NCBI GenBank assembly: GCA_021155855.1
Contig: JAJNAZ010000014.1
Coordinates: 1 to 64,000, forward strand
Direction: 5' to 3'
Origin: Solirubrobacterales bacterium
GTDB lineage: Bacteria; Actinomycetota; Thermoleophilia; Solirubrobacterales; 70-9
DNA: 64,000 bases
A program made the translations under genes and the position numbers. This document shows positions 1 through 64,000 of the stretch, in pieces. Each line of letters opens with the position of its first letter. Within the stretch, counting starts at the first letter, position 1. The notes under the pieces were generated by a model. That model saw only the letters and a program-made list of their open reading frames with translations. It made no database searches and was not told the origin of the DNA.

Positions 1-249
1 ACCGCCTATCAGGACCTGCACTCGGTCCGCTTCGGCTGCCGCGCCTGGGTCGAGGACCTCGCGGTCGATCCCGAGCACCGCTCTCAAGGCGTCGGCAAGG
101 CGCTGCTCGATGGCGCCAAGGCCTGGGCCCGCGAGCGCGGCGCCACCCACCTCGAGCTCGACTCGGCCGAGGCGCGCGCCGACGCCCACCGCTTCTATGA
201 GCGCGAGGGCGCCGCCTATCGCTCGATCAGCTTCGGTTGGGAGTTGTAA
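1..249 (+). CDS. GNAT family N-acetyltransferase, C-terminal part (5' truncated by window edge)
   Basis: The frame is open from base 1 and ends at TAA 247-249, giving 82 residues without a start. The text DLAVDPEHRSQGVGKALL is the GNAT motif A (the acetyl-CoA pyrophosphate loop, here Q-G-V-G-K). It is followed by the usual helix, a strand with HLELDSAE, and a motif B-like AHRFYEREG. The substrate cannot be told. The gene converges on the DUF2207 gene on the other strand, with 15 bases between the two stops. Confidence 0.85.
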   Translation, partial: TAYQDLHSVRFGCRAWVEDLAVDPEHRSQGVGKALLDGAKAWARERGATHLELDSAEARADAHRFYEREGAAYRSISFGWEL

Positions 250-264
250 CGCGCCGAGCGCGCC

Positions 265-2097
265 CTACCACGACCCGCCGCCGCCACCGCCCGAGGCACC
301 GCCCCCGCCGCCGGAGAAACCGCCCCCGCCGCCCGAGGAGGACGACTCCGGGGCCACGTGGGAGGAGAAGCCGGAGCCGAAGCTCGAGCCGTCGAGCGAG
401 TGGAAGGAGTTTCCGCTGAACGCATAGGCGGTCCAGCCGACCCCGCTCGCCGCCTCGGTGGTGACCGGGGCCGGGATCCGCCCCGACTCGATCATCCGCT
501 CCGCGGTGCCGAAGGCGACGGCATAGACGAGGATTCGCTTCCACAGGGCCAGCGTCGCGGGTGGATCGTCGTCGAGCCTGGGGAAGTCGTCGGTCCAGCG
601 AGCGAACGCCTTCCAGCGGGCGCTGCGCTCGCCGCTCTCCGGGCTAAGCCGCTTGAGCCTCTTCGACGGGTAGGCGAGCAGCACGAGGCAGGTCGGGATC
701 CCGAGCAGGAGCGGCCAGAGCAGGTTGCCGCGCACCTCGACCGAGGCGATCGCGAGCAGCACGAAGGCGGCGCCGACGGGAAGCAGGGCGATCATCTCCC
801 AGCCGGTGTAGCTTCGATCCCATTCGAGCTCGCCCTCCTCGACCTCGTCGAGCGCCTTGGTCATCGTCGCCCAGCGGGCGCGCCACCCGGCATCGTGCTC
901 GGGGACGAGGTCCTTCATCTCGCTCAGGGCGACCGTTTTGTCGTCGATCAGCCGGTCGAAGAACGAGAGCGCGATCCGCTCGTGCTTGGCGAGCCCGGAG
1001 TCGGGCGGTCGTCGCTCGCTCTTGGTGATCGCGAGGTCGAGCTTCTCGTCCTCGGTGGTCGCCGACGAGGTCGTGTAGTAGCCGCGATCGACGAGGTCGA
1101 GCAATGTTGCCAGCACCGTGTCGGTCGAGTCGTCGCCCTCCTCGGCGAACGCGTAGGCAAGCGCCGGCGAGGTGTTCTCGTCCGGCGGACCCGGCAAATA
1201 CTTCGGCGCCGGGGTCGGGCGCTCCCGGGCCCGGAGGTAGAGGACGGTCAAAAAGCCAAGTGCCAGGAGGGCGACAGTCAGCGACAGCAGCGGGGCGTTC
1301 TCGCCGAGAAATCGCTTCAAGCGTGCCCACGAGTAGCGGTAGTCGTCGTCCTTCGCCCCCTCCTCGGCGAGGATCTTGCCGAGCCCATCGCCGGCCTCGA
1401 CCCGCGCCGCGCTCACGTTCTGCCCCGAGTCCCGGGGCACCAGTACCCGCATCTCGACGAACTGGCCCTTTGGGATGTCGGTCGCGGTCAGCCGGGCGAC
1501 GCCCGGATCGCGCTCGGTCTCGCCGCTCTGCACCTCACGCGGGTAGCCCCAGACGCGGTAGCGCTCGTCGGCGGGATCGAGCGCCGGATCGCTGAGGCTC
1601 GCGGAAAGCTCGGACAACCGCTGATCCCACTCCGAGCCCCACACCTGCCACTGCACGTCGAGCAGGTCGTCGTAGGCCACGACCGCGTCGACGACGCGGT
1701 AGGAGATGTCGAACGTGCGCTGTTCGTCGGAGGCTTTGTGGTGCCAGACGATTCTCACCCCGCCCGGGATCGCCGTCGCCCCGAACCGATTCGGGAACGG
1801 ATCGAAGCAGCCGAGCTCGGCGCAGCCGCCGGGCCGGTAGCGGGGCCCGCCGGGCTCCGACACGGCGATGTCGCCGATTCGCTCGCCGAAGTTGAGCTCG
1901 ATCTCGCGATAGGAGGCCTGGAAGTCTCCGTCGTAGTCGAACGTCAGCCGCTCGTTGACGAGCAGGCTGGCGTCGTTGGCGAGCCGCAGCTCTACGTCGG
2001 CGGCTGTCACCTTCGCCTCCTTGGCCGCCGTGCCCGCCGGCGAGAGTGCGAGCGCCAGCGCCGCCAGCGCGGTGATCACGATCCCCCGAGGGAGCAT
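265..2097 (-). CDS. DUF2207 domain-containing membrane protein
   Basis: This 610-residue protein has a Sec signal peptide (residues 1-25) and an extracytoplasmic beta-rich domain to about residue 260, rich in DISYRV-like strands typical of DUF2207. A membrane span follows near 265-285, then a cytoplasmic part and a second pair of spans near 435-480. The C-terminus is a long Gly/Ser tail (GGGGGFSGGGGG-like) ending in Trp, a hallmark of DUF2207/TPM-type envelope proteins. Its start lies 2 bases after the LemA stop, so the two are almost certainly one operon. The LemA plus DUF2207 pairing is common in bacteria, but its molecular role is not established. Start ATG 2095-2097. Confidence 0.88.
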   Translation of the reverse strand: MLPRGIVITALAALALALSPAGTAAKEAKVTAADVELRLANDASLLVNERLTFDYDGDFQASYREIELNFGERIGDIAVSEPGGPRYRPGGCAELGCFDPFPNRFGATAIPGGVRIVWHHKASDEQRTFDISYRVVDAVVAYDDLLDVQWQVWGSEWDQRLSELSASLSDPALDPADERYRVWGYPREVQSGETERDPGVARLTATDIPKGQFVEMRVLVPRDSGQNVSAARVEAGDGLGKILAEEGAKDDDYRYSWARLKRFLGENAPLLSLTVALLALGFLTVLYLRARERPTPAPKYLPGPPDENTSPALAYAFAEEGDDSTDTVLATLLDLVDRGYYTTSSATTEDEKLDLAITKSERRPPDSGLAKHERIALSFFDRLIDDKTVALSEMKDLVPEHDAGWRARWATMTKALDEVEEGELEWDRSYTGWEMIALLPVGAAFVLLAIASVEVRGNLLWPLLLGIPTCLVLLAYPSKRLKRLSPESGERSARWKAFARWTDDFPRLDDDPPATLALWKRILVYAVAFGTAERMIESGRIPAPVTTEAASGVGWTAYAFSGNSFHSLDGSSFGSGFSSHVAPESSSSGGGGGFSGGGGGASGGGGGGSW

Positions 2098-2099
2098 CG

Positions 2100-2708
2100 C
2101 TACGGTCCGCCGCCGCCCGCATCGCCCGCCGCCGGGGCGGCCGGGATCGTGACCGCGGGAGCATCGGCCTCGGCCTCGGCGATCTCGAAGAACCCGCGCG
2201 GGGTGAAGCCGAACGCCTTCGCCACCAGCACCGCGGGAAAGACCTGGGCCTGGGTGTTGTAGGTCTGCACCGTGTCGTTATAGACGCGCCGGGTGATCGC
2301 GATCTGATCCTCGGTGTCGCTGAGCTCGTCGCCCAGCTCGAGGAAGTTGCGGTCCGCCTTCAGGTCGGGGTAGGCCTCGGCCGCGACCAGCATGCGCCCG
2401 AGCCGGGCGCCGAGGACTCCCTCGCTGCGCCCCTGGCGGTCCGGCCCGGCGCCGGACTGCCGGTCGGCGACCGCGGTGCCGCGAGCCTCGGTGACTCGCT
2501 CGAGTGTCTCGCGCTCGTGGGTCGCGTAGCCGCGCACGGCCTCGACCAGGTTCGGGATCAGGTCGTGGCGGCGCTTCAGCGCGACCTCGATCTGCGCCCA
2601 GCTGTTGGCCACGTTCAGGCGCAGGGAGACGAGCCGGTTGTAGATCAGCCAGACGAAGCCGACGACGACGATCACGCCGACCACGATTGCGATCGCGACG
2701 ATGCTCAA
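2100..2708 (-). CDS. LemA family protein
   Basis: The 202-residue protein starts with one N-terminal membrane helix (residues 3-21, IVAIAIVVGVIVVVGFVWL). The LemA helical domain follows, with the family text YNRLVSLRLNVANSWAQIEVALKRRHDLIPNLVEAV split around the N-terminal third (NSWAQIEVALKRR, then DLIPNLVE) and later AYPDLKADRNF. The topology is N-out with a long helical bundle. The family is widespread and poorly understood functionally. It is the first gene of a two-gene minus-strand operon with the DUF2207 gene. ATG start at 2708. Confidence 0.93.
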   Translation of the reverse strand: MSIVAIAIVVGVIVVVGFVWLIYNRLVSLRLNVANSWAQIEVALKRRHDLIPNLVEAVRGYATHERETLERVTEARGTAVADRQSGAGPDRQGRSEGVLGARLGRMLVAAEAYPDLKADRNFLELGDELSDTEDQIAITRRVYNDTVQTYNTQAQVFPAVLVAKAFGFTPRGFFEIAEAEADAPAVTIPAAPAAGDAGGGGP

Positions 2709-2729
2709 GGCGCGGGCAGTATCTCAGGC

Positions 2730-3048
2730 CTACCCGGCCCCCGCCGCAGCGCTCGTCGCGGTCGAGGTGGAACTCGACCCGTCGACGACCGCATCGCCGA
2801 CCTCGACGATCTCCTCGAAGTCGACGCGCACGCCCTCGAACGCCCGCAGGAAGTCCTCCCAGCCGGCGCGCAGGCCCTCGATGCCGATGTGATCCGTGGT
2901 CATCGCCCCGCCGGCGAGCCGCGATCGCAGCTCCGGGCCCGCGAGCGGCTCGACCACGTCGATCAACCGCTCGCCACCGCCGCGGCGGGCAGCCCCGCCG
3001 AATCCCTCGCGCAGCCGCTCGACCCTCTCGAGCCTCTCGGACTCGGGC
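2730..3048 (-). pseudogene. SnoaL-like (NTF2 fold) remnant
   Basis: On the minus strand an open frame without ATG or GTG reads ERLERVERLREGFGGAA, then HIGIEGLRAGWEDFLRAF and VDFEEIVEVGDAVV. That order matches the first two thirds of SnoaL-like small proteins (cone-shaped alpha+beta fold). After GDAVV the frame turns into low-complexity Ser/Thr/Ala and stops. A neighbouring frame continues with VEFHLDRDERCGGGRVGLRY, which suggests one frameshift and loss of the end near the lemA start. The only usable start is a TTG at 2966, well inside the domain. It is probably a decayed gene; a real short protein is less likely. It fills most of the gap between lemA and the acyl-CoA dehydrogenase gene. Confidence 0.4.
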
Positions 3049-3110
3049 GCGAGTATGCCTCACCGGCGGGCGGACGCCGCGGCTATTCTTCGCCACCCTC
3101 AAGCGACCGC

Positions 3111-3118
3111 AAAAGGAG
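3111..3118 (+). promoter_or_regulatory. Ribosome binding site deciding the acyl-CoA dehydrogenase start
   Basis: AAAAGGAG ends two bases before ATG 3121. The open frame runs far upstream, but this site and the family's usual N-terminus place the start at 3121. Confidence 0.7.
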
Positions 3119-3120
3119 CC

Positions 3121-4332
3121 ATGGCCGTAGCGACCGCGACCTACCAGGAGAAGACCGACGAGCAGAAGGCGATTACGGAGATGGTGCGCCAGTTCGTCGA
3201 CAACGAGATCATCCCCGTCGCCGAGGAGTTCGACCACGAGGACAAGTTCCCCGAGGCGATCGTCGAGCAGATGAAGGAGCTCGGCCTGTTCGGCGTGACG
3301 ATCCCCGAGGAGTACGGGGGGATGGGCCTCGACCTGACGACGTACGCGATGATCGTCGAGGAGCTCTCGCGCGGCTGGATCTCGATCTCGGGCGTCGTCA
3401 ACACCCACTTCATCGGCTCCTATCTGCTGATGAAGTTCGGCACCAACGAGCAGAAGGACCACTTCCTGCCGAAGATGGCGACCGGCGAGATCCGCGCCGC
3501 GTTCTCGCTCTCCGAGCCTGAGGTCGGCTCCGACGTGCAGGGGATCAAGTCGACCGCGAAGCAGGGCGACGACGGGGTCTGGGAGCTCAACGGCCAGAAG
3601 ATGTGGGTCACCAACGGGCTCGGCTCCGGGGTGGTGTTCGTGCTGATGAAGACCGACCCGAAGTCCGATCCGCCGTACAAGGGGATGACCTGCTTCATCA
3701 CGGAGAAGGAGCCGTGGGCGGAGAAGACCACCGGCGACTTCGAGGGGCTGGAGATCCCGCCGAAGATCAAGAAGATGGGCTACAAGGGCGTCGAGTCGAC
3801 CGAGCTCGTCTACAGCGGCTACCGGTGCTCGGACGACCGCGTCCTCGGGGGCGCCGAGGGTGTCGGCCAGGGGTTCGTGCAGATGATGGACGCGCTCGAG
3901 GTCGGGCGGGTGAACGTCGCCGCTCGCGGCGTCGGGATCGCGCAGCGGGCGCTCGAGTTGGCGCTGCGCTACTCGCAGGAGCGCAAGACCTTCGGCAAGC
4001 CGATCGCCCAGCACCAGGCGATCCAGTTCAAGCTCGCCGAGATGGCGACCAAGGTCGAGGCTGCCCGGCTCTTGACGACCAAGGCCGCCCGGCTGAAGGA
4101 CGCCGGGGAGCGATCCGACCTCGAGGCCGGGATGGCGAAGCTGTTCGCCTCCGAGACCGGCAAGGAGGTGGTCGAGGAGGCGTTCCGCATCCATGGCGGC
4201 TACGGCTACTCGAAGGAGTACGAGATCGAGCGGCTGTACCGCGATGCGCCGCTGCTCTTGATCGGCGAGGGCACCTCCGAGATCCAGAAGATGGTGATCG
4301 GCAGGAAGGTGCTCGAGAGGAACAAGATCTGA
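3121..4332 (+). CDS. Acyl-CoA dehydrogenase of the Streptomyces ccr-meaA cluster type (candidate methylsuccinyl-CoA dehydrogenase)
   Basis: This 403-residue flavoenzyme would oxidise an acyl-CoA to the 2,3-enoyl-CoA and pass electrons to ETF. ACAD landmarks are present: AFSLSEPEVGSDV (substrate/FAD loop), MWVTNG (FAD), RKTFGKPIAQHQAIQFKLA, and near the end FRIHGGYGYSKEYEIERLYRD with LLIGEGTSEIQKMVI. The catalytic base is expected in the IGEGTSEIQ segment region. From memory of the family, overall wording (GWISISGVVNTHFIG, MDALEVGRVNVAARG) is closest to the dehydrogenase beside ccr and meaA in Streptomyces. MaoC, MeaA and Ccr occur within 16 kb here, so oxidation of methylsuccinyl-CoA in the ethylmalonyl-CoA pathway is a reasonable inference. 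Its TGA overlaps the start of the next gene. Confidence 0.93.
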   Translation: MAVATATYQEKTDEQKAITEMVRQFVDNEIIPVAEEFDHEDKFPEAIVEQMKELGLFGVTIPEEYGGMGLDLTTYAMIVEELSRGWISISGVVNTHFIGSYLLMKFGTNEQKDHFLPKMATGEIRAAFSLSEPEVGSDVQGIKSTAKQGDDGVWELNGQKMWVTNGLGSGVVFVLMKTDPKSDPPYKGMTCFITEKEPWAEKTTGDFEGLEIPPKIKKMGYKGVESTELVYSGYRCSDDRVLGGAEGVGQGFVQMMDALEVGRVNVAARGVGIAQRALELALRYSQERKTFGKPIAQHQAIQFKLAEMATKVEAARLLTTKAARLKDAGERSDLEAGMAKLFASETGKEVVEEAFRIHGGYGYSKEYEIERLYRDAPLLLIGEGTSEIQKMVIGRKVLERNKI

Positions 4333-4994
4333 GCGTCGCCCTGGTCACAGGCGCGAATCGTGGCATCGGCCGCGAGATCGCCCGCCAGCTGGTGCGCGAC
4401 CACGGCTTCACCGTGCTCGCCGGGGCGCGCAACCCGGGCGAGGTGGTCGCCGACGAGCGTCTCGTCCCGCTGCGCCTGGACGTGCGCGACGCCGACAGCG
4501 TCGGCGCGGCGCTCGCCGGGATCGAGGCCAACCCCGGATCGCTCGACGTGCTGGTCAACAACGCCGGCATCTACGGCGAGCCAACCGGCGCCGCCGACTA
4601 CGACCTCGGCGAGGCCAACGAGGTGATCGAGACCAACGTCTTCGGTCCCTGGCGGTTGATCCAGGCCTCGCTGCCGTTGCTGCGTCGCAGCGACTCGCCG
4701 CGAATCGTCAATGTCTCCAGCGGCGCCGGGCAGCTCGCCGAGATGGGCGGGGGGCGCGCCGCCTACCGGCTCTCGAAGGCGGCGCTGAACGCGCTCACGC
4801 GGACGCTTGCGGCCGACGAGCCTCAGATCAGCGTCAACTCGGTCTGCCCCGGATGGGTGCGCACCGACATGGGCGGCTCGAGCGCGCCGCGATCGGTCGA
4901 GGAGGGCGCCGACACGGCCGTCTGGCTCGCGACCATGGCGGACGATGTGCCGAGCGGCGGGTTCTTCCGCAACCGCGAGCCGATTCCCTGGTAG
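4329..4994 (+). CDS. Short-chain dehydrogenase/reductase, apparent CTG start
   Basis: The 221-residue Rossmann protein carries TGANRGIG (cofactor loop), NNAG (VNNAGIYGE) and the catalytic YRLSK after the Ser of VNVSSGAG. The mature-looking N-terminus (x-SVALVTGANRGIG) begins exactly at CTG 4329-4331, which overlaps the preceding TGA as CTGA. GAGAGG lies 9 bases upstream (4314-4319), and no ATG, GTG or TTG fits nearby in this frame. Translation is therefore probably coupled to the acyl-CoA dehydrogenase gene and starts at CTG. The substrate is unknown. The next ATG-like choice would delete the cofactor-binding strand. Confidence 0.85.
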   Translation: MSVALVTGANRGIGREIARQLVRDHGFTVLAGARNPGEVVADERLVPLRLDVRDADSVGAALAGIEANPGSLDVLVNNAGIYGEPTGAADYDLGEANEVIETNVFGPWRLIQASLPLLRRSDSPRIVNVSSGAGQLAEMGGGRAAYRLSKAALNALTRTLAADEPQISVNSVCPGWVRTDMGGSSAPRSVEEGADTAVWLATMADDVPSGGFFRNREPIPW

Positions 4995-5004
4995 AAACGC
5001 GGCG

Positions 5005-5370
5005 ATGGCGACGAGCACGGCCGAGATGATCCGCACCGCTGTCGAGCGCCTGCAGCGGGAGGTGCCGGCCCTGGCGCAGCTGAAGCTCGTCTTCGGGCTC
5101 GAGCTGCGCGGCCGCGGGGACGTGCAGCTGTACCGGGTCGAGGTCCCCGGGCCGAAGATCTCGAAGGGGTTCAGTGACGACGAGCGCGTCCGCGTATCGG
5201 TTCCCCGCTCGCACTTCAACGAGCTCGTCGCCGACGGTGGGGTCAAGCACTGGCACGAGGCATACGACCACGGCCACGTCAAGGTCGAGGGCGACCCGAA
5301 CATCCAGAAGCTGGTCGGCCAGGTGATCGCCCGCACGGAGGCCCGCGGGCAGCTGAGGCGGGCCCGCTGA
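5005..5370 (+). CDS. Small conserved protein, SCP2-like, copy 1 of a tandem pair
   Basis: The 121 residues start at ATG 5005, ten bases after the SDR stop. An N-terminal helix (AEMIRTAVERLQREVPALAQ) leads into LKLVFGLELRGRGDVQLYRVEVPGP and the closing KVEGDPNIQKLVGQVI. The end resembles the Gx(L/V)x(V/I)xGD segment of SCP2/sterol-carrier domains, so a lipid or acyl-CoA binding role is possible but only inferred. The next gene encodes a clear paralogue (shared VPALA.LKLVFGLEL and VEGDP). Function unknown. Confidence 0.7.
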   Translation: MATSTAEMIRTAVERLQREVPALAQLKLVFGLELRGRGDVQLYRVEVPGPKISKGFSDDERVRVSVPRSHFNELVADGGVKHWHEAYDHGHVKVEGDPNIQKLVGQVIARTEARGQLRRAR

Positions 5371-5386
5371 GCTCCGGGCGCGACCG

Positions 5387-5734
5387 TTGGCCACCACCAG
5401 CGATCTGATCATCGTCGCGGTTCAGCGCCTCCAGGGGGAGGTACCGGCGCTGGCGAAGCTGAAGCTCGTCTTCGGCCTCGAGCTCACCGGCGGCGGGCTC
5501 ACCGGCCCGGCCAAGTCGCAGCGCTTCCGTGTCGAGGTCCCGGGTCCGCAGGTGGGTGAGGGGGCTGCCGATGACGCCCGGCTCGAGCTCTCGATGCCGG
5601 CGGCGATGTTCACCCTGCTCGCCGAGGAGGGCGAGCTCGCCGACTGGAAGGACGCCTACTACTACGGCCACCTCGAGGTCGAGGGCGACCCGCGCGTCCG
5701 GCGCCTGCTCGGGCGGGTGATCGGCGGCGCGTGA
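5387..5734 (+). CDS. Small conserved protein, SCP2-like, copy 2 of a tandem pair
   Basis: The 115 residues start at TTG 5387, chosen because MATTSDLIIVAVQRLQ lines up with MATSTAEMIRTAVERLQ of the upstream paralogue. It shares GEVPALAKLKLVFGLEL, RVEVPGPQ, the FTLL.EEGELADWK segment (like FNELVADGGVKHW) and GHLEVEGDPRVRRLLGRVI. The two genes arose by tandem duplication and are 16 bases apart. The stop overlaps the next start as GTGA. SCP2-like lipid binding is a guess from the C-terminal motif. Confidence 0.7.
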   Translation: MATTSDLIIVAVQRLQGEVPALAKLKLVFGLELTGGGLTGPAKSQRFRVEVPGPQVGEGAADDARLELSMPAAMFTLLAEEGELADWKDAYYYGHLEVEGDPRVRRLLGRVIGGA

Positions 5735-6801
5735 GCGACCTGGCGCGCCCGCGGGGCGCCTCCCAGCTTTTTCACCGCCCCGCCGACGTCCGCCATCCCG
5801 CCGATGTCGCCCGGCTGGCGGGTCCGGTGCAGGCCCAGGAGCCGCGAGCGGCGAAGCTTGCCTTCCGGGCCCGTAGCCGTGGTCTCGAGGCGACCGATGT
5901 CGACCGCGCGCGTTGCGAGGAACGTTCGCTGCTGCGGGCCTGGATGATGCGCAAGACGGTCCACTTGATCCCGACCGAGGACGCCGGCTGGCTGCTGCCG
6001 CTGTTCGCCGACTCGATCGTCCGCTGGTCGCGCAAGCGGCTCCGTGACTTCGGGCTCGATCGCGGCGCCCAGGATCGGGCGCTGGCCGTCCTGCACCGCG
6101 CCGTCGAGGCCGACGGGCCGCTGACCCGTCCCGAGCTGGGCGAGCGGCTGACGCGGGCGGGCTTCGAGGCCGCGCAGGAGATCAAGGTCCACCTCTGGCT
6201 GCTCGCCACGCTCGACGGCGAGCTCTGTCTCGGCCCCGACCGCGGCGGTCAGACCTGCTTGGTGCCGACGCGGGAGTGGATCGGCGAGCTGGAGCGCCGC
6301 CCGCGCGACGAGTCGCTGGCCGAGCTGGCACGGCGCTACGTGCGCGGCTACGGGCCCGCCGGCGAGCGGGATCTCGCCCGTTGGTCGGGACTCGCGCTGC
6401 GCGATTGCCGGATCGGGCTCGAGCGGATCGCGAGCGAGCTGCGGGAGGTGCGCGCGGATGGCGAGGTCCTGCTCGTGACCAGGCGGAGGCGCCGTGCCCC
6501 GAAGCGGCCGGTGGTGCGGCTGCTCGGCGCCTACGACAACTACAACCTCGGCTATGTGAGCCGCCACTATGCGCTCGCCGCGGAGCACGAGAAGCGGGTC
6601 GTCCCCGGGGGCGGGATCGTGCGGCCAACGATCACCGTCGACGGACGCTTCGTCGGCACCTGGTCGTCGAAGCGCAGTGGCAAGCGGCTCGCGGTGACGG
6701 TGGAGCCGTTCGTGCCGCTCGGTAGGGCGACCGAGGAGGCGATCTCCGCTGAGATCGCGGACCTGGGACGCTTCGAGGCGCTCACCGCGACGCTCGCCTA
6801 G
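5731..6801 (+). CDS. Winged-helix DNA-binding protein, AlkZ/HTH_42 family
   Basis: The 356 residues start at GTG 5731, overlapping the previous stop. The protein belongs to the HTH_42 (AlkZ/YcaQ) family of DNA glycosylases that open interstrand crosslinks or remove bulky alkyl adducts. Family landmarks are the N-terminal LAGPVQAQEPRAAKLAF, which contains the Q-x-Q catalytic pair of AlkZ-type enzymes (YcaQ-type have Q-x-D), then MMRKTVHLIPTED, RYVRGYGPAGERDLARWSGL and the C-terminal GGIVRPTITVDGRFVGTW. Length fits the family. Such genes often protect antibiotic producers, but no biosynthetic cluster is visible here, so a housekeeping repair role is likelier. Confidence 0.88.
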   Translation: MSDLARPRGASQLFHRPADVRHPADVARLAGPVQAQEPRAAKLAFRARSRGLEATDVDRARCEERSLLRAWMMRKTVHLIPTEDAGWLLPLFADSIVRWSRKRLRDFGLDRGAQDRALAVLHRAVEADGPLTRPELGERLTRAGFEAAQEIKVHLWLLATLDGELCLGPDRGGQTCLVPTREWIGELERRPRDESLAELARRYVRGYGPAGERDLARWSGLALRDCRIGLERIASELREVRADGEVLLVTRRRRRAPKRPVVRLLGAYDNYNLGYVSRHYALAAEHEKRVVPGGGIVRPTITVDGRFVGTWSSKRSGKRLAVTVEPFVPLGRATEEAISAEIADLGRFEALTATLA

Positions 6802-6873
6802 CGCGCGTCGCTACGATCCCGCGCCGACGGGGAGGAGGGGTCAAATCGACCCCCAGAGAGAGGAATCCGCCAC

Positions 6874-7419
6874 GTGACCGATGACGAGCACCAGCTTTCA
6901 ACCGACCAGGCCGAGCGCGAGGCCTCGGGCGCGCACGCCTACGGGCGCTACCTCGAGGAGTTCGAGGTCGGCGCGGTCTACAAGCACTGGCCGGCGAAGA
7001 CCGTGACCGAGGCCGACGACCACCTCTTCTGCCTGATCACGATGAACCACCACCCGCTGCACGTCAACGACGTCTACGCGTCCGAGTCGCAGCAGGGGCG
7101 CAACGTCGTCGTCGGCCCTTTGGTCTATTCGCTCGCGCTCGGGATGTCGGTCTCCGACGTCTCCGGCAAGGCGATCGCCAACCTGGCCACCGAGGAGCTT
7201 TCGCATCCGGCGCCGGTGTTCCACGGCGACACGCTGTTCTGCGAGTCGGAGGTGCTCGACGTGCGCCCCTCGTCGTCGAAGCCCGACCGCGGGATTGTCC
7301 GCGTCCATACCCGCGTCTTCAAGCAGGATGGCACCCTGGTTGCCGAGTTCAAGCGCGCCGTGCTGATTCCGAAGCGGCCGAACGGCCAGAGTCCGAGGGC
7401 CGAGGCCGACGTCGACTAG
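6874..7419 (+). CDS. MaoC-like hydratase, probable mesaconyl-CoA hydratase
   Basis: The 181-residue hot-dog-fold protein starts at GTG 6874 behind GAGAGAGGAA. It contains EEFEVGAVYKHWPAKTVTE, ADDHLFCLITMNHHPLH (the Asp/His hydratase residues), VVVGPLVYSLALGMSVSDV and PVFHGDTLFCESEVL. As far as can be recalled, this wording is that of the MaoC protein encoded beside ccr and meaA in Streptomyces. That protein is thought to hydrate mesaconyl-C1-CoA to methylmalyl-CoA in the ethylmalonyl-CoA pathway. The assignment is by family and by the presence of meaA and ccr nearby. The gene is followed directly by the amidase gene. Confidence 0.85.
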   Translation: MTDDEHQLSTDQAEREASGAHAYGRYLEEFEVGAVYKHWPAKTVTEADDHLFCLITMNHHPLHVNDVYASESQQGRNVVVGPLVYSLALGMSVSDVSGKAIANLATEELSHPAPVFHGDTLFCESEVLDVRPSSSKPDRGIVRVHTRVFKQDGTLVAEFKRAVLIPKRPNGQSPRAEADVD

Positions 7420-7420
7420 C

Positions 7421-8473
7421 GTCGCACCCGGGATCTTCCTCGCCCGGCCGGAGCATCCGGGAGCGGGTCGTCCCCTCGCGGTCAAGGACCTCTTCGACAC
7501 CGCCGGCCTGACCACCACCTACGGCTCGGCGGTGTTCCGCGACAACGTGCCCACCCGGACGGCCGCGGCCGTGGCGCGGCTCGAGGCGGCGGGCTGGGCG
7601 AACGTCGGCAAGACTAACCTGCACGAGTTCGCCTACGGGATCACCTCGCAGAACCCGCACTACGGCACCGTGCCCAACCCCACCGCGCCGGGGCGGGTCG
7701 CGGGCGGCTCGAGCGGGGGCACCGCGGCGGCGCTTGCCGCGGGCCACGCCGACAGCGGGCTCGGGACCGACTCGGGGGGCTCGATCCGGATCCCGGCCGC
7801 CTGGTGCGGCGTGGTCGGGTTCAAACCCACGCACGGACTGGTGCCGATCGAGGGCTGCTTCCCGCTCGCGCCGAGCTTCGACACCGCGGCGCCGATGGCG
7901 CGTGATGTACGCACCTGCGTCGAGCTGATGGGGGCGCTGGTGCCGGGCTTCGAGCGCACCCGCCTCGACTCGCTCGCCGAGCTGCGGGTCGCGGTTGGGG
8001 GCGGGCTCGAGCTCGATCGATTCGAGCGGGTCGAGCTGCCCTCGACCGACGGCGTTTCTTTGGCCTTCATGCGAGAGGTGGCCGAGACGCACGCCCAGAT
8101 CTTCGCCGAGCACGGCGAGCTCTACGGCGACAACGTCGCGGGCAAGGTCGAGCGCTGCCTGACGGTCTCGGATGCCGACTACCGGCGCGGGTGTCGTCGG
8201 CGCGACGAGCTGCGCGAGCGCTTCGAGGAGCTGTTCGAGCACTTCGACCTGCTGCTGACGCCGACGGTGCCGATCGCCCCGCCCGCCGCCGACGTCGACG
8301 AGCTCGAGGTGCGCGAGGCGGCGATCAGCCACACGTTCCCGTGCAACGCCGTCGGCGCCCCGGCGCTGGCGCTGCCGGCGGCCGACGCCGGCCCTGGCGG
8401 CTCGCTGCAGCTGGTCGCAGCGCCTGGCCGCGACGCGCTCGTGCTCGCCGCCGCCGAGCAGCTCGAGCGTTAG
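7421..8473 (+). CDS. Amidase (amidase signature family), start codon unclear
   Basis: This amidase-signature hydrolase has the Ser-cisSer-Lys triad: Lys in PLAVKDLFDTAG (codon 7484), cis-Ser in AGGSSGGTAAALAAG, and Ser nucleophile in GTDSGGSIRIPA. The conserved protein must begin near APGIFLARPEHP at about 7424-7436. Yet the frame contains no ATG, GTG or TTG between the in-frame TGA at 7364 and GTG 7532, and starting at 7532 would remove the catalytic Lys. Possible explanations are a near-cognate start (for example ATC 7433) coupled to the MaoC stop at 7419, or a sequence error. The coordinate given is only the plausible upstream limit. At about 350 residues it is shorter than GatA, so it is a stand-alone amidase of unknown substrate. 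Confidence 0.8.
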   Translation, partial: VAPGIFLARPEHPGAGRPLAVKDLFDTAGLTTTYGSAVFRDNVPTRTAAAVARLEAAGWANVGKTNLHEFAYGITSQNPHYGTVPNPTAPGRVAGGSSGGTAAALAAGHADSGLGTDSGGSIRIPAAWCGVVGFKPTHGLVPIEGCFPLAPSFDTAAPMARDVRTCVELMGALVPGFERTRLDSLAELRVAVGGGLELDRFERVELPSTDGVSLAFMREVAETHAQIFAEHGELYGDNVAGKVERCLTVSDADYRRGCRRRDELRERFEELFEHFDLLLTPTVPIAPPAADVDELEVREAAISHTFPCNAVGAPALALPAADAGPGGSLQLVAAPGRDALVLAAAEQLER

Positions 8474-8505
8474 GCTCGCGGCGAGCGACCGAGAGAGAGG
8501 TCGAG

Positions 8506-9045
8506 ATGGAGGCGACGGGAGCCCGGATCGGCGAGGGCGCCGAGCCGATCGAGAGCATGGAGTGGCTGCGCGAGTTCGGCGAGCGCTACGTCGCCGCCTG
8601 GAATTCACACGACCCCAAGGCGGTCGTGGCCTGCGTCCATCAGGACGTGGTCTGGATCGATCCGGCGCTCGCCGAGCCGGCGATCGGCCGCGATGCGGTC
8701 GCGGACTTCGTCCGCTCCTCGTCGGTGGCCTTCCCAGACCTGAGCTTCGGTGATCCCGGCAAGCCGGCGCTCAGCGACGACTCTCGAGCCGCCTACGTGC
8801 CCTGGCGGATGACCGCCACCAACACCGGACCGATCGACCCGCCCGGGTTCGCCGCGACCGGGAAGGCCGTCTCCGTCAGCGGCTTCGACGTCTGGCAGTT
8901 CCGCGACATGCTGATCTGGCGCTATGAGGCGATCTACGACTTCTCCGCGGTCGCCCGCCAGCTCGGGCTGCTGCCGCCGCGGGGCGGCTTCGCCGAGGCG
9001 GCGATGGTGCGCGCCCAAAGGCTGCGCGCGAGGTTGCCGTTCTAG
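8506..9045 (+). CDS. SnoaL-like nuclear transport factor 2 fold protein
   Basis: The 179 residues start at ATG 8506 behind GAGAGAGAGGTC. The text FGERYVAAWNSHDPKAVVACVHQDVVWIDP is the classic opening of SnoaL-like ester-cyclase or ketosteroid-isomerase-like proteins. AFPDLSF, TGPIDPPGFAATGK and DVWQFRDMLIWRYEAIYD follow. The extension after residue 150 (DFSAVARQLGLLPPRG) is usual for this subfamily. No catalytic assignment is possible from sequence. It sits alone between the amidase gene and the convergent LLM oxidoreductase gene. Confidence 0.82.
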   Translation: MEATGARIGEGAEPIESMEWLREFGERYVAAWNSHDPKAVVACVHQDVVWIDPALAEPAIGRDAVADFVRSSSVAFPDLSFGDPGKPALSDDSRAAYVPWRMTATNTGPIDPPGFAATGKAVSVSGFDVWQFRDMLIWRYEAIYDFSAVARQLGLLPPRGGFAEAAMVRAQRLRARLPF

Positions 9046-9049
9046 CGGC

Positions 9050-10054
9050 TCAGATCAGCTCGGCGACGGTCGTTAGCCCGGCGTCGAAATCGGTTCGCGG
9101 CAGGCCGCCGACGCAGGGTGAGATGACGCCGGCGTCCTGGTAGCGCCGAACGGCGCCGTGGACCTCGTCCTTGGCCCCGATCCCCGCGAGCTCGCCGAGC
9201 ATCCGATCGGAGAGCCCCGCCTTCGCCTCCTCCACATCCCCCGCCGCCATCCCGGCATCGAAGGCCGCGATCTCCTCGCCGAAGCCCGAGGACTCGAGCA
9301 TCGCCCGGTAGAAGGGCAGCGAGGCGTAGGGGATCAGGTCCTGGCGAAAGGTCGCCCGGGCGCTCTCCGGGTCGTCGGTGAGCGCGATCGGAACCGCGGC
9401 GACGACGTCGAAGCCGTCGGGCGAGCGCCCGCTGCGCTCGAGCCCCTCGCGCAGTGCCGGGATCACGGTCTCGCGGATGTAGGAGGGACAGCAGAGCCAC
9501 AGCATCACCCCGTCGGCGACCTCACCCGCGAGGCGGATCATGTTCGGCGACAGCGCCGCGACGTAGATCGGCAGCTCGCCCCGCGCCTCATAGCCCATGA
9601 ACCCGAACTTGGTCGGAAAGCGCTCCGAGTCGGGCGGCTCGTCGCCGCGCAGGATCGCCCGCACCGCGCCGAGGTACTCGCGCATCTGGGTGACGAGCTT
9701 GTCGATCTTCGCGCCGTGCCAGTTCTCGACCGTGACCCGATGCGAGACGCCGAGCCCGAGCACCATCCGCCCGCCGGAGAACTCGTCGATCGTCGCCGCC
9801 GTCTGCGCCATCGTCGCCGGGGTGCGGGAGAAGATCGGCACGACGCCGGTCCCGAGCCTGATCCGCTGCGTCGCGCCCGCGTAGGCCATCAGGACGGTGA
9901 GCGAGTCGCGCCCGGCGATGTGGGTGGCGTAGGCGGCGTCGAAGCCGAGCCGGTCGGCGAGCGCGACGCGGTCGAGGGCCTTGGCCAGGTCGCGTCCGGG
10001 AGAGATGAAGGCGCCGACGCCGGCCACGCCTGGATCGGCCACGCCTGGATTCAT
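9050..10054 (-). CDS. LLM-class F420-dependent oxidoreductase
   Basis: The 334-residue protein has a luciferase-like TIM barrel. It shows AKALDRVALADRLGFDAAYATH, RIRLGTGVVPIFSRTPATMAQTAAT and SGGRMVLGLGVSHRVTVENWHG, the last being the F420-binding LLM signature (GLGVS). It probably transfers hydride between F420H2 and an unknown substrate. F420 biosynthesis genes lie 20-27 kb away in the same window. The N-terminus contains an exact 15-bp tandem duplication, so the true start may be ATG 10054 or a GTG inside the repeat. Only 14 bases separate its ATG from the divergent SRPBCC gene, so promoters must overlap coding sequence or be very short. Confidence 0.9.
   Translation of the reverse strand: MNPGVADPGVAGVGAFISPGRDLAKALDRVALADRLGFDAAYATHIAGRDSLTVLMAYAGATQRIRLGTGVVPIFSRTPATMAQTAATIDEFSGGRMVLGLGVSHRVTVENWHGAKIDKLVTQMREYLGAVRAILRGDEPPDSERFPTKFGFMGYEARGELPIYVAALSPNMIRLAGEVADGVMLWLCCPSYIRETVIPALREGLERSGRSPDGFDVVAAVPIALTDDPESARATFRQDLIPYASLPFYRAMLESSGFGEEIAAFDAGMAAGDVEEAKAGLSDRMLGELAGIGAKDEVHGAVRRYQDAGVISPCVGGLPRTDFDAGLTTVAELI
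10021..10050. repeat. Exact 15-bp tandem duplication at the LLM gene start
   Basis: CGGCCACGCCTGGAT occurs twice in a row (10021-10035 and 10036-10050). It duplicates five codons at the N-terminus of the LLM oxidoreductase gene (PGVAD/PGVAG on the minus strand). Confidence 0.9.
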
Positions 10055-10068
10055 ATACGAATCGGGAC

Positions 10069-10544
10069 GTGAACTCGGTCGAGCAGTCCTCGGTTGTTCG
10101 AGCCGCGGCGGACGACGTCTGGGCGCGGGCGGTCACCCAGACGGGTATCAACGACGAGCTCCGTCCGATCCTGCGGATGACGATGCCGCCCGGTCTGCGC
10201 GGCAAGACCGTCGGCACGGTCGAGGTCGGCGTGCCGCTGGGGCGGAGCTGGATCCTGCTCGGCCGGTGATTCCGGTCGATTACGACGACCTCTGCCTGGT
10301 CGAGCTCGAGCAGGGCCGGCGCTTCCTCGAGCGCTCGCAAACGCTGATCTTCTCCACCTGGCAGCACGAGCGCGTGATCGATGCCGCGGGCGAGGGCACA
10401 TGTACGGTCAGCGACCGGCTCGGCTTCGAGCTCAAGCGCCCGCTCGCGGCCCTCCCCGGGGCGGCCCGACTCGCGACCGCGATCGTCCGCCTGCTGTTCC
10501 GCCACCGCCACCGACGCCTCGCCAGGCACTGGGACCGGTCCTAG
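10069..10544 (+). pseudogene. SRPBCC family protein gene split by a frameshift (GTGA junction)
   Basis: Two frames together make one SRPBCC (START-like) protein. The first (10069-10269) reads SSVVRAAADDVWARAVTQTG, INDELRPILRMTMP and GRSWILLGR. The second (10266-10544) continues VIPVDYDDLCLVELEQGRRF, WQHERVIDAAGEGTCTVSDR and FRHRHRRLARHW. In intact relatives RSWILL(F)GVIPVDYD is continuous. The first frame stops at TGA 10267-10269, and the second can restart at GTG 10266, so the junction reads GTGA. It could be a pseudogene, a sequencing slip or two coupled ORFs. Start GTG 10069. Confidence 0.75.
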
Positions 10545-10612
10545 CGATCGGTGCGTCGGCGGCGCCTGGCACGGTATGAGCCGACCCGGTTCCGATCAGA
10601 GGAGGTACTCCG

Positions 10613-10771
10613 ATGACAATCGCCTGGTTCGTGATCTGGCTGGTCGCCACCATCATCGGCGGCAGCGAGGCACTCGAGCTGGACCCAGTCAACGGGTGGA
10701 CCGCGACCCTGATCCTCGCCGCCGCGCTCGACCTCAACCGCCCGCTGGCGATGGGACCCCGAGGCGGGTAG
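10613..10771 (+). CDS. Small 52-residue membrane protein
   Basis: ATG 10613 is preceded by a near-perfect ribosome binding site, GAGGAGGT, with 6 bases spacing. The product begins MTIAWFVIWLVATIIGGSEA, a clear N-terminal hydrophobic helix, followed by LELDPVNGWTATLILAAALD and a short basic tail. The second hydrophobic stretch could be another membrane-dipping helix. No family is recognised. It lies between the split SRPBCC gene and the convergent Zn-ribbon protein gene. The strong ribosome binding site and high third-position GC argue that it is real. Confidence 0.65.
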   Translation: MTIAWFVIWLVATIIGGSEALELDPVNGWTATLILAAALDLNRPLAMGPRGG

Positions 10772-10774
10772 CGC

Positions 10775-11341
10775 CTAGTGCGCCTCGTCGGCCGCGTGCG
10801 CCGGCGGGCGTGACTCCTCGGCGAGCGAGGTGAGCTCGAGCGTCCCCCGTGAGGCTTCCTCGAGGACATCGGTGGCCTCCTCGGCCGAGCGGGCATAGAG
10901 CTCGACCAGCAGGTGCACGATGATCCGCTCCTCGTCGTGCTTGTGGAAGCGGACGTGGGTGAAGAACTCGCGGGTGCCCGGGTCGCCGAAGGAGGCGTAG
11001 GTGAGGCTGTCGGCGGCCTCCGGGCCGGAGCAGGTCTCGACCTGATCCTGGTCGACGGTCACCGTGCAGGACGCGACCCATGGGGTGCCGGCGACCATCC
11101 GCTCCCAGCGATCCTCGATCGGCACCACGTGGCCCTCCTCGATAACGAGATGGGGCTGGTCGTGCATGCAGTCGAGGCATTGCACGACCGCCTCCTGGAC
11201 CTCCTCCACCCGTTCGGCGGTCTCCCCCGAGTCGGGGTCCACGCGGATGATCGCGTCGTAGTGAACCTGCGCTTCGAGACGGGTCGACCAGCAGCGATAG
11301 CAGCGAAGCCAGGCGCTTTGGTCGCCGTTCAGGTCGCTCAT
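10775..11341 (-). CDS. Hypothetical protein with two CxxC pairs (zinc-ribbon-like)
   Basis: The 188 residues start at ATG 11341 (MSDLNGDQSAWLRCYRCWST); the frame remains open upstream but runs into the acetyltransferase gene. CYRC near residue 14 and CLDC near residue 57 could hold one Zn. The rest is acidic alpha/beta sequence (FFTHVRFHKHDEERIIVHL, YARSAEEATDVLEEA). No family was recognised. It is downstream of the acetyltransferase and meaA genes on the same strand with a 37-base gap, so it may be in their transcript. Confidence 0.75.
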   Translation of the reverse strand: MSDLNGDQSAWLRCYRCWSTRLEAQVHYDAIIRVDPDSGETAERVEEVQEAVVQCLDCMHDQPHLVIEEGHVVPIEDRWERMVAGTPWVASCTVTVDQDQVETCSGPEAADSLTYASFGDPGTREFFTHVRFHKHDEERIIVHLLVELYARSAEEATDVLEEASRGTLELTSLAEESRPPAHAADEAH

Positions 11342-11378
11342 CGGCCCTAGCGTAGCGCCGTGTGTCTGGCGTGGCGCC

Positions 11379-11939
11379 TCAGCGCAGATCCTTGGGCAAG
11401 AGCGAATACATGAGCATGTCGCGACGCACGTCGCCGATCGGCATGAACGAGCGCAGCAGCCCCTCGCGGTGAAAGCCGGTGGCCTCCGCCACCCGCAGCG
11501 AGGAGCCGTTGGCGGGCTCGATCCAGAGCTCGATCCGCTGCGCGCCCAGCTCATCGAATGCGAAGCGGCACAGCAGGGTGAGCCCGCGCCGTGCGAACCC
11601 GCGTCCGCGTTCGGTCGCGGCGACCCAGTATCCGGCCGAGCAGCGGCCGCTGGCCGGGTCGAGATTGTGCACGGCGACGGCCCCGAGCACCCGGCCGTCC
11701 TCCGCGTCGACGATTAGCGTCGGGAGGTCCGTTCCGGCCCGCAGGCCGGCGCTGGCCATCCGCTGCCAGTGGCGCGCGTCCCCCTCCCCGTAGGGCTCGG
11801 GGACCCGGGTGTAGCGCGGAATCTCGGGGTCTCGGACCGCCTCGACGATCGCCGGGATGTCGGCGTCGCCCATCAGTCGCAGCCGCACGATGCCATCGCT
11901 GAGGCCCTCGGCCGGGAACTCGATCGGGACTGGGCTCAA
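11379..11939 (-). CDS. GNAT family N-acetyltransferase (RimJ/RimL-like)
   Basis: The 186-residue protein starts at TTG 11939, overlapping the meaA stop as TTGA. It has the RimJ-type layout: RLRLMGDADIPAIVEAVRDPEIPRY, a central strand VLGAVAVHN, motif A in AGYWVAATERGRGFARRGL, and the C-terminal motif IELWIEPANGSSLRVAEATGF with HREGLLR. RimJ-like enzymes acetylate N-terminal amines or small molecules; the target is unknown. Coupling to meaA suggests co-transcription. Confidence 0.9.
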   Translation of the reverse strand: MSPVPIEFPAEGLSDGIVRLRLMGDADIPAIVEAVRDPEIPRYTRVPEPYGEGDARHWQRMASAGLRAGTDLPTLIVDAEDGRVLGAVAVHNLDPASGRCSAGYWVAATERGRGFARRGLTLLCRFAFDELGAQRIELWIEPANGSSLRVAEATGFHREGLLRSFMPIGDVRRDMLMYSLLPKDLR

Positions 11940-13930
11940 GCCGGCGCGCCGGCCTCGGTGCGCTCGGCGACGACGTCGACGATCTCACCCATGATCCGGT
12001 TGACGTCGAAGTCCTTCGGGGTGTAGACGCGGGCGACGCCGGCCGCGCGCAGCTTCTCGGCGTCGGCGAGCGGGATGATGCCGCCGATCACGACCGGTGC
12101 ATCAACGTCGTGTTCGCGTAGGAGGCGGACGGTCTCGGGGACCAGCTCGAGGTGCGAGCCGGAGAGGATCGAGAGTCCGACGACGTCGACGTCCTCCTCG
12201 ACCGCCGAGGCGGCGATCTGCTCGGGCGTGAGCCGGATCCCCTGGTAGATGACCTCCATGCCGACGTCGCGGGCGCGGACGGCGATCTGCTCCGCGCCGT
12301 TGGAGTGGCCGTCGAGGCCCGGCTTTCCGACCAGGATCCGCGGCCGGCGTCCGATGCGGCGAGCGAGCTCGTCGACCCGCTCGCGCACTGCCGTGAGCTG
12401 CTGCTCGTCGCCGGGCGCGGCGGCGCCAGAGACCCCGGTCGGAGCGCGGTAATCGCCGAAGACCTCGCGCAGCGCGCCCGCCCATTCACCGGTGGTCGCT
12501 CCGGCCTTCGCCGCCTCGATCGTCGCCGGCATGATGTTCTGCGAGTCATCGCCCGCGGCGTCTGCGAGCCGCTCGAGCGCCGCATCGACGGCGGCCTGGT
12601 CGCGCTCGGCCTTCCAGGCCTCCAGCGCCTCCACACACTCACGCTCGACCTCAGGGTCAGGTCTGAGGATGCCACCGTCGGCGCCCGCCGTCAGCGGCGA
12701 GTCCTCGGTCTCGGTGAAGCAGTTCTGGCCGACGACCTTGATCTCCTCGCGCTCGATCCGCGCGATCCGCTCCCGGTGCGACTCGACCAGGCGCGCCTTC
12801 ATGTAGGCGACGGCCTCCACCGCGCCGCCCTGGTCGGCGACGATCCGCATCTCTTCCTCCGCGCCCTCGACCAGCTCGGCGACCAGCCCGCCCATGACCT
12901 TCGACCCCTCGAATATGTCGGGATAGTCGAGCAGGTCGGTCTCGTGCGCGAGCACCTGCTGGATTCGCAGGCTCCACTGCTGGTCCCAGGGCCGCGGCAG
13001 CCCGAGCGCCTCGTTCCAGGCCGGGAGCTGGATCGCCCGGGCACGCGCGTTGCGCCCGAGGGTGACGGCGAGCGCCTCGAGCACGATCCGCTGCACGTTG
13101 TTCTCCGGCTGCGCCTCGGTGAGGCCGAGCGAATTGACCTGGACGCCGTAGCGCAGACGCAGGAACTTCGGCTCGGTCACCCCGTAGCGCTCGCGCCCGA
13201 GCCGCTCCCAGATCTCGCCCATCGCCCGCAGCTTCGCGTGCTCCTCGACGAAACGGACCCCGGCGTTGACGAAGAACGAGATCCGGCCGAACACCTTCGG
13301 AAAGTCCTCCTCCGCCACCTGCCGGCGTGCCTTGACCTCGTCGAGGACGGCGATCGCGGTCGACAGCGCGTAGGCGATCTCCTGCACCGGGGTGGCGCCT
13401 GCCTCCTGGAGGTGGTAGCTGCAGACGTTGGTCGGGTTCCATCTCGGGATCTCGTTGACCGCGAACGCGACGGTGTCCGCGATCAGGCGCATCGACGGCC
13501 CGGGCGGAAACGCGTAGGTACCGCGGGAGAGGTACTCCTTGATGATGTCGTTCTGGGTCGTGCCCGTCAGGGCCGCGCGGTCGATGCCGTTCTCGTCGGC
13601 GACCGTGATGTAGAGCGCGAGCAGCCAGGCTGCGGTCGCGTTGATCGTCATCGATGTGTTCATCTCGTCGAGCGGGATCCCGTCGAGGAGCGTGTGCATG
13701 TCGCCCTTGTGCGCGATCGAGACGCCGACCTTGCCGACCTCGCCGCGGGCGAGCACGTGGTCGGGGTCGTAGCCGGTCTGCGTCGGCAGGTCGAAGGCGA
13801 CCGAGAGGCCGGTCTGGCCCTTGGCGAGGTTGCGGCGGTAGAGCTCGTTCGAACGCCGCGCGTCCGAATGCCCGGCGTAGGTGCGCATCACCCACGGCTT
13901 GTCGGGGCGCTCGAGCCTGTGCTCGCTCAT
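11936..13930 (-). CDS. meaA: Ethylmalonyl-CoA mutase / MeaA (fused B12-dependent acyl-CoA mutase)
   Basis: The 664 residues combine a methylmalonyl-CoA mutase-type TIM barrel (1 to about 515) with a C-terminal cobalamin domain. The latter has GLDGHSNGAEQI (the D-x-H-x-x-G cobalt ligand), LSILSGSH and VIGGIIP. The barrel carries RTYAGHSDARRSNELYRRN, KGQTGLSVAFDLPTQTGYDP, SMTINATAAWLLALY and NICSYHLQEAGATP-like text (NVCSYHLQEAGATP). A single-chain protein of this length and wording matches MeaA/Ecm rather than the two-subunit methylmalonyl-CoA mutase. It rearranges (2R)-ethylmalonyl-CoA to (2S)-methylsuccinyl-CoA. It heads a minus-strand run with the acetyltransferase and Zn-ribbon genes. No Shine-Dalgarno sequence precedes ATG 13930, but TAGAAT does. 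Confidence 0.93.
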   Translation of the reverse strand: MSEHRLERPDKPWVMRTYAGHSDARRSNELYRRNLAKGQTGLSVAFDLPTQTGYDPDHVLARGEVGKVGVSIAHKGDMHTLLDGIPLDEMNTSMTINATAAWLLALYITVADENGIDRAALTGTTQNDIIKEYLSRGTYAFPPGPSMRLIADTVAFAVNEIPRWNPTNVCSYHLQEAGATPVQEIAYALSTAIAVLDEVKARRQVAEEDFPKVFGRISFFVNAGVRFVEEHAKLRAMGEIWERLGRERYGVTEPKFLRLRYGVQVNSLGLTEAQPENNVQRIVLEALAVTLGRNARARAIQLPAWNEALGLPRPWDQQWSLRIQQVLAHETDLLDYPDIFEGSKVMGGLVAELVEGAEEEMRIVADQGGAVEAVAYMKARLVESHRERIARIEREEIKVVGQNCFTETEDSPLTAGADGGILRPDPEVERECVEALEAWKAERDQAAVDAALERLADAAGDDSQNIMPATIEAAKAGATTGEWAGALREVFGDYRAPTGVSGAAAPGDEQQLTAVRERVDELARRIGRRPRILVGKPGLDGHSNGAEQIAVRARDVGMEVIYQGIRLTPEQIAASAVEEDVDVVGLSILSGSHLELVPETVRLLREHDVDAPVVIGGIIPLADAEKLRAAGVARVYTPKDFDVNRIMGEIVDVVAERTEAGAPA

Positions 13931-13939
13931 CGGGAGGTA

Positions 13940-13945
13940 ATTCTA
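13940..13945 (-). promoter_or_regulatory. Candidate -10 box of a leaderless meaA transcript
   Basis: TAGAAT on the minus strand ends 9 bases before the meaA ATG, and no purine-rich ribosome binding site lies between. This spacing is that of leaderless actinobacterial promoters. Predicted by eye only. Confidence 0.35.
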
Positions 13946-13946
13946 G

Positions 13947-13969
13947 GCCGGTGCCCGAAGGGCGCCGGC
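13947..13969. other. GC-rich stem-loop in the meaA/MBL divergent region
   Basis: The arms GCCGGTGCCC and GGGCGCCGGC pair over 10 bp (one G-U) around a 3-base loop. It lies immediately upstream of the candidate meaA -10 box. No T-tract follows on either strand, so it is unlikely to be a simple terminator. It may be an operator or a 5' structure. Confidence 0.4.
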
Positions 13970-14049
13970 AGAGGCGTGTCAGGCGGCGGAGCCGTCGCAG
14001 GCGATTATTCCAGGTACGGGTCGCCCCAAATGCTGGGTACCTTGGCGGG

Positions 14050-14889
14050 GTGACCAGGCTGATCGACGTCATGCACCTCGGCCGCGACCGGGTGATCGGG
14101 GCGCATCTGGTTCGCGGGCTGATCGTCGACCCGGGCCCGGCCTCGGCGCTCGACAACTGGGTCGATGGGCTCGACGAGGAGCCACGCGGCCTGCTGCTGA
14201 CCCACATCCACCTCGACCACGCCGGCGCCGCTGGGACCATGGTGCGGCGCTTTCCCGGCCTCCGCGTCTATGTGAGCGAGGTCGGCGCACCGCACCTGGT
14301 CGACCCGTCGCGGCTGCTGCGCAGCGCCGGCCGCCTCTACGGCGAGGCGAACATGCCGCGGCTCTGGGGCGAGGTCGCGCCGGTGCCGCAGCGCAACCTG
14401 ATCGCGCTCGAGGGCACCGAGGAGATCGAGGGCTTCCGGGTCCTTCACACCCCGGGGCACGCGAGCCATCACCTCACCTACCTGGAGCTCGAGTCCGGCG
14501 ACGCATACGTCGGCGACATGGCGGGGGTGCGGATCCCCCCGGGCGACCACACCCTGGCGCCGACCCCGCCGCCGGAGATCGACGTCGAGGCCTGGCTCGA
14601 CTCGGTGAGCCGGATCGAGGCCCTGGAGCCCAGTTGCCTTCGGCTGACTCACTTCGGCGCCGCCGCCCACCCCGGCGCTCAGCTCGACCGCTTGCGAGCG
14701 AGCCTGCGCCACAGCGCCGAGCTGGCCCGGCGTGGCCGCGGCACCTTCCTCGACGCCTACGAGGGCGAGATCGACGCCCACGCCGACCCCGAGACCGCGC
14801 TCCGGGTGCGCCAGGCGACGCCGCCCGAGCAGCAATGGCTCGGGCTGGAGCGCTACTGGCGGCGGCGAGACGGCGGCGAGCGAGCGTGA
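14050..14889 (+). CDS. MBL-fold metallo-hydrolase
   Basis: The 279 residues start at GTG 14050 (MTRLIDVMHLGRDRVIG). The metal-binding THIHLDHAG motif (HxHxDH) lies near residue 56. It is followed by HTPGHASHHLTYLEL, then YVGDMAG (bridging Asp) and LTHFGAAAHP (last His). This is a dinuclear Zn hydrolase of the glyoxalase II-like branch, with a helical C-terminal extension (FLDAYEGEIDAHADPETALRVR). Length is normal for the group. The substrate is unknown. It is divergent from meaA across 119 bases. Confidence 0.9.
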   Translation: MTRLIDVMHLGRDRVIGAHLVRGLIVDPGPASALDNWVDGLDEEPRGLLLTHIHLDHAGAAGTMVRRFPGLRVYVSEVGAPHLVDPSRLLRSAGRLYGEANMPRLWGEVAPVPQRNLIALEGTEEIEGFRVLHTPGHASHHLTYLELESGDAYVGDMAGVRIPPGDHTLAPTPPPEIDVEAWLDSVSRIEALEPSCLRLTHFGAAAHPGAQLDRLRASLRHSAELARRGRGTFLDAYEGEIDAHADPETALRVRQATPPEQQWLGLERYWRRRDGGERA

Positions 14890-14968
14890 AATTCTCGGAC
14901 CGCACCGATCAGGGCGCACCGGTGTTCAGGTTTGTCCACGGCTACGCTCCCACGGAGCCCGTGACCCG

Positions 14969-15652
14969 ATGAGGAAGCTCAAGCTCACACGCAGCGCGAT
15001 CGCGGTCGCGTCGGCGGCCCTGCTGACCGCTGGGCTGGGCAGCGCGATCGCCGCGGTGACCGTCTACGACAACGACTTCTCCAGCCGCGCCGAGTTCAAA
15101 CAGATCATCAAGTCCGGCGGCGGCAAGCGCTGCGATCGCAGCTTCCGCAAGAAGGGCGAGTCGATGCGGGCGGCGGTCAAGCGCAGCCCCACGACCTGCT
15201 CGTTCCGCCCCCCGGTGCAGGGCGACAACGAGCTTCCCAACCACGACGTCCGCGTCGACGGCAAGATCCTGAAGCGGACCGAAAAGCGGCTGCGGGGCGG
15301 CGCCTTCGTCGAGCTCACGGTCCGCGCCGGCGGCGGCGGCGTCGGCTACGCGCTGCGCGTCTTCCCGCACAAGCAGCGGTTCGAGCTCAGCCGCGGACCG
15401 GCGGGCGGCGAGTTTCCGGTGCGCGGCAAGAGCAACGCGATCAAGAGGGTGAACAAGCGCAACCAGCTGCGGCTCGTCGCCTCCGGGTCCACGGTGACGG
15501 CATTCGTCAACGGCAAGGAGCTCGCCAAGGCGACCGACGGCAACCCCGGTCAGGTCACCGGTACCAAGCTGCGCTTCGCGCTGGGGAGCCAAGAGCAAAA
15601 GCAGGGCAAGGTTGCCGCGACCTTCAAGAAGGTCGTCGTCGCCGTGCCGTAA
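14969..15652 (+). CDS. Secreted beta-sandwich protein of unknown function
   Basis: The 227 residues begin with a Sec signal peptide (MRKLKLTRSAIAVASAALLT, cleavage likely near AIAA). After it comes VTVYDNDFSSRAEFKQIIKSG, repeated beta strands, and text such as NQLRLVASGSTVTAFVNGKEL and GTKLRFALGSQEQ. This is the pattern of laminin-G/concanavalin-like jelly-roll domains (DUF1080-like). Two Cys residues near 55 and 77 may form a disulfide. The protein is strongly basic. It is probably an exported binding protein; the ligand is unknown. No close partner genes. Confidence 0.75.
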   Translation: MRKLKLTRSAIAVASAALLTAGLGSAIAAVTVYDNDFSSRAEFKQIIKSGGGKRCDRSFRKKGESMRAAVKRSPTTCSFRPPVQGDNELPNHDVRVDGKILKRTEKRLRGGAFVELTVRAGGGGVGYALRVFPHKQRFELSRGPAGGEFPVRGKSNAIKRVNKRNQLRLVASGSTVTAFVNGKELAKATDGNPGQVTGTKLRFALGSQEQKQGKVAATFKKVVVAVP

Positions 15653-15673
15653 CCCGCCGGCCAGGGAGACCCG

Positions 15674-15964
15674 ATCTCAACCGAGACGCTCGAGCGCCCC
15701 AAGGCCCCGGGTCCGGGTGAGGGCTTGGGGGGCAACTGGCAGGTGATCGTCCTCAATGACGACCACAACACCTTCGACCACGTGGCCCGCGCGCTCGCCA
15801 ACGTGATCCCTGGCGTGACGCTGGATCGCGGGCACCGCTTCGCCGATCAGATCCACCAGACCGGCCAGGCGATCGTCTGGACCGGGCCCAGGGAGCCCGC
15901 CGAGCTCTACTGGCAGCAGCTCAAGGACGCCAAGCTGACGATGGCGCCGCTCGAGCAGCACTGA
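15674..15964 (+). CDS. clpS: ATP-dependent Clp protease adaptor ClpS
   Basis: ClpS delivers N-degron substrates to ClpA/ClpC. The core WQVIVLNDDHNTFDHVARAL has the NDDxNT substrate-binding motif, and VTLDRGHRFADQIHQTGQAIVWTG follows. The only ordinary start, TTG 15725, would begin just before the core. The typical ClpS N-terminus (STETLERPKAPGPGEGLGG), however, is encoded upstream in frame from 15677. It is preceded by ATC at 15674 and GGGAG 5 bases earlier. A near-cognate ATC start is therefore plausible, giving 96 residues against 79 from TTG. A strong terminator follows directly. Confidence 0.88.
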   Translation: MSTETLERPKAPGPGEGLGGNWQVIVLNDDHNTFDHVARALANVIPGVTLDRGHRFADQIHQTGQAIVWTGPREPAELYWQQLKDAKLTMAPLEQH

Positions 15965-15968
15965 GGCG

Positions 15969-16010
15969 GCACCGGGACGGCGGGGGTTGAACCGTCCCGG
16001 TGCTCTTTAT
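15969..16010. terminator. Intrinsic terminator between clpS and the convergent gene
   Basis: Perfect 12-bp arms GCACCGGGACGG (15969-15980) and CCGTCCCGGTGC (15992-16003) enclose an 11-base loop and are followed by TCTTTAT. It lies between the stops of two convergent genes and can serve clpS directly. On the minus strand it reads as the stem without a strong T-tract. Confidence 0.85.
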
Positions 16011-16375
16011 CAGCCCCAGCGGGGGAGCGAGAGGATCGATCCGGCGGGCGCTCCGCCGACCGCGGGACGCGAGCGACGCCGCGGCAACCGCGAACCGCCC
16101 TTGGGGCTGCGCCGGCGAAGCTGCATGGCGCGGAGCTCGAGCAGCGCCCGCAGCTCGGCGGTGCGGCTGAACGGATCCGCGACCAGCTCGCCCGTGCTCA
16201 GCGAGACCGCCGCGAGCAGCGAGCCCTCGACCTCGACGCCGAGCACCGGGCCGTCGAGGCCCTGGTGCGAATCGAGATCAGCGAGCGAGGCGACGGCCTC
16301 GCGGTCGCTATCGGTCAGGTCCATCCTGCGGATCGTCATCTCTGCGTTGATCGTCGGGGTGCTCTCGTGCCTCAT
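16010..16375 (-). CDS. Small acetyltransferase-like protein of unknown function
   Basis: The 121 residues start at ATG 16375 behind GAGGTGAGG. MTIRRMDLTDSDREAVASLADLD followed by GPVLGVEVEGSLLAAVSLSTGELVADPF resembles the N-terminal half of GNAT-type proteins. The acetyl-CoA motif A is missing, however, and the C-terminus is a basic tail (LRRRSPKGGSRLPRRRSRP). Short proteins of this shape are known in actinobacteria. Catalysis seems unlikely. It is divergent from the LysR gene. Confidence 0.65.
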   Translation of the reverse strand: MRHESTPTINAEMTIRRMDLTDSDREAVASLADLDSHQGLDGPVLGVEVEGSLLAAVSLSTGELVADPFSRTAELRALLELRAMQLRRRSPKGGSRLPRRRSRPAVGGAPAGSILSLPRWG

Positions 16376-16504
16376 CGCCTCACCTCGCTTGCGGGGAATC
16401 CGTGTGTGGAACGGCTCGGGTGCCGATTGCGTGATGGGGACATCGTCCCTCCGGCGCGCTATTAGCGCAACATCGATTCATGGTCGAACTGATAAGGTTC
16501 TCTT
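16376..16504. promoter_or_regulatory. Divergent promoter region of the LysR regulator gene
   Basis: This 129-base gap is clearly more AT-rich than its surroundings. CGATTCATGGTCGAAC followed by TGATAAGG lies just before the LysR ATG. TTCATGGTCGAA has short inverted ends and could be part of a LysR-type (T-N11-A) autoregulatory site, and GATAAG could serve as a -10 element. By-eye prediction. Confidence 0.35.
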
Positions 16505-17443
16505 ATGCTTGATGTGAAGCGGCTGCGGCTCCTGCGCGAGGTGGCGCTGCGCGGATCGTTCTCCGCCGCCGCGGATGAGCTCTATCTCTCGCAGTCCGCG
16601 GTCAGCCAGCAGATCGCGACGCTCGAGCGAGAGGTCGGGATGAAGCTGCTCGACCGCACCCGCGAGGGGCCGAAGCTCACCGACGCGGGCCGAGTGCTCG
16701 TCTCACACGCCGATGCCGCGATCGCACGGCTCGAGGAGGCCGAGCGCGAGCTGGCGGCGATCGCCGGGCTCGAGGGCGGCGAGCTGCGGCTGGCGAGCTT
16801 TCCATCGGCGAGCGCGACGCTGCTCACCGAAGCGGTCTCGATCTTCCACCAGCGGCACCCCAAGGTCCGGCTCAGCATCGCCGACGCCGAGCCGGAGGAG
16901 TCGCTGCCGCGGCTGCGCGGCGGTGAGCTCGACCTGGCGCTGAGCTTCGACTATCCCACGGTGCCCGCGACCGAGGACCGCGACCTCGATCGGACCCTGG
17001 TGTTGACCGAGTCGATGCACGTCGCGCTGCCCGAGCGCCACGCGCTCGCCAAGCGACCGATCGTGCCGCTTGCGGAGCTCGCCGATCAGCGCTGGCTCTG
17101 CGGCTCGCGTCCGAGCAGCTGCGGCGAGGTCGTTCTGCGGGCCTGCCGCGACGCCGGCTTCGAGCCCAAGGTCGGGTTCGAGTCCGACGACTACCACGTG
17201 ATGCAGGGCTTCATCTCGGCGGGCCTCGGCTTCACCCTGTTGCCCGACCTGGCGCTGCCGACCCTGCGCGACGACCTCGTCGTCCGTCCGACAGACCCGC
17301 CGGCGCCCGAGCGCCGCGTCTGGGCCGCGACCCGGGCCGAGGGCGCGCGCTCGCCGGCGACCGAGGAGATGGTCGCGATCCTGGTCGAGGTCGGCGCCGG
17401 TTTCGCGGTCCGCAGCCGCGAGCGCCTGCAGCTGGTCGCCTAA
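16505..17443 (+). CDS. LysR family transcriptional regulator
   Basis: The 312 residues begin with the LysR winged helix-turn-helix (MLDVKRLRLLREVALRGSFS, then AAADELYLSQSAVSQQIATLE at 21-41). A periplasmic-binding-like effector domain starts near 90 (GELRLASFPSASATLLTEAV). Regulators of this family often control the divergent gene or themselves; here the divergent gene is the small acetyltransferase-like gene. The effector is unknown. The ccr gene lies just downstream on the opposite strand, so a role in acyl-CoA metabolism is possible but unproven. Confidence 0.92.
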   Translation: MLDVKRLRLLREVALRGSFSAAADELYLSQSAVSQQIATLEREVGMKLLDRTREGPKLTDAGRVLVSHADAAIARLEEAERELAAIAGLEGGELRLASFPSASATLLTEAVSIFHQRHPKVRLSIADAEPEESLPRLRGGELDLALSFDYPTVPATEDRDLDRTLVLTESMHVALPERHALAKRPIVPLAELADQRWLCGSRPSSCGEVVLRACRDAGFEPKVGFESDDYHVMQGFISAGLGFTLLPDLALPTLRDDLVVRPTDPPAPERRVWAATRAEGARSPATEEMVAILVEVGAGFAVRSRERLQLVA

Positions 17444-17450
17444 ATCTACC

Positions 17451-17468
17451 CGCCGCCTCTAGGCGGCG
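17451..17468. terminator. Palindrome between convergent genes (possible bidirectional terminator)
   Basis: CGCCGCCTCTAGGCGGCG is an 18-bp inverted repeat (8-bp arms, centre CT). It lies between the LysR stop and the end of the convergent monooxygenase-like gene, whose TAG stop forms part of the centre. No T-run follows. Confidence 0.45.
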
Positions 17469-17776
17469 CCGTTGGAGGCCTGCACGGCGGCGTCGGCGAT
17501 CTGCGCGTGCCAGTGGGTCTCGATCGGCTTGTGGTAGTAGGCGTGCGCCTCCTCGCGCAGCGCCGAGAGCTCGTCGGAGAACCACCACCGCTCATGGTCG
17601 GCGCGGTCCTCCCACATCGTCACCTGGCGAATGTGCAGCGGGTCGTCCTCGTTGCGGCCCAGAAAGGCCGCCTTGGCGCCGAAGGCGAGCGCGCGATCGA
17701 GCGCCGGCCGCCAGATCTCGAGGAAGCGGTCGCGCCGGAAGGGGGCGATGTGCCATTCGATGTAGTGGACCTCCAT
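17459..17776 (-). CDS. Small ABM/NIPSNAP-like dimeric alpha/beta barrel protein
   Basis: The 105 residues read VHYIEWHIAPFRRDRFLEIWRP, then GAKAAFLGRNEDDPLHIRQVTMWEDRADHERWW. This is the strand-helix-strand pattern of antibiotic-biosynthesis-monooxygenase-like ferredoxin folds. No catalytic residues can be assigned. It lies 42 bases downstream of ccr on the same strand and is probably co-transcribed with it. Confidence 0.7.
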   Translation of the reverse strand: MEVHYIEWHIAPFRRDRFLEIWRPALDRALAFGAKAAFLGRNEDDPLHIRQVTMWEDRADHERWWFSDELSALREEAHAYYHKPIETHWHAQIADAAVQASNGAA

Positions 17777-17818
17777 GGCGCGGCAAGCCTATTCGCTAGC
17801 GGACTGTGAAAGACGTCG

Positions 17819-19087
17819 CTAGGCGCCGACCTCGGCCCAGATCGCGCCCTCGCCGTCCTCGTGTTGCCCCTCGTCCTTGTCGGTCGCGCCGACCATGATC
17901 GTGATCTTGCCCGCGTGCTTGTTCTCATGCAGGAGCTGGTGCGCCTCGGGGACCCCTTCGAAGCCCATCGCCCTCCACAGCACCGGCCGGATCTTGCCCT
18001 CGGCCATGAGCTGGTTCGCGCGCATGCACTCGTACGCGTTCGCGAAGTGCGAGCCGATGATCTCCTTCTGCTTCATCCACAGGTAGCGGACGTCGAAGTC
18101 GAGGTTGTAGCCCGAGGTGGCGCCGCAGATGACGACCTTGCCGAACGGTTTCACCGCGAACACCGAGGTCGGGAAGGTGGCCTGGCCGACGTGCTCAAAG
18201 ACGATGTCGGGAGCGTCGCCGAGGATCTCCTTGACTCGCTTGGCGAACCCGCGCGAGGCCTTGAAGCGCTGCTTGTCGGCGGCCGGGTCGGCGGCCGGAT
18301 GGTTGGCGTCGGTGCGCATCATCTCGCCAAACTCGGTCCGGTTGATGTAGTCGACCGCGCCGAGCCGCTTGACCAGCCCTCCCTTCTCCTCGGAGGAGAC
18401 GACGCCGACCGCGTTCGCGCCGGCCGCCCTGCAGAGCTGGGTCGCGAACACGCCGAGGCCGCCCGCGGCCCCCCAGATCAGCACATTGGCTCCTGGCTGC
18501 AGGTGGCAGCGGTCAATCAGCATCCGGTAGGCGGTGAAGTAGGTGAGCCCGTAGGCCGAGGACTCGACCCAGGAGAGATTGCGCGGCTTCGGCAGCAGCT
18601 GCTGCGCCTGCACCTTGGTGAACTGCGCGAACGATCCCCAGGTGGTCTCGTAGCCCCAGATCATCTGGCTCGGTGCGGCGAGCGGATCGTGTCCATGCAC
18701 CTCGACGTCCTCGTAGGAGGCCTGATTACAGTGGATCACGACCTCGTCGCCAGGCTTCCACTTGGTGACGCCCTCGCCTACCTTCCAGACGATCCCGGAG
18801 GCGTCGGAGCCGCCAATGTGGTGGCCGGCCTCGGGATGGTCGCCGTAATCGAAGACCGAGACGGGCTTGCCGAGCGCCGCCCAGACGTTGTTGAAGTTGA
18901 CCCCGGCCGCCATCACCCGGACGATCACTTCGAAGGCGCCCGGTTCGGGCACCTCGATCTGCTCGAGCTCGAACGCCTGCGTCGGCGCGCCCTCGCGTTC
19001 CTGGCGGATCACCCAAGCGGCCATCGTCTCCGGCAGCGTCCCCGGCTCCACATCGAGCTTCGAAACCTCCGCTACGTCTACGGCCAC
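17819..19087 (-). CDS. ccr: Crotonyl-CoA carboxylase/reductase
   Basis: The 422-residue medium-chain dehydrogenase/reductase carboxylates crotonyl-CoA reductively with CO2 and NADPH to (2S)-ethylmalonyl-CoA, the entry step of the ethylmalonyl-CoA pathway. Ccr wording is strong: GVNFNNVWAALGKPVSVFD, GSDASGIVWKVGEGV, VVIHCNQ, SQMIWGYETTWGSFAQF, NVLIWGAAGGLGVFATQL (NADPH loop), DIVFEHVGQATFPTS and MKQKEIIGSHFA. The start is GTG 19087 with GAGGGAG 5 bases upstream; the frame stays open further upstream without a better start. Together with meaA, the MaoC hydratase and the acyl-CoA dehydrogenase it defines the pathway in this strain. Confidence 0.94.
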   Translation of the reverse strand: MAVDVAEVSKLDVEPGTLPETMAAWVIRQEREGAPTQAFELEQIEVPEPGAFEVIVRVMAAGVNFNNVWAALGKPVSVFDYGDHPEAGHHIGGSDASGIVWKVGEGVTKWKPGDEVVIHCNQASYEDVEVHGHDPLAAPSQMIWGYETTWGSFAQFTKVQAQQLLPKPRNLSWVESSAYGLTYFTAYRMLIDRCHLQPGANVLIWGAAGGLGVFATQLCRAAGANAVGVVSSEEKGGLVKRLGAVDYINRTEFGEMMRTDANHPAADPAADKQRFKASRGFAKRVKEILGDAPDIVFEHVGQATFPTSVFAVKPFGKVVICGATSGYNLDFDVRYLWMKQKEIIGSHFANAYECMRANQLMAEGKIRPVLWRAMGFEGVPEAHQLLHENKHAGKITIMVGATDKDEGQHEDGEGAIWAEVGA

Positions 19088-19159
19088 GGTTCTCCCTCGG
19101 TCGGAAAAAGAGCGCGCGCATCGTAGCGGGCGTGCACGCGTGCCGAGGGGTAAGAATCG

Positions 19160-20329
19160 GTGGCGGTGGAGATCCTCACCCTCACCGACGGCGGCCAGGA
19201 GGCGGAGCAGGTCGCTCGCCGGGCGGCGGAGTTCCTGCGCCCGGCGCGCGAGTCGCTCGAGCTGGCGCTCTACGACATCCGGCTGCCGGACCCGGTCGGC
19301 TCGATAGTCGCCGACGAGCTTCGCGCCGCCGCCGAGCGCGGGGTCCGGATCAGGCTGCTCTACAACGTCGACACGAAGCGCCCCCCGGCGCTTCACCCAC
19401 CGCCACGGACGCGGCCCGAGATCCTCGACGAGCTGCCGATCGAGACCCGCGCGGTGCCCGGGATCCCCGACCTCATGCACCACAAGTACGCCGTCCGCGA
19501 CGGCGAGGCGGTCTGGACCGGTTCGGCTAACTGGACGATCGATTCGTGGACGCGGCAGGAGAACGTGGCCGTGCTGGTCGAGTCCGAGCCCCTGGCCTCC
19601 GCCTACCGGACCAACTTCGACGAGCTCTGGGAGCGGCGCGACGTCGAGCACAGCGGCCTCGCCGAGCCCGAGATGGTGAAGCTCGACAACGGGGCCGGCG
19701 CCCGCGCCTGGTTCACGCCCGGAAACGGCGAGGAGCTCTCGCAAGCGATCGCGAGCGCGATCGGACGTGCCCGTGAGCGGGTCCGGGTGGCCTCACCGGT
19801 GATCACCTCGGCGCCGATCATCGCCACGCTGGCGGAGGCCGGCGACCGTGCCCGGGTAGACATCGCCGGCATCGTCGACGAGCCGCAGACCGACCACGTC
19901 TTCCACCAATGGCGCGAGAACGGGCACTCGGCGTGGAAGATCCCGCTGCTCGCCGCGGCGCTCGAGAAGCTGCCCTTCGCCGGCAAACCCTCGACGCCGT
20001 GGACCGAGAACAGCGTCCACGACTTCATGCACGCCAAGGTCACGGTCGCCGATGACACCGTGTTCGTGGGCTCGTTCAACCTCTCCCGCTCGGGGGAGAT
20101 GAATGCGGAGAACGTGCTCGAGGTCCACGACCCTGCGCTCGCCGGGCGGCTGGCCCGGTTCGTCGACGAGATCCGCGCGCGCTACCCCGACACGACCGTG
20201 CCCGAGCACGCCGCGGCGACGATCTCCGACGCTTCGTCGGTGCAGGCCGCGAGCTCGAGGTCGCCGGGCGAGATCCGGCCCGGGGCGAGCAGCTCGGAGC
20301 GCATCCAGTCGAACAGCCCGGACCAGTAG
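19160..20329 (+). CDS. Phospholipase D-like domain protein (two HKD motifs)
   Basis: The 389 residues start at GTG 19160. The first HKD motif is MHHKYAVRDG followed by WTGSANWT (near residues 110-125). The second is MHAKVTVADD followed by VGSFNLS (near 290-305). Two HKD copies make one active site that acts on phosphodiesters, either phospholipids or DNA. There is no signal peptide, so an intracellular nuclease-like or lipid role is possible. The fold seems complete near DEIRARYPDTTVPEH at about 20210. The last 35-40 residues are Ser-rich and lie antisense to the LOG gene, which suggests loss of the original stop. Confidence 0.88.
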   Translation: MAVEILTLTDGGQEAEQVARRAAEFLRPARESLELALYDIRLPDPVGSIVADELRAAAERGVRIRLLYNVDTKRPPALHPPPRTRPEILDELPIETRAVPGIPDLMHHKYAVRDGEAVWTGSANWTIDSWTRQENVAVLVESEPLASAYRTNFDELWERRDVEHSGLAEPEMVKLDNGAGARAWFTPGNGEELSQAIASAIGRARERVRVASPVITSAPIIATLAEAGDRARVDIAGIVDEPQTDHVFHQWRENGHSAWKIPLLAAALEKLPFAGKPSTPWTENSVHDFMHAKVTVADDTVFVGSFNLSRSGEMNAENVLEVHDPALAGRLARFVDEIRARYPDTTVPEHAAATISDASSVQAASSRSPGEIRPGASSSERIQSNSPDQ

Positions 20330-20886
20330 TCACGGCCGACCAGCGCCACCGGGCGCCCCCGCGCCTCGCCGGTCTGGACCAGGGTGAAAACCTCGAACAG
20401 CTCGTCGAGCGTGCCGAAGCCGCCCGGAAAGACGACGAACGCCCAGGAGTAGCGCACGAACATCAGCTTGCGGGCGAAGAAGTAGTCGAAGCTGAGGCCG
20501 AGGTCGACGTAGGGATTCAGCGCCTGCTCGTGCGGAAGGATGATGTTGAGCCCCACAGAGCGCGTCCCAGCGTCGCGCGCGCCGCGGTTCGCGGCCTCCA
20601 TCGTCCCCGGCCCACCGCCGGTGATCACGGCGAAGCCCCGCTCGCCGATCCGCCGCCCGACCTCACGGGCGAGCGCGTACTCGGGGTGCTCGGGGTCGGT
20701 GCGCGCGGAGCCGAACACGCAGACGGCCGGCCCGAGCCCGGCGAGCGCCTCGAATCCGCGCATGAACTCGCGCTCGATCCGAGCCAGGCGCTCGGCCTCG
20801 GATGCCGTCGCGCGCACGCCCGGCAGCTCGGCGCCGACGATCTCCTCGTTGAGCGTCGCGGGGGTGCGAGGCTCGACCCGCTTCAT
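20182..20886 (-). CDS. LOG family protein (TIGR00730 Rossmann fold)
   Basis: The 234-residue protein resembles LONELY GUY, a nucleoside 5'-monophosphate phosphoribohydrolase also annotated as lysine decarboxylase-like. Its signatures are AVITGGGPGTMEAANRGA (near residue 98) and VFPGGFGTLDELFEVFTLVQTG, the PGGxGTxxE catalytic motif. It releases a base from a nucleotide monophosphate, cytokinin-type or otherwise. Start ATG 20886. It converges on and overlaps the PLD gene by 148 bases. Confidence 0.92.
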   Translation of the reverse strand: MKRVEPRTPATLNEEIVGAELPGVRATASEAERLARIEREFMRGFEALAGLGPAVCVFGSARTDPEHPEYALAREVGRRIGERGFAVITGGGPGTMEAANRGARDAGTRSVGLNIILPHEQALNPYVDLGLSFDYFFARKLMFVRYSWAFVVFPGGFGTLDELFEVFTLVQTGEARGRPVALVGRDYWSGLFDWMRSELLAPGRISPGDLELAACTDEASEIVAAACSGTVVSG

Positions 20887-20973
20887 CGGCGGCGAGCTTA
20901 GTCGTGCGACGACCGCAGGACGAGGCGTCGGTCAGGAACTCGTCCGCCCTCCCGACTACCTTCGTGAGTTCTT

Positions 20974-22263
20974 ATGGAGGCATCCGAAAGGCCACAGCTC
21001 CCACTCGACGGCGGCGCCGACGGCGACGCCTCGGTGCGCGCGATCGACGACCGGCTCGTGATCGAGCGGCTCGAGGTCGACGATGCGCGGGCGGCGAAGC
21101 TGGTCCGCGAGCGGGCCGAGAGCGGCCACGCGCCAGCGCACACGGTTCGCGATGCGGTCGAGATCGGGGCCCGGGTGCTCGAGCGCGAGGGCACCGCGGC
21201 CGAGGTCGACTACGTGCGCGCCGAGTTCGAGCGCCACGCCTCCGAGCTTCGGGAGCGCCTCGGCAGGACGCTCGAGTCCGGCGACGAGCTGCTCGCCGAG
21301 CGGATCACGCAGGCCTTCGACGGTGCCCGCGACGGCTCGGTGCAGAAGGAGATCGATGCGCTGCTACGGCAGGCGCTCGCCGACCAGCGCGAGGCGCTGC
21401 TGAAGCAGTTCTCGGCCCAGGAGGGCTCGAACCCGCTGTTCGACTTCAAGGACTCGATGGTGAAGGTCTACCGCGAGCTCGGCAACCGCCAGCAACGCGA
21501 GGGCGAGGAGAACCGCAAGGTGATCGCCGAGCTGCGCAGGGAGCTGGTCGAGCTCAAGGAGCGCACCGACGCGGACACGAGGGTCGCCGAGGAGGCGGAG
21601 AGGGGCACCGCGAAGGGACGCAGCTTCGAGGAGCTCGCCCACGCCGCGATCGAGGCGATCGCCGCCGGTCATGGCGACGCGGCCCATCACGTCGGCGACG
21701 AGTGCTCGGAGGCGGGCGGCAAGAAGGGCGACACCGTGGTCGAGATCGGCGGCGCCATCGGCCCGCCGGTCGCCAACGTCGTCATCGAGGCGAAGAACAA
21801 GAAGCTGACCAAGAACGACGCCTGGACGGAGCTCAACGCCTGCATGGGCGAGCGCGACGCCGCCTATGCGGTGCTGCTCGTCGCCGGCGACGACAAGGTT
21901 CCCTCCGGGCTCGAGGAGCTGACCGAGTATCAGGGCAACAAGATCATCGCCGTACTCGATCGCGAGGAGCCCGACCCGCTCGCGCTGCGGCTCGTCTACC
22001 GCTACGTTCGCGCCCGCGTGCTGGTGGCGGGGGAGGGCGGACTGGAGGTCGACGCGGCGGGGGTGCGCGATGCGGCCGAGGAGGCCGCGGCGCGGCTAAA
22101 GCGCGCAAACCGGGTGCGGAAGTCGCTGACCAGCGTCACCAACAGTGCCGATGCCGCCCGCGCCGAGTTCGACGAGATGGTCGCCGACGTCGAACGTTGC
22201 ATCGCCCGGATCGAGGCGCTGGTCGCCGCGGCCGCGCTCGCGGATCATCCCGGCGCCGAGTAG
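20974..22263 (+). CDS. Coiled-coil protein with PD-(D/E)XK nuclease-like motif
   Basis: The 429 residues start at ATG 20974. Residues 30-220 are mostly charged helix and coiled coil (RAEFERHASELRERLGRTLE, REGEENRKVIAELRRELVEL). A compact domain follows, with KGRSFEELAHAAIEAIA, GDTVVEI and, 15-20 residues later, NVVIEAKNKKLTKN. GD followed by (V/I)IEAK is the signature of PD-(D/E)XK restriction-like nucleases, and the layout of a long coiled coil before such a domain resembles RmuC-type proteins. The C-terminal part is again helical. A DNA-processing role is inferred. It is divergent from the LOG gene across 87 bases. Confidence 0.75.
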   Translation: MEASERPQLPLDGGADGDASVRAIDDRLVIERLEVDDARAAKLVRERAESGHAPAHTVRDAVEIGARVLEREGTAAEVDYVRAEFERHASELRERLGRTLESGDELLAERITQAFDGARDGSVQKEIDALLRQALADQREALLKQFSAQEGSNPLFDFKDSMVKVYRELGNRQQREGEENRKVIAELRRELVELKERTDADTRVAEEAERGTAKGRSFEELAHAAIEAIAAGHGDAAHHVGDECSEAGGKKGDTVVEIGGAIGPPVANVVIEAKNKKLTKNDAWTELNACMGERDAAYAVLLVAGDDKVPSGLEELTEYQGNKIIAVLDREEPDPLALRLVYRYVRARVLVAGEGGLEVDAAGVRDAAEEAAARLKRANRVRKSLTSVTNSADAARAEFDEMVADVERCIARIEALVAAAALADHPGAE

Positions 22264-22316
22264 CGGTCGCCGCCAGGGCGTACGGGGCGGTCGACCACCC
22301 CGCGGGTCGCCGCGGA

Positions 22317-22763
22317 TCAGGGGAGCAGCAGCTCGTTCTGGGAGCTCTCGCGCTCGGGCCCGACCTCGAGCGTGCTCTCGCGCGGGTCGGACTCGTCCCC
22401 GGCGGAGACGATGTAGTCGCCCTCCTCGAGCTCGACCTGCATGCTGCCGGTGCCGCCGGCCGGGATCTCGTCACTCGCCTCGTCGGTCGGGCCCTCGAGG
22501 ACCAGCGCCGTCGGGTCGGCCGATTGGTTCGAGATCGTCAGCGTGGCGAGGCCGGCGCCGACGGCAGAGGCCGTGCTCGGGCTGACCTTGACCTCTCTGT
22601 CGTTGATCAGCGCGCTGAGCTCGATCGCCGCGGGTGGGCGCGGATTGTTCTCGAAGTCGTCCTCGCCACAGGCCGAGACCGCGACCGCGACGCCGAGCGC
22701 CGCGATGGGCACGATGAGCCTGCAGAGTGTTCCCGGCCGTGAGTGAGCACTTGGAACGCCCAT
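22317..22763 (-). CDS. Predicted lipoprotein with beta-sandwich domain
   Basis: A hydrophobic leader (CRLIVPIAALGVAVAV) ends in a lipobox VSAC-GED, so the mature protein would be anchored at its Cys. The remaining about 115 residues are beta-rich with AAIELSALINDREVKVSPS, TLTISNQSADPTALVLEG and GSMQVELEEGDYIVSAGDES. They resemble small cupredoxin-like or Ig-like extracytoplasmic domains, but no metal ligands are evident. The start ATG 22763 is the best choice; the frame remains open to 22829. Function unknown. Confidence 0.7.
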   Translation of the reverse strand: MGVPSAHSRPGTLCRLIVPIAALGVAVAVSACGEDDFENNPRPPAAIELSALINDREVKVSPSTASAVGAGLATLTISNQSADPTALVLEGPTDEASDEIPAGGTGSMQVELEEGDYIVSAGDESDPRESTLEVGPERESSQNELLLP

Positions 22764-22825
22764 TCCGAAGCACACTAACCGAAGCCACGGCCGCCGACCG
22801 CCGGTTCGCGGCCCCGGCGCGGGCG

Positions 22826-23773
22826 TCAAAACGGCAGCTCGACGACCTCCGCCTCGATCCCGCCGCCGATCAGTACCGATGCCCCCGGCTCACCCTCGCG
22901 GCGGACGATCGCGAGTGCGATCGGGCCGAGTGCGGGGGAGAGGACCGCGGTGCCGACGTGTCCCAGCTCGCGCTCGCCGAGCCGGATCGGCTCACCGCCG
23001 CTCGCCGCAGCCGCGAGCCGCAGACCGCGCAGCCGGCGGTTGGGCTTGCCCTTGTAGTGGAGCCTCGCGACGGTCTCCTGGCCGATGTAGCAGCCCTTGG
23101 TGAAGCTCACCGCGCGGTCGTTGATCCCGGCCTCCGCGGGCATCGTCGCGGTGGTCATCTCGCGGCCGAAGCGGGGCCGCCCGCTCTCCACCCGGACGAC
23201 CTCCGCGGCGTCCTCGCTCACCGGCTCGGCGCCGGCGGCGACCAGCGTCTCGTGCAGGCGCGGCGCCTCGGCGGTGCCGACGAGCAGGTCGATGCCGGTG
23301 TCGGTCGCCACCGCGACGCAGGCGACGCCGCCCACCTCGCTCTCGCGATGAGTGTGCTCCGGGCCGAGCGGGATCCCGAGCGCGATCTCGTTCGCGCCCG
23401 GCCCGATCACCGAGACGACCGCGCGCTGCGAGGACCGGTCCTCGATCGAGACGTCGCGGCCGATCTTGTAGGTCTCCAGATGTCGCTGCACGGCGTCGCC
23501 GGCGACCGGCTCGATCTCGATCTCATAGCCAGCGGCGGTGCGCAGCAGCCGCATGTCGCCCTGCATGCGGCCCTTGCGGTCGAGCAGGGCCGAATAGCAT
23601 CCCTCGCCGGCGCCCAGCGCCTCGACGTCGTTGGTGAGCTGACCCTGAAGGTACTCGCCCGCCTCCGTGCCGCCGATCGCGAGCGTGCGCCGCCGCGGCC
23701 GTTCGAGCACCCCTGCGGCCTCGCGCATCGCCCGGTACTGGCCGTCGAGCTCGATCCCGGTCGCGCCTTCCAT
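22826..23773 (-). CDS. ygfZ: Folate-binding protein YgfZ (Fe-S cluster repair, GcvT-like)
   Basis: YgfZ proteins use tetrahydrofolate to help maintain certain Fe-S enzymes. The 315-residue protein has the GcvT-like fold with LQGQLTNDVEAL near the N-terminus and the invariant FTKGCYIGQETVARLHYKG (K-G-C-Y-I-G-Q-E). LGHVGTAVLSPALGPIALAIV follows near the C-terminus. ATG 23773 is chosen (MEGATGIELDGQYRAMRE) because relatives begin there. The frame remains open to 23893 but would overlap the divergent multicopper oxidase gene. Confidence 0.9.
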   Translation of the reverse strand: MEGATGIELDGQYRAMREAAGVLERPRRRTLAIGGTEAGEYLQGQLTNDVEALGAGEGCYSALLDRKGRMQGDMRLLRTAAGYEIEIEPVAGDAVQRHLETYKIGRDVSIEDRSSQRAVVSVIGPGANEIALGIPLGPEHTHRESEVGGVACVAVATDTGIDLLVGTAEAPRLHETLVAAGAEPVSEDAAEVVRVESGRPRFGREMTTATMPAEAGINDRAVSFTKGCYIGQETVARLHYKGKPNRRLRGLRLAAAASGGEPIRLGERELGHVGTAVLSPALGPIALAIVRREGEPGASVLIGGGIEAEVVELPF

Positions 23774-23799
23774 CTCGCTCGAGAATTCTGACAGGCGCT

Positions 23800-23834
23800 T
23801 GCCTCCTTGTTTTTGATTTGCCAAACTCCTTCTT
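23800..23834 (+). promoter_or_regulatory. Candidate operator/promoter of the metal operon
   Basis: The 60 bases before the multicopper oxidase ATG include an AT-rich run (TTGTTTTTGATTTGCC) unusual in this genome. They also hold an odd palindrome TTTGCCAAA (23817-23825). The operon's third gene encodes a DtxR/MntR-type repressor, so autoregulation here is likely. The exact site is uncertain and does not match the classic DtxR consensus. Confidence 0.35.
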
Positions 23835-24944
23835 ATGGCAGACCGAAAGGACGACCGCGGGATCAGCCGACGCAAGCTGCTCGCCGGCGGCATGGTCGCC
23901 GCGCCGACCCTCGCCCTGCTCCACGAGACCGTCCCCCATCAGGGCCTGCACCGTGCGCTCGGCGGCGATCATCCGACGGCGGCGAGCGCCGCGGGCTCGC
24001 ATGCCGGCTCGCACGCGACCGCAGACGGGGTTCCGCTGCACGCCAACGGCGTCGGCACCGCCGGACCGACCTTCCGCGCCGGCGAGAGCGTCGACCACCG
24101 CGCCAACGGGTTCAACCCGACCGAGATCCTGCGCGACTTCGACTACGGTCGCGCCCGCCGGCTTGCGAGCGGACGGGTGCTGCGCGAGTGGGAGATCGTC
24201 GGCGCCGACAAGGAGCTCGAGGTCGCGCCAGGGGTCAGCTTCCCCGCCTGGACCTACAACGGGCGTGTCCCGGGCCCCACCCTTCGCTGTCGCGAGGGCG
24301 ACCTGTTGCGGATCCGATTCACGAACGGCTCGCAGCACCCGCACACGATGCATTTCCACGGCCTTCACCCGGCCGCGATGGACGGGATCCCCGACGTCGG
24401 CGCCGGGATCATCGAGCCGGGCAAGTCGACCGTCTATGAGTTCGAGGCGGAGCCCTTCGGCCTCCACCTCTACCACTGCCACGTCGCCCCCCTCGCCGAG
24501 CACATCGCCCGCGGGATGTACGGGACCTTCATCGTCGACCCGAAGCGGGGCCGGCCGGAGGCCGACGAGATGGTCATGGTCCAGCACGGCTACAACACCA
24601 CCTTCGACGCCGAGGGAAATCAGCTCTACGCCGTCAACGGGATCCCGTTCCACTACATGAATGAGCCGGTGCAGGTTCGGCGCGCCGAGCCGGTGCGGAT
24701 CTACCTCGTCAACGTGCTCGAGTACGACCCGATCAACTCGTTCCACATCCACGGCAACTTCTTCCACTACTACCCGACCGGTACCTCGCTCGAGCCGAGC
24801 GACTTCACCGACACCGTGATCCAGGGCCAGGCGCAGCGAGGGATCTGCGAGTTGCGCTTTCCCCATGCCGGACCGTTCATGTTCCACGCCCACAAGACCG
24901 AGTTCGCCGAGCTCGGCTGGATGGGCTTCTTCGAGGTGGGCTGA
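23835..24944 (+). CDS. Tat-exported two-domain multicopper oxidase, T1 copper in domain 1
   Basis: The 369 residues begin with a Tat signal (SRRKLLAGGMVAAPTLALL). Domain 1 has HTMHFHG and YHCHVAPLAEHIARGM. The latter gives H-C-H, then His and Met, a complete type 1 copper set. Domain 2 has SFHIHG and FHAHKTEFAELGW, with the Cys replaced by Ala, so it has no T1 copper. Four HxH motifs can bind the trinuclear cluster. This is the type C two-domain arrangement, unlike the Streptomyces small laccase with T1 in domain 2. The protein probably oxidises a metal ion or phenol outside the membrane. It is first in an operon with ZIP and DtxR-type genes. Confidence 0.9.
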   Translation: MADRKDDRGISRRKLLAGGMVAAPTLALLHETVPHQGLHRALGGDHPTAASAAGSHAGSHATADGVPLHANGVGTAGPTFRAGESVDHRANGFNPTEILRDFDYGRARRLASGRVLREWEIVGADKELEVAPGVSFPAWTYNGRVPGPTLRCREGDLLRIRFTNGSQHPHTMHFHGLHPAAMDGIPDVGAGIIEPGKSTVYEFEAEPFGLHLYHCHVAPLAEHIARGMYGTFIVDPKRGRPEADEMVMVQHGYNTTFDAEGNQLYAVNGIPFHYMNEPVQVRRAEPVRIYLVNVLEYDPINSFHIHGNFFHYYPTGTSLEPSDFTDTVIQGQAQRGICELRFPHAGPFMFHAHKTEFAELGWMGFFEVG

Positions 24945-24949
24945 AGCGG

Positions 24950-26164
24950 GTGGAGGCGAGGAGCGAGACCCGGGACGGCTTCGGCGATTCGCTGCTCGGG
25001 CGCCTGCCGGGCTGGGCGCTTGCGGCCGGTGCCCTGGCGCTGATCGCAGCGGCGCTGGTAGCGCTCGCGCTCGCCGGCGGCGACGCCTTGCCCGAGCGCA
25101 GCGGCCCGCCGGTGGAGGAGCTCGCCGTCGAGCGCACGGTGCTCGAGCCGAACAGGATCGAGCTCAGCCTTCGCAACACCGGTCCCGACGCGGTCGAGAT
25201 CGGCCAGGCGTTCGTCAACGATGCCTACGTCGACTTCGAGACGAGCGCGAACCGGATCGGCAGGCTCGGCTCCGAGACGATCGCCCTCGCCTACCCGTGG
25301 CAGGAAGGTCAGCCCTATGTGGTCTCGCTGGTGACCTCGACCGGGGTGGTGATCGAGCACGAGATCGCGGCCGCCGTCGAGACCCCCGCCGCGGACGGGG
25401 ACTTCTTCGGATTGATGGCGCTGCTGGGCACCTACGTCGGCATCATCCCGGTCGTCCTCGGAATGCTGCTGCTGCCGGCGATGCGCCGCTTCAGCCATCG
25501 CTGGGTGCGGGTCCTGCTCGCGCTTACGGTCGGCCTGCTCGGCTTTCTCGCCCTCGACGGTGCGCTCGAGGGGCTCGAGCTGGCGAACGGCTCCGGTGGG
25601 GCGTTCGGGGGGGCCGAGCTGGTTTTCCTCGGCGCCGGGCTCGCCTTCTTGGCGCTTACCGGCCTCGACCGTTATCTGGAGGCTCGCCGCGGGCGCGCCG
25701 CGGCGGCGGGCTCGCGGGGCTTTCAGCTCGCCTTGATGGTCGCGATCGGGATCGGCCTGCACAACCTCGGCGAGGGCCTCGCGATCGGCTCCGCGTATGC
25801 GGTTGGCGAGCTCGCGCTCGGCGCCTTCTTGGTGATCGGCTTCGCGATCCACAACACCACCGAGGGGATCGCGATCGTCGCCCCGCTGACCCGCGAGCGC
25901 CCGGCGCCGGCGCGCCTCTTGGGCCTCGGGATGATCGCCGGGGCCCCGGCGATCGCCGGCGCCTTGGTCGGGGCCTCGATCGATAACGCCGAGCTCTCCG
26001 CGTTCCTGCTCGGGATCGGCGTCGGCGCGATCGTCCAGGTGATCGTCCAGATCGCCCCGGCGCTTCGCGACTCGGCCGGCAGGGTGCTCGACGCCGCGAA
26101 CGCGGCCGCGATCGCGGCCGGGGCACTCGCCCTCTACCTCACCGGGCTCCTGGTGACGATCTGA
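24950..26164 (+). CDS. ZIP family metal transporter with N-terminal extracytoplasmic domain
   Basis: The 404-residue protein starts at GTG 24950, 5 bases after the oxidase stop. A first membrane span (residues 20-43) is followed by about 100 extracytoplasmic beta-rich residues (VERTVLEPNRIELSLRNTGP, WQEGQPYVVSLVTSTGVV). The ZIP membrane core begins near 150. Metal-site helices are recognisable as GIGLHNLGEGLAIG and GFAIHNTTEGIAIV (the HN..EG and HNxxEG signatures). ZIP proteins import or exchange Zn, Fe or Mn. The extra domain resembles a cupredoxin-like sandwich and may receive metal from the oxidase; that is inference. Confidence 0.88.
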   Translation: MEARSETRDGFGDSLLGRLPGWALAAGALALIAAALVALALAGGDALPERSGPPVEELAVERTVLEPNRIELSLRNTGPDAVEIGQAFVNDAYVDFETSANRIGRLGSETIALAYPWQEGQPYVVSLVTSTGVVIEHEIAAAVETPAADGDFFGLMALLGTYVGIIPVVLGMLLLPAMRRFSHRWVRVLLALTVGLLGFLALDGALEGLELANGSGGAFGGAELVFLGAGLAFLALTGLDRYLEARRGRAAAAGSRGFQLALMVAIGIGLHNLGEGLAIGSAYAVGELALGAFLVIGFAIHNTTEGIAIVAPLTRERPAPARLLGLGMIAGAPAIAGALVGASIDNAELSAFLLGIGVGAIVQVIVQIAPALRDSAGRVLDAANAAAIAAGALALYLTGLLVTI

Positions 26165-26859
26165 TGACCGCGCACTCGCACACCCGCGGCGAGCGCGGCG
26201 CCGCCAACACCGAGGCGGTCGAGGACTACGCGAAGGCGATCTACGCCCTCGCCCGGCGGGCCTCGGGGCCGGTCGGCACCTCGGCGCTCGCCGAACGTCT
26301 CGGCGTCTCGCCGGGCACGGTGACCGCGATGCTCAAGCGGATGGCGGAGATGGGTTTGGTCGAGCACGAGCCCTACCACGGGGTGGCGCTGAGCGCGGCG
26401 GGTGAGCGGGTGGCGCTCGAGGTGATCCGCCACCACAGGCTGATCGAGTCGTATCTCGCCGAGGCGCTGGGGATGCCCTGGGACAAGGTCCACGACGAGG
26501 CCGAGGTGCTCGAGCACTACATCTCCGAGGACCTCGAGGAGCGGATCGCGTCGGCGCTCGGGGACCCGAGCCGCGACCCCCACGGCGACCCGATCCCCGA
26601 TCGCGAGCTGGCGCTCACCGACGACGGGGGGAGCGTCACCCTGAGCCAGCTCGAGCCCGGTGAGGACGGCACCTTCACCCGGGTCTCGGACTCCGAGCCC
26701 GAGATGCTCCGCTTTCTCGACGAGCGCGGCATCCGCCCCGGCACCGAGGTCTCGGTTCGGGACGCCGACCCGTTCGGCGGCGCGCTGATGATCGTCGTCG
26801 ACGACACCGCGCACGCGATCGGCATCGAGCTCGCCCGCCGGATGCTGGTCGCTCGGTAG
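26164..26859 (+). CDS. DtxR/MntR family metal-dependent regulator
   Basis: The 231 residues overlap the ZIP stop by one base (TGATG). A winged helix (VEDYAKAIYALARR, then SALAERLGVSPGTVTAMLKRMA) is followed by the dimerisation/metal domain and an SH3-like FeoA domain (GTFTRVSDSEPEMLRFLDERG). In DtxR the metal ligands include Cys102 in DEACRWEH. Here the segment reads DEAEVLEH, so that Cys is Glu, as in Mn-specific MntR, while the following Glu-His pair is kept. This favours Mn(II) or another non-Fe signal. It probably represses the oxidase-ZIP operon. Confidence 0.92.
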   Translation: MTAHSHTRGERGAANTEAVEDYAKAIYALARRASGPVGTSALAERLGVSPGTVTAMLKRMAEMGLVEHEPYHGVALSAAGERVALEVIRHHRLIESYLAEALGMPWDKVHDEAEVLEHYISEDLEERIASALGDPSRDPHGDPIPDRELALTDDGGSVTLSQLEPGEDGTFTRVSDSEPEMLRFLDERGIRPGTEVSVRDADPFGGALMIVVDDTAHAIGIELARRMLVAR

Positions 26860-26868
26860 GCTCCGAGC

Positions 26869-27231
26869 ATGGGGCTCGCGGACGATTTCCAGCAGGTGCT
26901 CGACTCGCTTCCCGAGGATTGGACCGACATCGTCTGCGACCTGCGGATCAGCGACGAGGACCTCTACGTCGACGCGGCTGTGCTGATGACGCAGATCAAC
27001 GCGCAGCCCTACTCCGAGGCCGATTGGCATTTCAGGATCAACGTCGCTCACAGCTTCGGCCACGCCGCCGCGGCGGAGACGGTCAAGGGGACCCTGGAGC
27101 TGCTCGACGAACAGGGGATCGCCGGTGCGCTGATCGTTCGCGACGTCCACATCGGGCGAACGGAGGTCGTTCCGATGTGGGGCCGGCCGGAGTCGGTCAG
27201 GCGCGAGTTTCGCGCCCGCCGCTCGCTCTGA
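26869..27231 (+). CDS. Conserved hypothetical protein
   Basis: The 120 residues start at ATG 26869, ten bases after the DtxR-type gene. The sequence MGLADDFQQVLDSLPEDWTD, LEVDARIS-like text (LRISDEDLYVDAAVLMTQIN), HFRINVAHSFGHAAAAETVK and LLDEQGIAGALIVRDVHIGR looks like a compact alpha/beta soluble protein. It ends in a basic VRREFRARRSL. No family is recognised. It may be the last gene of the metal operon by position, but nothing in it suggests metal binding. Confidence 0.72.
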   Translation: MGLADDFQQVLDSLPEDWTDIVCDLRISDEDLYVDAAVLMTQINAQPYSEADWHFRINVAHSFGHAAAAETVKGTLELLDEQGIAGALIVRDVHIGRTEVVPMWGRPESVRREFRARRSL

Positions 27232-27321
27232 CGCCGCGAGCCCGCGCCCCGACCGCGACCGGCTCTGGATCACCCGCCCGCAACGACTCAATCGGCCGGT
27301 GCGAAGCGGACTCGACGATCT

Positions 27322-28299
27322 CTAGTCGCTGCCTAGCTCGAGCGCAAAGGCGCGCTCGATTCGCGGCGGCCTGGCGACGATGTCCCGCTCCACATCCCAC
27401 GCCGCCCACTGCCGCAGCACGCTTTCGTCGGGCAGCACGCCCGAGCCGATCGCGTCCGCTTCCAGCAGCGCTTCGAGCTGCGCTCGTTGCTCGCCCTCGG
27501 TGAGCTCGGGCGCCGCCTCGAGCAGGTCGGCAAGAGCCGCCTCCGGAGCCTTGGTCAGTTGCTCCTGGCCGCTGCCGACAGCGGCGAGCAGCCCCTCGAC
27601 CAGCTCCGGTCGCCCGGTCACCGTCTCCGCCGTGGTCGCGAGCACGAGCTCGGGGTACGGCGGGGCGCCGAAATCGTCGACCCTGAACTCGCGCGTCGGC
27701 ACCCCGAGGCGTCGCAACGCCACGCCCTCGGCGTTCCAGAAGGCGGTCGCGGCGTCCACGCGGCCGGCCGAGAGCGCCGCGATCGAGTCGAAGCCGATCG
27801 TCACCCGCTCGACCGCGGCCGCATCGGCGCCCCCGGCATCGAGCACCGAGTCGAGCACGGCGTCGTCGGAGGGCAGCCCGGTGACCCCGACCACGCCGCC
27901 CTCGAGGTCGCCCGGGGTGCGGACCGAGTCGCGGTCGCCGGCGATCACCGCCGCCAGCGGACGCTGCACGATCGCTCCGACGCCGACCAGGTCGAGTCCG
28001 CGCTCACGGGCGATCGCGAGGTCGTGGATGTCGAGCACCGCGAATTCCGCGCGCCCGGCCTCGAGCAGCTGCGGGCCGTCGGTCGACGCCGAGGGTTCGC
28101 GGATCTCGAGCTCGATCCCCTCGCGCTCGAACTCCCCGGCCGCCGCCGCCGCGTAGAGGCCGGCGTGGACGGCGTTCGGGGTGAAGTCGAGGATCAGGGT
28201 CGCCTCGTCGGAGGCGCCCGGGTCAGCACCGCCGTCGCCGCAGGCCACCGGGGCGAGGGCGGCGACGACGGCCGCCAGCGACGCAGCGGCCCTTGACAT
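27322..28299 (-). CDS. ABC transporter substrate-binding lipoprotein, NMT1/ThiY-like
   Basis: The 325 residues start at ATG 28299 with a short leader ending in the lipobox APVAC-GDGG. The mature part has ILDFTPNAVHAGLYAAAAAGEFEREGIELEIREPS, the opening of NMT1/THI5-like proteins that bind pyrimidine or sulfonate-type ligands, then GRAEFAVLDIHDLAIARERGLDLVGVGAIVQRPLAAV. The ThiY or SsuA ligand class is likely, but the ligand is not proven. No permease or ATPase gene adjoins it, so the rest of the transporter must be elsewhere. Confidence 0.86.
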   Translation of the reverse strand: MSRAAASLAAVVAALAPVACGDGGADPGASDEATLILDFTPNAVHAGLYAAAAAGEFEREGIELEIREPSASTDGPQLLEAGRAEFAVLDIHDLAIARERGLDLVGVGAIVQRPLAAVIAGDRDSVRTPGDLEGGVVGVTGLPSDDAVLDSVLDAGGADAAAVERVTIGFDSIAALSAGRVDAATAFWNAEGVALRRLGVPTREFRVDDFGAPPYPELVLATTAETVTGRPELVEGLLAAVGSGQEQLTKAPEAALADLLEAAPELTEGEQRAQLEALLEADAIGSGVLPDESVLRQWAAWDVERDIVARPPRIERAFALELGSD

Positions 28300-28328
28300 C
28301 GAGCCGCGCAGGATAGCCTTGCCGGGCG

Positions 28329-28841
28329 ATGGCCGACCATGGGCTGACCGACGAGCTGCTCGCCTTCATCGAGATCCCGAAGGGAAGCCGCAACAAGTAC
28401 GAGTACGACGAGGGGATCGGCGCCGTGATCCTCGACCGCTTTCTCTCCTCCTCGATGGTGTACCCGACGGACTACGGGTACCTGATCGGGCACCACGGCC
28501 GCGACGGCGATCCGCTCGACGCGATGGTCTGCGTCTCGGAGCCGACCTTTCCGGGTTGCGTGATCGCGGTCAAGCCGATCGCCCTGTTCGTGATGCGCGA
28601 CGAGAAGGGCGAGGACGACAAGGTCGTCTGCGTGCCGACCCACGACCCCGGCTGGAACACGTCCGAGACGCTCGACGACATTCCGGAGGCACTTCAACGC
28701 GAGATCACCCACTTCTTCTCGGTCTACAAGCAGCTCGAGGGCAAGGAGGTCGAGGTCGAGGGCTGGCGCTCGCGCGAGCAGGCCCTCGAGGTGATCGCCG
28801 ACGGCCGCGAGCTCCACCTCGAGCTCAAGGGCGACGGCTGA
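28329..28841 (+). CDS. ppa: Inorganic pyrophosphatase, family I
   Basis: This soluble Mg-dependent enzyme hydrolyses pyrophosphate to two phosphates. The 170 residues (normal for family I) contain FIEIPKGSRNKYEYDEGIG, MVYPTDYGYLIGH and the signature DGDPLDAMV (metal Asp residues), followed by KGEDDKVVCVP and ITHFFSVYKQLEGKEVEV. ATG 28329. It is divergent from the substrate-binding protein gene across 29 bases. Confidence 0.95.
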   Translation: MADHGLTDELLAFIEIPKGSRNKYEYDEGIGAVILDRFLSSSMVYPTDYGYLIGHHGRDGDPLDAMVCVSEPTFPGCVIAVKPIALFVMRDEKGEDDKVVCVPTHDPGWNTSETLDDIPEALQREITHFFSVYKQLEGKEVEVEGWRSREQALEVIADGRELHLELKGDG

Positions 28842-28918
28842 GCGGCTGCGCCGGCGATGACCGGTGCCCAGCGCATCTATACACTGCCGCGCGCACCCGA
28901 CCGAGGAGGATTTTCGCA

Positions 28919-29704
28919 GTGCAGGATCGAGGGCTTGCGGCCTACATCGCCGAGCTGATCGGGACGTTGTTCCTGGTCTTCGCCGTTTGCACGGTGGTCT
29001 CTCTTTACGTGTCGACCAGCCCGACCTCGCAGACGGGCTCGGACTTCGCCGTCGTCGGGCTCCTTCACGCGTTCGTCCTCTTCCTGCTGATCATCGCCTT
29101 CGGGCAGGTCAGCGGCGGCCATTTCAACCCGGCGATCACGATCGCCGCCGCGGCGATGCGCCGGATCGACCCCGTCGACGCCGTCGTCTACATCCTCGCC
29201 CAGCTCTCCGGCGGCGTGCTCGGCGCGCTGCTGGTCAAGGGCATCCTGCTCGACGAGGGCCGCGCCACCGACTACGGCAATCCCGAGGTCTCGCCGCTGC
29301 TCGGCTCGAACTTCCTCGGCGGCGTGGTCGAGGCGCTCGGCACCTTCCTGCTCGTGCTCGCGGTCTGCGCGGTGGCGCTCAACCCGCGAGCCCGTCAGGA
29401 GTGGGCGCCGCTGGCGATCGGCACGACGCTTGGGTTCGTCGTCTTCATCTTCGGTCCCCTCACCGGCGCCTCGGTCAATCCGGCGCGCTGGTTCGGCCCG
29501 GCGCTGATCGGTGACGCCATCGACGCCAGCGACCTGCTCGTCTACGTGCTCGGGCCCCTCGTCGGCGCCCTGGTGGCTGTGCTCATCTACCGCTTCGTGA
29601 TCGCAGGGCCGCAGTACGCGGAGGGAGCGCAGCCGCCGACCTCGGACGCCCGGGCGGTGGGCCAGGCGATCACGGACGCCGAGGTCCGCGAGCGGAACAG
29701 GTAG
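28919..29704 (+). CDS. MIP family aquaporin/glycerol channel
   Basis: The 261-residue membrane channel starts at GTG 28919 behind a strong GAGGAGGA (28903-28910). The two half-helix motifs are GGHFNPAIT (first NPA) and GASVNPARW (second NPA), within six membrane spans. Length and the aromatic/arginine region are typical; Arg follows the second NPA as usual. Water or small neutral solutes are expected cargo. TATACACT about 40 bases before the start may be part of its promoter. The C-terminal 30 residues are a charged cytoplasmic tail. Confidence 0.92.
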   Translation: MQDRGLAAYIAELIGTLFLVFAVCTVVSLYVSTSPTSQTGSDFAVVGLLHAFVLFLLIIAFGQVSGGHFNPAITIAAAAMRRIDPVDAVVYILAQLSGGVLGALLVKGILLDEGRATDYGNPEVSPLLGSNFLGGVVEALGTFLLVLAVCAVALNPRARQEWAPLAIGTTLGFVVFIFGPLTGASVNPARWFGPALIGDAIDASDLLVYVLGPLVGALVAVLIYRFVIAGPQYAEGAQPPTSDARAVGQAITDAEVRERNR

Positions 29705-29719
29705 CGGGCGGAGCCCGCT
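29703..29719 (+). terminator. Stem-loop starting at the aquaporin stop codon
   Basis: AGCGGGC-GGA-GCCCGCT forms a 7-bp stem with a 3-base loop that begins inside the stop codon TAG. No T-run follows, so termination efficiency is uncertain. Confidence 0.4.
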
Positions 29720-29761
29720 CGGGCGCGCCCTGGTTCCGCTCGCGGTTGTAGGTTGACGGGC

Positions 29762-31999
<2,238 letters not shown>

Positions 32000-32005
32000 G
32001 AAGCC

Positions 32006-32992
32006 GTGCGCGCGATCGTGCTCGAGGCCGCCGGCTCGCCGCTCCTCGCGATCGACCATCCCGAGCCCGAGGCCGGCCGCGGCCAGGTCGTGGTCCGCGT
32101 CCACGCCTGCGGGGTCTGCCGCACAGACCTGCACATCGTCGACGGCGAATTGACCGAGCCGAAGCTACCGCTGGTGCTCGGCCACCAAGTTGTCGGCGAG
32201 GTGGTCGAGACGGGGGAGGGGGCGGAGCGGTTCGCGGTCGGCGAGCGGGTCGGCATCCCCTGGCTGGGCTGGACCTGCGGCGAGTGCCGCTACTGCCGCT
32301 CCGGCCGCGAGAACCTCTGCACCCGCGCCAGGTTCACCGGGTATGACTTCGACGGCGGCTACGCCGAGCTCGCGGTCGCGGACGAGCGCTACTGCCTGCC
32401 GCTGGCCGCCGCCGGGTCCGACACCGAGACGGCGCCGCTCTTGTGCGCGGGCCTGATCGGCTACCGGGCGCTGCGGCTGTGCGGCGATCCCGACCGGCTT
32501 GGCCTCTACGGGTTCGGCGCCTCGGCGCACATCGTCTGCCAGGTCGCCGTGCACCAGGGTCGCCAGGTGTTCGCGGTCACCAGGCCGGGCGACGAGGCGA
32601 CACAGGCGTTCGCACGCGACCTGGGCGCGGTCTGGGCGGGCGGTTCCGAAGAGGTCCCGGAGCCGCTCGACGCGGCAATCATCTTCGCCCCTGCCGGTGA
32701 GCTGGTCCCGCAGGCGCTCGCCGCCTTGGCGCCGGGCGGCGTCGTCGTCTGCGCCGGGATCCACATGAGCGATATCCCGGGCTTTCCCTACGCCGACCTC
32801 TGGGGCGAGCGCCAGATTCGCTCGGTGGCGAACCTCACCCGCCGAGACGGCGCGGAGTTCCTGACGCTCGCCCCGCGGGTGCCCGTCCGCACAACGGTGA
32901 GCGAGTATGCGCTCGAGCGCGCCGGCGAGGCGCTCGCCGACCTCCGCGCCGGCCGGCTCACCGGCTCCGCGGTCCTGAGGGTCCGGGAGTGA
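32006..32992 (+). CDS. Zinc-binding alcohol dehydrogenase family protein
   Basis: The 328 residues start at GTG 32006, 6 bases after fbiC, so co-transcription is likely. The catalytic zinc site is in HACGVCRTDLH and LGHQVVGEVVE; the structural zinc has four Cys in CGECRYCRSGRENLC. The cofactor region is shortened (GLYGFGASAHIVCQVAV). Wording is that of AdhA-like zinc-dependent dehydrogenases. The substrate is unknown. Coupling to fbiC may be only positional, although F420 genes often sit with oxidoreductases. Confidence 0.9.
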   Translation: MRAIVLEAAGSPLLAIDHPEPEAGRGQVVVRVHACGVCRTDLHIVDGELTEPKLPLVLGHQVVGEVVETGEGAERFAVGERVGIPWLGWTCGECRYCRSGRENLCTRARFTGYDFDGGYAELAVADERYCLPLAAAGSDTETAPLLCAGLIGYRALRLCGDPDRLGLYGFGASAHIVCQVAVHQGRQVFAVTRPGDEATQAFARDLGAVWAGGSEEVPEPLDAAIIFAPAGELVPQALAALAPGGVVVCAGIHMSDIPGFPYADLWGERQIRSVANLTRRDGAEFLTLAPRVPVRTTVSEYALERAGEALADLRAGRLTGSAVLRVRE

Positions 32993-33107
32993 CGCACGTC
33001 ACGGTGCGAGCCGGCGGTCCGACGGTGCGCCGGCGGTAGGGTTGGCGCGATGGCCGACGTCACGATCGATTTCACGTTCACCGACGAGGGCGAGGCGGAT
33101 CCGCTCG

Positions 33108-33521
33108 ATGGCTGATGTCACCGTCAAGCGGATCGAGGACTTCGAGGCGATCTTCCACGGCGGCTTTCGCCGCGTGCGCGCCGGGCTCGGCGTGACCGCA
33201 TTCGGCCTCGCGGTGCTGGACTTCCCGGCCAACTACCGCGACTACCCCGAGCACGACCAGGTCCACGACAACCAGGAGGAGGTCTACACGGTGCTCGCCG
33301 GCCGGGCGACGCTCAGCGTCGGGGGCGAGAACCACGAGCTTGTGCCCGGGGTCTGGGCCCGGGTCGGGCCGGCCGAGAAGCGAAAGATCGTCACCGGCGA
33401 CGAGACCGCGCGGGTGCTGGCGATCGGCGGCTCACCCGGGCGGGCGTACGTGCCGCCCGAGTTCACCGAGGAGGGCGCTCCGGACCCGGCGGGGAAGAAG
33501 CTCTCGGCCTTGGATCACTAG
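33108..33521 (+). CDS. Cupin domain protein
   Basis: The 137 residues start at ATG 33108 (MADVTVKRIEDFEAIFHGGF). The beta-barrel cupin shows HDQVHDNQEEVYTVLAGRATLSV (metal-type H..H..E) and WARVGPAEKRKIV as second motif. A short in-frame relative of its start (ATG 33050, MADVTIDFTF..., 21 codons, other frame) overlaps the beginning and looks like a partial duplicate of the same five codons. The stop overlaps the convergent cofE end by 4 bases. The ligand is unknown. Confidence 0.85.
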   Translation: MADVTVKRIEDFEAIFHGGFRRVRAGLGVTAFGLAVLDFPANYRDYPEHDQVHDNQEEVYTVLAGRATLSVGGENHELVPGVWARVGPAEKRKIVTGDETARVLAIGGSPGRAYVPPEFTEEGAPDPAGKKLSALDH

Positions 33522-34285
33522 CGGAACAGGTCCTCACGGGAGGCGCGCTGGAGCGCGGCGGCCGCACCTGGGCCGTCGGCGTCGGTGCGCCAGCGCCCGG
33601 CGCCGCGGATCAGCGCCGCCGGGACTGCGGAGGCCTTGTCGCGGACGAGGTCGGCCGCCGCGGCGAGCTGGTCCGCGACCGCGACCGCGGTGGCGGCGAG
33701 CTTGCGCCCGTGGAGATCGGCGCGACCGCGCCAGTCGTCCAGCGCGGCGAGCCCCGCACAGCCGATCGCCACGTCCACCTGGCCGAGCCGCCAAGGGCGG
33801 CCGAAGCTGTCGGCGACGACAACCGCCGGACGCGATCCGGAGGCGGTCGCGAGCTCGGCACGAATCCGGCGGGCGGAGGCGTCGGCGTCCTCGGGCAGCA
33901 GGGCGACGATGTCCTCTCCGGACACGTTCGAAGCGTCGATGCCGGCGTTGGCGCAGATCCAGCCGCCACGCGTCTCGACGATCAGCACCCCGGCCGCTGC
34001 CCGCACGATCCGCCTCGATTCGGCGAGCACGAGCTCGACCAGGCGCGGGTCCTTGTCGAGCTCGGCGGCCAGCGCGACGGCGCGCTCCCCGGGCTTTACG
34101 GCGGCGAGGGCGCGGGTGCGGTCCTCGGCCTTCGAGACGATCTTCTGGGAGACGACCACGACATCGGTGTCGCCCGGCTCAGCGTCCGCTTCACGCGCCG
34201 CCGCGGCCAGCAGCTCGCCGAGTCGATCGCCGGGGCCGACCTCCGGCAGTCCGGCCAGTGCCAGGATCTCTAGCTGCGGGCTCAC
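33518..34285 (-). CDS. cofE: Coenzyme F420:L-glutamate ligase CofE
   Basis: CofE adds glutamates to F420-0 using GTP. The 255-residue protein has LEILALAGLPEVGPGDRLGELL at the start, VVSQKIVSKAEDRTRAL, ETRGGWICANAGIDASNV and ADSFGRPWRLGQVDVAIG. It is a stand-alone CofE domain. The nitroreductase-like C-terminal part of mycobacterial FbiB is absent, so a separate dehydro-F420 reductase would be needed if that pathway operates. GTG 34285 overlaps the cofC stop as GTGA, so cofC and cofE are translationally coupled. Confidence 0.93.
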   Translation of the reverse strand: MSPQLEILALAGLPEVGPGDRLGELLAAAAREADAEPGDTDVVVVSQKIVSKAEDRTRALAAVKPGERAVALAAELDKDPRLVELVLAESRRIVRAAAGVLIVETRGGWICANAGIDASNVSGEDIVALLPEDADASARRIRAELATASGSRPAVVVADSFGRPWRLGQVDVAIGCAGLAALDDWRGRADLHGRKLAATAVAVADQLAAAADLVRDKASAVPAALIRGAGRWRTDADGPGAAAALQRASREDLFR

Positions 34286-34968
34286 GTTGGCGGGCGCGCG
34301 ATCGGGCCCAGGCGGTCGATCGCGGCCGCGGTGGCCGGGGCGCGCTCCGGGCGCTCGGTGAGCATCGCGGCCAAGGCCGCGAGGTCGTCGGGCGTATCGA
34401 GGTCGAGCGCCAGCGAGGACAGCCTCTCGATTGCGACCGAGTGGCCGGCCCGCGCGGCCCGATCGCGATGGCGGGCCATGCTCCCTTCCCCGAAGGCGGG
34501 CCCGATCGCATCGGCGGGCGCGAGCAGCAGCCCGTTGGTGCCGGTTCCATGGCGGTCGGGGACGACCGCGACGCGCCCGGGGCTCATGCGGCCGATCGCT
34601 GGGTCGAGTTCCGCTCGCTCGAGCAGCGGGCAGTCCCCCGGAAGCAGCGCGGCGCAGCGGGCGCCGTGGGAGAGCGCGCGGATGATGCCGAGCGTCGCGG
34701 CCTCGGAATGACCGCGGTCGTCGGGGTCGCGGAGCACCTCGAGTGGCGTTGCGGTGCGGCGGGCATGGGCGAGCGCGATCCGCTCGGCGCGCCCCTCGCC
34801 GGTGACCACGATCAGCCGCTCCACTCCCTCGCTGGCCGAGATCGCGGCGAGCACATCGGCGAGCATCGCCTTTACCAGCCCCGCCCGCTGGGGTCGGTCG
34901 AGCACCGCGAGCAATCGCTGCTTGGCCGAGCCAAAGCGCTTCACCGGGATGATCGCCGTCGCTTTCAT
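34282..34968 (-). CDS. cofC: Phospholactate/PEP guanylyltransferase CofC (FbiD)
   Basis: The enzyme activates 2-phospholactate or phosphoenolpyruvate with GTP for transfer to F0. The 228 residues show AIIPVKRFGSAKQRLLAVLD (the nucleotide-binding P-V-K..G..K..L), VLRDPDDRGHSEAATLGI and CAALLPGDCPLLERAELD (metal-binding D). Start ATG 34968. It lies between cofD (upstream, 21 bases) and cofE (overlap), all on the minus strand. Whether it takes PEP (giving dehydro-F420) or 2-phospholactate cannot be read from sequence here. Confidence 0.93.
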   Translation of the reverse strand: MKATAIIPVKRFGSAKQRLLAVLDRPQRAGLVKAMLADVLAAISASEGVERLIVVTGEGRAERIALAHARRTATPLEVLRDPDDRGHSEAATLGIIRALSHGARCAALLPGDCPLLERAELDPAIGRMSPGRVAVVPDRHGTGTNGLLLAPADAIGPAFGEGSMARHRDRAARAGHSVAIERLSSLALDLDTPDDLAALAAMLTERPERAPATAAAIDRLGPIARPPT

Positions 34969-34989
34969 CCGCCAATCATGTCGCCCGAC

Positions 34990-35901
34990 CTAAAGCTCGC
35001 ACGCGAACTCGAGCACGGCGCCGGCGACCGTGCGCCGCCCCGCGGCGCCCTCCATCTGCGTCGCTCGGGCGAGCACCGGGATATCGGCCGGACCCGGGTC
35101 TCCGGCGTCGACGACGATCGCGTCGATCACCCCCTCGTACAGCGAGGCGATGCCCGCCGCGGTCACCGGCCGGCCGAGCGCGGCGACGAAGGCGTCGGTC
35201 GGCCCCTTGACGGCGCGCCCGCCTACCAGCGGGCTGACCGCGACCACCTTCGCCGGCGAGGCGGCGAGCGCCTCGCGCATTCCCGGCACGGCAAGGATCG
35301 GACCGATCGAGATCACCGGGTTCGAGGGTCCGACGATGATCGCCTCCGCCGCGGCAAGTGCCTCGAGCACCTCGGGTGTCGGGGTGGCGGCGCCGATTCC
35401 CTCCAGCTCGACCCCTTCGATCGGCGCCTCGCCGTGGTCGAGGATCAGGAACTCCTGCAGCCCGCGCCACCCGGCCGCGGTCCGGACCCTGGTGCGCACC
35501 GGCTGCTCGCACATCGGCAGAACTCGGGCGCGGACGCCGAGAGCGCGCGCGATCTGGGCCTGAGCGGCGGTCACGGTGCCGCCTTCGGCGATGAAGTGGG
35601 TGCGATACAGGCAGGTGGCGAGGTCGCGGTCGGAGAGGCCGAACCAGCCCGGCGCTCCGAGGCGCTGGAGCCGCTCGTGGACGACGAAGGCGTCGTCCCG
35701 GATCCCCCAGCCGCGCTGCTCGTCGATCTCGCCCGCGAGCCAGTAAGTGATCAGGTCGGGATCTGGGCAGACCAAAAGGCCGTGGACCTCGGTGTCGTCG
35801 CCGGTATTGGCAATCACCGCGAGCTCGGCGCCGACGATGTCCTGAAGTCCGGCGGCCAGCTTGGCGCCTCCAGTGCCGCCAGCGAGGCAGACGACGCTCA
35901 C
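34990..35901 (-). CDS. cofD: 2-phospho-L-lactate transferase CofD (FbiA)
   Basis: CofD transfers the phospholactyl (or phosphoenolpyruvyl) group to F0 to form F420-0 or its dehydro form. The 303-residue protein begins with VVCLAGGTGGAKLAAGLQDIV (the GGTGGAK loop). It contains VIANTGDDTEVHGLLVCPDPDLITYWLAG, WFGLSDRDLATCLYRT and VGPSNPVISIGPILAVPGM, all standard CofD text. GTG 35901. It is the second gene of the minus-strand run npdG-cofD-cofC-cofE. Confidence 0.95.
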   Translation of the reverse strand: MSVVCLAGGTGGAKLAAGLQDIVGAELAVIANTGDDTEVHGLLVCPDPDLITYWLAGEIDEQRGWGIRDDAFVVHERLQRLGAPGWFGLSDRDLATCLYRTHFIAEGGTVTAAQAQIARALGVRARVLPMCEQPVRTRVRTAAGWRGLQEFLILDHGEAPIEGVELEGIGAATPTPEVLEALAAAEAIIVGPSNPVISIGPILAVPGMREALAASPAKVVAVSPLVGGRAVKGPTDAFVAALGRPVTAAGIASLYEGVIDAIVVDAGDPGPADIPVLARATQMEGAAGRRTVAGAVLEFACEL

Positions 35902-35941
35902 CGTCTGCCGCCGCAGTCGCGGCCCCCGCCGCCGGCCCCGG

Positions 35942-36631
35942 TCACGCCCAGTGATCGCGGTCCGGGAGGCCGCCGATCCGGATTCCCGCGTGCGTCTTGT
36001 AGCGGGAGTTGATCGAGATCAGCAACGGGGTGAGCTGCTCGACGATTCGGGCCATCTCAAGCGCACCGGCGTTGACCGCGCGCAGGCCGGGGATCTCCTC
36101 GATCAGGGCCGCGACCCGGGCCTTGTCGGCCTTGCGATCGCCGCACAGCAGCACGTCCTCGGCGAGCTCGGCGCCGATGTCGCCCAGGGTCGGCGCGCTC
36201 ACCGTGTGCAGGCCGGCGACCACCGTGACTCCCTCAGGGACCATCTCCTGCGCCTGCTGCGCCGCCGATCCCTGCCAGACGCCGAGCGACCGCGTCGCCT
36301 TCCCGCCGACCGCGGCGGCGAGCGGCACGGTGCAGTCGACCAACAGCTGGCCCGGCTCGAGCACCTCTCGCAGGTTGTTGAGGTTCTCGGACTGGGCGCG
36401 GAAGGGGACGGTGAGAAAGACCACCGGACCCTGCTTGGCGGCGAGCTGGTTGGGCAGCCCTTCGATCTCGGCGTCCGGGGCGCGCTGAGTGAGCGTGCGG
36501 GCCGCCTCGGCGGCCCGCTCCTCGCTGCGGGAGCCGATCACCACGGCGTGACCGGCGCGCGCCCATCGCAGCGCCAGCCCGTAGCCGAGCGCGCCGGTGC
36601 CGCCGATGATCGGGATCGCTTCACCGCTCAC
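35942..36631 (-). CDS. npdG: NADPH:F420 reductase (NpdG/Fno)
   Basis: It reduces F420 with NADPH. The 229-residue Rossmann protein starts at ATG 36631 with IPIIGGTGALGYGLALRWARAG and IGSRSEERAAEAARTL. VFLTVPFRAQSENLNNL and LVDCTVPLAAAVGG follow, together with PEGVTVVAGLHTVSAPTLGD, the usual F420-binding half. It is the promoter-proximal gene of the F420 operon. Reduced F420 can then serve the LLM-type oxidoreductase in this window. Confidence 0.93.
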   Translation of the reverse strand: MSGEAIPIIGGTGALGYGLALRWARAGHAVVIGSRSEERAAEAARTLTQRAPDAEIEGLPNQLAAKQGPVVFLTVPFRAQSENLNNLREVLEPGQLLVDCTVPLAAAVGGKATRSLGVWQGSAAQQAQEMVPEGVTVVAGLHTVSAPTLGDIGAELAEDVLLCGDRKADKARVAALIEEIPGLRAVNAGALEMARIVEQLTPLLISINSRYKTHAGIRIGGLPDRDHWA

Positions 36632-36681
36632 GGGGGCGGCAGTCTACGAGAGCACCGGCGGGGCTTCGACCCGGGGGACAT

Positions 36682-37428
36682 ATGCTGCGCCCGATGAGGT
36701 TCGAGGGCCGCAGGGCGCTGGTTACCGGTGGCGGCAGCGGCATCGGCGCCGCGACCGCCCGCCGGCTGACGGCCGAGGGAGCCGAGGTCGTGATCGGCGA
36801 CATCAACGAGCAGGGCGCGGCCGAGGTCGCGGCTGAGATCGGCGCCGCGTCAGCGCCGCTCGATGTCACCGATCCCGAGTCCGCGAGCGCCGTCGCCGCG
36901 GAGCACGGGCCGTTCGCGATCCTCGTCAACAACGCCGGCACGGATGAGTTCGGGTTCTTCATCGAGACCGATCCCGGCCAGTGGCAGCGGGTGCTCGCCG
37001 TCAACCTGGTCGGGGTCCTGGCCTGCACCCACGCCGTGCTGCCGGGAATGCAGGAGGCCGGCTACGGACGGATCGTCAACATCGCCTCCGAGGCCGGCCG
37101 CGTGGGCTCCAAGGGCTCCGCCGTCTACTCCGCCGCCAAGGGTGGCGTGATCGCGTTCACGAAGGTGATCGCGCGCGAGGGCGCCCGCTTCGGGATCACG
37201 GCGAACTCGATCGCGCCCGGCCCGATCGAAACGCCGCTGCTGATGGCGGCGCTCGAATTGGGCGAGCTCGGTGAGAAGATCGTCGAGACGATGAGGGTCG
37301 GTACCCAGCTGCGCCGGCTCGGCCGTCCGGACGAGGTCGCCGCCGCGGTCGCCTTCCTCGCCTCCGACGACTCCTCATACGTCACCGGGGAGACGCTCGG
37401 AGTCTCCGGCGGCCTGGGGATGGTGTAG
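36682..37428 (+). CDS. SDR family oxidoreductase (glucose/ribitol dehydrogenase type)
   Basis: The 248 residues contain TGGGSGIG (cofactor loop), LVNNAGTDEFGF, VNIASEAGRVGSKGS and the catalytic YSAAKGG. The C-terminus LGVSGGLGMV is standard. Acidic D at the end of strand 2 (IGDINEQG) suggests NAD(H). ATG 36682 has GGGGGA five bases before it; ATG 36694 is an alternative. It may act on 3-hydroxyacyl-CoA or a similar alcohol. The following thioesterase gene is 6 bases away. Confidence 0.92.
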   Translation: MLRPMRFEGRRALVTGGGSGIGAATARRLTAEGAEVVIGDINEQGAAEVAAEIGAASAPLDVTDPESASAVAAEHGPFAILVNNAGTDEFGFFIETDPGQWQRVLAVNLVGVLACTHAVLPGMQEAGYGRIVNIASEAGRVGSKGSAVYSAAKGGVIAFTKVIAREGARFGITANSIAPGPIETPLLMAALELGELGEKIVETMRVGTQLRRLGRPDEVAAAVAFLASDDSSYVTGETLGVSGGLGMV

Positions 37429-37434
37429 ATCGGG

Positions 37435-37875
37435 ATGACGACGCCGCCGGACCGTCCGCCGATGTCGCTCCGAGACGAGCTGCCCGACCTCGAGCGGCCG
37501 AGCGAGCCAACGCTGGCGCCGGGGCTCGAACGCAGCGACGAGTTCGAGGTCGCCGACCGCCTACTCACCGACGTCGGCGGCACCATCGGCCTCAAGGTGC
37601 TCTCGACCCCGGGGATGATCGCGGTGATGGAGCGCAATTCGGCGGTGCTCTCGCTCCAGCATCTGCCCGAAAGCCAGGCGACGGTCGGCTTCGAGGTCTG
37701 CGTCAAGCACGTCGGCCCCGCCGCCGAGGGCGCCCGGTGCACGGTGCGCTCGACCCTGCGCGAGATCGTCGACGGCCGCAAGTTGCGCTTCGAGGTCGAG
37801 GTCAGCGAGGGTGATCGCACGGTCGGCGTCGGCACCCACGAGCGCCGGGTGATCGAGGTCGGCCAACTCGGCTAG
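37435..37875 (+). CDS. Hot-dog thioesterase, FlK-like
   Basis: The 146-residue protein belongs to the fluoroacetyl-CoA thioesterase-like family. TDVGGTIGLKVLSTPGMIAVMERNSAVLSL places Thr and Glu, and VGVGTHERRVIEV the His, of the T-E-H active site. TVGFEVCVKHVGPAAEGARCTV is also typical. In ordinary genomes these proteins hydrolyse small acyl-CoA esters. The ATG is at 37435; an internal start (MSLRDELP) is possible because the first 10 residues are Pro-rich. It is in a run with the SDR and HMG-CoA lyase genes. Confidence 0.87.
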   Translation: MTTPPDRPPMSLRDELPDLERPSEPTLAPGLERSDEFEVADRLLTDVGGTIGLKVLSTPGMIAVMERNSAVLSLQHLPESQATVGFEVCVKHVGPAAEGARCTVRSTLREIVDGRKLRFEVEVSEGDRTVGVGTHERRVIEVGQLG

Positions 37876-37901
37876 CGCCCGCGCCGCCTAACCTCTTTCG
37901 G

Positions 37902-38825
37902 ATGACCGATTTGCCCGCGAGCGTGCGCATTCGCGAGGTCGGGCCGCGGGACGGGTTCCAGAACGAGCCCGAGGTGATCCCGACCGACGAGAAGCTGCGC
38001 CTGATCGGGATGCTGGCCCGGAGCGGGCTGCGGCGGCTCGAGGTGACCTCGTTCGTGCGCGCCGATGTGATCCCGCAGCTGGCCGACGCCGAGGAGGTCC
38101 TGTCGCGCGTCGAGCGCGTCGACGGTGTCGCCTACTCGGTGCTGATCCCGAACGAGCGGGGACTCGAGCGGGCGCTCGACCACCGCGAGCGCTTCGATGA
38201 GGTCAACCTCTTCCTCTCGGCGTCGGAGACCCACAACCGCCGCAATGTCAACCGCTCGATCGACGAGTCGCTCGCCGGGCTCGAGCGGGTGATCGAGCGC
38301 GCCGGCGCGGAGGAGCTGCGCCGCGAGGGCGTGATCTCGACCAGCTTCGGTTGTCCGTATGAGGGCGAGGTGCCGGTCGAGCGGGTTCTCGAGATCGCCG
38401 ACCGGCTCGCCACCGCCGGTTGCGAGGAGGTCGCCTTCGGCGACACGACCGGGATGGCGAATCCGCGCCAGGTCGGCGAGTTCTTCGACGCCGCGCGCGA
38501 GCGCCTCGTGGGGGTCGAGCTCACGGCCCACTTCCACAACACCCGCGGGCAGGGGCTCGCCAACGTGCTCGCCGCCATGGAGGCGGGGGTGGAATCGTTC
38601 GAAGCGGCCTTCGGCGAGCTCGGCGGCTGCCCGGTACCGCCCGGCTCCACGGGCAACATCTCAACCGAGGACCTGGTCTCGATGCTCGAGGAGATGGGGG
38701 TCGCGACGGGGGTTGAGCTGCCGCGCCTGATCGAGGCCTCGCGCGCCGCGCAGGAGCTGCTCGGCCGCCCGCTCGGGGCGCACGTGCTGCGGGCGGGTCC
38801 GGTCGACTGGACGGGCACGGCCTGA
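37902..38825 (+). CDS. Hydroxymethylglutaryl-CoA lyase
   Basis: This TIM-barrel lyase cleaves HMG-CoA to acetoacetate and acetyl-CoA, the last step of leucine breakdown. The 307 residues have VGPRDGFQNEPEVIPT (catalytic R-D, Q-N-E), LEVTSFVRADVIPQLADAEEVL, SASETHNRRNVNRSI, FGDTTGMANP, AHFHNTRGQGLANV (metal His pair) and GGCPVPPGSTGNISTEDLV with the catalytic Cys loop. ATG 37902. The acetoacetate product can be activated by the acetoacetyl-CoA synthetase encoded 8 kb away. Confidence 0.93.
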   Translation: MTDLPASVRIREVGPRDGFQNEPEVIPTDEKLRLIGMLARSGLRRLEVTSFVRADVIPQLADAEEVLSRVERVDGVAYSVLIPNERGLERALDHRERFDEVNLFLSASETHNRRNVNRSIDESLAGLERVIERAGAEELRREGVISTSFGCPYEGEVPVERVLEIADRLATAGCEEVAFGDTTGMANPRQVGEFFDAARERLVGVELTAHFHNTRGQGLANVLAAMEAGVESFEAAFGELGGCPVPPGSTGNISTEDLVSMLEEMGVATGVELPRLIEASRAAQELLGRPLGAHVLRAGPVDWTGTA

Positions 38826-38844
38826 GCCGAGCGGCCCCCTCGTC

Positions 38845-38985
38845 TTGAGCATCAACGCAGCGATCGACGAGCTGCTGGAGCCGAGCGTCGAATCGGCGCC
38901 GGCGGTGCCGGAGGCGATCGAGACCGTCTCGAAGGCGCTCGGGGGCGTCGGCGAGATCACCGTCGAGGTGCGACTGCAGGGCTGA
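38845..38985 (+). CDS. Possible small 46-residue protein
   Basis: A TTG-initiated frame encodes SINAAIDELLEPSVESAPAV, then PEAIETVSKALGGVGEITVE and VRLQG. The third-position GC bias matches real genes here and the gap between HMG-CoA lyase and the next gene is otherwise empty. No ribosome binding site is clear and no family is recognised, so it could be a remnant. Confidence 0.35.
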   Translation: MSINAAIDELLEPSVESAPAVPEAIETVSKALGGVGEITVEVRLQG

Positions 38986-39010
38986 GCTCCCCTGCGTAGG
39001 CTTTCGGACG

Positions 39011-39400
39011 ATGCGCAGTGACGCCTTCCGCGCGGCCGCCGAGGCCAAGGATTTCTCCCGTCTCGACGAGCTGTTCTCCGAGGACGCGAGCTTTCGCAGC
39101 CCGGTCGTGTACGGGCCCTACGAAGGCCGCGAGGCGATCAAGGTGGTCCTCTCTGCCGTGGTCGAGGTGTTCGAGGACTTCCGTTACACCGGGCAGCTCG
39201 AGAACGGCGACACCGCCGTGCTCACCTTCGAGGCGCGGGTGGGCGAGCGCGAGCTGCAGGGGGTCGACATCCTCAGGTTCGGCGCCGACGGCCGCGCGGT
39301 CGAGTTGACGGTGATGGTGCGCCCGATGAGCGGCGTGCAGGCGCTGGCCGAGCGCATGAAGGAGATGCTCGAGGCGGCCGACGGGCCGCCGCCGGCTTGA
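39011..39400 (+). CDS. SnoaL-like nuclear transport factor 2 protein
   Basis: The 129 residues start at ATG 39011. FRAAAEAKDFSRLDELFSEDASFRSPVVYGPYEGREAIKVVL is the standard NTF2-like entry. Strands (DTAVLTFEARVGERELQG) and the closing GVQALAERMKEML follow. Homologues are mostly uncharacterised. The stop overlaps the start of the following acetyltransferase gene (TTGA), so the two are coupled. Confidence 0.87.
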   Translation: MRSDAFRAAAEAKDFSRLDELFSEDASFRSPVVYGPYEGREAIKVVLSAVVEVFEDFRYTGQLENGDTAVLTFEARVGERELQGVDILRFGADGRAVELTVMVRPMSGVQALAERMKEMLEAADGPPPA

Positions 39401-39948
39401 CCGGCGGGGGCGGCGGGACGACGATTCGCGCCGCCGAGCCGGCCGACGTCGACGCGCTCGCAGACACGGCGATCGCTGCTTGGGAGGAGGGATTTCGCGG
39501 CATCGTGCCGGAGCGCGTCGACCCGCGCACCGCCTGGCAGCCGGCGCGGATCGCCGAGCGGCTCGCCGCGCCTGCCGCCGACGGCAGCGCGATCCTCGCC
39601 GCCGAGGTCGACGGCGATGTGCGGGGATTGGTCCTCTACGGTCCGAGCCGCGACCGCCGCGCGGCCCCGCACGAGGGCGAGATCGTAGCCCTCTACGTGC
39701 ATCCGCAGAACTGGCGCTCAGGGGTCGGGCGGGCGCTGGTCGAGGGAGCGCTCGAGGCGCTCACCGCCGCCGGGCACTCGGAGGCGATCGTCTGGACGCT
39801 TGCCGAGAGCGCTCGCAATCTGGCCTTCTACGATTCGCTCGGCTTTGCCCGCGACGGCGGCACGCAGCGACGCCCAAGCTTCGGCAGCCCGCTCGAGGTT
39901 CGCTTTCGGATCTCGCTCGGCGGTCGCGAAGCGATCGCCGGTCTGTAG
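39397..39948 (+). CDS. GNAT family N-acetyltransferase
   Basis: The 183 residues start at TTG 39397 in the TTGA overlap. After TIRAAEPADVDALADTAIAAWEEGFRGIVP come the acetyl-CoA strand and loop ALYVHPQNWRSGVGRALVEGAL, and motif B in SARNLAFYDSLGFARDG. This is a normal single-domain GNAT with unknown substrate. It ends 54 bases before the 3-hydroxybutyryl-CoA dehydrogenase gene. Confidence 0.9.
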   Translation: MTGGGGGTTIRAAEPADVDALADTAIAAWEEGFRGIVPERVDPRTAWQPARIAERLAAPAADGSAILAAEVDGDVRGLVLYGPSRDRRAAPHEGEIVALYVHPQNWRSGVGRALVEGALEALTAAGHSEAIVWTLAESARNLAFYDSLGFARDGGTQRRPSFGSPLEVRFRISLGGREAIAGL

Positions 39949-40002
39949 GCTCGGCGCCGCTTCAGTGCCACCCAAGCCAACCCCGGAGGGTTCGAGACAC
40001 AG

Positions 40003-40887
40003 ATGGAGATCGCCAAGGTAGGAGTGCTCGGCTGCGGCCTCATGGGCCACGGAATCACGCAGATCTGCGCCCAGGCAGGCTGGGACGTGGTCGTGCGTGA
40101 GGTGGACCAGGAGAAGCTCGACAAGGGCATCGGCAAGATCGAGAAGCAGCTCGCCCGCGCGGTGGAGAAAGGCAAGCTCGATCACAACGATGCCGACGCG
40201 ATTCGCGGCCGGATCACGCCGACGCTCGACTACGCGGACCTCTCCGACTGCGACCTCGTGATCGAGGCGATCACCGAGGACCTCGACGGCAAGCTCGCGA
40301 TGTGGCGTGAGGTTGACCCGATCGTCAAGCCGGACGCCTACTTCGCCACCAACACCTCCTCGCTCGCAGTCGCCGATCAGGCGGCGGTGACGGGCAGGCC
40401 GGAGCGGTTCCTCGGCCTCCACTTCTTCAACCCCGCCCAGGTGATGCCGCTTCTGGAGGTCGTACGGGCGGACGAAACCGCCGATGAGACGGCCGAGCTC
40501 GGCCTCGCCGTTGGAGCGGAGCTCGGTAAGACCACGGTCGCCGCGCGAGACAATCGCGGCTTCATCGTCAACCGGCTGCTGGTCCCGTACATGCTCGACG
40601 CGATGCGCGCCTACGAGCAGGGGGTGGGCTCGGTCGAGGACATCGACACGGGGATGATGGCCGGGGCAAGCCACCCGATGGGCCCGCTGACGCTGGCCGA
40701 CTTCGTCGGTCTGGATACGCTCGCATCGATCGCCGACGTGATGGTCGACGCCTACGGCGAGGAGCGCTTCTCCCAACCCGAGACGCTTCGCAGGCTGGTC
40801 GAGGCCGGCGATTACGGTCGCAAGTCCGGGCGCGGGTTCTACGACTACTCGGGTGAAACGCCTGTCGCAGTCGACCCCGCCCGCTAG
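40003..40887 (+). CDS. 3-hydroxybutyryl-CoA dehydrogenase
   Basis: The 294-residue NAD(P)H enzyme interconverts acetoacetyl-CoA and 3-hydroxybutyryl-CoA. It has GVLGCGLMGHGITQICAQAG (Rossmann loop), ATNTSSLAV, LGLHFFNPAQVMPLLEVV with the catalytic His, and NRGFIVNRLLVPYMLDAMRA. ADFVGLDTL and the C-terminal KSGRGFYDY are typical. ATG 40003 follows CCGGAGGG. Its product dehydrated to crotonyl-CoA would feed Ccr. The TAG stop is the centre of a perfect palindrome. Confidence 0.93.
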   Translation: MEIAKVGVLGCGLMGHGITQICAQAGWDVVVREVDQEKLDKGIGKIEKQLARAVEKGKLDHNDADAIRGRITPTLDYADLSDCDLVIEAITEDLDGKLAMWREVDPIVKPDAYFATNTSSLAVADQAAVTGRPERFLGLHFFNPAQVMPLLEVVRADETADETAELGLAVGAELGKTTVAARDNRGFIVNRLLVPYMLDAMRAYEQGVGSVEDIDTGMMAGASHPMGPLTLADFVGLDTLASIADVMVDAYGEERFSQPETLRRLVEAGDYGRKSGRGFYDYSGETPVAVDPAR

Positions 40888-40896
40888 CGGGCGGGG
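40875..40896. terminator. Perfect 22-bp palindrome centred on the hbd stop codon
   Basis: The arms CCCCGCCCGC and GCGGGCGGGG meet at a central TA that belongs to the stop codon TAG (40885-40887). It can form an 11-bp GC stem or be a protein-binding dyad. No T-tract follows. It lies between the dehydrogenase and divIVA-like genes. Confidence 0.5.
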
Positions 40897-40956
40897 TGCC
40901 CGGCTCGCTACCCTCGGCGCGATCGACCATCCAGTCCACCGCGAGGAGAAAAGCCC

Positions 40957-41673
40957 TTGGACGCCCACTCGATCGAAAGGATCCGCAACGCGAGCTTCGC
41001 GCACGCCGTCCGCGGCTACGACCGCCACGAGGTCGACCGCTTCCTCAGCGAGCTCGCCGACTGGCTCGAGCGTGACGGCGGCGCCGCTCCCGAGCAGGTC
41101 CGCGCCGAGCTGGAGCGCGCCGGTGAGCAGGTGGCGGGCATCCTCACCGAGGCCCACGATGCCGCGCAGGAGATTCGCGACGAGGCCGCCGCCGGTGCCC
41201 GCAAGAGCCTCGTAGAGGCGAACGCGACCGCCGAGTCGTTGCGGGCGCAGGCAGACGAGTACGCGGATGAGACTCGCGAGGAGGCCGACGCCCACGCGCG
41301 CAAGGTCCGGACCGAGGCGGACGCCTACGCCGAGCGGGCTCGGGAGGAGGGCGACGTCTCGGCGACCGAGGCGCGCGAGGCGGCCCGGCGAGACGCCGAG
41401 CGGATCGTCGATGAGGCGAACCGGCGCAAGCGTGACATCGAGGCGGTGATCTCCGATCTCGAGCAGCGACGCGACGCTGTCATCGCCGAGCTCGAACGGC
41501 TCGCGAGCGGGATCGCCGGGACGGCGACCCAGCATCGCGGCGAGCGCGAGGCCGAGCAGGCCTCCGCCGAGGAGGCCACCGATGAGCAGGCCACCGCCGA
41601 GCAGGGCGCCGATCAGGTCCGGGGCGATTCCGAGCCTGCGCAGCGGGCGCCCAGCAATGCCGCTCAGAAGTAG
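40957..41673 (+). CDS. DivIVA domain-containing coiled-coil protein
   Basis: The 238 residues start at TTG 40957. The N-terminal SFAHAVRGYDRHEVDRFLSELADWL is the DivIVA membrane-curvature and anchoring motif (F.....GYD..EVD.FL). It is followed by about 150 residues of Ala/Glu/Arg coiled coil and a low-complexity acidic tail (EQASAEEATDEQATAEQ). Such proteins organise poles or septa and recruit partners. It is not the main Wag31-type gene by context, since no mur/fts genes adjoin. Confidence 0.86.
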   Translation: MDAHSIERIRNASFAHAVRGYDRHEVDRFLSELADWLERDGGAAPEQVRAELERAGEQVAGILTEAHDAAQEIRDEAAAGARKSLVEANATAESLRAQADEYADETREEADAHARKVRTEADAYAERAREEGDVSATEAREAARRDAERIVDEANRRKRDIEAVISDLEQRRDAVIAELERLASGIAGTATQHRGEREAEQASAEEATDEQATAEQGADQVRGDSEPAQRAPSNAAQK

Positions 41674-41700
41674 CGCTTTCCGCTCCATAGACTCCCCCGG

Positions 41701-43239
41701 GTGAGCGAGACAAGCTCGACGACAGGCTTCGAAGCGGCGCTCGCCTCGGCACTCGCCGGCGGCCCCGAGCGCCACCATCAAAAGACGGCCGAGCAGGGAA
41801 AGCTTCCCGTGCGCGAGCGGGTCGAGTTGCTGGTCGATCGGGAGTCGTTCGCCGAGGAGGGATTGCTCGCCAACTGGGACGCCGAGGGCCTGGGCGCCGA
41901 CGGCGTGGTCACCGGGCTGGCTCTGGTCGGCGGCCGCAAGGTCTGCCTGATGGCGAACGACCCGACCGTGAAGGCCGGCTCCTGGGGCCCGAAGACGGTG
42001 GAGAAGATCCTCCGGATCCAGGAGCGGGCCCTGCGCCTCGAGGTCCCGATGGTCTACCTGGTCGACTCGGCCGGGGCGCGGATCACCGACCAGGTGCAGA
42101 TGTTCCCCGGTCGCCGCGGCGCCGGGCGGATCTTCTACAACGAGGTGGTGCTCTCGGGCCGCGTGCCGCAAGTGTGTCTTCTGTTCGGCCCCTCCGCCGC
42201 CGGCGGCGCCTACATCCCCGCCTTCTGCGACGTCGTGGTCATGCGCGAGGGCAACGCCTCGATGTACCTCGGCTCGCCGCGCATGGCCGAGATGGTGATC
42301 GGCGAGCGGGTGACGCTCGAGGAGATGGGCGGGGCGAGGATGCACACCGGGGTCTCGGGCTGCGGGCACTTTCTGGTCCGCTCGGACGCCGAGGCGATCG
42401 AGGTCGCCAAGCGCTATCTGTCCTTCATGCCGACCAGTTGGCGCGAGGCGCCGCCTACGGCGCCGCCCGGCGCGCCGGCGAGCGAGCGTCGCGTCTCGGA
42501 GATCGTCCCCACCGACGAGAAGACCGCGTTCGACGTCAACGACCTGCTCGCGGCACTGGTCGACGAGGACTCCTTCTGCGAGGTCCACGCGCGCTGGGCG
42601 AAGGAGGTCGTGGTCGGCTACGGGCGGCTCGATGGCCGGGCGGTGGGGGTGGTCGCCAACCAGCCCAGGCACAAAGGCGGCGTGCTGTTCGTCGACTCGG
42701 CCGACAAGGCGGCGCGGTTCATCATGACCTGCAACGCATTCAACGTGCCGCTGCTCTTTCTCGCCGACGTCCCCGGGTTCATGATCGGGACCGAGGTCGA
42801 GCGCCAGGGAATCATCCGCCACGGGGCGAAGATGATCAGCGCCGTCTCCGAGGCGACCGTGCCGAAGCTTTCGGTGATCGTCCGCAAGGCCTACGGGGCC
42901 GGGCTGTACGCGATGGCCGGGCCGGCGTTCGAGCCCGATTGCTGCATCGCGCTGCCGACCGCGTCGATCGCCGTGATGGGACCGGAGGCGGCGATCAACG
43001 CCGTCTTCTTCAACCAGATCCAGGCGATCGACGACGAGACCGAGCGGGAGCGCTTCGTGCGCTCGAAGCGCGACGAGTACGCCGCCGACATCGACATCCT
43101 GCACCTGGCGTCGGAGATGGTGATCGACGCGGTGATCGAGCCCGACGATCTGCGCGCCGAGCTGATCCGCCGCCTCGCCCTGGCCGAGTCCAAGAACCGG
43201 AACTTCTCCGAGCGCCGCAACCCGATCACCCCGGCGTAG
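41701..43239 (+). CDS. Acyl-CoA carboxylase carboxyltransferase (beta) subunit
   Basis: The 512-residue protein is the biotin-dependent carboxyltransferase half (two crotonase-like domains) of propionyl-, acetyl- or methylcrotonyl-CoA carboxylases. Visible text includes TAEQGKLPVRERVELLVD, YLVDSAGARITDQ, FGPSAAGGAYIPAFCD (first oxyanion region), VSEIVPTDEKTAFDVNDLL and DVPGFMIGTEVERQGIIRHGAKM, with AYGAGLYAMAGPAFEPD (second). GTG 41701. No biotin carboxylase gene is near, so the partner is elsewhere and the substrate open. HMG-CoA lyase nearby would favour methylcrotonyl-CoA. Confidence 0.92.
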   Translation: MSETSSTTGFEAALASALAGGPERHHQKTAEQGKLPVRERVELLVDRESFAEEGLLANWDAEGLGADGVVTGLALVGGRKVCLMANDPTVKAGSWGPKTVEKILRIQERALRLEVPMVYLVDSAGARITDQVQMFPGRRGAGRIFYNEVVLSGRVPQVCLLFGPSAAGGAYIPAFCDVVVMREGNASMYLGSPRMAEMVIGERVTLEEMGGARMHTGVSGCGHFLVRSDAEAIEVAKRYLSFMPTSWREAPPTAPPGAPASERRVSEIVPTDEKTAFDVNDLLAALVDEDSFCEVHARWAKEVVVGYGRLDGRAVGVVANQPRHKGGVLFVDSADKAARFIMTCNAFNVPLLFLADVPGFMIGTEVERQGIIRHGAKMISAVSEATVPKLSVIVRKAYGAGLYAMAGPAFEPDCCIALPTASIAVMGPEAAINAVFFNQIQAIDDETERERFVRSKRDEYAADIDILHLASEMVIDAVIEPDDLRAELIRRLALAESKNRNFSERRNPITPA

Positions 43240-43892
43240 TGGGCCGGCTCGCGCTGGTCGCCGGGAGCTCGCTGCGCGACGCGGCACTTCCCGAGGGCGA
43301 CTGGGAGCGGCTCCAACGCCACGGCGAGACGGCGGCCTACGTGCTGCCGCATCGCATCGACCACGTCGCGAACATGCGCGCGCTCGCTGACGCCGGTTGC
43401 GACCGGGTGCTCGCGCTGGGCTCGGTGGGCGGGCTGAGGCCGGAGCTCGGCCCCGGGACCTTCGTCTGTCCGGACGACTTCATCGCCCTCGACGCCGAGC
43501 CGCTGACCGGGCGCGAGGGCGTCGCCGCACATCGGGTTCCCGGCTTCGATTCCGGTTGGCGAGCCCGGGTCGTGGCCGCGTTCGCCGAGGTGGGCGCCGG
43601 CGCGCCTCGCGACCGCGGGGTCTACTGGCAGTCGCGGGGCCCGCGCCTCGAGACGCCCGCGGAGATCCGTTTCATAGCCCGGCACGCCGACGTGATCGGG
43701 ATGACGATCGCGTCGGAGTCGGTGATCGCCGGCGACCTGGGTCTCAGCTATGCTGCGGTCTGCGTCGTCGACAACCTCGCCAACGGGGTTGGGGACCGGG
43801 AGCTGACGATCGCCGAGCTCGAGCGTGGCCGGGAGCGCAACCGCGCCCTCCTGGTCGAGGCGCTGTCCGGGGTATTGCCGGCCCTGAGTTAG
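43239..43892 (+). CDS. Purine nucleoside phosphorylase family (MTAP/MTI phosphorylase-like)
   Basis: The 217-residue protein starts at GTG 43239, one base overlapping the carboxyltransferase stop. LALVAGSSLRDAALPEGDW, VLALGSVGGLRPELGPGTFVCPDDFIAL, YWQSRGPRLETPAEIRFI and ADVIGMTIASESVIAGDLGL (M-T-x-x-x-E, where MTAP enzymes have M-T..PE) follow the MTAP/PNP phosphorylase plan. It is shorter than human-like MTAP (about 280). The next gene encodes a methylthioadenosine deaminase, so the likely substrate is 5'-methylthioinosine. Confidence 0.85.
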   Translation: MGRLALVAGSSLRDAALPEGDWERLQRHGETAAYVLPHRIDHVANMRALADAGCDRVLALGSVGGLRPELGPGTFVCPDDFIALDAEPLTGREGVAAHRVPGFDSGWRARVVAAFAEVGAGAPRDRGVYWQSRGPRLETPAEIRFIARHADVIGMTIASESVIAGDLGLSYAAVCVVDNLANGVGDRELTIAELERGRERNRALLVEALSGVLPALS

Positions 43893-43921
43893 GGACACTG
43901 CGGACGCTCGGTTAGATTTCG

Positions 43922-45184
43922 GTGATGGCGCTTGCGATTACCGGGGCTCGGCTGAACGGTGAGCAGGTGTGCCTGCGGACCGCCGATGGTCTGATCGAGG
44001 AGCTCGGCGCCGGGGTCGAGCCACGGGCGGACGACGACCGGATAGACGCCACCGGGCTGGCGCTGATCCCGGGGCTCGTCAACGCCCACACCCACGCGGC
44101 AATGACGCTATTTCGCGGCTACGCCGATGACCTGCCGCTGATGGAGTGGCTGGAGCAGCACATCTGGCCGGCCGAGCGGCGGCTCGAGGCCGACGACGTC
44201 TATTGGGGAACACGCCTGGCGTGCCTGGAGATGGCGCGCGCGGGCACGATCCGCTTCTGGGACATGTACTGGAAGCAGGCGGCAACCGCTCGGGCGGTTA
44301 AGGACGCGGGCATGCGCGCGATCGTCGGCGCGCCGCTGATCGACGGCAAGGACCCCGACCAGGCCCCGAGGTTGTTGGCCAAGGCGAGGCGGACGATCGA
44401 GGAGATCGAGGAGGCGGGGCAGGGAGCGGTGCGCCCGGCGCTCGCCCCGCACGCGATCTACACGGTCTCCGAGCCCTCGCTGCGCGGCATCGCCGAGATC
44501 TCCGCGGAGCGCGACGTGCCGGTCGAGATCCATCTCTCCGAGACCGAGCAGGAGGTGACCGACTGCATCGCCGAGACCGGGCTGCGACCTGCCCAGTACC
44601 TCGACCGGACCGGTCTCTTGGGTCCCCGCACCGTGCTCGCCCACTGCGTGTGGCTCGACCAGGCCGAGATCGAGCTGATCGTCGAGCGGGGCGCGACAAT
44701 GGTCACCAACCCGGTCGCCAACCTGAAGCTGGCGGTCGGTGGGGTGTTTCCCTATGCGGCGGCCCGCGCCGCCGGTGCCGAGATCGCGCTCGGCACCGAC
44801 GGTGCCGGCTCGAACAACTCGCTCGACATGCTCGACGACGTGAAGGCGTTCGCCCTGATTCAGAAGCACGTCGCCGCCGACCCCGCTGCGGTCACGGCGG
44901 CCGAGGCCTGGGAGATCGCAACCGGGCAGCGCGCCGAGCTGGTCGGCGGCGGGCCGCTCGCCGCCGGGGCGCCCGCCGATTTCGCGCTCGCCCGCCTGGA
45001 CGCGCCCTCGCTCGCGCTCGGCGAGCTCGACGCCGGCCTCGTCTACGCCGCCGATGCCTCGGCGATCAGGATGACCGTGGTCGCCGGCCGAGTCGTCTAT
45101 CGCCAGGGCGATCGCGCCGAGCTCGACGAGGTGCTCGCCCACGCCCGAGAGCAGGCCGCTCGGTTGGGGCTCGTTCGCAGCTAG
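43922..45184 (+). CDS. mtaD: 5'-Methylthioadenosine/S-adenosylhomocysteine deaminase
   Basis: This amidohydrolase-fold Zn enzyme deaminates MTA or SAH to methylthioinosine or S-inosylhomocysteine. The 420 residues show PGLVNAHTHAAMTLFRGYADDLPLMEWL (metal HxH), LAPHAIYTVSEP, EIHLSETEQEV (His), LAHCVWLD (His) and LGTDGAGSNNSLDML (Asp). The start is GTG 43922 or ATG 43925. Located 29 bases after the phosphorylase gene, the pair gives deamination then phosphorolysis of MTA. The TAG stop is shared with the convergent gene through CTAG. Confidence 0.92.
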   Translation: MMALAITGARLNGEQVCLRTADGLIEELGAGVEPRADDDRIDATGLALIPGLVNAHTHAAMTLFRGYADDLPLMEWLEQHIWPAERRLEADDVYWGTRLACLEMARAGTIRFWDMYWKQAATARAVKDAGMRAIVGAPLIDGKDPDQAPRLLAKARRTIEEIEEAGQGAVRPALAPHAIYTVSEPSLRGIAEISAERDVPVEIHLSETEQEVTDCIAETGLRPAQYLDRTGLLGPRTVLAHCVWLDQAEIELIVERGATMVTNPVANLKLAVGGVFPYAAARAAGAEIALGTDGAGSNNSLDMLDDVKAFALIQKHVAADPAAVTAAEAWEIATGQRAELVGGGPLAAGAPADFALARLDAPSLALGELDAGLVYAADASAIRMTVVAGRVVYRQGDRAELDEVLAHAREQAARLGLVRS

Positions 45185-45744
45185 CGGGTGCCCGCGAGCA
45201 GCTCGGCGGAGTCCGCCACGCTTGCGCCGGCCGCCCGCATCTCCTCGATCGCCCGATCGCCGTCGCCCTCGCTTACCTCGACGGCGCGAATCGCATCGCT
45301 GACGACCGTGACCTCGAAACCCTCCGAGCAGGCGTCGATCGCCGACGCCCGCACGCAGTAGTCGGTTGCCAGCCCGCAGACATAGACCTCACTGACGTCG
45401 CGGTCGCGCATGATCCGGGCCAGATCGGAGTTCTCGAACCCCGAGTAGCCCTCGTCGTCGCGCGCACGGCCGACGTCGACGACCGCCTCGAGGGCGATCT
45501 CGTCCATCGCCGGGTGAAACTGCGCTCCGGGCGTGTCGCGGACGCAGTGCACGGGCCAGGGCCCGCCCTCGGTCTCGAACGAGGCGTGGTCGGGCGGGTG
45601 CCAGTCGCGCGTTGCGACGACGACATCGACCCGGTCCGCGAGCCGCTTGATCGGTTCCGCGATCTGATCGCCGCCGGCGACGGCGAGCGCACCCCCCGGG
45701 GTGAAGTCGTTTTGGAAATCGATGATCAGTAGTGCTCTCGCCAC
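45181..45744 (-). CDS. Isochorismatase/nicotinamidase family hydrolase lacking the usual Lys
   Basis: The 187-residue cysteine-hydrolase fold has the nucleophile in GLATDYCVRAS and the Asp in LIIDFQNDF, plus metal-like TRDWHPPDHASF, as in nicotinamidase. The segment that normally carries the catalytic Lys (xxKGxxxxxxxYSxF) reads VVDVGRARDDEGYSGF, with Val at that place. It may still be active with altered chemistry, or be a non-catalytic or different hydrolase. Start ATG 45744. Its TAG and the mtaD TAG overlap within CTAG. Confidence 0.88.
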   Translation of the reverse strand: MARALLIIDFQNDFTPGGALAVAGGDQIAEPIKRLADRVDVVVATRDWHPPDHASFETEGGPWPVHCVRDTPGAQFHPAMDEIALEAVVDVGRARDDEGYSGFENSDLARIMRDRDVSEVYVCGLATDYCVRASAIDACSEGFEVTVVSDAIRAVEVSEGDGDRAIEEMRAAGASVADSAELLAGTR

Positions 45745-45787
45745 GCCGTCCAGCGTACTCGCCCCCGGTTGCCCCTCCGTGCCCGTC

Positions 45788-47791
45788 CTAGGTCGGCGCG
45801 GCGAGCTTGGCTGACAGCTCGACGAACCAGTCGAGCGCCGCGGGGTTCGCGAGCGAGTCGCGGGAGGCCGCCTGCTCGGGCGGGGTGCCCATCAGGATCC
45901 GCTTCACCGGCACCTCGAGCACCTTCCCGGAGAGGGTTCGCGGGACCTCGGCGATCGCGAACACCTCGTCCGGCACGTGGCGGGGCGAGCACTGCTCGCG
46001 GACCCGGCGCGCGAGCTCCGACCTGAGCTCGTCATCGAGCTCGACGCCCTCGCGCAGGACCACGAATAGCGGCATCCAGCCCTCCGTGCCGGGCCGCGGC
46101 AGATCGACGACGAGGGCGTCGGTGACCTCGCCCACCGACGCCACGGCGCGGTAGATCTCGCTCGTGCCCATCCGTACCCCGGAGCGATTGATTGTCGAGT
46201 CCGAGCGCCCGTAGATGATCGCGGTGCCGCGTGAGGTGATCTCGATCCAATCGCCGTGGCGCCAGATGCCCGGGTACATCTCGAAGTAGGAGGCCCGGTA
46301 GCGCGAACCGTCTTCATCGCCCCAGAGGAAGACCGGCATCGAGGGCAGCGGCTCGGTGAGCACCAGCTCGCCGACCTCGTCGACGACCGAGTTGCCGTCC
46401 TCGTCGAAGGCCTCGACTGCGCAGCCGAGCGACCGACCCTGGAGCTCGCCCCGATAGACGGGGAGGATCGGCACCCCACCGACGAACGCGGTGCAGACGT
46501 CGGTACCGCCGGAGGTCGAGAACAGCCAGGTGTCGGCGCCGACGTGGTCGTAGATCCACTGAAAGCCCTCGGGTGCGAGCGGCGAACCAGTCGAGCCGAC
46601 CGCGCGCAGCGCCGAGAGCTCGCGGCCGACTCCGGGCTCGACCTCGGCCTTCATGCAGGCCGCGACGTAGCTGGCACTGGTCCCGAAGCAGGTGATCCCG
46701 GCGCGGTCGGCGAGCTCCCAGAGGACGCCCATGTCGGGATGGCCCGGGCTGCCGTCGTAGAGCACGATCGAGGCCTCCGTGAGCAGGACGCCGACGAGGA
46801 AGTTCCACATCATCCAGCCGGTGGTCGTGAACCAGAAGACGCGGTCGGACTCCTGCGCGTCGAGGTGGAGGGTGAGCTTCTTCAGCTGCTCGACCAGGAT
46901 CCCGCCGTGTCCGTGGACGATCGCCTTCGGCAGGCCGGTGGTGCCCGAGGAGTACAGCACCCAGAGCGGGTGGTCGAAGCCCACCTGCTCGAAGGCGATC
47001 TCACCCGGCTCGCCTGAGGCCAGCAGCGCATCCCAGGTGGTCGGGTTGCGAAGCACGGTGCGGTCGGGGTCGGGGGCGAGGTACGGCAGCACGACCGTGT
47101 GAGAGACGGTCGGCAGCTCGGCGAGCAGGGCGCCGACCACGTCGGTGCGGTCGAAGTCGCGCCCGTTGTAGCGGTAGCCGTCGACGCAGAAGAGCACCTT
47201 GGGCTCGATCTGGGCGAAACGGTCGACGACGCTCCCGGCGCCGAAGTCGGGCGAGCAGCTGGACCAGCTCGCGCCGATCGACGCGGTGGCGAGAAAGGCG
47301 ATCAGGGTCTCTGGGACGTTCGGCATGTAGGCGACGACCCGGTCCCCAGGCTCGACCCCGAGCGCGCGCAGTGCCGAGGCGCAGCGGGCGACGCGCTCGC
47401 GCAGCTCGCCCCAGGTGAGCGAGTCGAGCTCGCGCAGCTCGGAGGCGTGCTGAACCGCGAGCCGCTCGGCGGGCTTGTCGGCGAGCAGGTTCTCGGCGTA
47501 GTTGAGCCGCGCGCCCGCAAACCATTCGGCGCCGGGCATCTCGCGGCCGGCGAGCACGCGCTCGTACGGCGTCGAAGCCCGGACGCCGAAGAACTCCCAG
47601 ATCGAGGCCCAGAAGTCCTCGAGCTCGTCGGTCGACCACCGCCACAGCGCGGGGTAGTCGCCGTCAAAGTCGAGCCCCCGCGCCTCTTCGAGCCACCGCA
47701 TGTAGCGGGTCAGGTTCGACCGCTCGACGGTCTGCGCCGAGGGAGTCCAGAGCAGGTCGCCTCGCTTGGCGGACGCGGTCGGCTGGCTCAC
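45788..47791 (-). CDS. Acetoacetyl-CoA synthetase
   Basis: The 667-residue adenylate-forming ligase makes acetoacetyl-CoA from acetoacetate, ATP and CoA. LWTPSAQTVERSNLTRYMRWLEEARGLDF is the family-specific N-terminus. The AMP motif is LYSSGTTGLPKAIVHGHGG. FWFTTTGWMMWNFLVG, YGRSDSTINRSGVRMGTSEIYR and the catalytic Lys in PRTLSGKVLEVPVKRIL complete the set. GTG 47791. It links HMG-CoA lyase output to the acetoacetyl-CoA pool and so to 3-hydroxybutyryl-CoA and Ccr. Confidence 0.93.
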   Translation of the reverse strand: MSQPTASAKRGDLLWTPSAQTVERSNLTRYMRWLEEARGLDFDGDYPALWRWSTDELEDFWASIWEFFGVRASTPYERVLAGREMPGAEWFAGARLNYAENLLADKPAERLAVQHASELRELDSLTWGELRERVARCASALRALGVEPGDRVVAYMPNVPETLIAFLATASIGASWSSCSPDFGAGSVVDRFAQIEPKVLFCVDGYRYNGRDFDRTDVVGALLAELPTVSHTVVLPYLAPDPDRTVLRNPTTWDALLASGEPGEIAFEQVGFDHPLWVLYSSGTTGLPKAIVHGHGGILVEQLKKLTLHLDAQESDRVFWFTTTGWMMWNFLVGVLLTEASIVLYDGSPGHPDMGVLWELADRAGITCFGTSASYVAACMKAEVEPGVGRELSALRAVGSTGSPLAPEGFQWIYDHVGADTWLFSTSGGTDVCTAFVGGVPILPVYRGELQGRSLGCAVEAFDEDGNSVVDEVGELVLTEPLPSMPVFLWGDEDGSRYRASYFEMYPGIWRHGDWIEITSRGTAIIYGRSDSTINRSGVRMGTSEIYRAVASVGEVTDALVVDLPRPGTEGWMPLFVVLREGVELDDELRSELARRVREQCSPRHVPDEVFAIAEVPRTLSGKVLEVPVKRILMGTPPEQAASRDSLANPAALDWFVELSAKLAAPT

Positions 47792-47804
47792 GGGCCCGTT
47801 TCTA

Positions 47805-49073
47805 TCACCGCTCCGACGCCGCGACCCGGGCTCGCGGCCGCGGGGACGTCTTCCGCTCGCCGCCGGCCCGCCGGCCGACGTCGTCGTCGAGCCGGCGGAT
47901 CAGCTCGAGCGCGAACCCGTGCGCGCGGTCGAGCGCAGCCGGATCGATCGCCCCGGGGACGTCGCCCGCGGCGTGGTGATTGGCCGGCAGCAGCGCGCCC
48001 CGCTCCAGGCAGGTGATCGTCGTAGCCGGGATTCGCGCGAGGCGTGCCTGCAGCGCGTCGGTGGCGAACCCGTGTCGCAGGGGCGAGGCGCCGAACCGGT
48101 CCGCGCCCTCGGCGTCGGCCTCGGCGATCGCGGCGCAGAGCTCGGTCAGCCGCGAGTCGAGCGCATATGTGACAGCCGGGCCCTCACCGATCGCAAAGCG
48201 GACCTTCCCGGTGCCGACCGAATCGAGGTTGAGGACGTAGGTCGACGACCCGTCGAGCTGCCGCTTGTGGCTGCGTATGAACGAGCGCATGCCCTGCATC
48301 AGACACTCCTCGCCACCGGTGAGCACGACCCAGACGTCGAGTTGCGATGGCTGTTCGGCCTCGAGCTCATCGGCGAGAGACAGCGCCACGGCGACCCCCG
48401 AGGCGTTGTCGTTGGCCCCGGGCACGACGTCGGAGAGGGCGATGTCGACGAGGGCGAACAGGGCGACGAGGAGGACGAGGGTGGGGGGGAGCTGGAACAG
48501 CGAGATCAGGTCTGAATCGACCCCTGCGGCACGGATCGCGAGCACCGGCACCAAGATGGCCAGCGACCAGAAGAGCATCCGGGAAGGGCTGAGCACGAAT
48601 GGCACCGCGTTCGCCACCCGAGCGAAGAGCCGGGTGGTTACCGGCGAGTAGACGGCGCCGGTTCTCGCGGCGTCGAGATGGGCGGTGATCACCACGCGGG
48701 CGGGGGCCTCGGCCCGCTTACCCCTCGAGACGACGTTCTGAGAGGCGCGGCGGAAGAACAGTCGACGGATCAGGTACAGACGCGCGTTGAGGTCGAGGTA
48801 CATCGACGTGGTTGCGAGCAGCGACAGCGCGAAGCCGAGGACCGGTAGCTCGATCGCGACCAGGCTGCCGGCGAGACCGAGCGCACAATGGGCGGCGGAG
48901 ATGAGGCCGACCTGGGGGTGGACGTGGATCGGTTCGACCTCCACCCGCCGGCCGCTCTCCCCTAGCCGTTCGGCCATCCGGTCGGCGGCGCGCCGCTCGG
49001 CGTCGGTTCCGGTGAGCCGGCGCTCGAACGAGCACAGCTCGCGAATGATCTCCATGCGCCCGTCGGCGTCCAC
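47805..49073 (-). CDS. M28-like zinc metallopeptidase with membrane segments
   Basis: The protease-like domain has ITAHLDAARTGAVYSP (His-Asp), GANDNASGVAVALSLADEL (bridging Asp), VVLTGGEECLMQGMRSF (Glu-Glu) and YVLNLDSVG, an M28-type di-zinc site. About 90 residues of hydrophobic sequence interrupt the fold (SLVAIELPVLGFALSLLATT and VPFVLSPSRMLFWSLAILVPV plus LPPTLVLLVALFALVDIAL). It is therefore probably a membrane-embedded or membrane-bound peptidase. GTG 49073 gives 422 residues; ATG 49055 and TTG 49118 are alternatives. It lies 13 bases upstream of the acetoacetyl-CoA synthetase gene on the same strand. Confidence 0.82.
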   Translation of the reverse strand: MDADGRMEIIRELCSFERRLTGTDAERRAADRMAERLGESGRRVEVEPIHVHPQVGLISAAHCALGLAGSLVAIELPVLGFALSLLATTSMYLDLNARLYLIRRLFFRRASQNVVSRGKRAEAPARVVITAHLDAARTGAVYSPVTTRLFARVANAVPFVLSPSRMLFWSLAILVPVLAIRAAGVDSDLISLFQLPPTLVLLVALFALVDIALSDVVPGANDNASGVAVALSLADELEAEQPSQLDVWVVLTGGEECLMQGMRSFIRSHKRQLDGSSTYVLNLDSVGTGKVRFAIGEGPAVTYALDSRLTELCAAIAEADAEGADRFGASPLRHGFATDALQARLARIPATTITCLERGALLPANHHAAGDVPGAIDPAALDRAHGFALELIRRLDDDVGRRAGGERKTSPRPRARVAASER

Positions 49074-49121
49074 GAGCGGGGGATTATCCCTGCGACCGAA
49101 GCTATCGTTCGTTGACAACCA

Positions 49122-49205
49122 GCCGGAGTGGAGGAATCGGCAGACTCGCGGCGCTCAAAACGCCGTGCCCTTCGGGGCGTGTGGGTTCGAATCCCACCTC
49201 CGGCA
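49122..49205 (+). tRNA. tRNA-Leu (anticodon CAA)
   Basis: Acceptor GCCGGAG pairs with CTCCGGC. The anticodon stem CGGCG/CGCCG encloses CTCAAAA (anticodon CAA). The long variable arm (TGCCCTTCGGGGCGT) marks type II tRNA-Leu. T-loop GTTCGAATC. CCA is not encoded. Confidence 0.95.
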
Positions 49206-49208
49206 TGA

Positions 49209-49901
49209 ATGTGTGGCCGCTATACGCTCACAAACCCCGACCCCGCGCGGTTGCGGGGGCGCTTCGACATCCTCGAGTCGATCGAGGTCAAGGACGAGCC
49301 GCGCTTCAACATCGCGCCGACCGACCCGGTGCTGGCGGTGCGCCGGTTCGGTGACGTCCGCGACCTCGGCCGGCTGCGCTGGGGGCTGGTGCCGGGCGTG
49401 TGGGCGGAGAAGAAGGGCCAGCGGCCGTTGATCAATGCCCGGGTCGAGACGTTGGCGACGCAAGCGGCGTTCGCCGACTCGTTTCGCGAGCGTCGCTGCC
49501 TGATCCCCGCCGACGGCTTCTACGAGTGGCTCAGCGACGAGCGGGGCAAGCGCCCGCTCTGGTTCAGCCGGCCCGACGGCCACCTGTTCGCATTCGCCGG
49601 GATCTGGGCGGAACTGCGGCGCCGAGGAAGCGACGAGGTGCTGCACAGCTGCGCGATCGTCACCTGTCCGCCCAACGGGCTGATGCGACCGATCCATGAC
49701 CGGATGCCGGTGATCCTCGATCCCGCCGCCGAGAGCGACTGGCTGGACCCCGACCGCGCCCCCGGCGATCTGCTCGAGCTGCTCGTCCCGGCGCCCGACG
49801 ACGCCCTGGTCACGCGTGATGTCTCCGACTTGGTCAACAATGTGCGCGAGGACGGCCCGGCGCTGATCGAGCCCCGCGAGGAGCAGGGCGCGCTGTTCTA
49901 G
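49209..49901 (+). CDS. SOS response-associated peptidase (SRAP, YedK/HMCES family)
   Basis: SRAP proteins form a covalent link through Cys2 with abasic sites in single-stranded DNA and shield them. The 230-residue protein starts MCGRYTL (Cys2). FNIAPTDPVLAV (active-site Asn), WGLVPGVW, INARVETL and CLIPADGFYEW follow, as does LMRPIHDRMPVIL with the catalytic His. ATG 49209 is only 3 bases after the tRNA-Leu discriminator base. The mRNA is therefore probably released by tRNA 3' processing and translated as a leaderless or near-leaderless message. Confidence 0.94.
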   Translation: MCGRYTLTNPDPARLRGRFDILESIEVKDEPRFNIAPTDPVLAVRRFGDVRDLGRLRWGLVPGVWAEKKGQRPLINARVETLATQAAFADSFRERRCLIPADGFYEWLSDERGKRPLWFSRPDGHLFAFAGIWAELRRRGSDEVLHSCAIVTCPPNGLMRPIHDRMPVILDPAAESDWLDPDRAPGDLLELLVPAPDDALVTRDVSDLVNNVREDGPALIEPREEQGALF

Positions 49902-49913
49902 TGAGCGCCGGCC

Positions 49914-50450
49914 TCAGGCGGGCGCGGGGGCGGCGCCGCTGCGCTCGCCCTCGCCGTGGAGGGGCTGACCGCCGATCGGGCGCTCCTCCTCGACGTGCCA
50001 TTCCTGGCTGAAGCCGATCATCGCGACGATCACCAGCAGCAGCTGCACGGGGACGACGATCAGGGTCAAGAGACCGATCAGGTCCTCCGGCAGCGCCGGT
50101 GAGTCGAGGCCCTCCTTGTCGCGGGCGAACCACTCGGGCGCCGCGATCGCGGCGAAGATCGCGAGGATGATCGCCAGCGCCGCGGCGACCGGCAGAATGC
50201 CACGGTTCCAGCGGGCGACGAGAAAGGCGAAGAGGACGTAGAGCGCGGCCCAGAGGATGGTCATCACCGCCACGCTGGTGCCGAGCAGCCGCTCCCAGCC
50301 GCCGATCGTGATCACGAGCAACAGTCCGGCGCTGACCAGCAGGACGAACGCGATGACGACCTTCATCGTCTTGCACTCGGCCTTCTCCCTGTTCGGACGC
50401 CAGAGCTCGTAGCCCGGGCGGGCTTCCGCAACCTGCATCGCCGCAAGCAT
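49914..50450 (-). CDS. Hypothetical four-span membrane protein
   Basis: The product has hydrophobic segments KVVIAFVLLVSAGLLLVITI, AVMTILWAALYVLFAFLVA, LPVAAALAIILAIFAAIA and LLTLIVVPVQLLLVIVAMIG, separated by short charged loops. ATG 50450 is used here (178 residues); ATG 50438 and ATG 50345 (MKVVIAFVLL) are alternatives. The tail is polar (EEERPIGGQPLHGEGE). No family is recognised; its compact size suggests a small membrane accessory protein. It converges with the SRAP gene. Confidence 0.7.
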   Translation of the reverse strand: MLAAMQVAEARPGYELWRPNREKAECKTMKVVIAFVLLVSAGLLLVITIGGWERLLGTSVAVMTILWAALYVLFAFLVARWNRGILPVAAALAIILAIFAAIAAPEWFARDKEGLDSPALPEDLIGLLTLIVVPVQLLLVIVAMIGFSQEWHVEEERPIGGQPLHGEGERSGAAPAPA

Positions 50451-50535
50451 AAGCGCTCCGGCGCCCCCGCGCGACGGTCCAGCGGGCGTTTCTGGTCTCT
50501 GGATCGACGCGCCCACGACCGTACAATTCGACCGA

Positions 50536-50621
50536 GCGGGCGTGCTGGAATTTGGGTAGACAGGCCGGGTTTAGGTCCCGGTGCTCGCAAGAGCGTGGGG
50601 GTTCGAGTCCCTCCGCCCGCA
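50536..50621 (+). tRNA. tRNA-Leu (anticodon UAG)
   Basis: Acceptor GCGGGCG/CGCCCGC. Anticodon stem CCGGG/CCCGG around TTTAGGT (anticodon TAG). A long variable arm (TGCTCGCAAGAGCGT) is present. Discriminator A; no encoded CCA. Confidence 0.95.
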
Positions 50622-50697
50622 TCTCGTCGCTTCGGCCCGGCGGACGGCATCGGCCGTTGCGGCGATACGCTCGTGACCGTTCTACTCTGAGCATCCC

Positions 50698-50769
50698 GGG
50701 GGAGTGAGTTAATGGCTAGACGCGCGGTCTCCAAAACCGTGAATCCGGGTTCGAATCCCGGCTCCCCCG
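50698..50769 (+). tRNA. tRNA-Trp (anticodon CCA)
   Basis: Acceptor GGGGGAG/CTCCCCC with discriminator G. The anticodon loop CTCCAAA lies between GCGGT and ACCGT, giving anticodon CCA. T-arm CCGGGTTCGAATCCCGG. Confidence 0.95.
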
Positions 50770-50867
50770 CTTCCACCGACACGCCGGCCGGCCCGCAACT
50801 CACCGTGCCGACCCGGGTTTGAACGACCGGGCGCGCCGGCAGGGGCGCGCTCTTTCTTGCAGCGATC

Positions 50868-51488
50868 ATGACCAGGATGCAATCGGCTCGACGGCGAAAG
50901 CTGGTTGCGGCGGGCGCGCTCGCCGCGATCGGCGTCGCCCTGCTCGCGGCGATCGCGATCGCCGTCCGGCCCGATTCCGGCGCGGCCGCGGCGGGCGGCG
51001 GCGTCGCCTGCGCCGGGGCCGGACAGCCGGCCGCCGACACAACCGCAAAGCAACTGCGGAAGTCGGTGCGCTGCCTGATCAACCACGAGCGCGCCGCGCA
51101 CGGCCTCGGTGATGTGGTGCGAAGCGCGAGCCTGAAGCAGGTCGCCCAGGATCACAGCAAGGTGATGGCGAAGACCGACTGCCTCGCTCACAAGTGCCCC
51201 GGCGAAAACAAGCTCGAGACGCGGCTGCGCGACGCGGGCTACTTCGAGGGAGCGGAGATGTGGAGGTTCGCCGAGAACACCGGCTGTGGGGTGAGCGCGA
51301 AGGCGATGGTGGCCAACTGGATGGCGACGAAGTTCCATCGCGTGAACATCGTCGAGCCCCAGTTTGACGAGCTTGGCGTCGGCGCCGTCCAGAAGCGGGT
51401 CAAGGGTCGTTGCGACGAGCACTACGCGACCTTCGCCGTTGTGCTCGGCTGGCGCGACGCGAGCCCTTCCGGCGACCGGGGCGGCTGA
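50868..51488 (+). CDS. Secreted CAP-domain (SCP/PR-1-like) protein
   Basis: The 206-residue protein has an N-terminal basic/hydrophobic signal (RRRKLVAAGALAAIGVALLA). The CAP fold shows RSVRCLINHERAAHGL-like text (KSVRCLINHERAAHG), ASLKQVAQDHSKVMAK, the conserved HKCPGENKLETR and FAENTGCG, then NIVEPQFDELGVGAV. Several Cys pairs suggest disulfides. CAP proteins are extracytoplasmic, with roles in sterol binding or protease-like functions; none can be assigned here. ATG 50868 (or 50877). Confidence 0.88.
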   Translation: MTRMQSARRRKLVAAGALAAIGVALLAAIAIAVRPDSGAAAAGGGVACAGAGQPAADTTAKQLRKSVRCLINHERAAHGLGDVVRSASLKQVAQDHSKVMAKTDCLAHKCPGENKLETRLRDAGYFEGAEMWRFAENTGCGVSAKAMVANWMATKFHRVNIVEPQFDELGVGAVQKRVKGRCDEHYATFAVVLGWRDASPSGDRGG

Positions 51489-51586
51489 CCGAGCGATCCT
51501 CGGCTATCCGCTGGCCCCTGGACGTCGCCGGCGCCGCTCGGCGCATCGGTGAACTCCTTGCACGCCTTTATGATCGGACGGCATCG

Positions 51587-51657
51587 GCGGGCGTGGTGTA
51601 ACGGTTGCACGTGAGCCTTCCAAGCTCAAAGCGCGGGTTCGATTCCCGTCGCCCGCT
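51587..51657 (+). tRNA. tRNA-Gly (anticodon UCC)
   Basis: Acceptor GCGGGCG/CGCCCGC. Anticodon stem TGAGC/GCTCA around CTTCCAA (anticodon TCC). Discriminator T. No encoded CCA. Confidence 0.94.
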
Positions 51658-51813
51658 TCGCACCAATCCTTCACTTTCCGGCGAGGATGGCGCGCGGATT
51701 CTCGTCGACGCACGGATGCGTGCTCAAGAACTCGAGCAGGTACCTGGTCCTCTCCGAGGCGAGCGCCTACTTCTGTCTCTCGGACGGAAGCTGGCGTAGA
51801 CTCCGGTCCGGCT

Positions 51814-51887
51814 CGGGGCGTGGCGCAGTCTGGTAGCGCATCCGGCTGGGGGCCGGAAGGTCGCTGGTTCAAATCCAGTCGCCCCGA
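51814..51887 (+). tRNA. tRNA-Pro (anticodon GGG)
   Basis: Acceptor CGGGGCG/CGCCCCG. Anticodon stem TCCGG/CCGGA around CTGGGGG (anticodon GGG). T-arm CTGGTTCAAATCCAG. Discriminator A. A sparse, decayed region begins after the next gene. Confidence 0.95.
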
Positions 51888-52234
51888 TTACGCGGAAGCC
51901 CGCCGAGCGACGAATCGGGCCGCCTATCGGATCTCAGGACGACGCACGGATCGCGAGCGACAAGCGCTGAGGCCCGGGCGCGGCACCGTCCGCCAGCAGC
52001 GTCGCTTCGCAGCAGGCACGCGCCAGCGCGCTATCGCTAAAGAGAGAGCGGCACGGAGCCGCTGGCTTCTTCTCGACAAGAGGGAGAAGCCCTGCGCTCG
52101 AGCGGCACCGTCCCGCGCGGGCCGACCGCCTGACCACGAACCTGCGTGAACCGGCCAACGGCCAGTTCGTGGGTCCCGAGTTGATGTCGACATGCGGCCC
52201 CGGCGCGCCGTGAGCAAGACGCCAACGCGAGCGC
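51888..52234. other. Gene-free stretch after tRNA-Pro
   Basis: No convincing gene, repeat or tRNA-derived duplication (att site) is visible in these 347 bases. Open frames on both strands lack ribosome binding sites and known domains. Confidence 0.5.
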
Positions 52235-53461
52235 CTATCCGCGCGGCTTTCGCGCCCCGATGTCGCCGAAGCGCATCCGACACGCGATGGTTCGTTCCGC
52301 CTGGAGCGCCGCGATCACTCCGCCCGCCGGAAGCACGTCGGCGGTCGTGTAGAGAGCCGCCCCACGGCGCCCGCCCTTGGCGGCAAAGGCCCATGTGTGA
52401 AAGCCCGGGAACGAGCCCGAGTGGCCCTGCGCGCCGCAGGCGCTCGCCCAGGTGAAGTGGATCAGCCCGAGCCCGTAGGTTCCGACGCCGCCTCCCTCGA
52501 CTGGGCTCGACGGGGGCGTCCCGTTGAGCGAGCCCGGCGCCGCGATCTTCATCTCGCGCAGGAGGCTCTTGGGGAAGAGGCGACCGGCGAGCAGCGCGCG
52601 CATGAACCGCTGCAAATCTGTCGGCACCGACACGATCGCACCTGCGCTCCAGGCGATCGTCGGGCTTGTCGCGGTTACGTCGAACGGCCACTTTCCCTCG
52701 GCCAACACGTCATAGCCGTGGGCAAAGGGGCGGGCGATCGTGGAGCGTTTGCTGAGCGACGTCCGCTTGAGCCCCAAGGGGTCGAAGATCATCCGCTTGT
52801 AGCTGCTCGTCAGCGAACGGCCGGTGGCCTGTTCGATGATCATCCCGAGCAAGACGTAGTCGGTATTGGAATAGGAGAAGCCCTGACCGGGCGGAAACGT
52901 CGGAGCGGCTTGGACCCCGATCTCGACCAGCTGCAGCGGGGTCCATGTGCGCGTCATCTCGGATGGGGGAGGCACGCAGAGAGTGCTGTCCGGCGGCACG
53001 GCGCAGTATTCGGCCAATCCGCTCGTGTGGTTGAGGAGCTGACGAACCGTGATCCGTTCACCGTTCGGCACCAACCCCGGCAACCACCGCTCCACGGGCT
53101 CATCGAGTGCGATCCGGCCTCGGGCGACCAGCTTGAGGATGGCGGCCGCGGTGAACGTCTTGGTCACGCTGCCGACTCGGGCCCGGTGGTCAGGCGAGAG
53201 CGGCACGCGTCGTCGCAGGTCCGCCGCGCCGGCGGCATAGCGCTCGACCCCGCCTGGACCGCGAATCACGGCCGTGGCGCCGGGGACGCCCGCTGCGACC
53301 GAGCGCTCGAGTGCGTCTTGGACGTCCTGGCGAGAGGGGGCGCTCGCCGCCAGGGCGGGCGTCGGTGCCAGGAGCCAGAACGCGAGCGTGGTTGCTACGG
53401 CGATGCCGGGCAGCGCCGGCATCCGTCGCCGATCACTCACCGAGGGCCGAATCAACATCAT
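52235..53461 (-). CDS. Serine hydrolase (beta-lactamase/class C, EstB/D-Ala carboxypeptidase-like)
   Basis: The 408 residues begin with a signal peptide (MPALPGIAVATTLAFWLLAP region, cleavage near ALAA). The catalytic SxxK is in VGSVTKTFTAAAILKL, the YxN motif is FSYSNTDYVLLG, and the third motif is HSGSFPGFHTW (H-S-G in place of KTG). This is a secreted penicillin-binding-protein-like hydrolase acting on peptidoglycan, esters or peptides. ATG 53461 is given; a start at MPALPG would also retain the signal. Base composition still fits the core genome. Confidence 0.9.
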   Translation of the reverse strand: MMLIRPSVSDRRRMPALPGIAVATTLAFWLLAPTPALAASAPSRQDVQDALERSVAAGVPGATAVIRGPGGVERYAAGAADLRRRVPLSPDHRARVGSVTKTFTAAAILKLVARGRIALDEPVERWLPGLVPNGERITVRQLLNHTSGLAEYCAVPPDSTLCVPPPSEMTRTWTPLQLVEIGVQAAPTFPPGQGFSYSNTDYVLLGMIIEQATGRSLTSSYKRMIFDPLGLKRTSLSKRSTIARPFAHGYDVLAEGKWPFDVTATSPTIAWSAGAIVSVPTDLQRFMRALLAGRLFPKSLLREMKIAAPGSLNGTPPSSPVEGGGVGTYGLGLIHFTWASACGAQGHSGSFPGFHTWAFAAKGGRRGAALYTTADVLPAGGVIAALQAERTIACRMRFGDIGARKPRG

Positions 53462-54407
53462 CGTGCTCGTGCGATTTCACCTGGGCTGAAAGCCATCTCG
53501 GGCGGGGGGATCGATCCCGTTCGGCGGCTGCACATGCCGACCCTACCCCGACCGCCGGAAGCCGGCAAGCTCGGCGGCACGGAAGCGGGTGAGCGGATCC
53601 GACGTCGTTGGGTTAGCAGCTGGTTCGCGTGTCGCTTCCGCGTGAACTCCGCAGCGCGCAGCCGCTCGACGATCGTGCGTCGTAGCGAGAGACATATCGG
53701 GCCGGGTACTCGTCTCCCGCGACGACCCCTAGCAGACGCATCTTGGCTACTGTCGAGATGGTGGCTGAAAGGCGAGATGAACAGTGCATCGAGCGCCGTG
53801 GACCTGCGGGTGGTCCAGGGGAAGTTCTTCTCCATTATCGAAAACGAGCGCGGTATGGCGTTGGGCAACCAGCTGTCGTCTCCGATGGCGCGAATGAGCC
53901 GAGGCCTCAATTGGGTTCCGGGAGCCCCCAAGGTTGAGACCTAACCCGGAGTGGCAGGGGGGGGTCGAAGTTGCATCGATTTCGCATCTGCGACCCGAGC
54001 TCTACAACGCTCAGATGCGTCGGTTCGTCGGCCTTGACTGAAGGCGAATCGCTGGACTCGGCGCTGGAATGAGTGCGACGCTGTAGCCGGACCCACGGTG
54101 GGCTCACGGGGCGGCACGGGATCATTGAAGGGTGCGCACCGTCGTCTTAGGGGCCCTCGGCGATGTCACCGCGCCGCGTTGTTGCAGGCCTCCTCACCGG
54201 CACCGTTCATCTTGTCCACTGGCACCGAGAGCTGTGCCGGCCGAGGGCCGCCACGATTGGCCACGACGTAACTCCGCTCTTTGGCCGCCAGACGACCGTC
54301 GTGGTAATAGGGTGACTCGAGGCCGATGCACGGGACCGCAGCGATGGTGACCGAGGCCGGACGCGGTGCACTTTGTCCTGGGACGGATCGCGTGTCCCAC
54401 TGCGCGC
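53462..54407. other. Sparse region without supportable genes
   Basis: Composition appears less GC-rich than its flanks and open frames are short, overlapping and without domains. A plus-strand frame from ATG 53777 (MNSASSAVDLRVVQGKFFSI, 55 codons) and another from ATG 54163 (about 50 codons) are seen but not trusted. No repeats or transposase fragments recognised. Confidence 0.5.
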
Positions 54408-55087
54408 TTATTCCGTCACTGGTTTGTACATCGAGGCCGATCTGGTGCCAAGTCGCCGTGCTGGGGACGCCCGCGGCGCGATCTCCACCTTCCCCGATAA
54501 GCGTCGGTCGAGCGGAGCAGTGATCTCAGGAATGCCCGGAGGCGGCGGGTTTTCCGGACAGCTGTAGGCCAGGTGGAGTCGCTCGAGGGAGGGAGCGCCT
54601 CGGATGTCAGCGGAGGCGATGAAGCCGTCGCGAAAGTCACCCGGCGCTCGAAACCACACCGGATCCGGCACGTTAAAGCGCCAATGGTTCGCAACCTGAG
54701 CTCGCATCCGGGCGGATAGCGCAACAGGACGCCGCTGGAGAGACTCGCCTCACTGTGCACGAGTGCATAGCCGAGAGTGGGAGCGACGAATCCGGTGTTA
54801 CCCCGGGGTTCCGGAGGGCAGTTGACAATCGCTTTTTCCTGCGGCGGACCGTCGTCGAGCAAGGCGTTGAGCTGGACCGTGCCCCCGCCGACGGCAACCA
54901 CAACTCCGAACGCAGCCACGACGCCGACTAGCGTCTTGGGGCCTCTTACGCCGAAGATCGCAAGCGCCGTCGCGGCGCACAAGACCAAAGCGACCGCGCC
55001 GATCGTCGAGCGGGGAAGGTCGTCGCGCCAGAAGAGGACGGAGACCAGATACGCGCCGAACGCGATCGCGAGCCAGATGCAGAGCAT
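54408..55087 (-). pseudogene. Membrane protein with SH3-like domain, frameshifted
   Basis: The N-terminal frame (from ATG 55087) encodes three membrane spans (LCIWLAIAFGAYLVSVLFW, TIGAVALVLCAATALAIFGV, KTLVGVVAAFGVVVAVGGGT). It continues GYALVHSEASLSSGVLLRYPPGCEL, the opening of a bacterial SH3 domain. The domain continues in another frame (AQVANHWRFNVPDPVWFRAP, then FRDGFIASADIRG) from near 54705 to the TGA at 54408. Joined, they give one SH3_3-like module (..V..P..GFI.S.D..), so a single frameshift lies at about 54700-54710. Before the ATG the frame stays open with protein-like text (EGLAELWETLGRNKKPLGL), which hints at a longer ancestor. Confidence 0.6.
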
Positions 55088-55971
55088 CAGCCCGAGAGGC
55101 TTCTTATTGCGGCCGAGGGTCTCCCACAGCTCAGCTAGACCCTCGATATTCGACGATCCGCGCTCGTCGCCTTCTGGCTGCCTATCTTCGGCGATCCCTT
55201 TTCCCCCTGGTGCTCCGGCGGATGGTCAACCGTCCGCTCTTTGCATGTCCCTTCGACTTTTAGTCGGAGTCTCCTACGGCCTAATGCGGTGCGAGCCGAT
55301 TGCAAGCGCCGGGAGGTCATCGGCCGACCGCAGATGCCGGAGGCACGCAAAGGCTTCGCTTCACCCGGAAGGGCCCACCCATACGCATTCCGCGTCGATC
55401 TCTCGGAGCTCAAATGGGCACGTCTCCGGTCGTATTCAGCCGCGCATCTGACGGCGAGGTGACGGCCCTGCAGCCTCGGTCTCAGTCCGATGTCCGTCAG
55501 ATGCGACCGAACGTTCGGAACCCGAGGCCGTGCGTAACCAGGGCGCTACTCGCCCACTCACCAAGCTCGGGGATTACGGTCGCCGCGCTCGGCAACACCT
55601 CGGCCGAAGGGAACCCGCTCAAGCACAGTACGTACGACCGTTACGCCCTCGGCGGATTGGCCTTCGAGCTTCTCAAGCCGCTCAGCGGGGACTAGCGCGG
55701 ACCCGACGTCTAATCGACCGGCGATCCGCTCCCGCATCGGACGACGAGCGGTAGCCACCATTCACGCAACCGGCAGACGACGTCGCTCGACGATCCCTGC
55801 GTCACATGTCTGGCCAGGTCTTCGTCCGCCGCTGCGACGCACGCCTCAGGTGTGTCTGAGATGGGGAGACACCTGCGGTGTTTCCCTCTGCCCAATCGCG
55901 AGGAGGAGCGATGACGCCGGAGGAGCGAGAGGCCGGCGACCTGGCGCGCCGACCGTCTTACACTCCCTGGC
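55088..55971. other. Sparse region with one repeat copy, no supportable genes
   Basis: Short frames only. It holds copy 1 of the diverged 75-bp repeat (55721-55795). The first about 110 bases continue the open frame upstream of the broken SH3 protein. Nothing else recognised. Confidence 0.5.
55721..55795. repeat. 75-bp diverged direct repeat, copy 1
   Basis: Aligns without gaps to 57081-57155 with about 62 of 75 identical bases. The block TTCACGCAACCGGCAG is exact. On the minus strand both copies encode similar residues (CRLREWWLPLVVRCGSGSP here). Confidence 0.65.
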
Positions 55972-56376
55972 ATGACGATCCACCGGATGGATCACGCCGG
56001 CGTTGTGGTCGAGGATCTCGCGGCTGCGATCGGGTTCTTCGTCGAACTGGGCCTGGAACTGGAGGGCGAGGCAGCAGTCGAGGGTGAATGGGTGGACCAG
56101 CTCGTCGGGCTGGACGGCGTCCGAGCGGACATCGCCGTCGTGCGGACCCCGGACGGCCACGGCCGGGTCGAGCTGTCGACGTTTCACACGCCGGTGGCCA
56201 CCAGCGTTGCGCCGAGGGCGCCGATGAACACCCCGGGCATCCCTCGCCTCACGTTCGTCGTCGACGCCGTCGACGACGTCCTCGACCGCCTGCGCGCCCA
56301 CGGCGCCATCTACCGGTACTGCTACGTCAAGGGCCCCGACGGCATCATCATCGGGCTGGTCGAGGAGCTCCGCTGA
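55972..56376 (+). CDS. VOC (glyoxalase/bleomycin resistance) family protein, probably internally deleted
   Basis: The 134 residues begin MTIHRMDHAGVVVEDLAAAIGFFVELGLELEGE, the VOC beta-alpha-beta unit with the metal His. GRVELSTFHTP, IPRLTFVVDAVDDVLDRLRAHGA and YRYCYVKGPDGIIIGLVEEL complete two modules. From memory, relatives have about 12 more residues (a strand and a loop) between AHGA and the YR.CYV strand. Their absence looks like an in-frame deletion that would disturb the second module. The metal ligand at the terminal E (VEE) is kept. Function unknown. Confidence 0.82.
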   Translation: MTIHRMDHAGVVVEDLAAAIGFFVELGLELEGEAAVEGEWVDQLVGLDGVRADIAVVRTPDGHGRVELSTFHTPVATSVAPRAPMNTPGIPRLTFVVDAVDDVLDRLRAHGAIYRYCYVKGPDGIIIGLVEELR

Positions 56377-56561
56377 ACGACACTCCGGCCTGCCGCCAGC
56401 TGGGCTGCACGTGCGAGGTCGAGATCACGATCGAGGTCGTCGATGGGTTGGACGCTCCGCCCTTGAACCGCCTGGCCGCGGATTTCGTCAAGGCGAATCT
56501 CGCCGAGCTGTTGCCGAACCCACCGGCGATCACGGCGGGCCAGGTGACGGCTCAGAGCTAG
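56373..56561 (+). CDS. Possible small protein with CTG start coupled to the VOC gene
   Basis: In the CTGA overlap with the VOC stop, a frame opens that reads NDTPACRQLGCTCEVEITIE, then VVDGLDAPPLNRLAADFVKA and NLAELLPNPPAITAG. The bias and wording look coding and no other frame fits. No ATG, GTG or TTG exists at the N-terminus. It may be a real CTG-started gene like the one at 4329, or a fragment. Confidence 0.3.
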   Translation: MNDTPACRQLGCTCEVEITIEVVDGLDAPPLNRLAADFVKANLAELLPNPPAITAGQVTAQS

Positions 56562-56625
56562 CTGACCACCCCGGCCAGTCCACTACTAGCCGGGGCAGTT
56601 CCGCGCAACGGGCCTCTCGCAGCGA

Positions 56626-56880
56626 TCAGCGGTGCATCTCCGGCGATCGGTGGCAATCAATGCACATCGGGACCGTGTTTGCGGATTCGGTTGTCGGTCG
56701 GGTCGCCGCTGATGTGGTGGACCTCTAGAGGCACGGTCGAGCGCCCGCACTCGGCGCAGCGGGGCCCGTAGGCGGCGAACACGCGTGCCCGGAGCTGGCG
56801 GTTGACCCGTCCACGTGGTCGCCAGGGCTGGTGCTCGCGGCACTAGCTGCCCTCGGTGAGCTTCCCGCAACCGAGCAAGG
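56626..56880 (-). pseudogene. HNH endonuclease, broken by a stop and a frameshift
   Basis: Read on the minus strand, a phage-like HNH protein appears: GCGKLTEGS, in-frame TAG, CREHQPWRPRGRVNRQLRAR, VFAAYGPRCAECGRSTVPLE, VHHISGDPTDNR. After a frame change it ends NTVPMCIDCHRSPEMHR and TGA (56626-56628). The Cys pairs (CAEC, CIDC) and HH...DN..N...C..CH are the HNH zinc and metal signatures. With one nonsense codon and one frameshift the gene is dead unless the sequence has errors. It suggests past mobile-element or phage material here. Confidence 0.65.
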
Positions 56881-57080
56881 GCGAAGCACCAGTCACAGCT
56901 CCCAAGGCGAACCCGCCACCGGCGATAGAGTCGCGAGATTCCGACCGGGAGGTTCACGATGGGCATCGTTGTCCGTTATCCAGCGCCTGTCTGGGGTCGG
57001 AGACCGGAAGCGGCGCAGGAGAGCTCGCCTCCGGTCCAGGGATCGCGCCACACCGTTACGAGCCCTCATCTTGGAGGCCG

Positions 57081-57155
57081 GCGCCCCCGTCCCGCTCCGA
57101 AAGACGAGCGGAAGCAAGCATTCACGCAACCGGCAGGCGACGTCGCGCGACGATC
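57081..57155. repeat. 75-bp diverged direct repeat, copy 2
   Basis: Second copy, exactly 1360 bases after copy 1. Minus-strand reading gives CRLRECLLPLVFRSGTGAP, similar to copy 1. The copies flank the VOC gene and the HNH remnant. Confidence 0.65.
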
Positions 57156-57223
57156 AGTGGGTGGGAGGTCAGAGACGAATTCGGGGCCCCGCAACGAGCG
57201 CGGCCCGTAGGGTTTGCCCTCTC

Positions 57224-58111
57224 GTGGGTTCTTCTGAGAATGCCCGAACGCCCGACGAGTCGGCGGCTGTCGCCGTGGTCACCGACAGCACGACCTACCT
57301 GCCTCGTCCGCTGGTCAGGCGCTGGGCGATCCACGAGGTCAGCTTGTACGTGGGCTGGGATGGCGAGTTGCGTCCCGAGCATCAGTACGACGACCTCGAT
57401 GCCTTCTACGTGCGACTGCGCGAGTCCACCGTGTTGCCCACGACCTCGCAGCCCTCGGTGGGAGACTTTCTCGCCTGCTTCGAGCCGCTCGTCAGCTCGG
57501 GGCGCGACGTGGTCTCGGTGCACTTGGCCAGCGGCCTGTCGGGGACTTGCGAAAGTGCGGCCGAGGCAGCAAGCATCTTGGCCGACGCGCGGCATCGCGG
57601 GCGCGTCGAGGTCGTCGACGGCCAGACCGGCGCCGGCGGCCTTGGCTGCGTCGTCATCGCCGCGGCCCGTGCGGCCGAGCGAGGTGCAGAGCTGAAGGCC
57701 GTGGTCGAAGCTGCGCGCCACGCTCGCGAGCGGCTCCAGATGTGGTTTTGCCTGGACACCCTGGAATACCTGCGCCGCGGCGGGCGGATCGGGGCGGCAC
57801 GGGCGATGCTGGGGACGGCGCTGAAGATGAAGCCGATTCTCACCTTCGGGAACGAGATCACCCCGGTCGGCCGCGTCAGAACGCGGCGCCGAGCGTTGGA
57901 GCGGATGGACGCCTACCTGGATGAGCTTCACGACCGCGGCGCGACTGACTGGATCGTCCAGCATGCCCAGTCCGTCGAGGACGCCGACCATCTGGTCGCC
58001 CGGGGCACCGCGATCTTTGGCGCCGGGCCGCTCTTCTGCACCCAGGTGGGACCGGTGCTCGGTGCCCACCTCGGCTCCGGACTACTCGTCGGCGGCATCG
58101 TGCGCGCTTGA
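57224..58111 (+). CDS. DegV family fatty-acid-binding protein
   Basis: DegV/FakB proteins hold a fatty acid for phosphorylation by FakA or related roles. The 295 residues from GTG 57224 show VAVVTDSTTYLPRPLV at the start and LPTTSQPSVGDFLACFEPL. VVSVHLASGLSGTCESA (Ser/Gly lipid loop), VVDGQTGAGGLGCVVIAAA and CLDTLEYLRRGGRIGAARA with PILTF also match. The family call is clear, but no fatty acid kinase gene is near, so the partner is unknown. Confidence 0.92.
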   Translation: MGSSENARTPDESAAVAVVTDSTTYLPRPLVRRWAIHEVSLYVGWDGELRPEHQYDDLDAFYVRLRESTVLPTTSQPSVGDFLACFEPLVSSGRDVVSVHLASGLSGTCESAAEAASILADARHRGRVEVVDGQTGAGGLGCVVIAAARAAERGAELKAVVEAARHARERLQMWFCLDTLEYLRRGGRIGAARAMLGTALKMKPILTFGNEITPVGRVRTRRRALERMDAYLDELHDRGATDWIVQHAQSVEDADHLVARGTAIFGAGPLFCTQVGPVLGAHLGSGLLVGGIVRA

Positions 58112-58119
58112 GGTCGCCG

Positions 58120-58135
58120 TGCCGGCCGGCCGGCA
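58120..58135. terminator. 16-bp perfect palindrome after the DegV gene
   Basis: TGCCGGCCGGCCGGCA lies 9 bases after the DegV stop. It can form a GC-rich stem, with no T-tract. Candidate terminator only. Confidence 0.35.
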
Positions 58136-58309
58136 GAGTGAAGTCGTGTCATGAGCTCGCTTCCGCGCTGGGCGCCCGCTACGCGGAGCGCCTCGAAGCT
58201 GTCCAATCTCAACGTCCTCGGCGGCTGCGACACCGATCACCGCTACGTGCGCGAGGCGTGCGAGGCTTGGCCGACCCGATCGAGCGATTGCGCAGGAGAG
58301 GAGAGCGAC

Positions 58310-59131
58310 ATGGGGGAGCATGTACACGCCGATGACCTGAACATCTGGACCGAGCAAGTCGGCGAGGGACCGGACGTCCTGCTGATCGGCGGCGCAGGCG
58401 ACACCGTCGAGTCCTGGCAGTTCCAGCTCGATGGGCTCGCCGACCGCTACCGGCTCACCGCCTTCGACAACCGCGGGGCGGGTCGCACGGCGATGCCCGA
58501 CGAGCCGGTTTCAGTAGAGGTCATGGCGGACGACGCGGCCCATGTCCTCCGCGCGCTCGATGTCCGCTCGGCCCACGTCGCCGGCTTCTCCGGCGGCAGC
58601 ATCGTCACCCAGGAGTTGGCGCTCCGCCACCCAGAGCTCGTGCTCAGCCTCGTGCTGCAGAGCACCTGGTCGGCGATGGACCCCTACTATCGCGCGTGGG
58701 TTCGCTTCGTCCAATGGCTGGTCGAGTACGCACCCAGCGAGCGCGCGTTCCTCGAGGGGTTCTTCCTCGACATCTACACCGCACGGGCGCACAACGACGG
58801 CACCGTCGACCAGTTCATCGACGAGGTCCTCGCCTTCCCCCACAAGCAGTCGACCGAGGACCTGCAGCGCTATCTAGCCCCCCTCGTCGACCACGACACG
58901 ACCGACCGCCTGCCCGAGATCACGGTCCCGACGCTCGTGCTCGCCGGCGGCCGCGACCCGGGCGCGCGCCCCGAGCTCGGCCGCCGCGTAGCCGAGCTGA
59001 TTCCCGGCGCGCAGTTCGATGTGTTGGAGGACGAGGCTCACCAGCCCTTCCAGGAGGTCCCGGACGAGTGGAATGCCCGCGTCGACGCGTTCTGGCGCGA
59101 GGTCGAGGCTCAAGGGGGCCGGCTCCGGTAG
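58310..59131 (+). CDS. Alpha/beta hydrolase
   Basis: The 273 residues start at ATG 58310 with GGAGAGGAGAG just upstream; the frame is open further but lacks a better start. DVLLIGGAGDTVESW (oxyanion loop), LTAFDNRGAGRTAMPDEP, VAGFSGGSIVTQELAL (nucleophile elbow G-F-S-G-G), LVLAGGRDPGARPE (Asp) and DEAHQPFQEVP (His) give the full triad. Wording resembles 3-oxoadipate enol-lactonase-like hydrolases; the substrate is unknown. Base composition matches core genes. Confidence 0.92.
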   Translation: MGEHVHADDLNIWTEQVGEGPDVLLIGGAGDTVESWQFQLDGLADRYRLTAFDNRGAGRTAMPDEPVSVEVMADDAAHVLRALDVRSAHVAGFSGGSIVTQELALRHPELVLSLVLQSTWSAMDPYYRAWVRFVQWLVEYAPSERAFLEGFFLDIYTARAHNDGTVDQFIDEVLAFPHKQSTEDLQRYLAPLVDHDTTDRLPEITVPTLVLAGGRDPGARPELGRRVAELIPGAQFDVLEDEAHQPFQEVPDEWNARVDAFWREVEAQGGRLR

Positions 59132-59429
59132 GACCGCGTCGCTCCTCATGGCGACCTCTGATACGCGGCGATACTCCCGATAGCCGTATCTGCCCCGCCT
59201 CCGGCGGGGATTCGCCCGGAACAGCGTTCTGAGCCCCTCAGAGAATCGGCTCGGCTCGGCGCGATATTCGGAGGCATCGAGGAATCCACGGAAAGCGCTC
59301 CCCTGGACTCGGAGACATATGTGGTTGGCCGTGGCGGGTGTACCTGGGTCGCTGCCGACGCCCGGCGCGGTCTCGGGCACGCCGCGTCACGGCCATCTCG
59401 CCGGTGGCCCGGGCGACCGATTAGCCTGC
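59132..59429. other. Gene-free stretch
   Basis: Nothing supportable in these 298 bases. The minus-strand frame that crosses them continues the decayed ester cyclase out of its own frame and encodes no recognisable domain. Confidence 0.45.
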
Positions 59430-59811
59430 GTCGATGTCGCTCGATGCGCTGCCTACGCCCTCCGGGGCGACGATTAGCCTGTTCCTGGCCGATGGGCGAC
59501 CCGCCGGGGATCGTCGAAAGGACAAATGGAACGGTATGGGGATCGATTGCTCGCACGACCTTGTCCTCGCGAGCGAAGATCTCGTCGATGCCGAGCCGAA
59601 GATCCGGGAACGCGGCTCGGAACATCGAGACTGACTCTCTTGTGCCCTCGCGCCCTTGAAGTAGATTCGCTGGCCTCGCCGGGTCGTGATCGATCGCGTC
59701 GGGCGCAACGAGTTCCTCGACCGCTCCGAGGTTGCCCGGGTTCCAGGCCTCCTCGATCGGCCTGCGGATGGCCGTCTCATTATCGGTCGCTTTGGCGTCC
59801 TTAGTCGGCAT
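59430..59811 (-). pseudogene. SnoaL-like ester cyclase, degenerate C-terminal half
   Basis: From ATG 59811 the frame encodes IRRPIEEAWNPGNLGAVEEL, VAPDAIDHDPARP, REGTRESVSMFRAAFPDLRL and IDEIFAREDKVVRAI, the N-terminal two thirds of an ester cyclase (SnoaL-like). From there relatives have a conserved strand region (W..RGTH.G...G..PTG). Here no frame gives it, and the open frame runs on as Arg-rich text to 59146. The gene is truncated or frameshifted near 59560. It is probably inactive. Confidence 0.55.
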
Positions 59812-59842
59812 CCGTTTCTCCCTGTAGTCGACTCGGTTTTGG

Positions 59843-60007
59843 TCAGGTCAGAAAGAAGGCCGCGAACGCGATCACGACCAAGAGCGCCGCGACCGCCACG
59901 ACGATCGCCAAGAGGTAGCGCAGGAAGCGCTCGGAGTCGAGGTGCGTCTCCGTTAGCTTCGTCCAGGGAGGTTGGGGGGGAGGAGTCGGAAAGGGCTCGC
60001 GAGACAA
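59843..60007 (-). CDS. Small 54-residue single-span membrane protein
   Basis: TTG 60007 opens a frame reading SREPFPTPPPQPPWTKLTET, then HLDSERFLRYLLAIVVAVAA and LLVVIAFAAFFLT, ending at TGA 59843-59845. It has a Pro-rich cytosolic start and one C-terminal membrane helix. GAGGAA at the end of the upstream STAS gene can serve as its ribosome binding site. Start and stop are 5 bases from the STAS stop, so the two form one transcript. No family recognised. Confidence 0.6.
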   Translation of the reverse strand: MSREPFPTPPPQPPWTKLTETHLDSERFLRYLLAIVVAVAALLVVIAFAAFFLT

Positions 60008-60012
60008 CTTTG

Positions 60013-60372
60013 TTATTCCTCGAAGTGCAAGAGCTCGTCGATCCCGGTGAGCGCCAAGAGGCGCGTCACCTGGTCGCAGCCTGGGCGAATCCGAAGTCGA
60101 TCGGGGTCAGGATCGGACCTTCGTCTTGCATTTACCAGGAGTTGCAGACCGCTCGAATCGATGAACTTGACCCCGCTGAGATCGAGCACGATTCGACCGG
60201 CGCTCGACTCCTCCGCACGTTGTAGCTCAGCGTCCAGAGCCGCAGTATTCGACATGTCGAGCTCACCTACGACTGAGATCAGATACAGGTCGCCCTCGGT
60301 GTGGACCTGGATCGTTATCCGCCCTCTGTGCACGAGCCTCGCTGGTCCGGTGTCCACGTTCACCGTCTGCAC
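60013..60372 (-). CDS. STAS-domain anti-sigma factor antagonist
   Basis: The 119 residues (from GTG 60372, with GGGAG 8 bases before) carry the STAS fold: GDLYLISVVGELDMSNTAALDAEL, RIVLDLSGVKFIDSSGLQLLV and LLALTGIDELL. The phosphorylatable Ser lies in FIDSSGL. When unphosphorylated such proteins bind a serine kinase/anti-sigma factor and free its sigma factor. A longer start at GTG 60432 is possible. It is divergent from a TetR gene and close to the rsbR-rsbS-rsbT genes. Confidence 0.9.
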   Translation of the reverse strand: MQTVNVDTGPARLVHRGRITIQVHTEGDLYLISVVGELDMSNTAALDAELQRAEESSAGRIVLDLSGVKFIDSSGLQLLVNARRRSDPDPDRLRIRPGCDQVTRLLALTGIDELLHFEE

Positions 60373-60482
60373 GTCCGCATCTCCCTGACCTCCCTGGGCC
60401 CTTGAACGACCCCGATGGTTGTTTTTGACCACGCGTACCGATGCACCCTCGACCGCTTACACGCCCCGGACTGCGGCGTCGC

Positions 60483-60494
60483 CTGTCCGGACAG
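60483..60494. promoter_or_regulatory. Perfect 12-bp palindrome, candidate TetR operator
   Basis: CTGTCCGGACAG lies in the 187-base gap between the divergent STAS and TetR genes. A perfect short dyad at such a place is a typical TetR-family autoregulatory site. Unverified. Confidence 0.4.
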
Positions 60495-60521
60495 CGGCGA
60501 CTATATCAAAGACGACGCTGT

Positions 60522-60543
60522 CTTATTTAGGGATTCGGATAAG
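60522..60543 (+). promoter_or_regulatory. AT-rich promoter-like element before the TetR gene
   Basis: CTTAT (60522-60526) and ATAAG (60539-60543) flank TTAGGGATTCGG. They form short inverted ends in an AT-rich stretch 17 bases before the TetR ATG. It could hold a -10 box or part of an operator. Confidence 0.3.
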
Positions 60544-60559
60544 GTACTCGGGAGACTTA

Positions 60560-61129
60560 ATGGCAACGAATCCCGTCCGGCAAGCTATGCAGCAGCGAGT
60601 CGCCACCGCGGTGCTGGAGGGCGCGGCGCGAACTCTGGCCGTCCAGGGGTCGGCCGCGAGTATGAGCGAGGTGGCGGCCGCAGCCGGAGTGGCGCGTGCA
60701 ACGGTATACCGCTACTTCCCGAATCGCCAGGCCCTGCTGGACGAACTGGCTCTTATGGCCCTGCAAGAGGCCGATGACCGGATTAGCTCGGCCAGGATTG
60801 ACGAGGTCCCGACGGCAGAAGCGATCTCGCGGGTGGTGCGCGCGCTGGTCGAAATCGGCGATGCGTTCATCGTCGTTGCACGGGAGCGAGCTCGCCCGGC
60901 TGACTTCGACCAGACGCTGGTCGACCCGTTGACGCGGTTTTTCGGGCGCAGCCAGGCAGACGGTGATATCCGCGATGACCTTCCTGCAGCATGGCTCACC
61001 GAAGCGCTCCTCGCCCTCACTCTGAGCGTGGCGACCTCACTGCCGTCACGGGGAGGAGAGGACACGGTTGCCGCGATCACGAGCCTATTTCTCGACGGGG
61101 CCCGGCGGCGTGGCCCTCGCCTTCCATGA
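60560..61129 (+). CDS. TetR family transcriptional regulator
   Basis: The 189 residues start at ATG 60560 behind GGGAG. The helix-turn-helix region is GAARTLAVQGSAASMSEVAAAAGVARATVYRYFPNRQALLDEL (about residues 20-62), with the standard VARATVYRYF recognition helix. The all-helical ligand domain follows. The ligand and targets are unknown. Palindromes upstream suggest autoregulation and control of the divergent STAS gene. Confidence 0.9.
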   Translation: MATNPVRQAMQQRVATAVLEGAARTLAVQGSAASMSEVAAAAGVARATVYRYFPNRQALLDELALMALQEADDRISSARIDEVPTAEAISRVVRALVEIGDAFIVVARERARPADFDQTLVDPLTRFFGRSQADGDIRDDLPAAWLTEALLALTLSVATSLPSRGGEDTVAAITSLFLDGARRRGPRLP

Positions 61130-61213
61130 GCGGCGGGCGCTGATGTCGCGCAGCTCTCAGCTCCTGCAACCGCCCGCGCGCTCTGGCGCGGGCTGCTGTC
61201 CGAAGGAGAATCG

Positions 61214-62110
61214 ATGAATCAGAATCAGCCTGTCCCGTCGCTCCAGCAATCTGCGGCCGAGGCGTCGTTGCTCCACGAACTCGTCGAATACCTTCGGGAA
61301 AACCGCGGCGATCTGCGCGAACAGTGGGCGCGCCGTATCACCGACGCCGAGCTGCTCAGCGTGATGACTGCCGACGAGATCTTCTCGGAGGTCACCGCCG
61401 TCTATGACAACTACGTCGACGCACTGGAGACAGGGAGCGTCGAAACGCTGCAGGCGTACGCACGCGAGTTGTCCGAGCGGATCATCCGACGGGGCGTCGA
61501 GACGCACGAAGTGCTCGGGATCGTGCTGCTGCTGCGCGACGTGCTCGGCCGCTCGTTACTCGACAACTACGAGGAGGACCGCGACCTCCTTCGCCGGATT
61601 CTCGACGCTTACGAGCCGGCCGCCAACCGGATTGCCGCAACGGTCGGCGTGAGCTTCGTCGAGGAGCGCGAGCGCGTGATCCGCGAGCAACAGGAGGCCA
61701 TCCGAGAGCTCTCGACGCCAGTCTTGCAGGTGCGCGACCGGCTGCTGATCTCGCCGATCATTGGTGCGGTCGACTCAGATCGCGCCCGGCAGCTCACCGA
61801 ACAGCTGCTGGGGGCGATCCAGGCCAATCGGGCGCGGGTGGTGGTGCTCGACATCACCGGCGTGGCATCAGTCGACGAGGCAGTGGCGAACCACCTCGTG
61901 CAGACGGTGGAGGCCGCGCGGCTGATGGGCGCCAGGGCCGTGATCACGGGGCTGTCATCGAAGATCGCTCAGACGATCGTCGACCTTGGAGTTGACTTGG
62001 GGATGCTGAATACGGTCGGAGATCTGCAGGGTGGCTTGGAGGAGGCGGAGCGCATGCTCGGCCATCGAGACGCTGACGTGGAGCCCACAGAAAGCAGCAT
62101 CGAGAGTTAG
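61214..62110 (+). CDS. rsbR: RsbR-like stressosome protein (RsbRD-type N-domain + STAS)
   Basis: The 298 residues start at ATG 61214 behind AAGGAG. The N-terminal helical domain (LLHELVEYLRENRGDLREQW to FVEERERVIREQQEAI) resembles RsbRD-type N-domains and ends in a linker helix. The STAS domain begins STPVLQVRDRLLISPIIGAVD and contains VVVLDITGVASVDEAVANHLV and GLSSKIAQTIVDLGVDL. In RsbRA the two phosphothreonines lie in VVDT and AQT. AQT is kept, but VVDT is SVDE here, so the first site is Glu. It is the first of four tightly spaced genes encoding a stressosome module. Confidence 0.9.
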   Translation: MNQNQPVPSLQQSAAEASLLHELVEYLRENRGDLREQWARRITDAELLSVMTADEIFSEVTAVYDNYVDALETGSVETLQAYARELSERIIRRGVETHEVLGIVLLLRDVLGRSLLDNYEEDRDLLRRILDAYEPAANRIAATVGVSFVEERERVIREQQEAIRELSTPVLQVRDRLLISPIIGAVDSDRARQLTEQLLGAIQANRARVVVLDITGVASVDEAVANHLVQTVEAARLMGARAVITGLSSKIAQTIVDLGVDLGMLNTVGDLQGGLEEAERMLGHRDADVEPTESSIES

Positions 62111-62123
62111 CGGGAACCCGGGG

Positions 62124-62498
62124 ATGTCGGTCGCGATCCTACGGAAGGGCGAGTATTTCATCGCGTCGATCCAGTCGGACCTGAGCGACACGGAGGTACT
62201 CGCCCTACGGGACGACTTGATCGAGCGCGTCGGTCGCTTTCGCGCCCTCGGGATCGTCGTCGACGTCTCCGCCTTGGACGTCATCGACTCCTTTGCGGCC
62301 CGTGCACTGCGCTCGATCGCCCTAGCGGCGAAGCTGCGCGGCGCGCGCACGGTGATCGTCGGCATCCAGCCCGACGTCGCGGTGGCGATCGTTCAGTTCC
62401 GCCTCAACCTGGACCCGTTGCGCACTGCGCTCGACCTCGACGAGGCGCTTGCGCTGCTTGAGCTCCGGCCGGAGCGGAAGCCCGCGGATGGAAGGTGA
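62124..62498 (+). CDS. rsbS: RsbS-like STAS antagonist
   Basis: The 124-residue stand-alone STAS protein starts at ATG 62124, 13 bases after rsbR. SVAILRKGEYFIASIQSDLSD and VVDVSALDVIDSFAARAL are RsbS text, with the phosphoserine in VIDSF. GARTVIVGIQPDVAVAIVQF completes the fold. RsbS and RsbR co-assemble into the stressosome and sequester RsbT until phosphorylated. Overlaps rsbT by 11 bases. Confidence 0.92.
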   Translation: MSVAILRKGEYFIASIQSDLSDTEVLALRDDLIERVGRFRALGIVVDVSALDVIDSFAARALRSIALAAKLRGARTVIVGIQPDVAVAIVQFRLNLDPLRTALDLDEALALLELRPERKPADGR

Positions 62499-62934
62499 GA
62501 TCCGCGTGGGCATAGGGACGGATGCCGACCTCGTGATCGCGCGAGCGGAGGGACGCGCCATGGCGCAGCGCCTGGGGTTCCGCCGTCCCGATCCGACCTT
62601 GATCGCGACGGCGATCTCGGAGCTCGCGCGCAACCTGGTCATGCACGTCGGGCACGGTGAAATCATCATGCGCCCGATCGTCGAGGATCGCCGGTCCGGC
62701 GTGCTCGTCATCGTCCGCGACGAGGGCCCTGGCATAGCCGACGTGGGCGCCGCTCTGCGCCTGGGTCACGCCTCCCGGGGCGGACTCGGACTCGGGCTGC
62801 CGGGGGCAAGACGCCTGATGGACGAATTCGAGATCGACTCGCAGCCCGGCAAGGGCACCACGGTGACCATGCGCAAATGGCGTCTGCGCGACGATCTCGA
62901 GCGCCTACGAGAGAAGCGTCAACAGCGTGGCTGA
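62488..62934 (+). CDS. rsbT: RsbT-like serine/threonine kinase (GHKL ATPase fold)
   Basis: The 148 residues start at ATG 62488 inside the rsbS end. The GHKL boxes are ELARNLVMHVGHGEI (N box), VRDEGPGIAD (G1) and GLGLGLPGARRLMDEFEID (G2), with GTTVTM at the end. RsbT phosphorylates RsbS and RsbR; once free it binds the N-domain of RsbU and activates its phosphatase. The N-domain for such binding is supplied by the next gene. Confidence 0.92.
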   Translation: MEGEIRVGIGTDADLVIARAEGRAMAQRLGFRRPDPTLIATAISELARNLVMHVGHGEIIMRPIVEDRRSGVLVIVRDEGPGIADVGAALRLGHASRGGLGLGLPGARRLMDEFEIDSQPGKGTTVTMRKWRLRDDLERLREKRQQRG

Positions 62935-62940
62935 CCTCGC

Positions 62941-63783
62941 ATGAACGGCTTCGCCGCCACGTATCTGGATTCACTTCGCGCCTACATCCGCGAACCGTGC
63001 GAACTGACGCTGCAAACCGCCTACGAGCTCGGGCGCGACGCGGTGCAGCGGGAGCTGAGCATGCTCGAGCTTGCGATCGCCCACCACGATGCGCTGGCCT
63101 GGATGTTTGCCCGGGGACTCCAAGGAGCCGATAACGAGCAGCTTGTGCGTGCTGCCGGCCACTTCTTCCTCGAGAGCATCTCGGCTTTCGAGATGGTCCA
63201 ACGAGGACTGCGGGAAGCTCACGACGCGGCCCAGCTTGAACAACGACATGCGGAGATGCTTCGACAGCTCTCGCACTTCCTCGCCGACGCTTCACTCACG
63301 CTCGATACATCGGACTCGCTTGACGAGATGCTGCGCCTCGTCGCTGAGCAGGCGCGCGAGCTCGTCCCAGCCGACTGCTGCCTGGTCGCGACCGAAACCC
63401 AGGACAAGCCGCGAGTGCGCGCGTCCTCCTACCCCGAGAACGACCTGCGCTGGGTCACGTTCGTCAGGTGGGTGGACCTCTCTGAGGTCGACGCAGTCAT
63501 CGGGTTGACAGGTCGATCGATGCGGATCCGTGCTGGCGATATCGCCACATACGTTCGAGTCCCCGGTCGCGCGTCGGCCGGCGATCTCGTGCTGCGCGAC
63601 TGGCTAGGTACCCAGCTGACCGCCCTCGACGGGCGGGTTATGGGCTCGCTACATCTGGTCAACGAGAGGGAAGGCGAATTCACCGGTCTCCACGAGGCCG
63701 TCGTCGTGCACGTGGCCCAGATGTCGGCCGCCGCAATGGAGCGGGCATTGCTGTATAGCAGCGGGGGCAGTAGTCCGGACTAG
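62941..63783 (+). CDS. RsbU N-domain plus GAF protein without phosphatase domain
   Basis: The 280-residue protein starts at ATG 62941, 6 bases after rsbT. The N-terminal about 85 residues (YLDSLRAYIREPCELTLQTAYELGRDAVQR, then MLELAIAHHDALAWMFARG) resemble the RsbT-binding domain of RsbU. A coiled-coil linker (AHDAAQLEQRHAEMLRQLSHFLADA) leads to a GAF domain (SLDEMLRLVAEQARELVPADCCLV, MGSLHLVNEREGEFTGLHEAVVVHVAQM). It stops right after ALLYSSGG, where SpoIIE/PP2C phosphatases usually continue. No PP2C or kinase domain follows in any frame. It may be a sensor, an RsbT sink, or an adaptor to a separate phosphatase. Confidence 0.85.
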   Translation: MNGFAATYLDSLRAYIREPCELTLQTAYELGRDAVQRELSMLELAIAHHDALAWMFARGLQGADNEQLVRAAGHFFLESISAFEMVQRGLREAHDAAQLEQRHAEMLRQLSHFLADASLTLDTSDSLDEMLRLVAEQARELVPADCCLVATETQDKPRVRASSYPENDLRWVTFVRWVDLSEVDAVIGLTGRSMRIRAGDIATYVRVPGRASAGDLVLRDWLGTQLTALDGRVMGSLHLVNEREGEFTGLHEAVVVHVAQMSAAAMERALLYSSGGSSPD

Positions 63784-63808
63784 CACCGCGTGGCAGCCTC
63801 GGAAGGGA

Positions 63809-64000
63809 TCACGGCGTGCCGGCCAGGCGTCCGCCGACCCGCGGTTCAGGGGCTGAGAGCGGCTCGCCGAAGTGGGGATCGAAGGGCTTGCGGTCGGAAG
63901 GGCAGATCGTTCCGGCCGCTGGAGTGAGCAGCCGGGTCAGGTAGGCCGTTGTCGCGCTCTTGACACAGGCGCTGGGGTCGTTGCGGCTGGTGTGGCCGTA
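63809..64000 (-). CDS. Alpha/beta hydrolase C-terminal part (TAP-like), truncated by window edge
   Basis: Minus-strand frame open from base 64000 to TGA 63809-63811 (63 residues seen). YGHTSRNDPSACVKSATTAY, then LTRLLTPAAGTICPSDRKPF and DPHFGEPL match the C-terminal TAP-like domain of actinobacterial tripeptidyl-aminopeptidase-like hydrolases. That domain includes the catalytic His (YGH), whose context fits. The remainder lies beyond the window. Confidence 0.75.
   Translation of the reverse strand, partial: YGHTSRNDPSACVKSATTAYLTRLLTPAAGTICPSDRKPFDPHFGEPLSAPEPRVGGRLAGTP

What the first reader, a model, noticed from the sequence alone, without database searches (positions are those of the whole stretch)
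61214..63783. Stressosome operon that ends in a phosphatase-less RsbU-N/GAF protein
rsbR, rsbS and rsbT are followed by a protein with an RsbU-like RsbT-binding N-domain and a GAF domain. It stops where PP2C/SpoIIE catalytic domains normally begin. The next gene runs the other way, so the operon output is missing. An RsbT-binding sensor without catalysis could be a new kind of stressosome output or a tuning sink for RsbT.
Basis: partly seen in the sequence, partly recalled or inferred. Interest (0 to 1): 0.6.

Follow-up and report, generated by a model that had tools for sequence, protein, structure and literature searches.

The report
Stressosome operon with non-enzymatic output protein
A bacterial stress-sensing gene cluster ends in a protein that can still be expected to receive the stress signal but carries no enzyme to pass it on, and related soil bacteria have kept this same arrangement, so it looks like a maintained, undescribed way for a stressosome to signal rather than a broken gene.

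Summary
Window 61214-63783 holds intact rsbR, rsbS, rsbT and a 280-aa RsbU_N-helix-GAF protein with no phosphatase. No PP2C/SpoIIE domain lies nearby, and the next gene runs the other way. It is not decay or a frameshift. The same short protein occurs in 13 Actinomycetota genomes, mostly Thermoleophilia MAGs, of five families in two classes. Where its 3' end is assembled, it always stops just after the GAF domain. On an RsbR/S/T tree these loci form one clade (100/99), nested among SpoIIE-fused relatives. The clade shares three more features that the enzyme-fused loci lack: a 16-22-residue RsbT C-terminal tail (others 1-6), a 4-residue insertion in the RsbT-receiving linker helix, and a dedicated TetR gene with a conserved operator upstream of rsbR. 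In 12 of 12 genomes with a readable N-domain it is the only RsbU_N protein. Best reading: an RsbT-gated, non-catalytic adaptor, comparable to E. coli RssB, which lost PPM activity. Its partner is unknown; TetR is a candidate. A sink for RsbT remains possible. New variant of a known kind.

The parts
60508..60525 (.). Probable TetR operator (AAAGACGACGCTGTCTTA), degenerate copy of TGAGACA-N4-TGTCTCA
   Evidence: 52 bp upstream of tetR, in register with eight relatives (39-52 bp upstream); 4 of 14 mismatches, weak on its own (27/500 shuffles as good); eight relatives 0-3 mismatches
60560..61129 (+). tetR, TetR-family regulator, first gene of the conserved cluster
   Evidence: TetR_N 1.9e-12; 54-69% identical TetR only in genomes with the short RsbU_N-GAF protein, next best 43-46%
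61214..62110 (+). rsbR, stressosome sensor/scaffold; Glu at the T205(Bs)/T209(Lm) phosphosite, Ser at the T171/T175 site
   Evidence: Pfam; alignment to Listeria RsbR, incl. the 9o4h chain that carries Glu at this site
62124..62498 (+). rsbS, stressosome scaffold; phosphosite Ser (VIDSF) kept
   Evidence: Pfam, alignment
62488..62934 (+). rsbT, switch kinase; N-box kept; R19 and R23 (RsbU-contact residues) kept
   Evidence: Pfam, alignments, AF2 pLDDT 88
62881..62931 (+). RsbT C-terminal tail (17 residues after KW), clade-specific; predicted helix 136-147
   Evidence: tail 16-22 aa in 11/11 short loci, 1-6 aa in 30/30 others; AF2
62935..62940 (.). Junction where relatives carry rsbX (about 205 aa PP2C); absent here
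   Evidence: a second rsbX-less locus is L147
62941..63783 (+). RsbU_N-helix-GAF protein without catalytic domain, the finding
62959..63195 (+). RsbU_N domain (RsbT-binding dimerisation domain)
   Evidence: Pfam PF08673 E 4.3e-7
63133..63300 (+). Continuous helix (residues 65-120) from the N-domain to GAF, the coiled-coil linker
   Evidence: AF2
63268..63279 (+). Four-residue linker insertion (LSHF), clade marker
   Evidence: present in all short proteins, absent from all SpoIIE-fused ones aligned
63313..63741 (+). GAF domain; protein ends 13 residues after it
   Evidence: Pfam GAF_2 5.1e-7; Foldseek matches to DosS/DosT GAF

Best explanation
This is a stressosome module (tetR-rsbR-rsbS-rsbT-[rsbX]-RsbU_N/GAF) whose last protein is a dedicated non-enzymatic receiver for RsbT. 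Inferred mechanism: on stress, RsbT phosphorylates RsbS (and RsbR), leaves the stressosome, and binds the RsbU_N dimer and its linker helix, as RsbT does with RsbU. Instead of bringing two phosphatase domains together, the ordered coiled coil repositions a pair of GAF domains, which then bind or release another protein. Output is therefore protein-protein (adaptor-like), possibly co-gated by a GAF ligand. The adjacent TetR regulator is the first candidate partner. Shown: gene content, absence of catalysis, conservation, single origin, co-inherited changes in RsbT tail and linker, uniqueness of RsbU_N per genome, TetR operator. Inferred: RsbT binding, helix ordering, GAF output, identity of the partner.
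For: No catalytic domain in the window protein or its assembled relatives. One clade on RsbR/S/T (100/99), inside enzyme-fused loci, so an enzyme was most simply lost once and the remainder kept. The remainder is under protein-level constraint: differences at codon positions 1/2/3 for window pairs are 0.36/0.30/0.56 in the N-domain, 0.26/0.22/0.60 in the linker and 0.41/0.31/0.54 in GAF; the linker is the most conserved. RsbT side kept: R19 and R23, named as RsbU-contact residues in PMC12143880, are invariant; on the receiver E24- and I74-equivalents are kept. RsbT tail and linker insertion occur together in the clade and nowhere else seen. It is the only RsbU_N protein in 12/12 genomes, including a single-contig one. 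Precedent: RssB lost PPM activity and works as an adaptor (PMC12143880).
Against: No interaction was tested. Tyr28 of RsbU, needed for RsbT binding in B. subtilis, is not conserved here, nor in the SpoIIE-fused relatives. All clade traits sit on one branch, so their association is one event, not several. The GAF middle is variable and partly deleted in L047 and L049, which argues against one conserved ligand. No partner is identified.
Confidence: 0.5

Rival explanations
1. Sink or timer for RsbT: the protein only captures released RsbT, with the GAF domain tuning capture; the real output is another RsbT target or RsbT itself, for example through its new C-terminal tail.
For: RsbT-facing features are kept while catalysis is gone. 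The RsbT tail is clade-specific. In a second enzyme-less clade RsbT is itself fused to an ECF sigma factor and the RsbU_N protein is a bare N-domain, where a capture role is natural.
Against: No other RsbU_N protein exists in these genomes for RsbT to act on. A plain sink does not need a conserved GAF C-terminal half.
Confidence: 0.25
2. Allosteric subunit in trans: the GAF half pairs with a separate GAF-SpoIIE phosphatase encoded elsewhere and RsbT drives that phosphatase through the mixed dimer.
For: The window genome encodes three SpoIIE phosphatases on other contigs, two with GAF domains.
Against: None lies near the operon and none carries RsbU_N. Dimerisation in RsbU is through the N-domain (PMC12143880), which these lack.
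Confidence: 0.1
3. Vestigial remnant of an N-RsbU/GAF/SpoIIE output on its way to loss, made plausible in the window by the loss of rsbX and a rather long branch.
For: Window branch 0.46 against 0.17-0.42 for most relatives; rsbX absent; operator degenerate.
Against: Intact reading frames in all relatives, single old origin, codon-position constraint also for the window copy.
Confidence: 0.08
4. Assembly error or frameshift hides the phosphatase.
For: The window genome is a 75-contig draft.
Against: No SpoIIE domain in any frame of this contig; the same end point in independent assemblies, including a single-contig genome.
Confidence: 0.01

Closest known systems
Bacillus subtilis RsbU (RsbU_N + linker + PPM phosphatase)
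   Same: N-terminal RsbT-receiving four-helix domain and linker helix; gene follows rsbT
   Different: No phosphatase; GAF domain instead; linker four residues longer than in SpoIIE-fused relatives; no rsbV-rsbW-sigB genes following
rsbRSTX modules with RsbU_N-fused outputs (PP2C, GGDEF, HisKA) as in PMC9237108, and Moorella MtG (RsbU_N-GAF-GGDEF) as cited in PMC12143880
   Same: RSTX core plus a downstream RsbU_N protein, sometimes with a GAF between
   Different: All described outputs considered here carry an enzyme after the sensor; here it stops after GAF; the window also lacks rsbX
E. coli RssB (PPM-derived adaptor without phosphatase activity, PMC12143880)
   Same: A general-stress regulator of the RsbU kind that lost catalysis but kept its helical linker; acts by binding
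   Different: RssB keeps a truncated PPM domain and has a receiver domain; not part of a stressosome; delivers sigma-S to ClpXP
SpoIIE-fused sister loci L067/L149 and L146 (other Actinomycetota)
   Same: Same operon order, RsbU_N-GAF homologous along the whole length
   Different: Continue into SpoIIE; short RsbT tail; no linker insertion; no TetR found

Membership tests
Stressosome RsbRST module | RsbR and RsbS with STAS, RsbT with GHKL kinase fold, adjacent | tested here: met
Stressosome RsbRST module | RsbS phosphoserine site and RsbT N-box kept | tested here: met
   VIDSF and ELARN in alignments
Stressosome RsbRST module | Both RsbR phosphosites phosphorylatable | tested here: not met
   T171 site Ser, T205 site Glu; 0/9 short loci have S/T at the T205 site, 20/30 others do
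rsbRSTX four-gene module | rsbX feedback phosphatase directly after rsbT | tested here: not met
   absent in the window and in L147; present in all other short loci that are assembled there
RsbU phosphatase | RsbU_N domain | tested here: met
   PF08673 E 4.3e-7, above cut-off
RsbU phosphatase | PPM/SpoIIE catalytic domain | tested here: not met
RsbU phosphatase | Binding and activation by RsbT | not testable with these tools
   contact residues partly kept: E24, I74 and RsbT R19/R23 yes, Y28 no
RsbT-controlled outputs of other kinds (GGDEF, histidine kinase) | Enzymatic domain after the sensor | tested here: not met
   compare L059, L061, L066, L069, L070
DosS/DosT-type haem GAF | Proximal haem histidine | tested here: inconclusive
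   Fold and weak sequence match; no histidine seen at the corresponding stretch of the short proteins, position of the haem ligand taken from memory

The most novel reading that the evidence does not exclude
A stressosome that signals without any phosphatase cascade: RsbT binds a catalysis-free RsbU_N-GAF adaptor that directly controls a dedicated transcription factor, the co-encoded TetR, so that stress sensing reaches DNA in one protein-protein step. A parallel enzyme-less clade reaches the same end by fusing RsbT to an ECF sigma factor.
Probability: 0.2. Interest if true: 0.85.

Novelty: new variant of a known kind. Interest (0 to 1): 0.6.

Why it matters
Stressosome outputs described so far in the papers read here end in an enzyme (PPM phosphatase, diguanylate cyclase, histidine kinase). 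A clade that lost the enzyme but kept and co-modified the RsbT-receiving half offers a natural case to separate RsbT recognition and linker ordering from catalysis, and to ask what a stressosome can control by binding alone. It also gives markers (RsbT tail, linker insertion, TetR with operator) by which such loci can be recognised.

Tried and rejected
Hidden phosphatase or frameshift: rejected. Recent pseudogene: rejected. rsbX elsewhere in the genome: none found, best E 0.03. Window and L147 as one rsbX-less lineage: rejected at p-AU 0.019, so two losses are likelier, with L147 placed from under half of the columns. TetR as proof of output: not accepted, because the same TetR subfamily with the same operator also sits beside transporter-like genes away from stressosomes, so it may simply autoregulate the operon. 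Haem binding by GAF: not supported. STAS gene next door (60013-60432) as the general target: not conserved in relatives' neighbourhoods. First scan of genome contigs with the single protein found nothing; the alignment query worked.

Full report
What is there. Window 61214-63783 encodes rsbR, rsbS, rsbT and a 280-aa protein with an RsbU_N domain and a GAF domain and nothing else. RsbU_N occurs once in the genome, here. The genome's SpoIIE domains are on contigs C11, C59, C1 and C63, not on this contig (C32), and the next gene on C32, at 63809-65389 on the minus strand, is an alpha/beta hydrolase.

Is it regular? A survey of 399 genomes of the class, then of whole families and of the phylum, found the same short protein in 13 genomes in all. 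Ten have it complete: the window genome, G344, G362, G494, G578, G357, G242, G327, G181, and G650 of another class. G397 and G403 have it in pieces whose 3' end is assembled, and G473 has only the 5' part. Wherever the 3' end is present, the protein stops a few residues after the GAF domain. Named counterparts are Thermoleophilia / Solirubrobacterales / Actinomycetota MAGs. Longer relatives carry SpoIIE (for example L052-L058, L064, L065, L067) or HisKA/HisKA_3 plus HATPase (L059, L061, L066, L069, L070) after the same N-terminal domain.

One origin, long kept. A tree of RsbR+RsbS+RsbT, which does not use the protein in question, puts all 11 short loci in one clade with 100/99 support, next to SpoIIE-fused loci. 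The simplest history is one loss of the phosphatase followed by conservation. The reading frames are intact, and differences between the copies concentrate at third codon positions, also in pairs with the window copy; the linker is the most constrained part.

What changed with the loss. (a) RsbT gained a C-terminal tail: 16-22 residues after the KW motif in 11/11 short loci, 1-6 in 30/30 others, predicted as a helix. (b) The linker between RsbU_N and GAF gained four residues in all short proteins aligned and in none of the SpoIIE-fused ones; AF2 shows one helix from residue 65 to 120 (mean pLDDT 85.7). (c) A specific TetR gene sits upstream of rsbR in every short locus with upstream sequence and in none of the enzyme-fused loci examined. 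In the class survey TetR proteins at 54-69% identity over their length occur only in genomes with the short protein, and the next best are 43-46%. (d) A palindrome TGAGACA-N4-TGTCTCA lies 39-52 bp upstream of tetR in nine of nine loci. It is clear in eight and degenerate in the window, where 27 of 500 shuffles do as well. The same operator stands beside related TetR genes in other genomes, next to large transporter-like genes, so TetR is a genuine local regulator, though not necessarily the output. (e) RsbR has no Ser/Thr at the T205-equivalent site in any short locus (0/9; others 20/30), and the window has Glu, the residue found in the Listeria RsbR chain 9o4h at that position. The sister SpoIIE loci also lack Ser/Thr there, so this change may predate the loss. 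All these traits sit on one branch, so they are one co-inherited package, not repeated evidence.

Missing rsbX. Short relatives have a gene of about 205 aa, RsbX-like (SpoIIE family E 2e-12 in L043), between rsbT and the RsbU_N gene, with overlapping or touching ends. In the window rsbT stops at 62934 and the next gene starts at 62941. No rsbX was found elsewhere in the genome. L147 (G650, another class) has the same rsbX-less junction. The AU test rejects window and L147 as sisters (p 0.019), although L147 is placed from fewer than half of the columns. The rsbX absence is thus probably real and has arisen more than once. In Listeria, absence of RsbX raises SigB activity without stress (PMC8765406), so an rsbX-less stressosome may be leaky or reset otherwise.

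Does RsbT have anything else to act on? In 12 of 12 short-type genomes with a readable N-domain the short protein is the only RsbU_N protein, including a single-contig genome. The window genome's three SpoIIE phosphatases carry PAS/GAF or MASE1 domains instead. Within the family of the window, 1 of 50 genomes has a close RsbT, so the operon was probably acquired or widely lost.

How it most likely works. In B. subtilis, RsbT binds the RsbU N-domain and linker and orders the linker into a coiled coil that dimerises the phosphatase domains (PMC12143880). The RsbT arginines R19 and R23 named there are invariant here, and the E24- and I74-equivalents of RsbU are kept, while Y28 is not kept in any of these Actinomycetota proteins, enzymatic or not (the RsbU sequence was written from memory and checked against eleven residue numbers given in the paper). 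I infer that RsbT still orders the linker, and that this now repositions GAF domains which act by binding. E. coli RssB, which lost its PPM activity and became an adaptor, is the nearest precedent in working principle. The partner is unknown. TetR is the obvious candidate because it is tied to this clade, but autoregulation of the operon would also explain it.

Comparison with what is known. Described rsbRSTX outputs are PP2C, GGDEF or histidine-kinase proteins, some with RsbU_N (PMC9237108), and the same toolkit is discussed in PMC12143880. Seven searches of the paper library found no description of an enzyme-free RsbU_N output or of a TetR-linked stressosome; most subscription-journal papers are not in that library. 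I file it as a stressosome module, and not as an RsbU phosphatase, since the defining catalytic domain was tested and is absent.

Limits. The genomes are mostly MAGs. No interaction was tested. The clade traits are a single evolutionary event. The window operator is weak.

Noticed in passing
L063 5929-7005, L143 1118-2188, L144 4005-5120 (G085, G636, G694; same phylum, other classes): RsbT fused C-terminally to an ECF-type sigma factor (Sigma70_r2 6e-11 to 1e-7, Sigma70_r4_2, then HATPase_c_2) in operons sigma/rsbT-rsbR-rsbS-(RsbU_N-only protein of 114-138 aa), with no rsbX. A stressosome could hold and release a sigma factor directly. These three loci form their own clade (100/99). No paper found on it.
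   Followed up: partly
L047 5037-5614, L048 4065-5009, L050 3472-3948: Two or three tandem genes for small (about 63-80 aa) related proteins (LPDRAxxSLVNANxAxPINxAxAxNVLSD) divergently placed from tetR, possible TetR targets; no Pfam family for the one scanned.
   Followed up: partly
L191 about 1625-1930 (minus), L143 554-1039, L144 1630-2067: A small secreted-looking protein (QDGLVNVNVGDVTxLExVxIGVAAQxAAxICGV) lies next to a short-type stressosome (L191) and to two sigma-RsbT fusion loci, so two different stressosome clades share a neighbour gene.
   Followed up: partly
L192, L194, L196, L199, L200: TetR relatives away from stressosomes stand beside a roughly 710-750 aa transporter-like (MMPL/RND-like by eye) gene with the same TGAGACA-N4-TGTCTCA operator: a general TetR-operator pair of Thermoleophilia.
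   Followed up: partly
L145 1728-2615 and 7330-8406; L148 2-1552: Further RsbU_N outputs by reading the sequence: RsbU_N with a GHKL ATPase-like end, RsbU_N-HD-GYP and RsbU_N-GGDEF-EAL beside rsbRSTX genes.
   Followed up: no
window 60013-60432 (minus strand): STAS anti-anti-sigma-like gene (STAS_2 1.3e-15) divergent from tetR; this neighbour is not shared by the relatives. Another STAS gene lies at contig position about 73702-74076.
   Followed up: partly
L043 4462-5364, L044 3813-4721, L046 4323-4952 (minus): In three Solirubrobacterales loci the gene divergent from tetR encodes a related coiled-coil-like protein (C-terminal Rho_N domain found in the one scanned, L043), conserved in place.
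   Followed up: no
window residue C147 of the RsbU_N-GAF protein (63379-63381): A cysteine at the start of the GAF sheet is invariant in the ten aligned short proteins, a possible redox or ligand site; Ser in L050.
   Followed up: no
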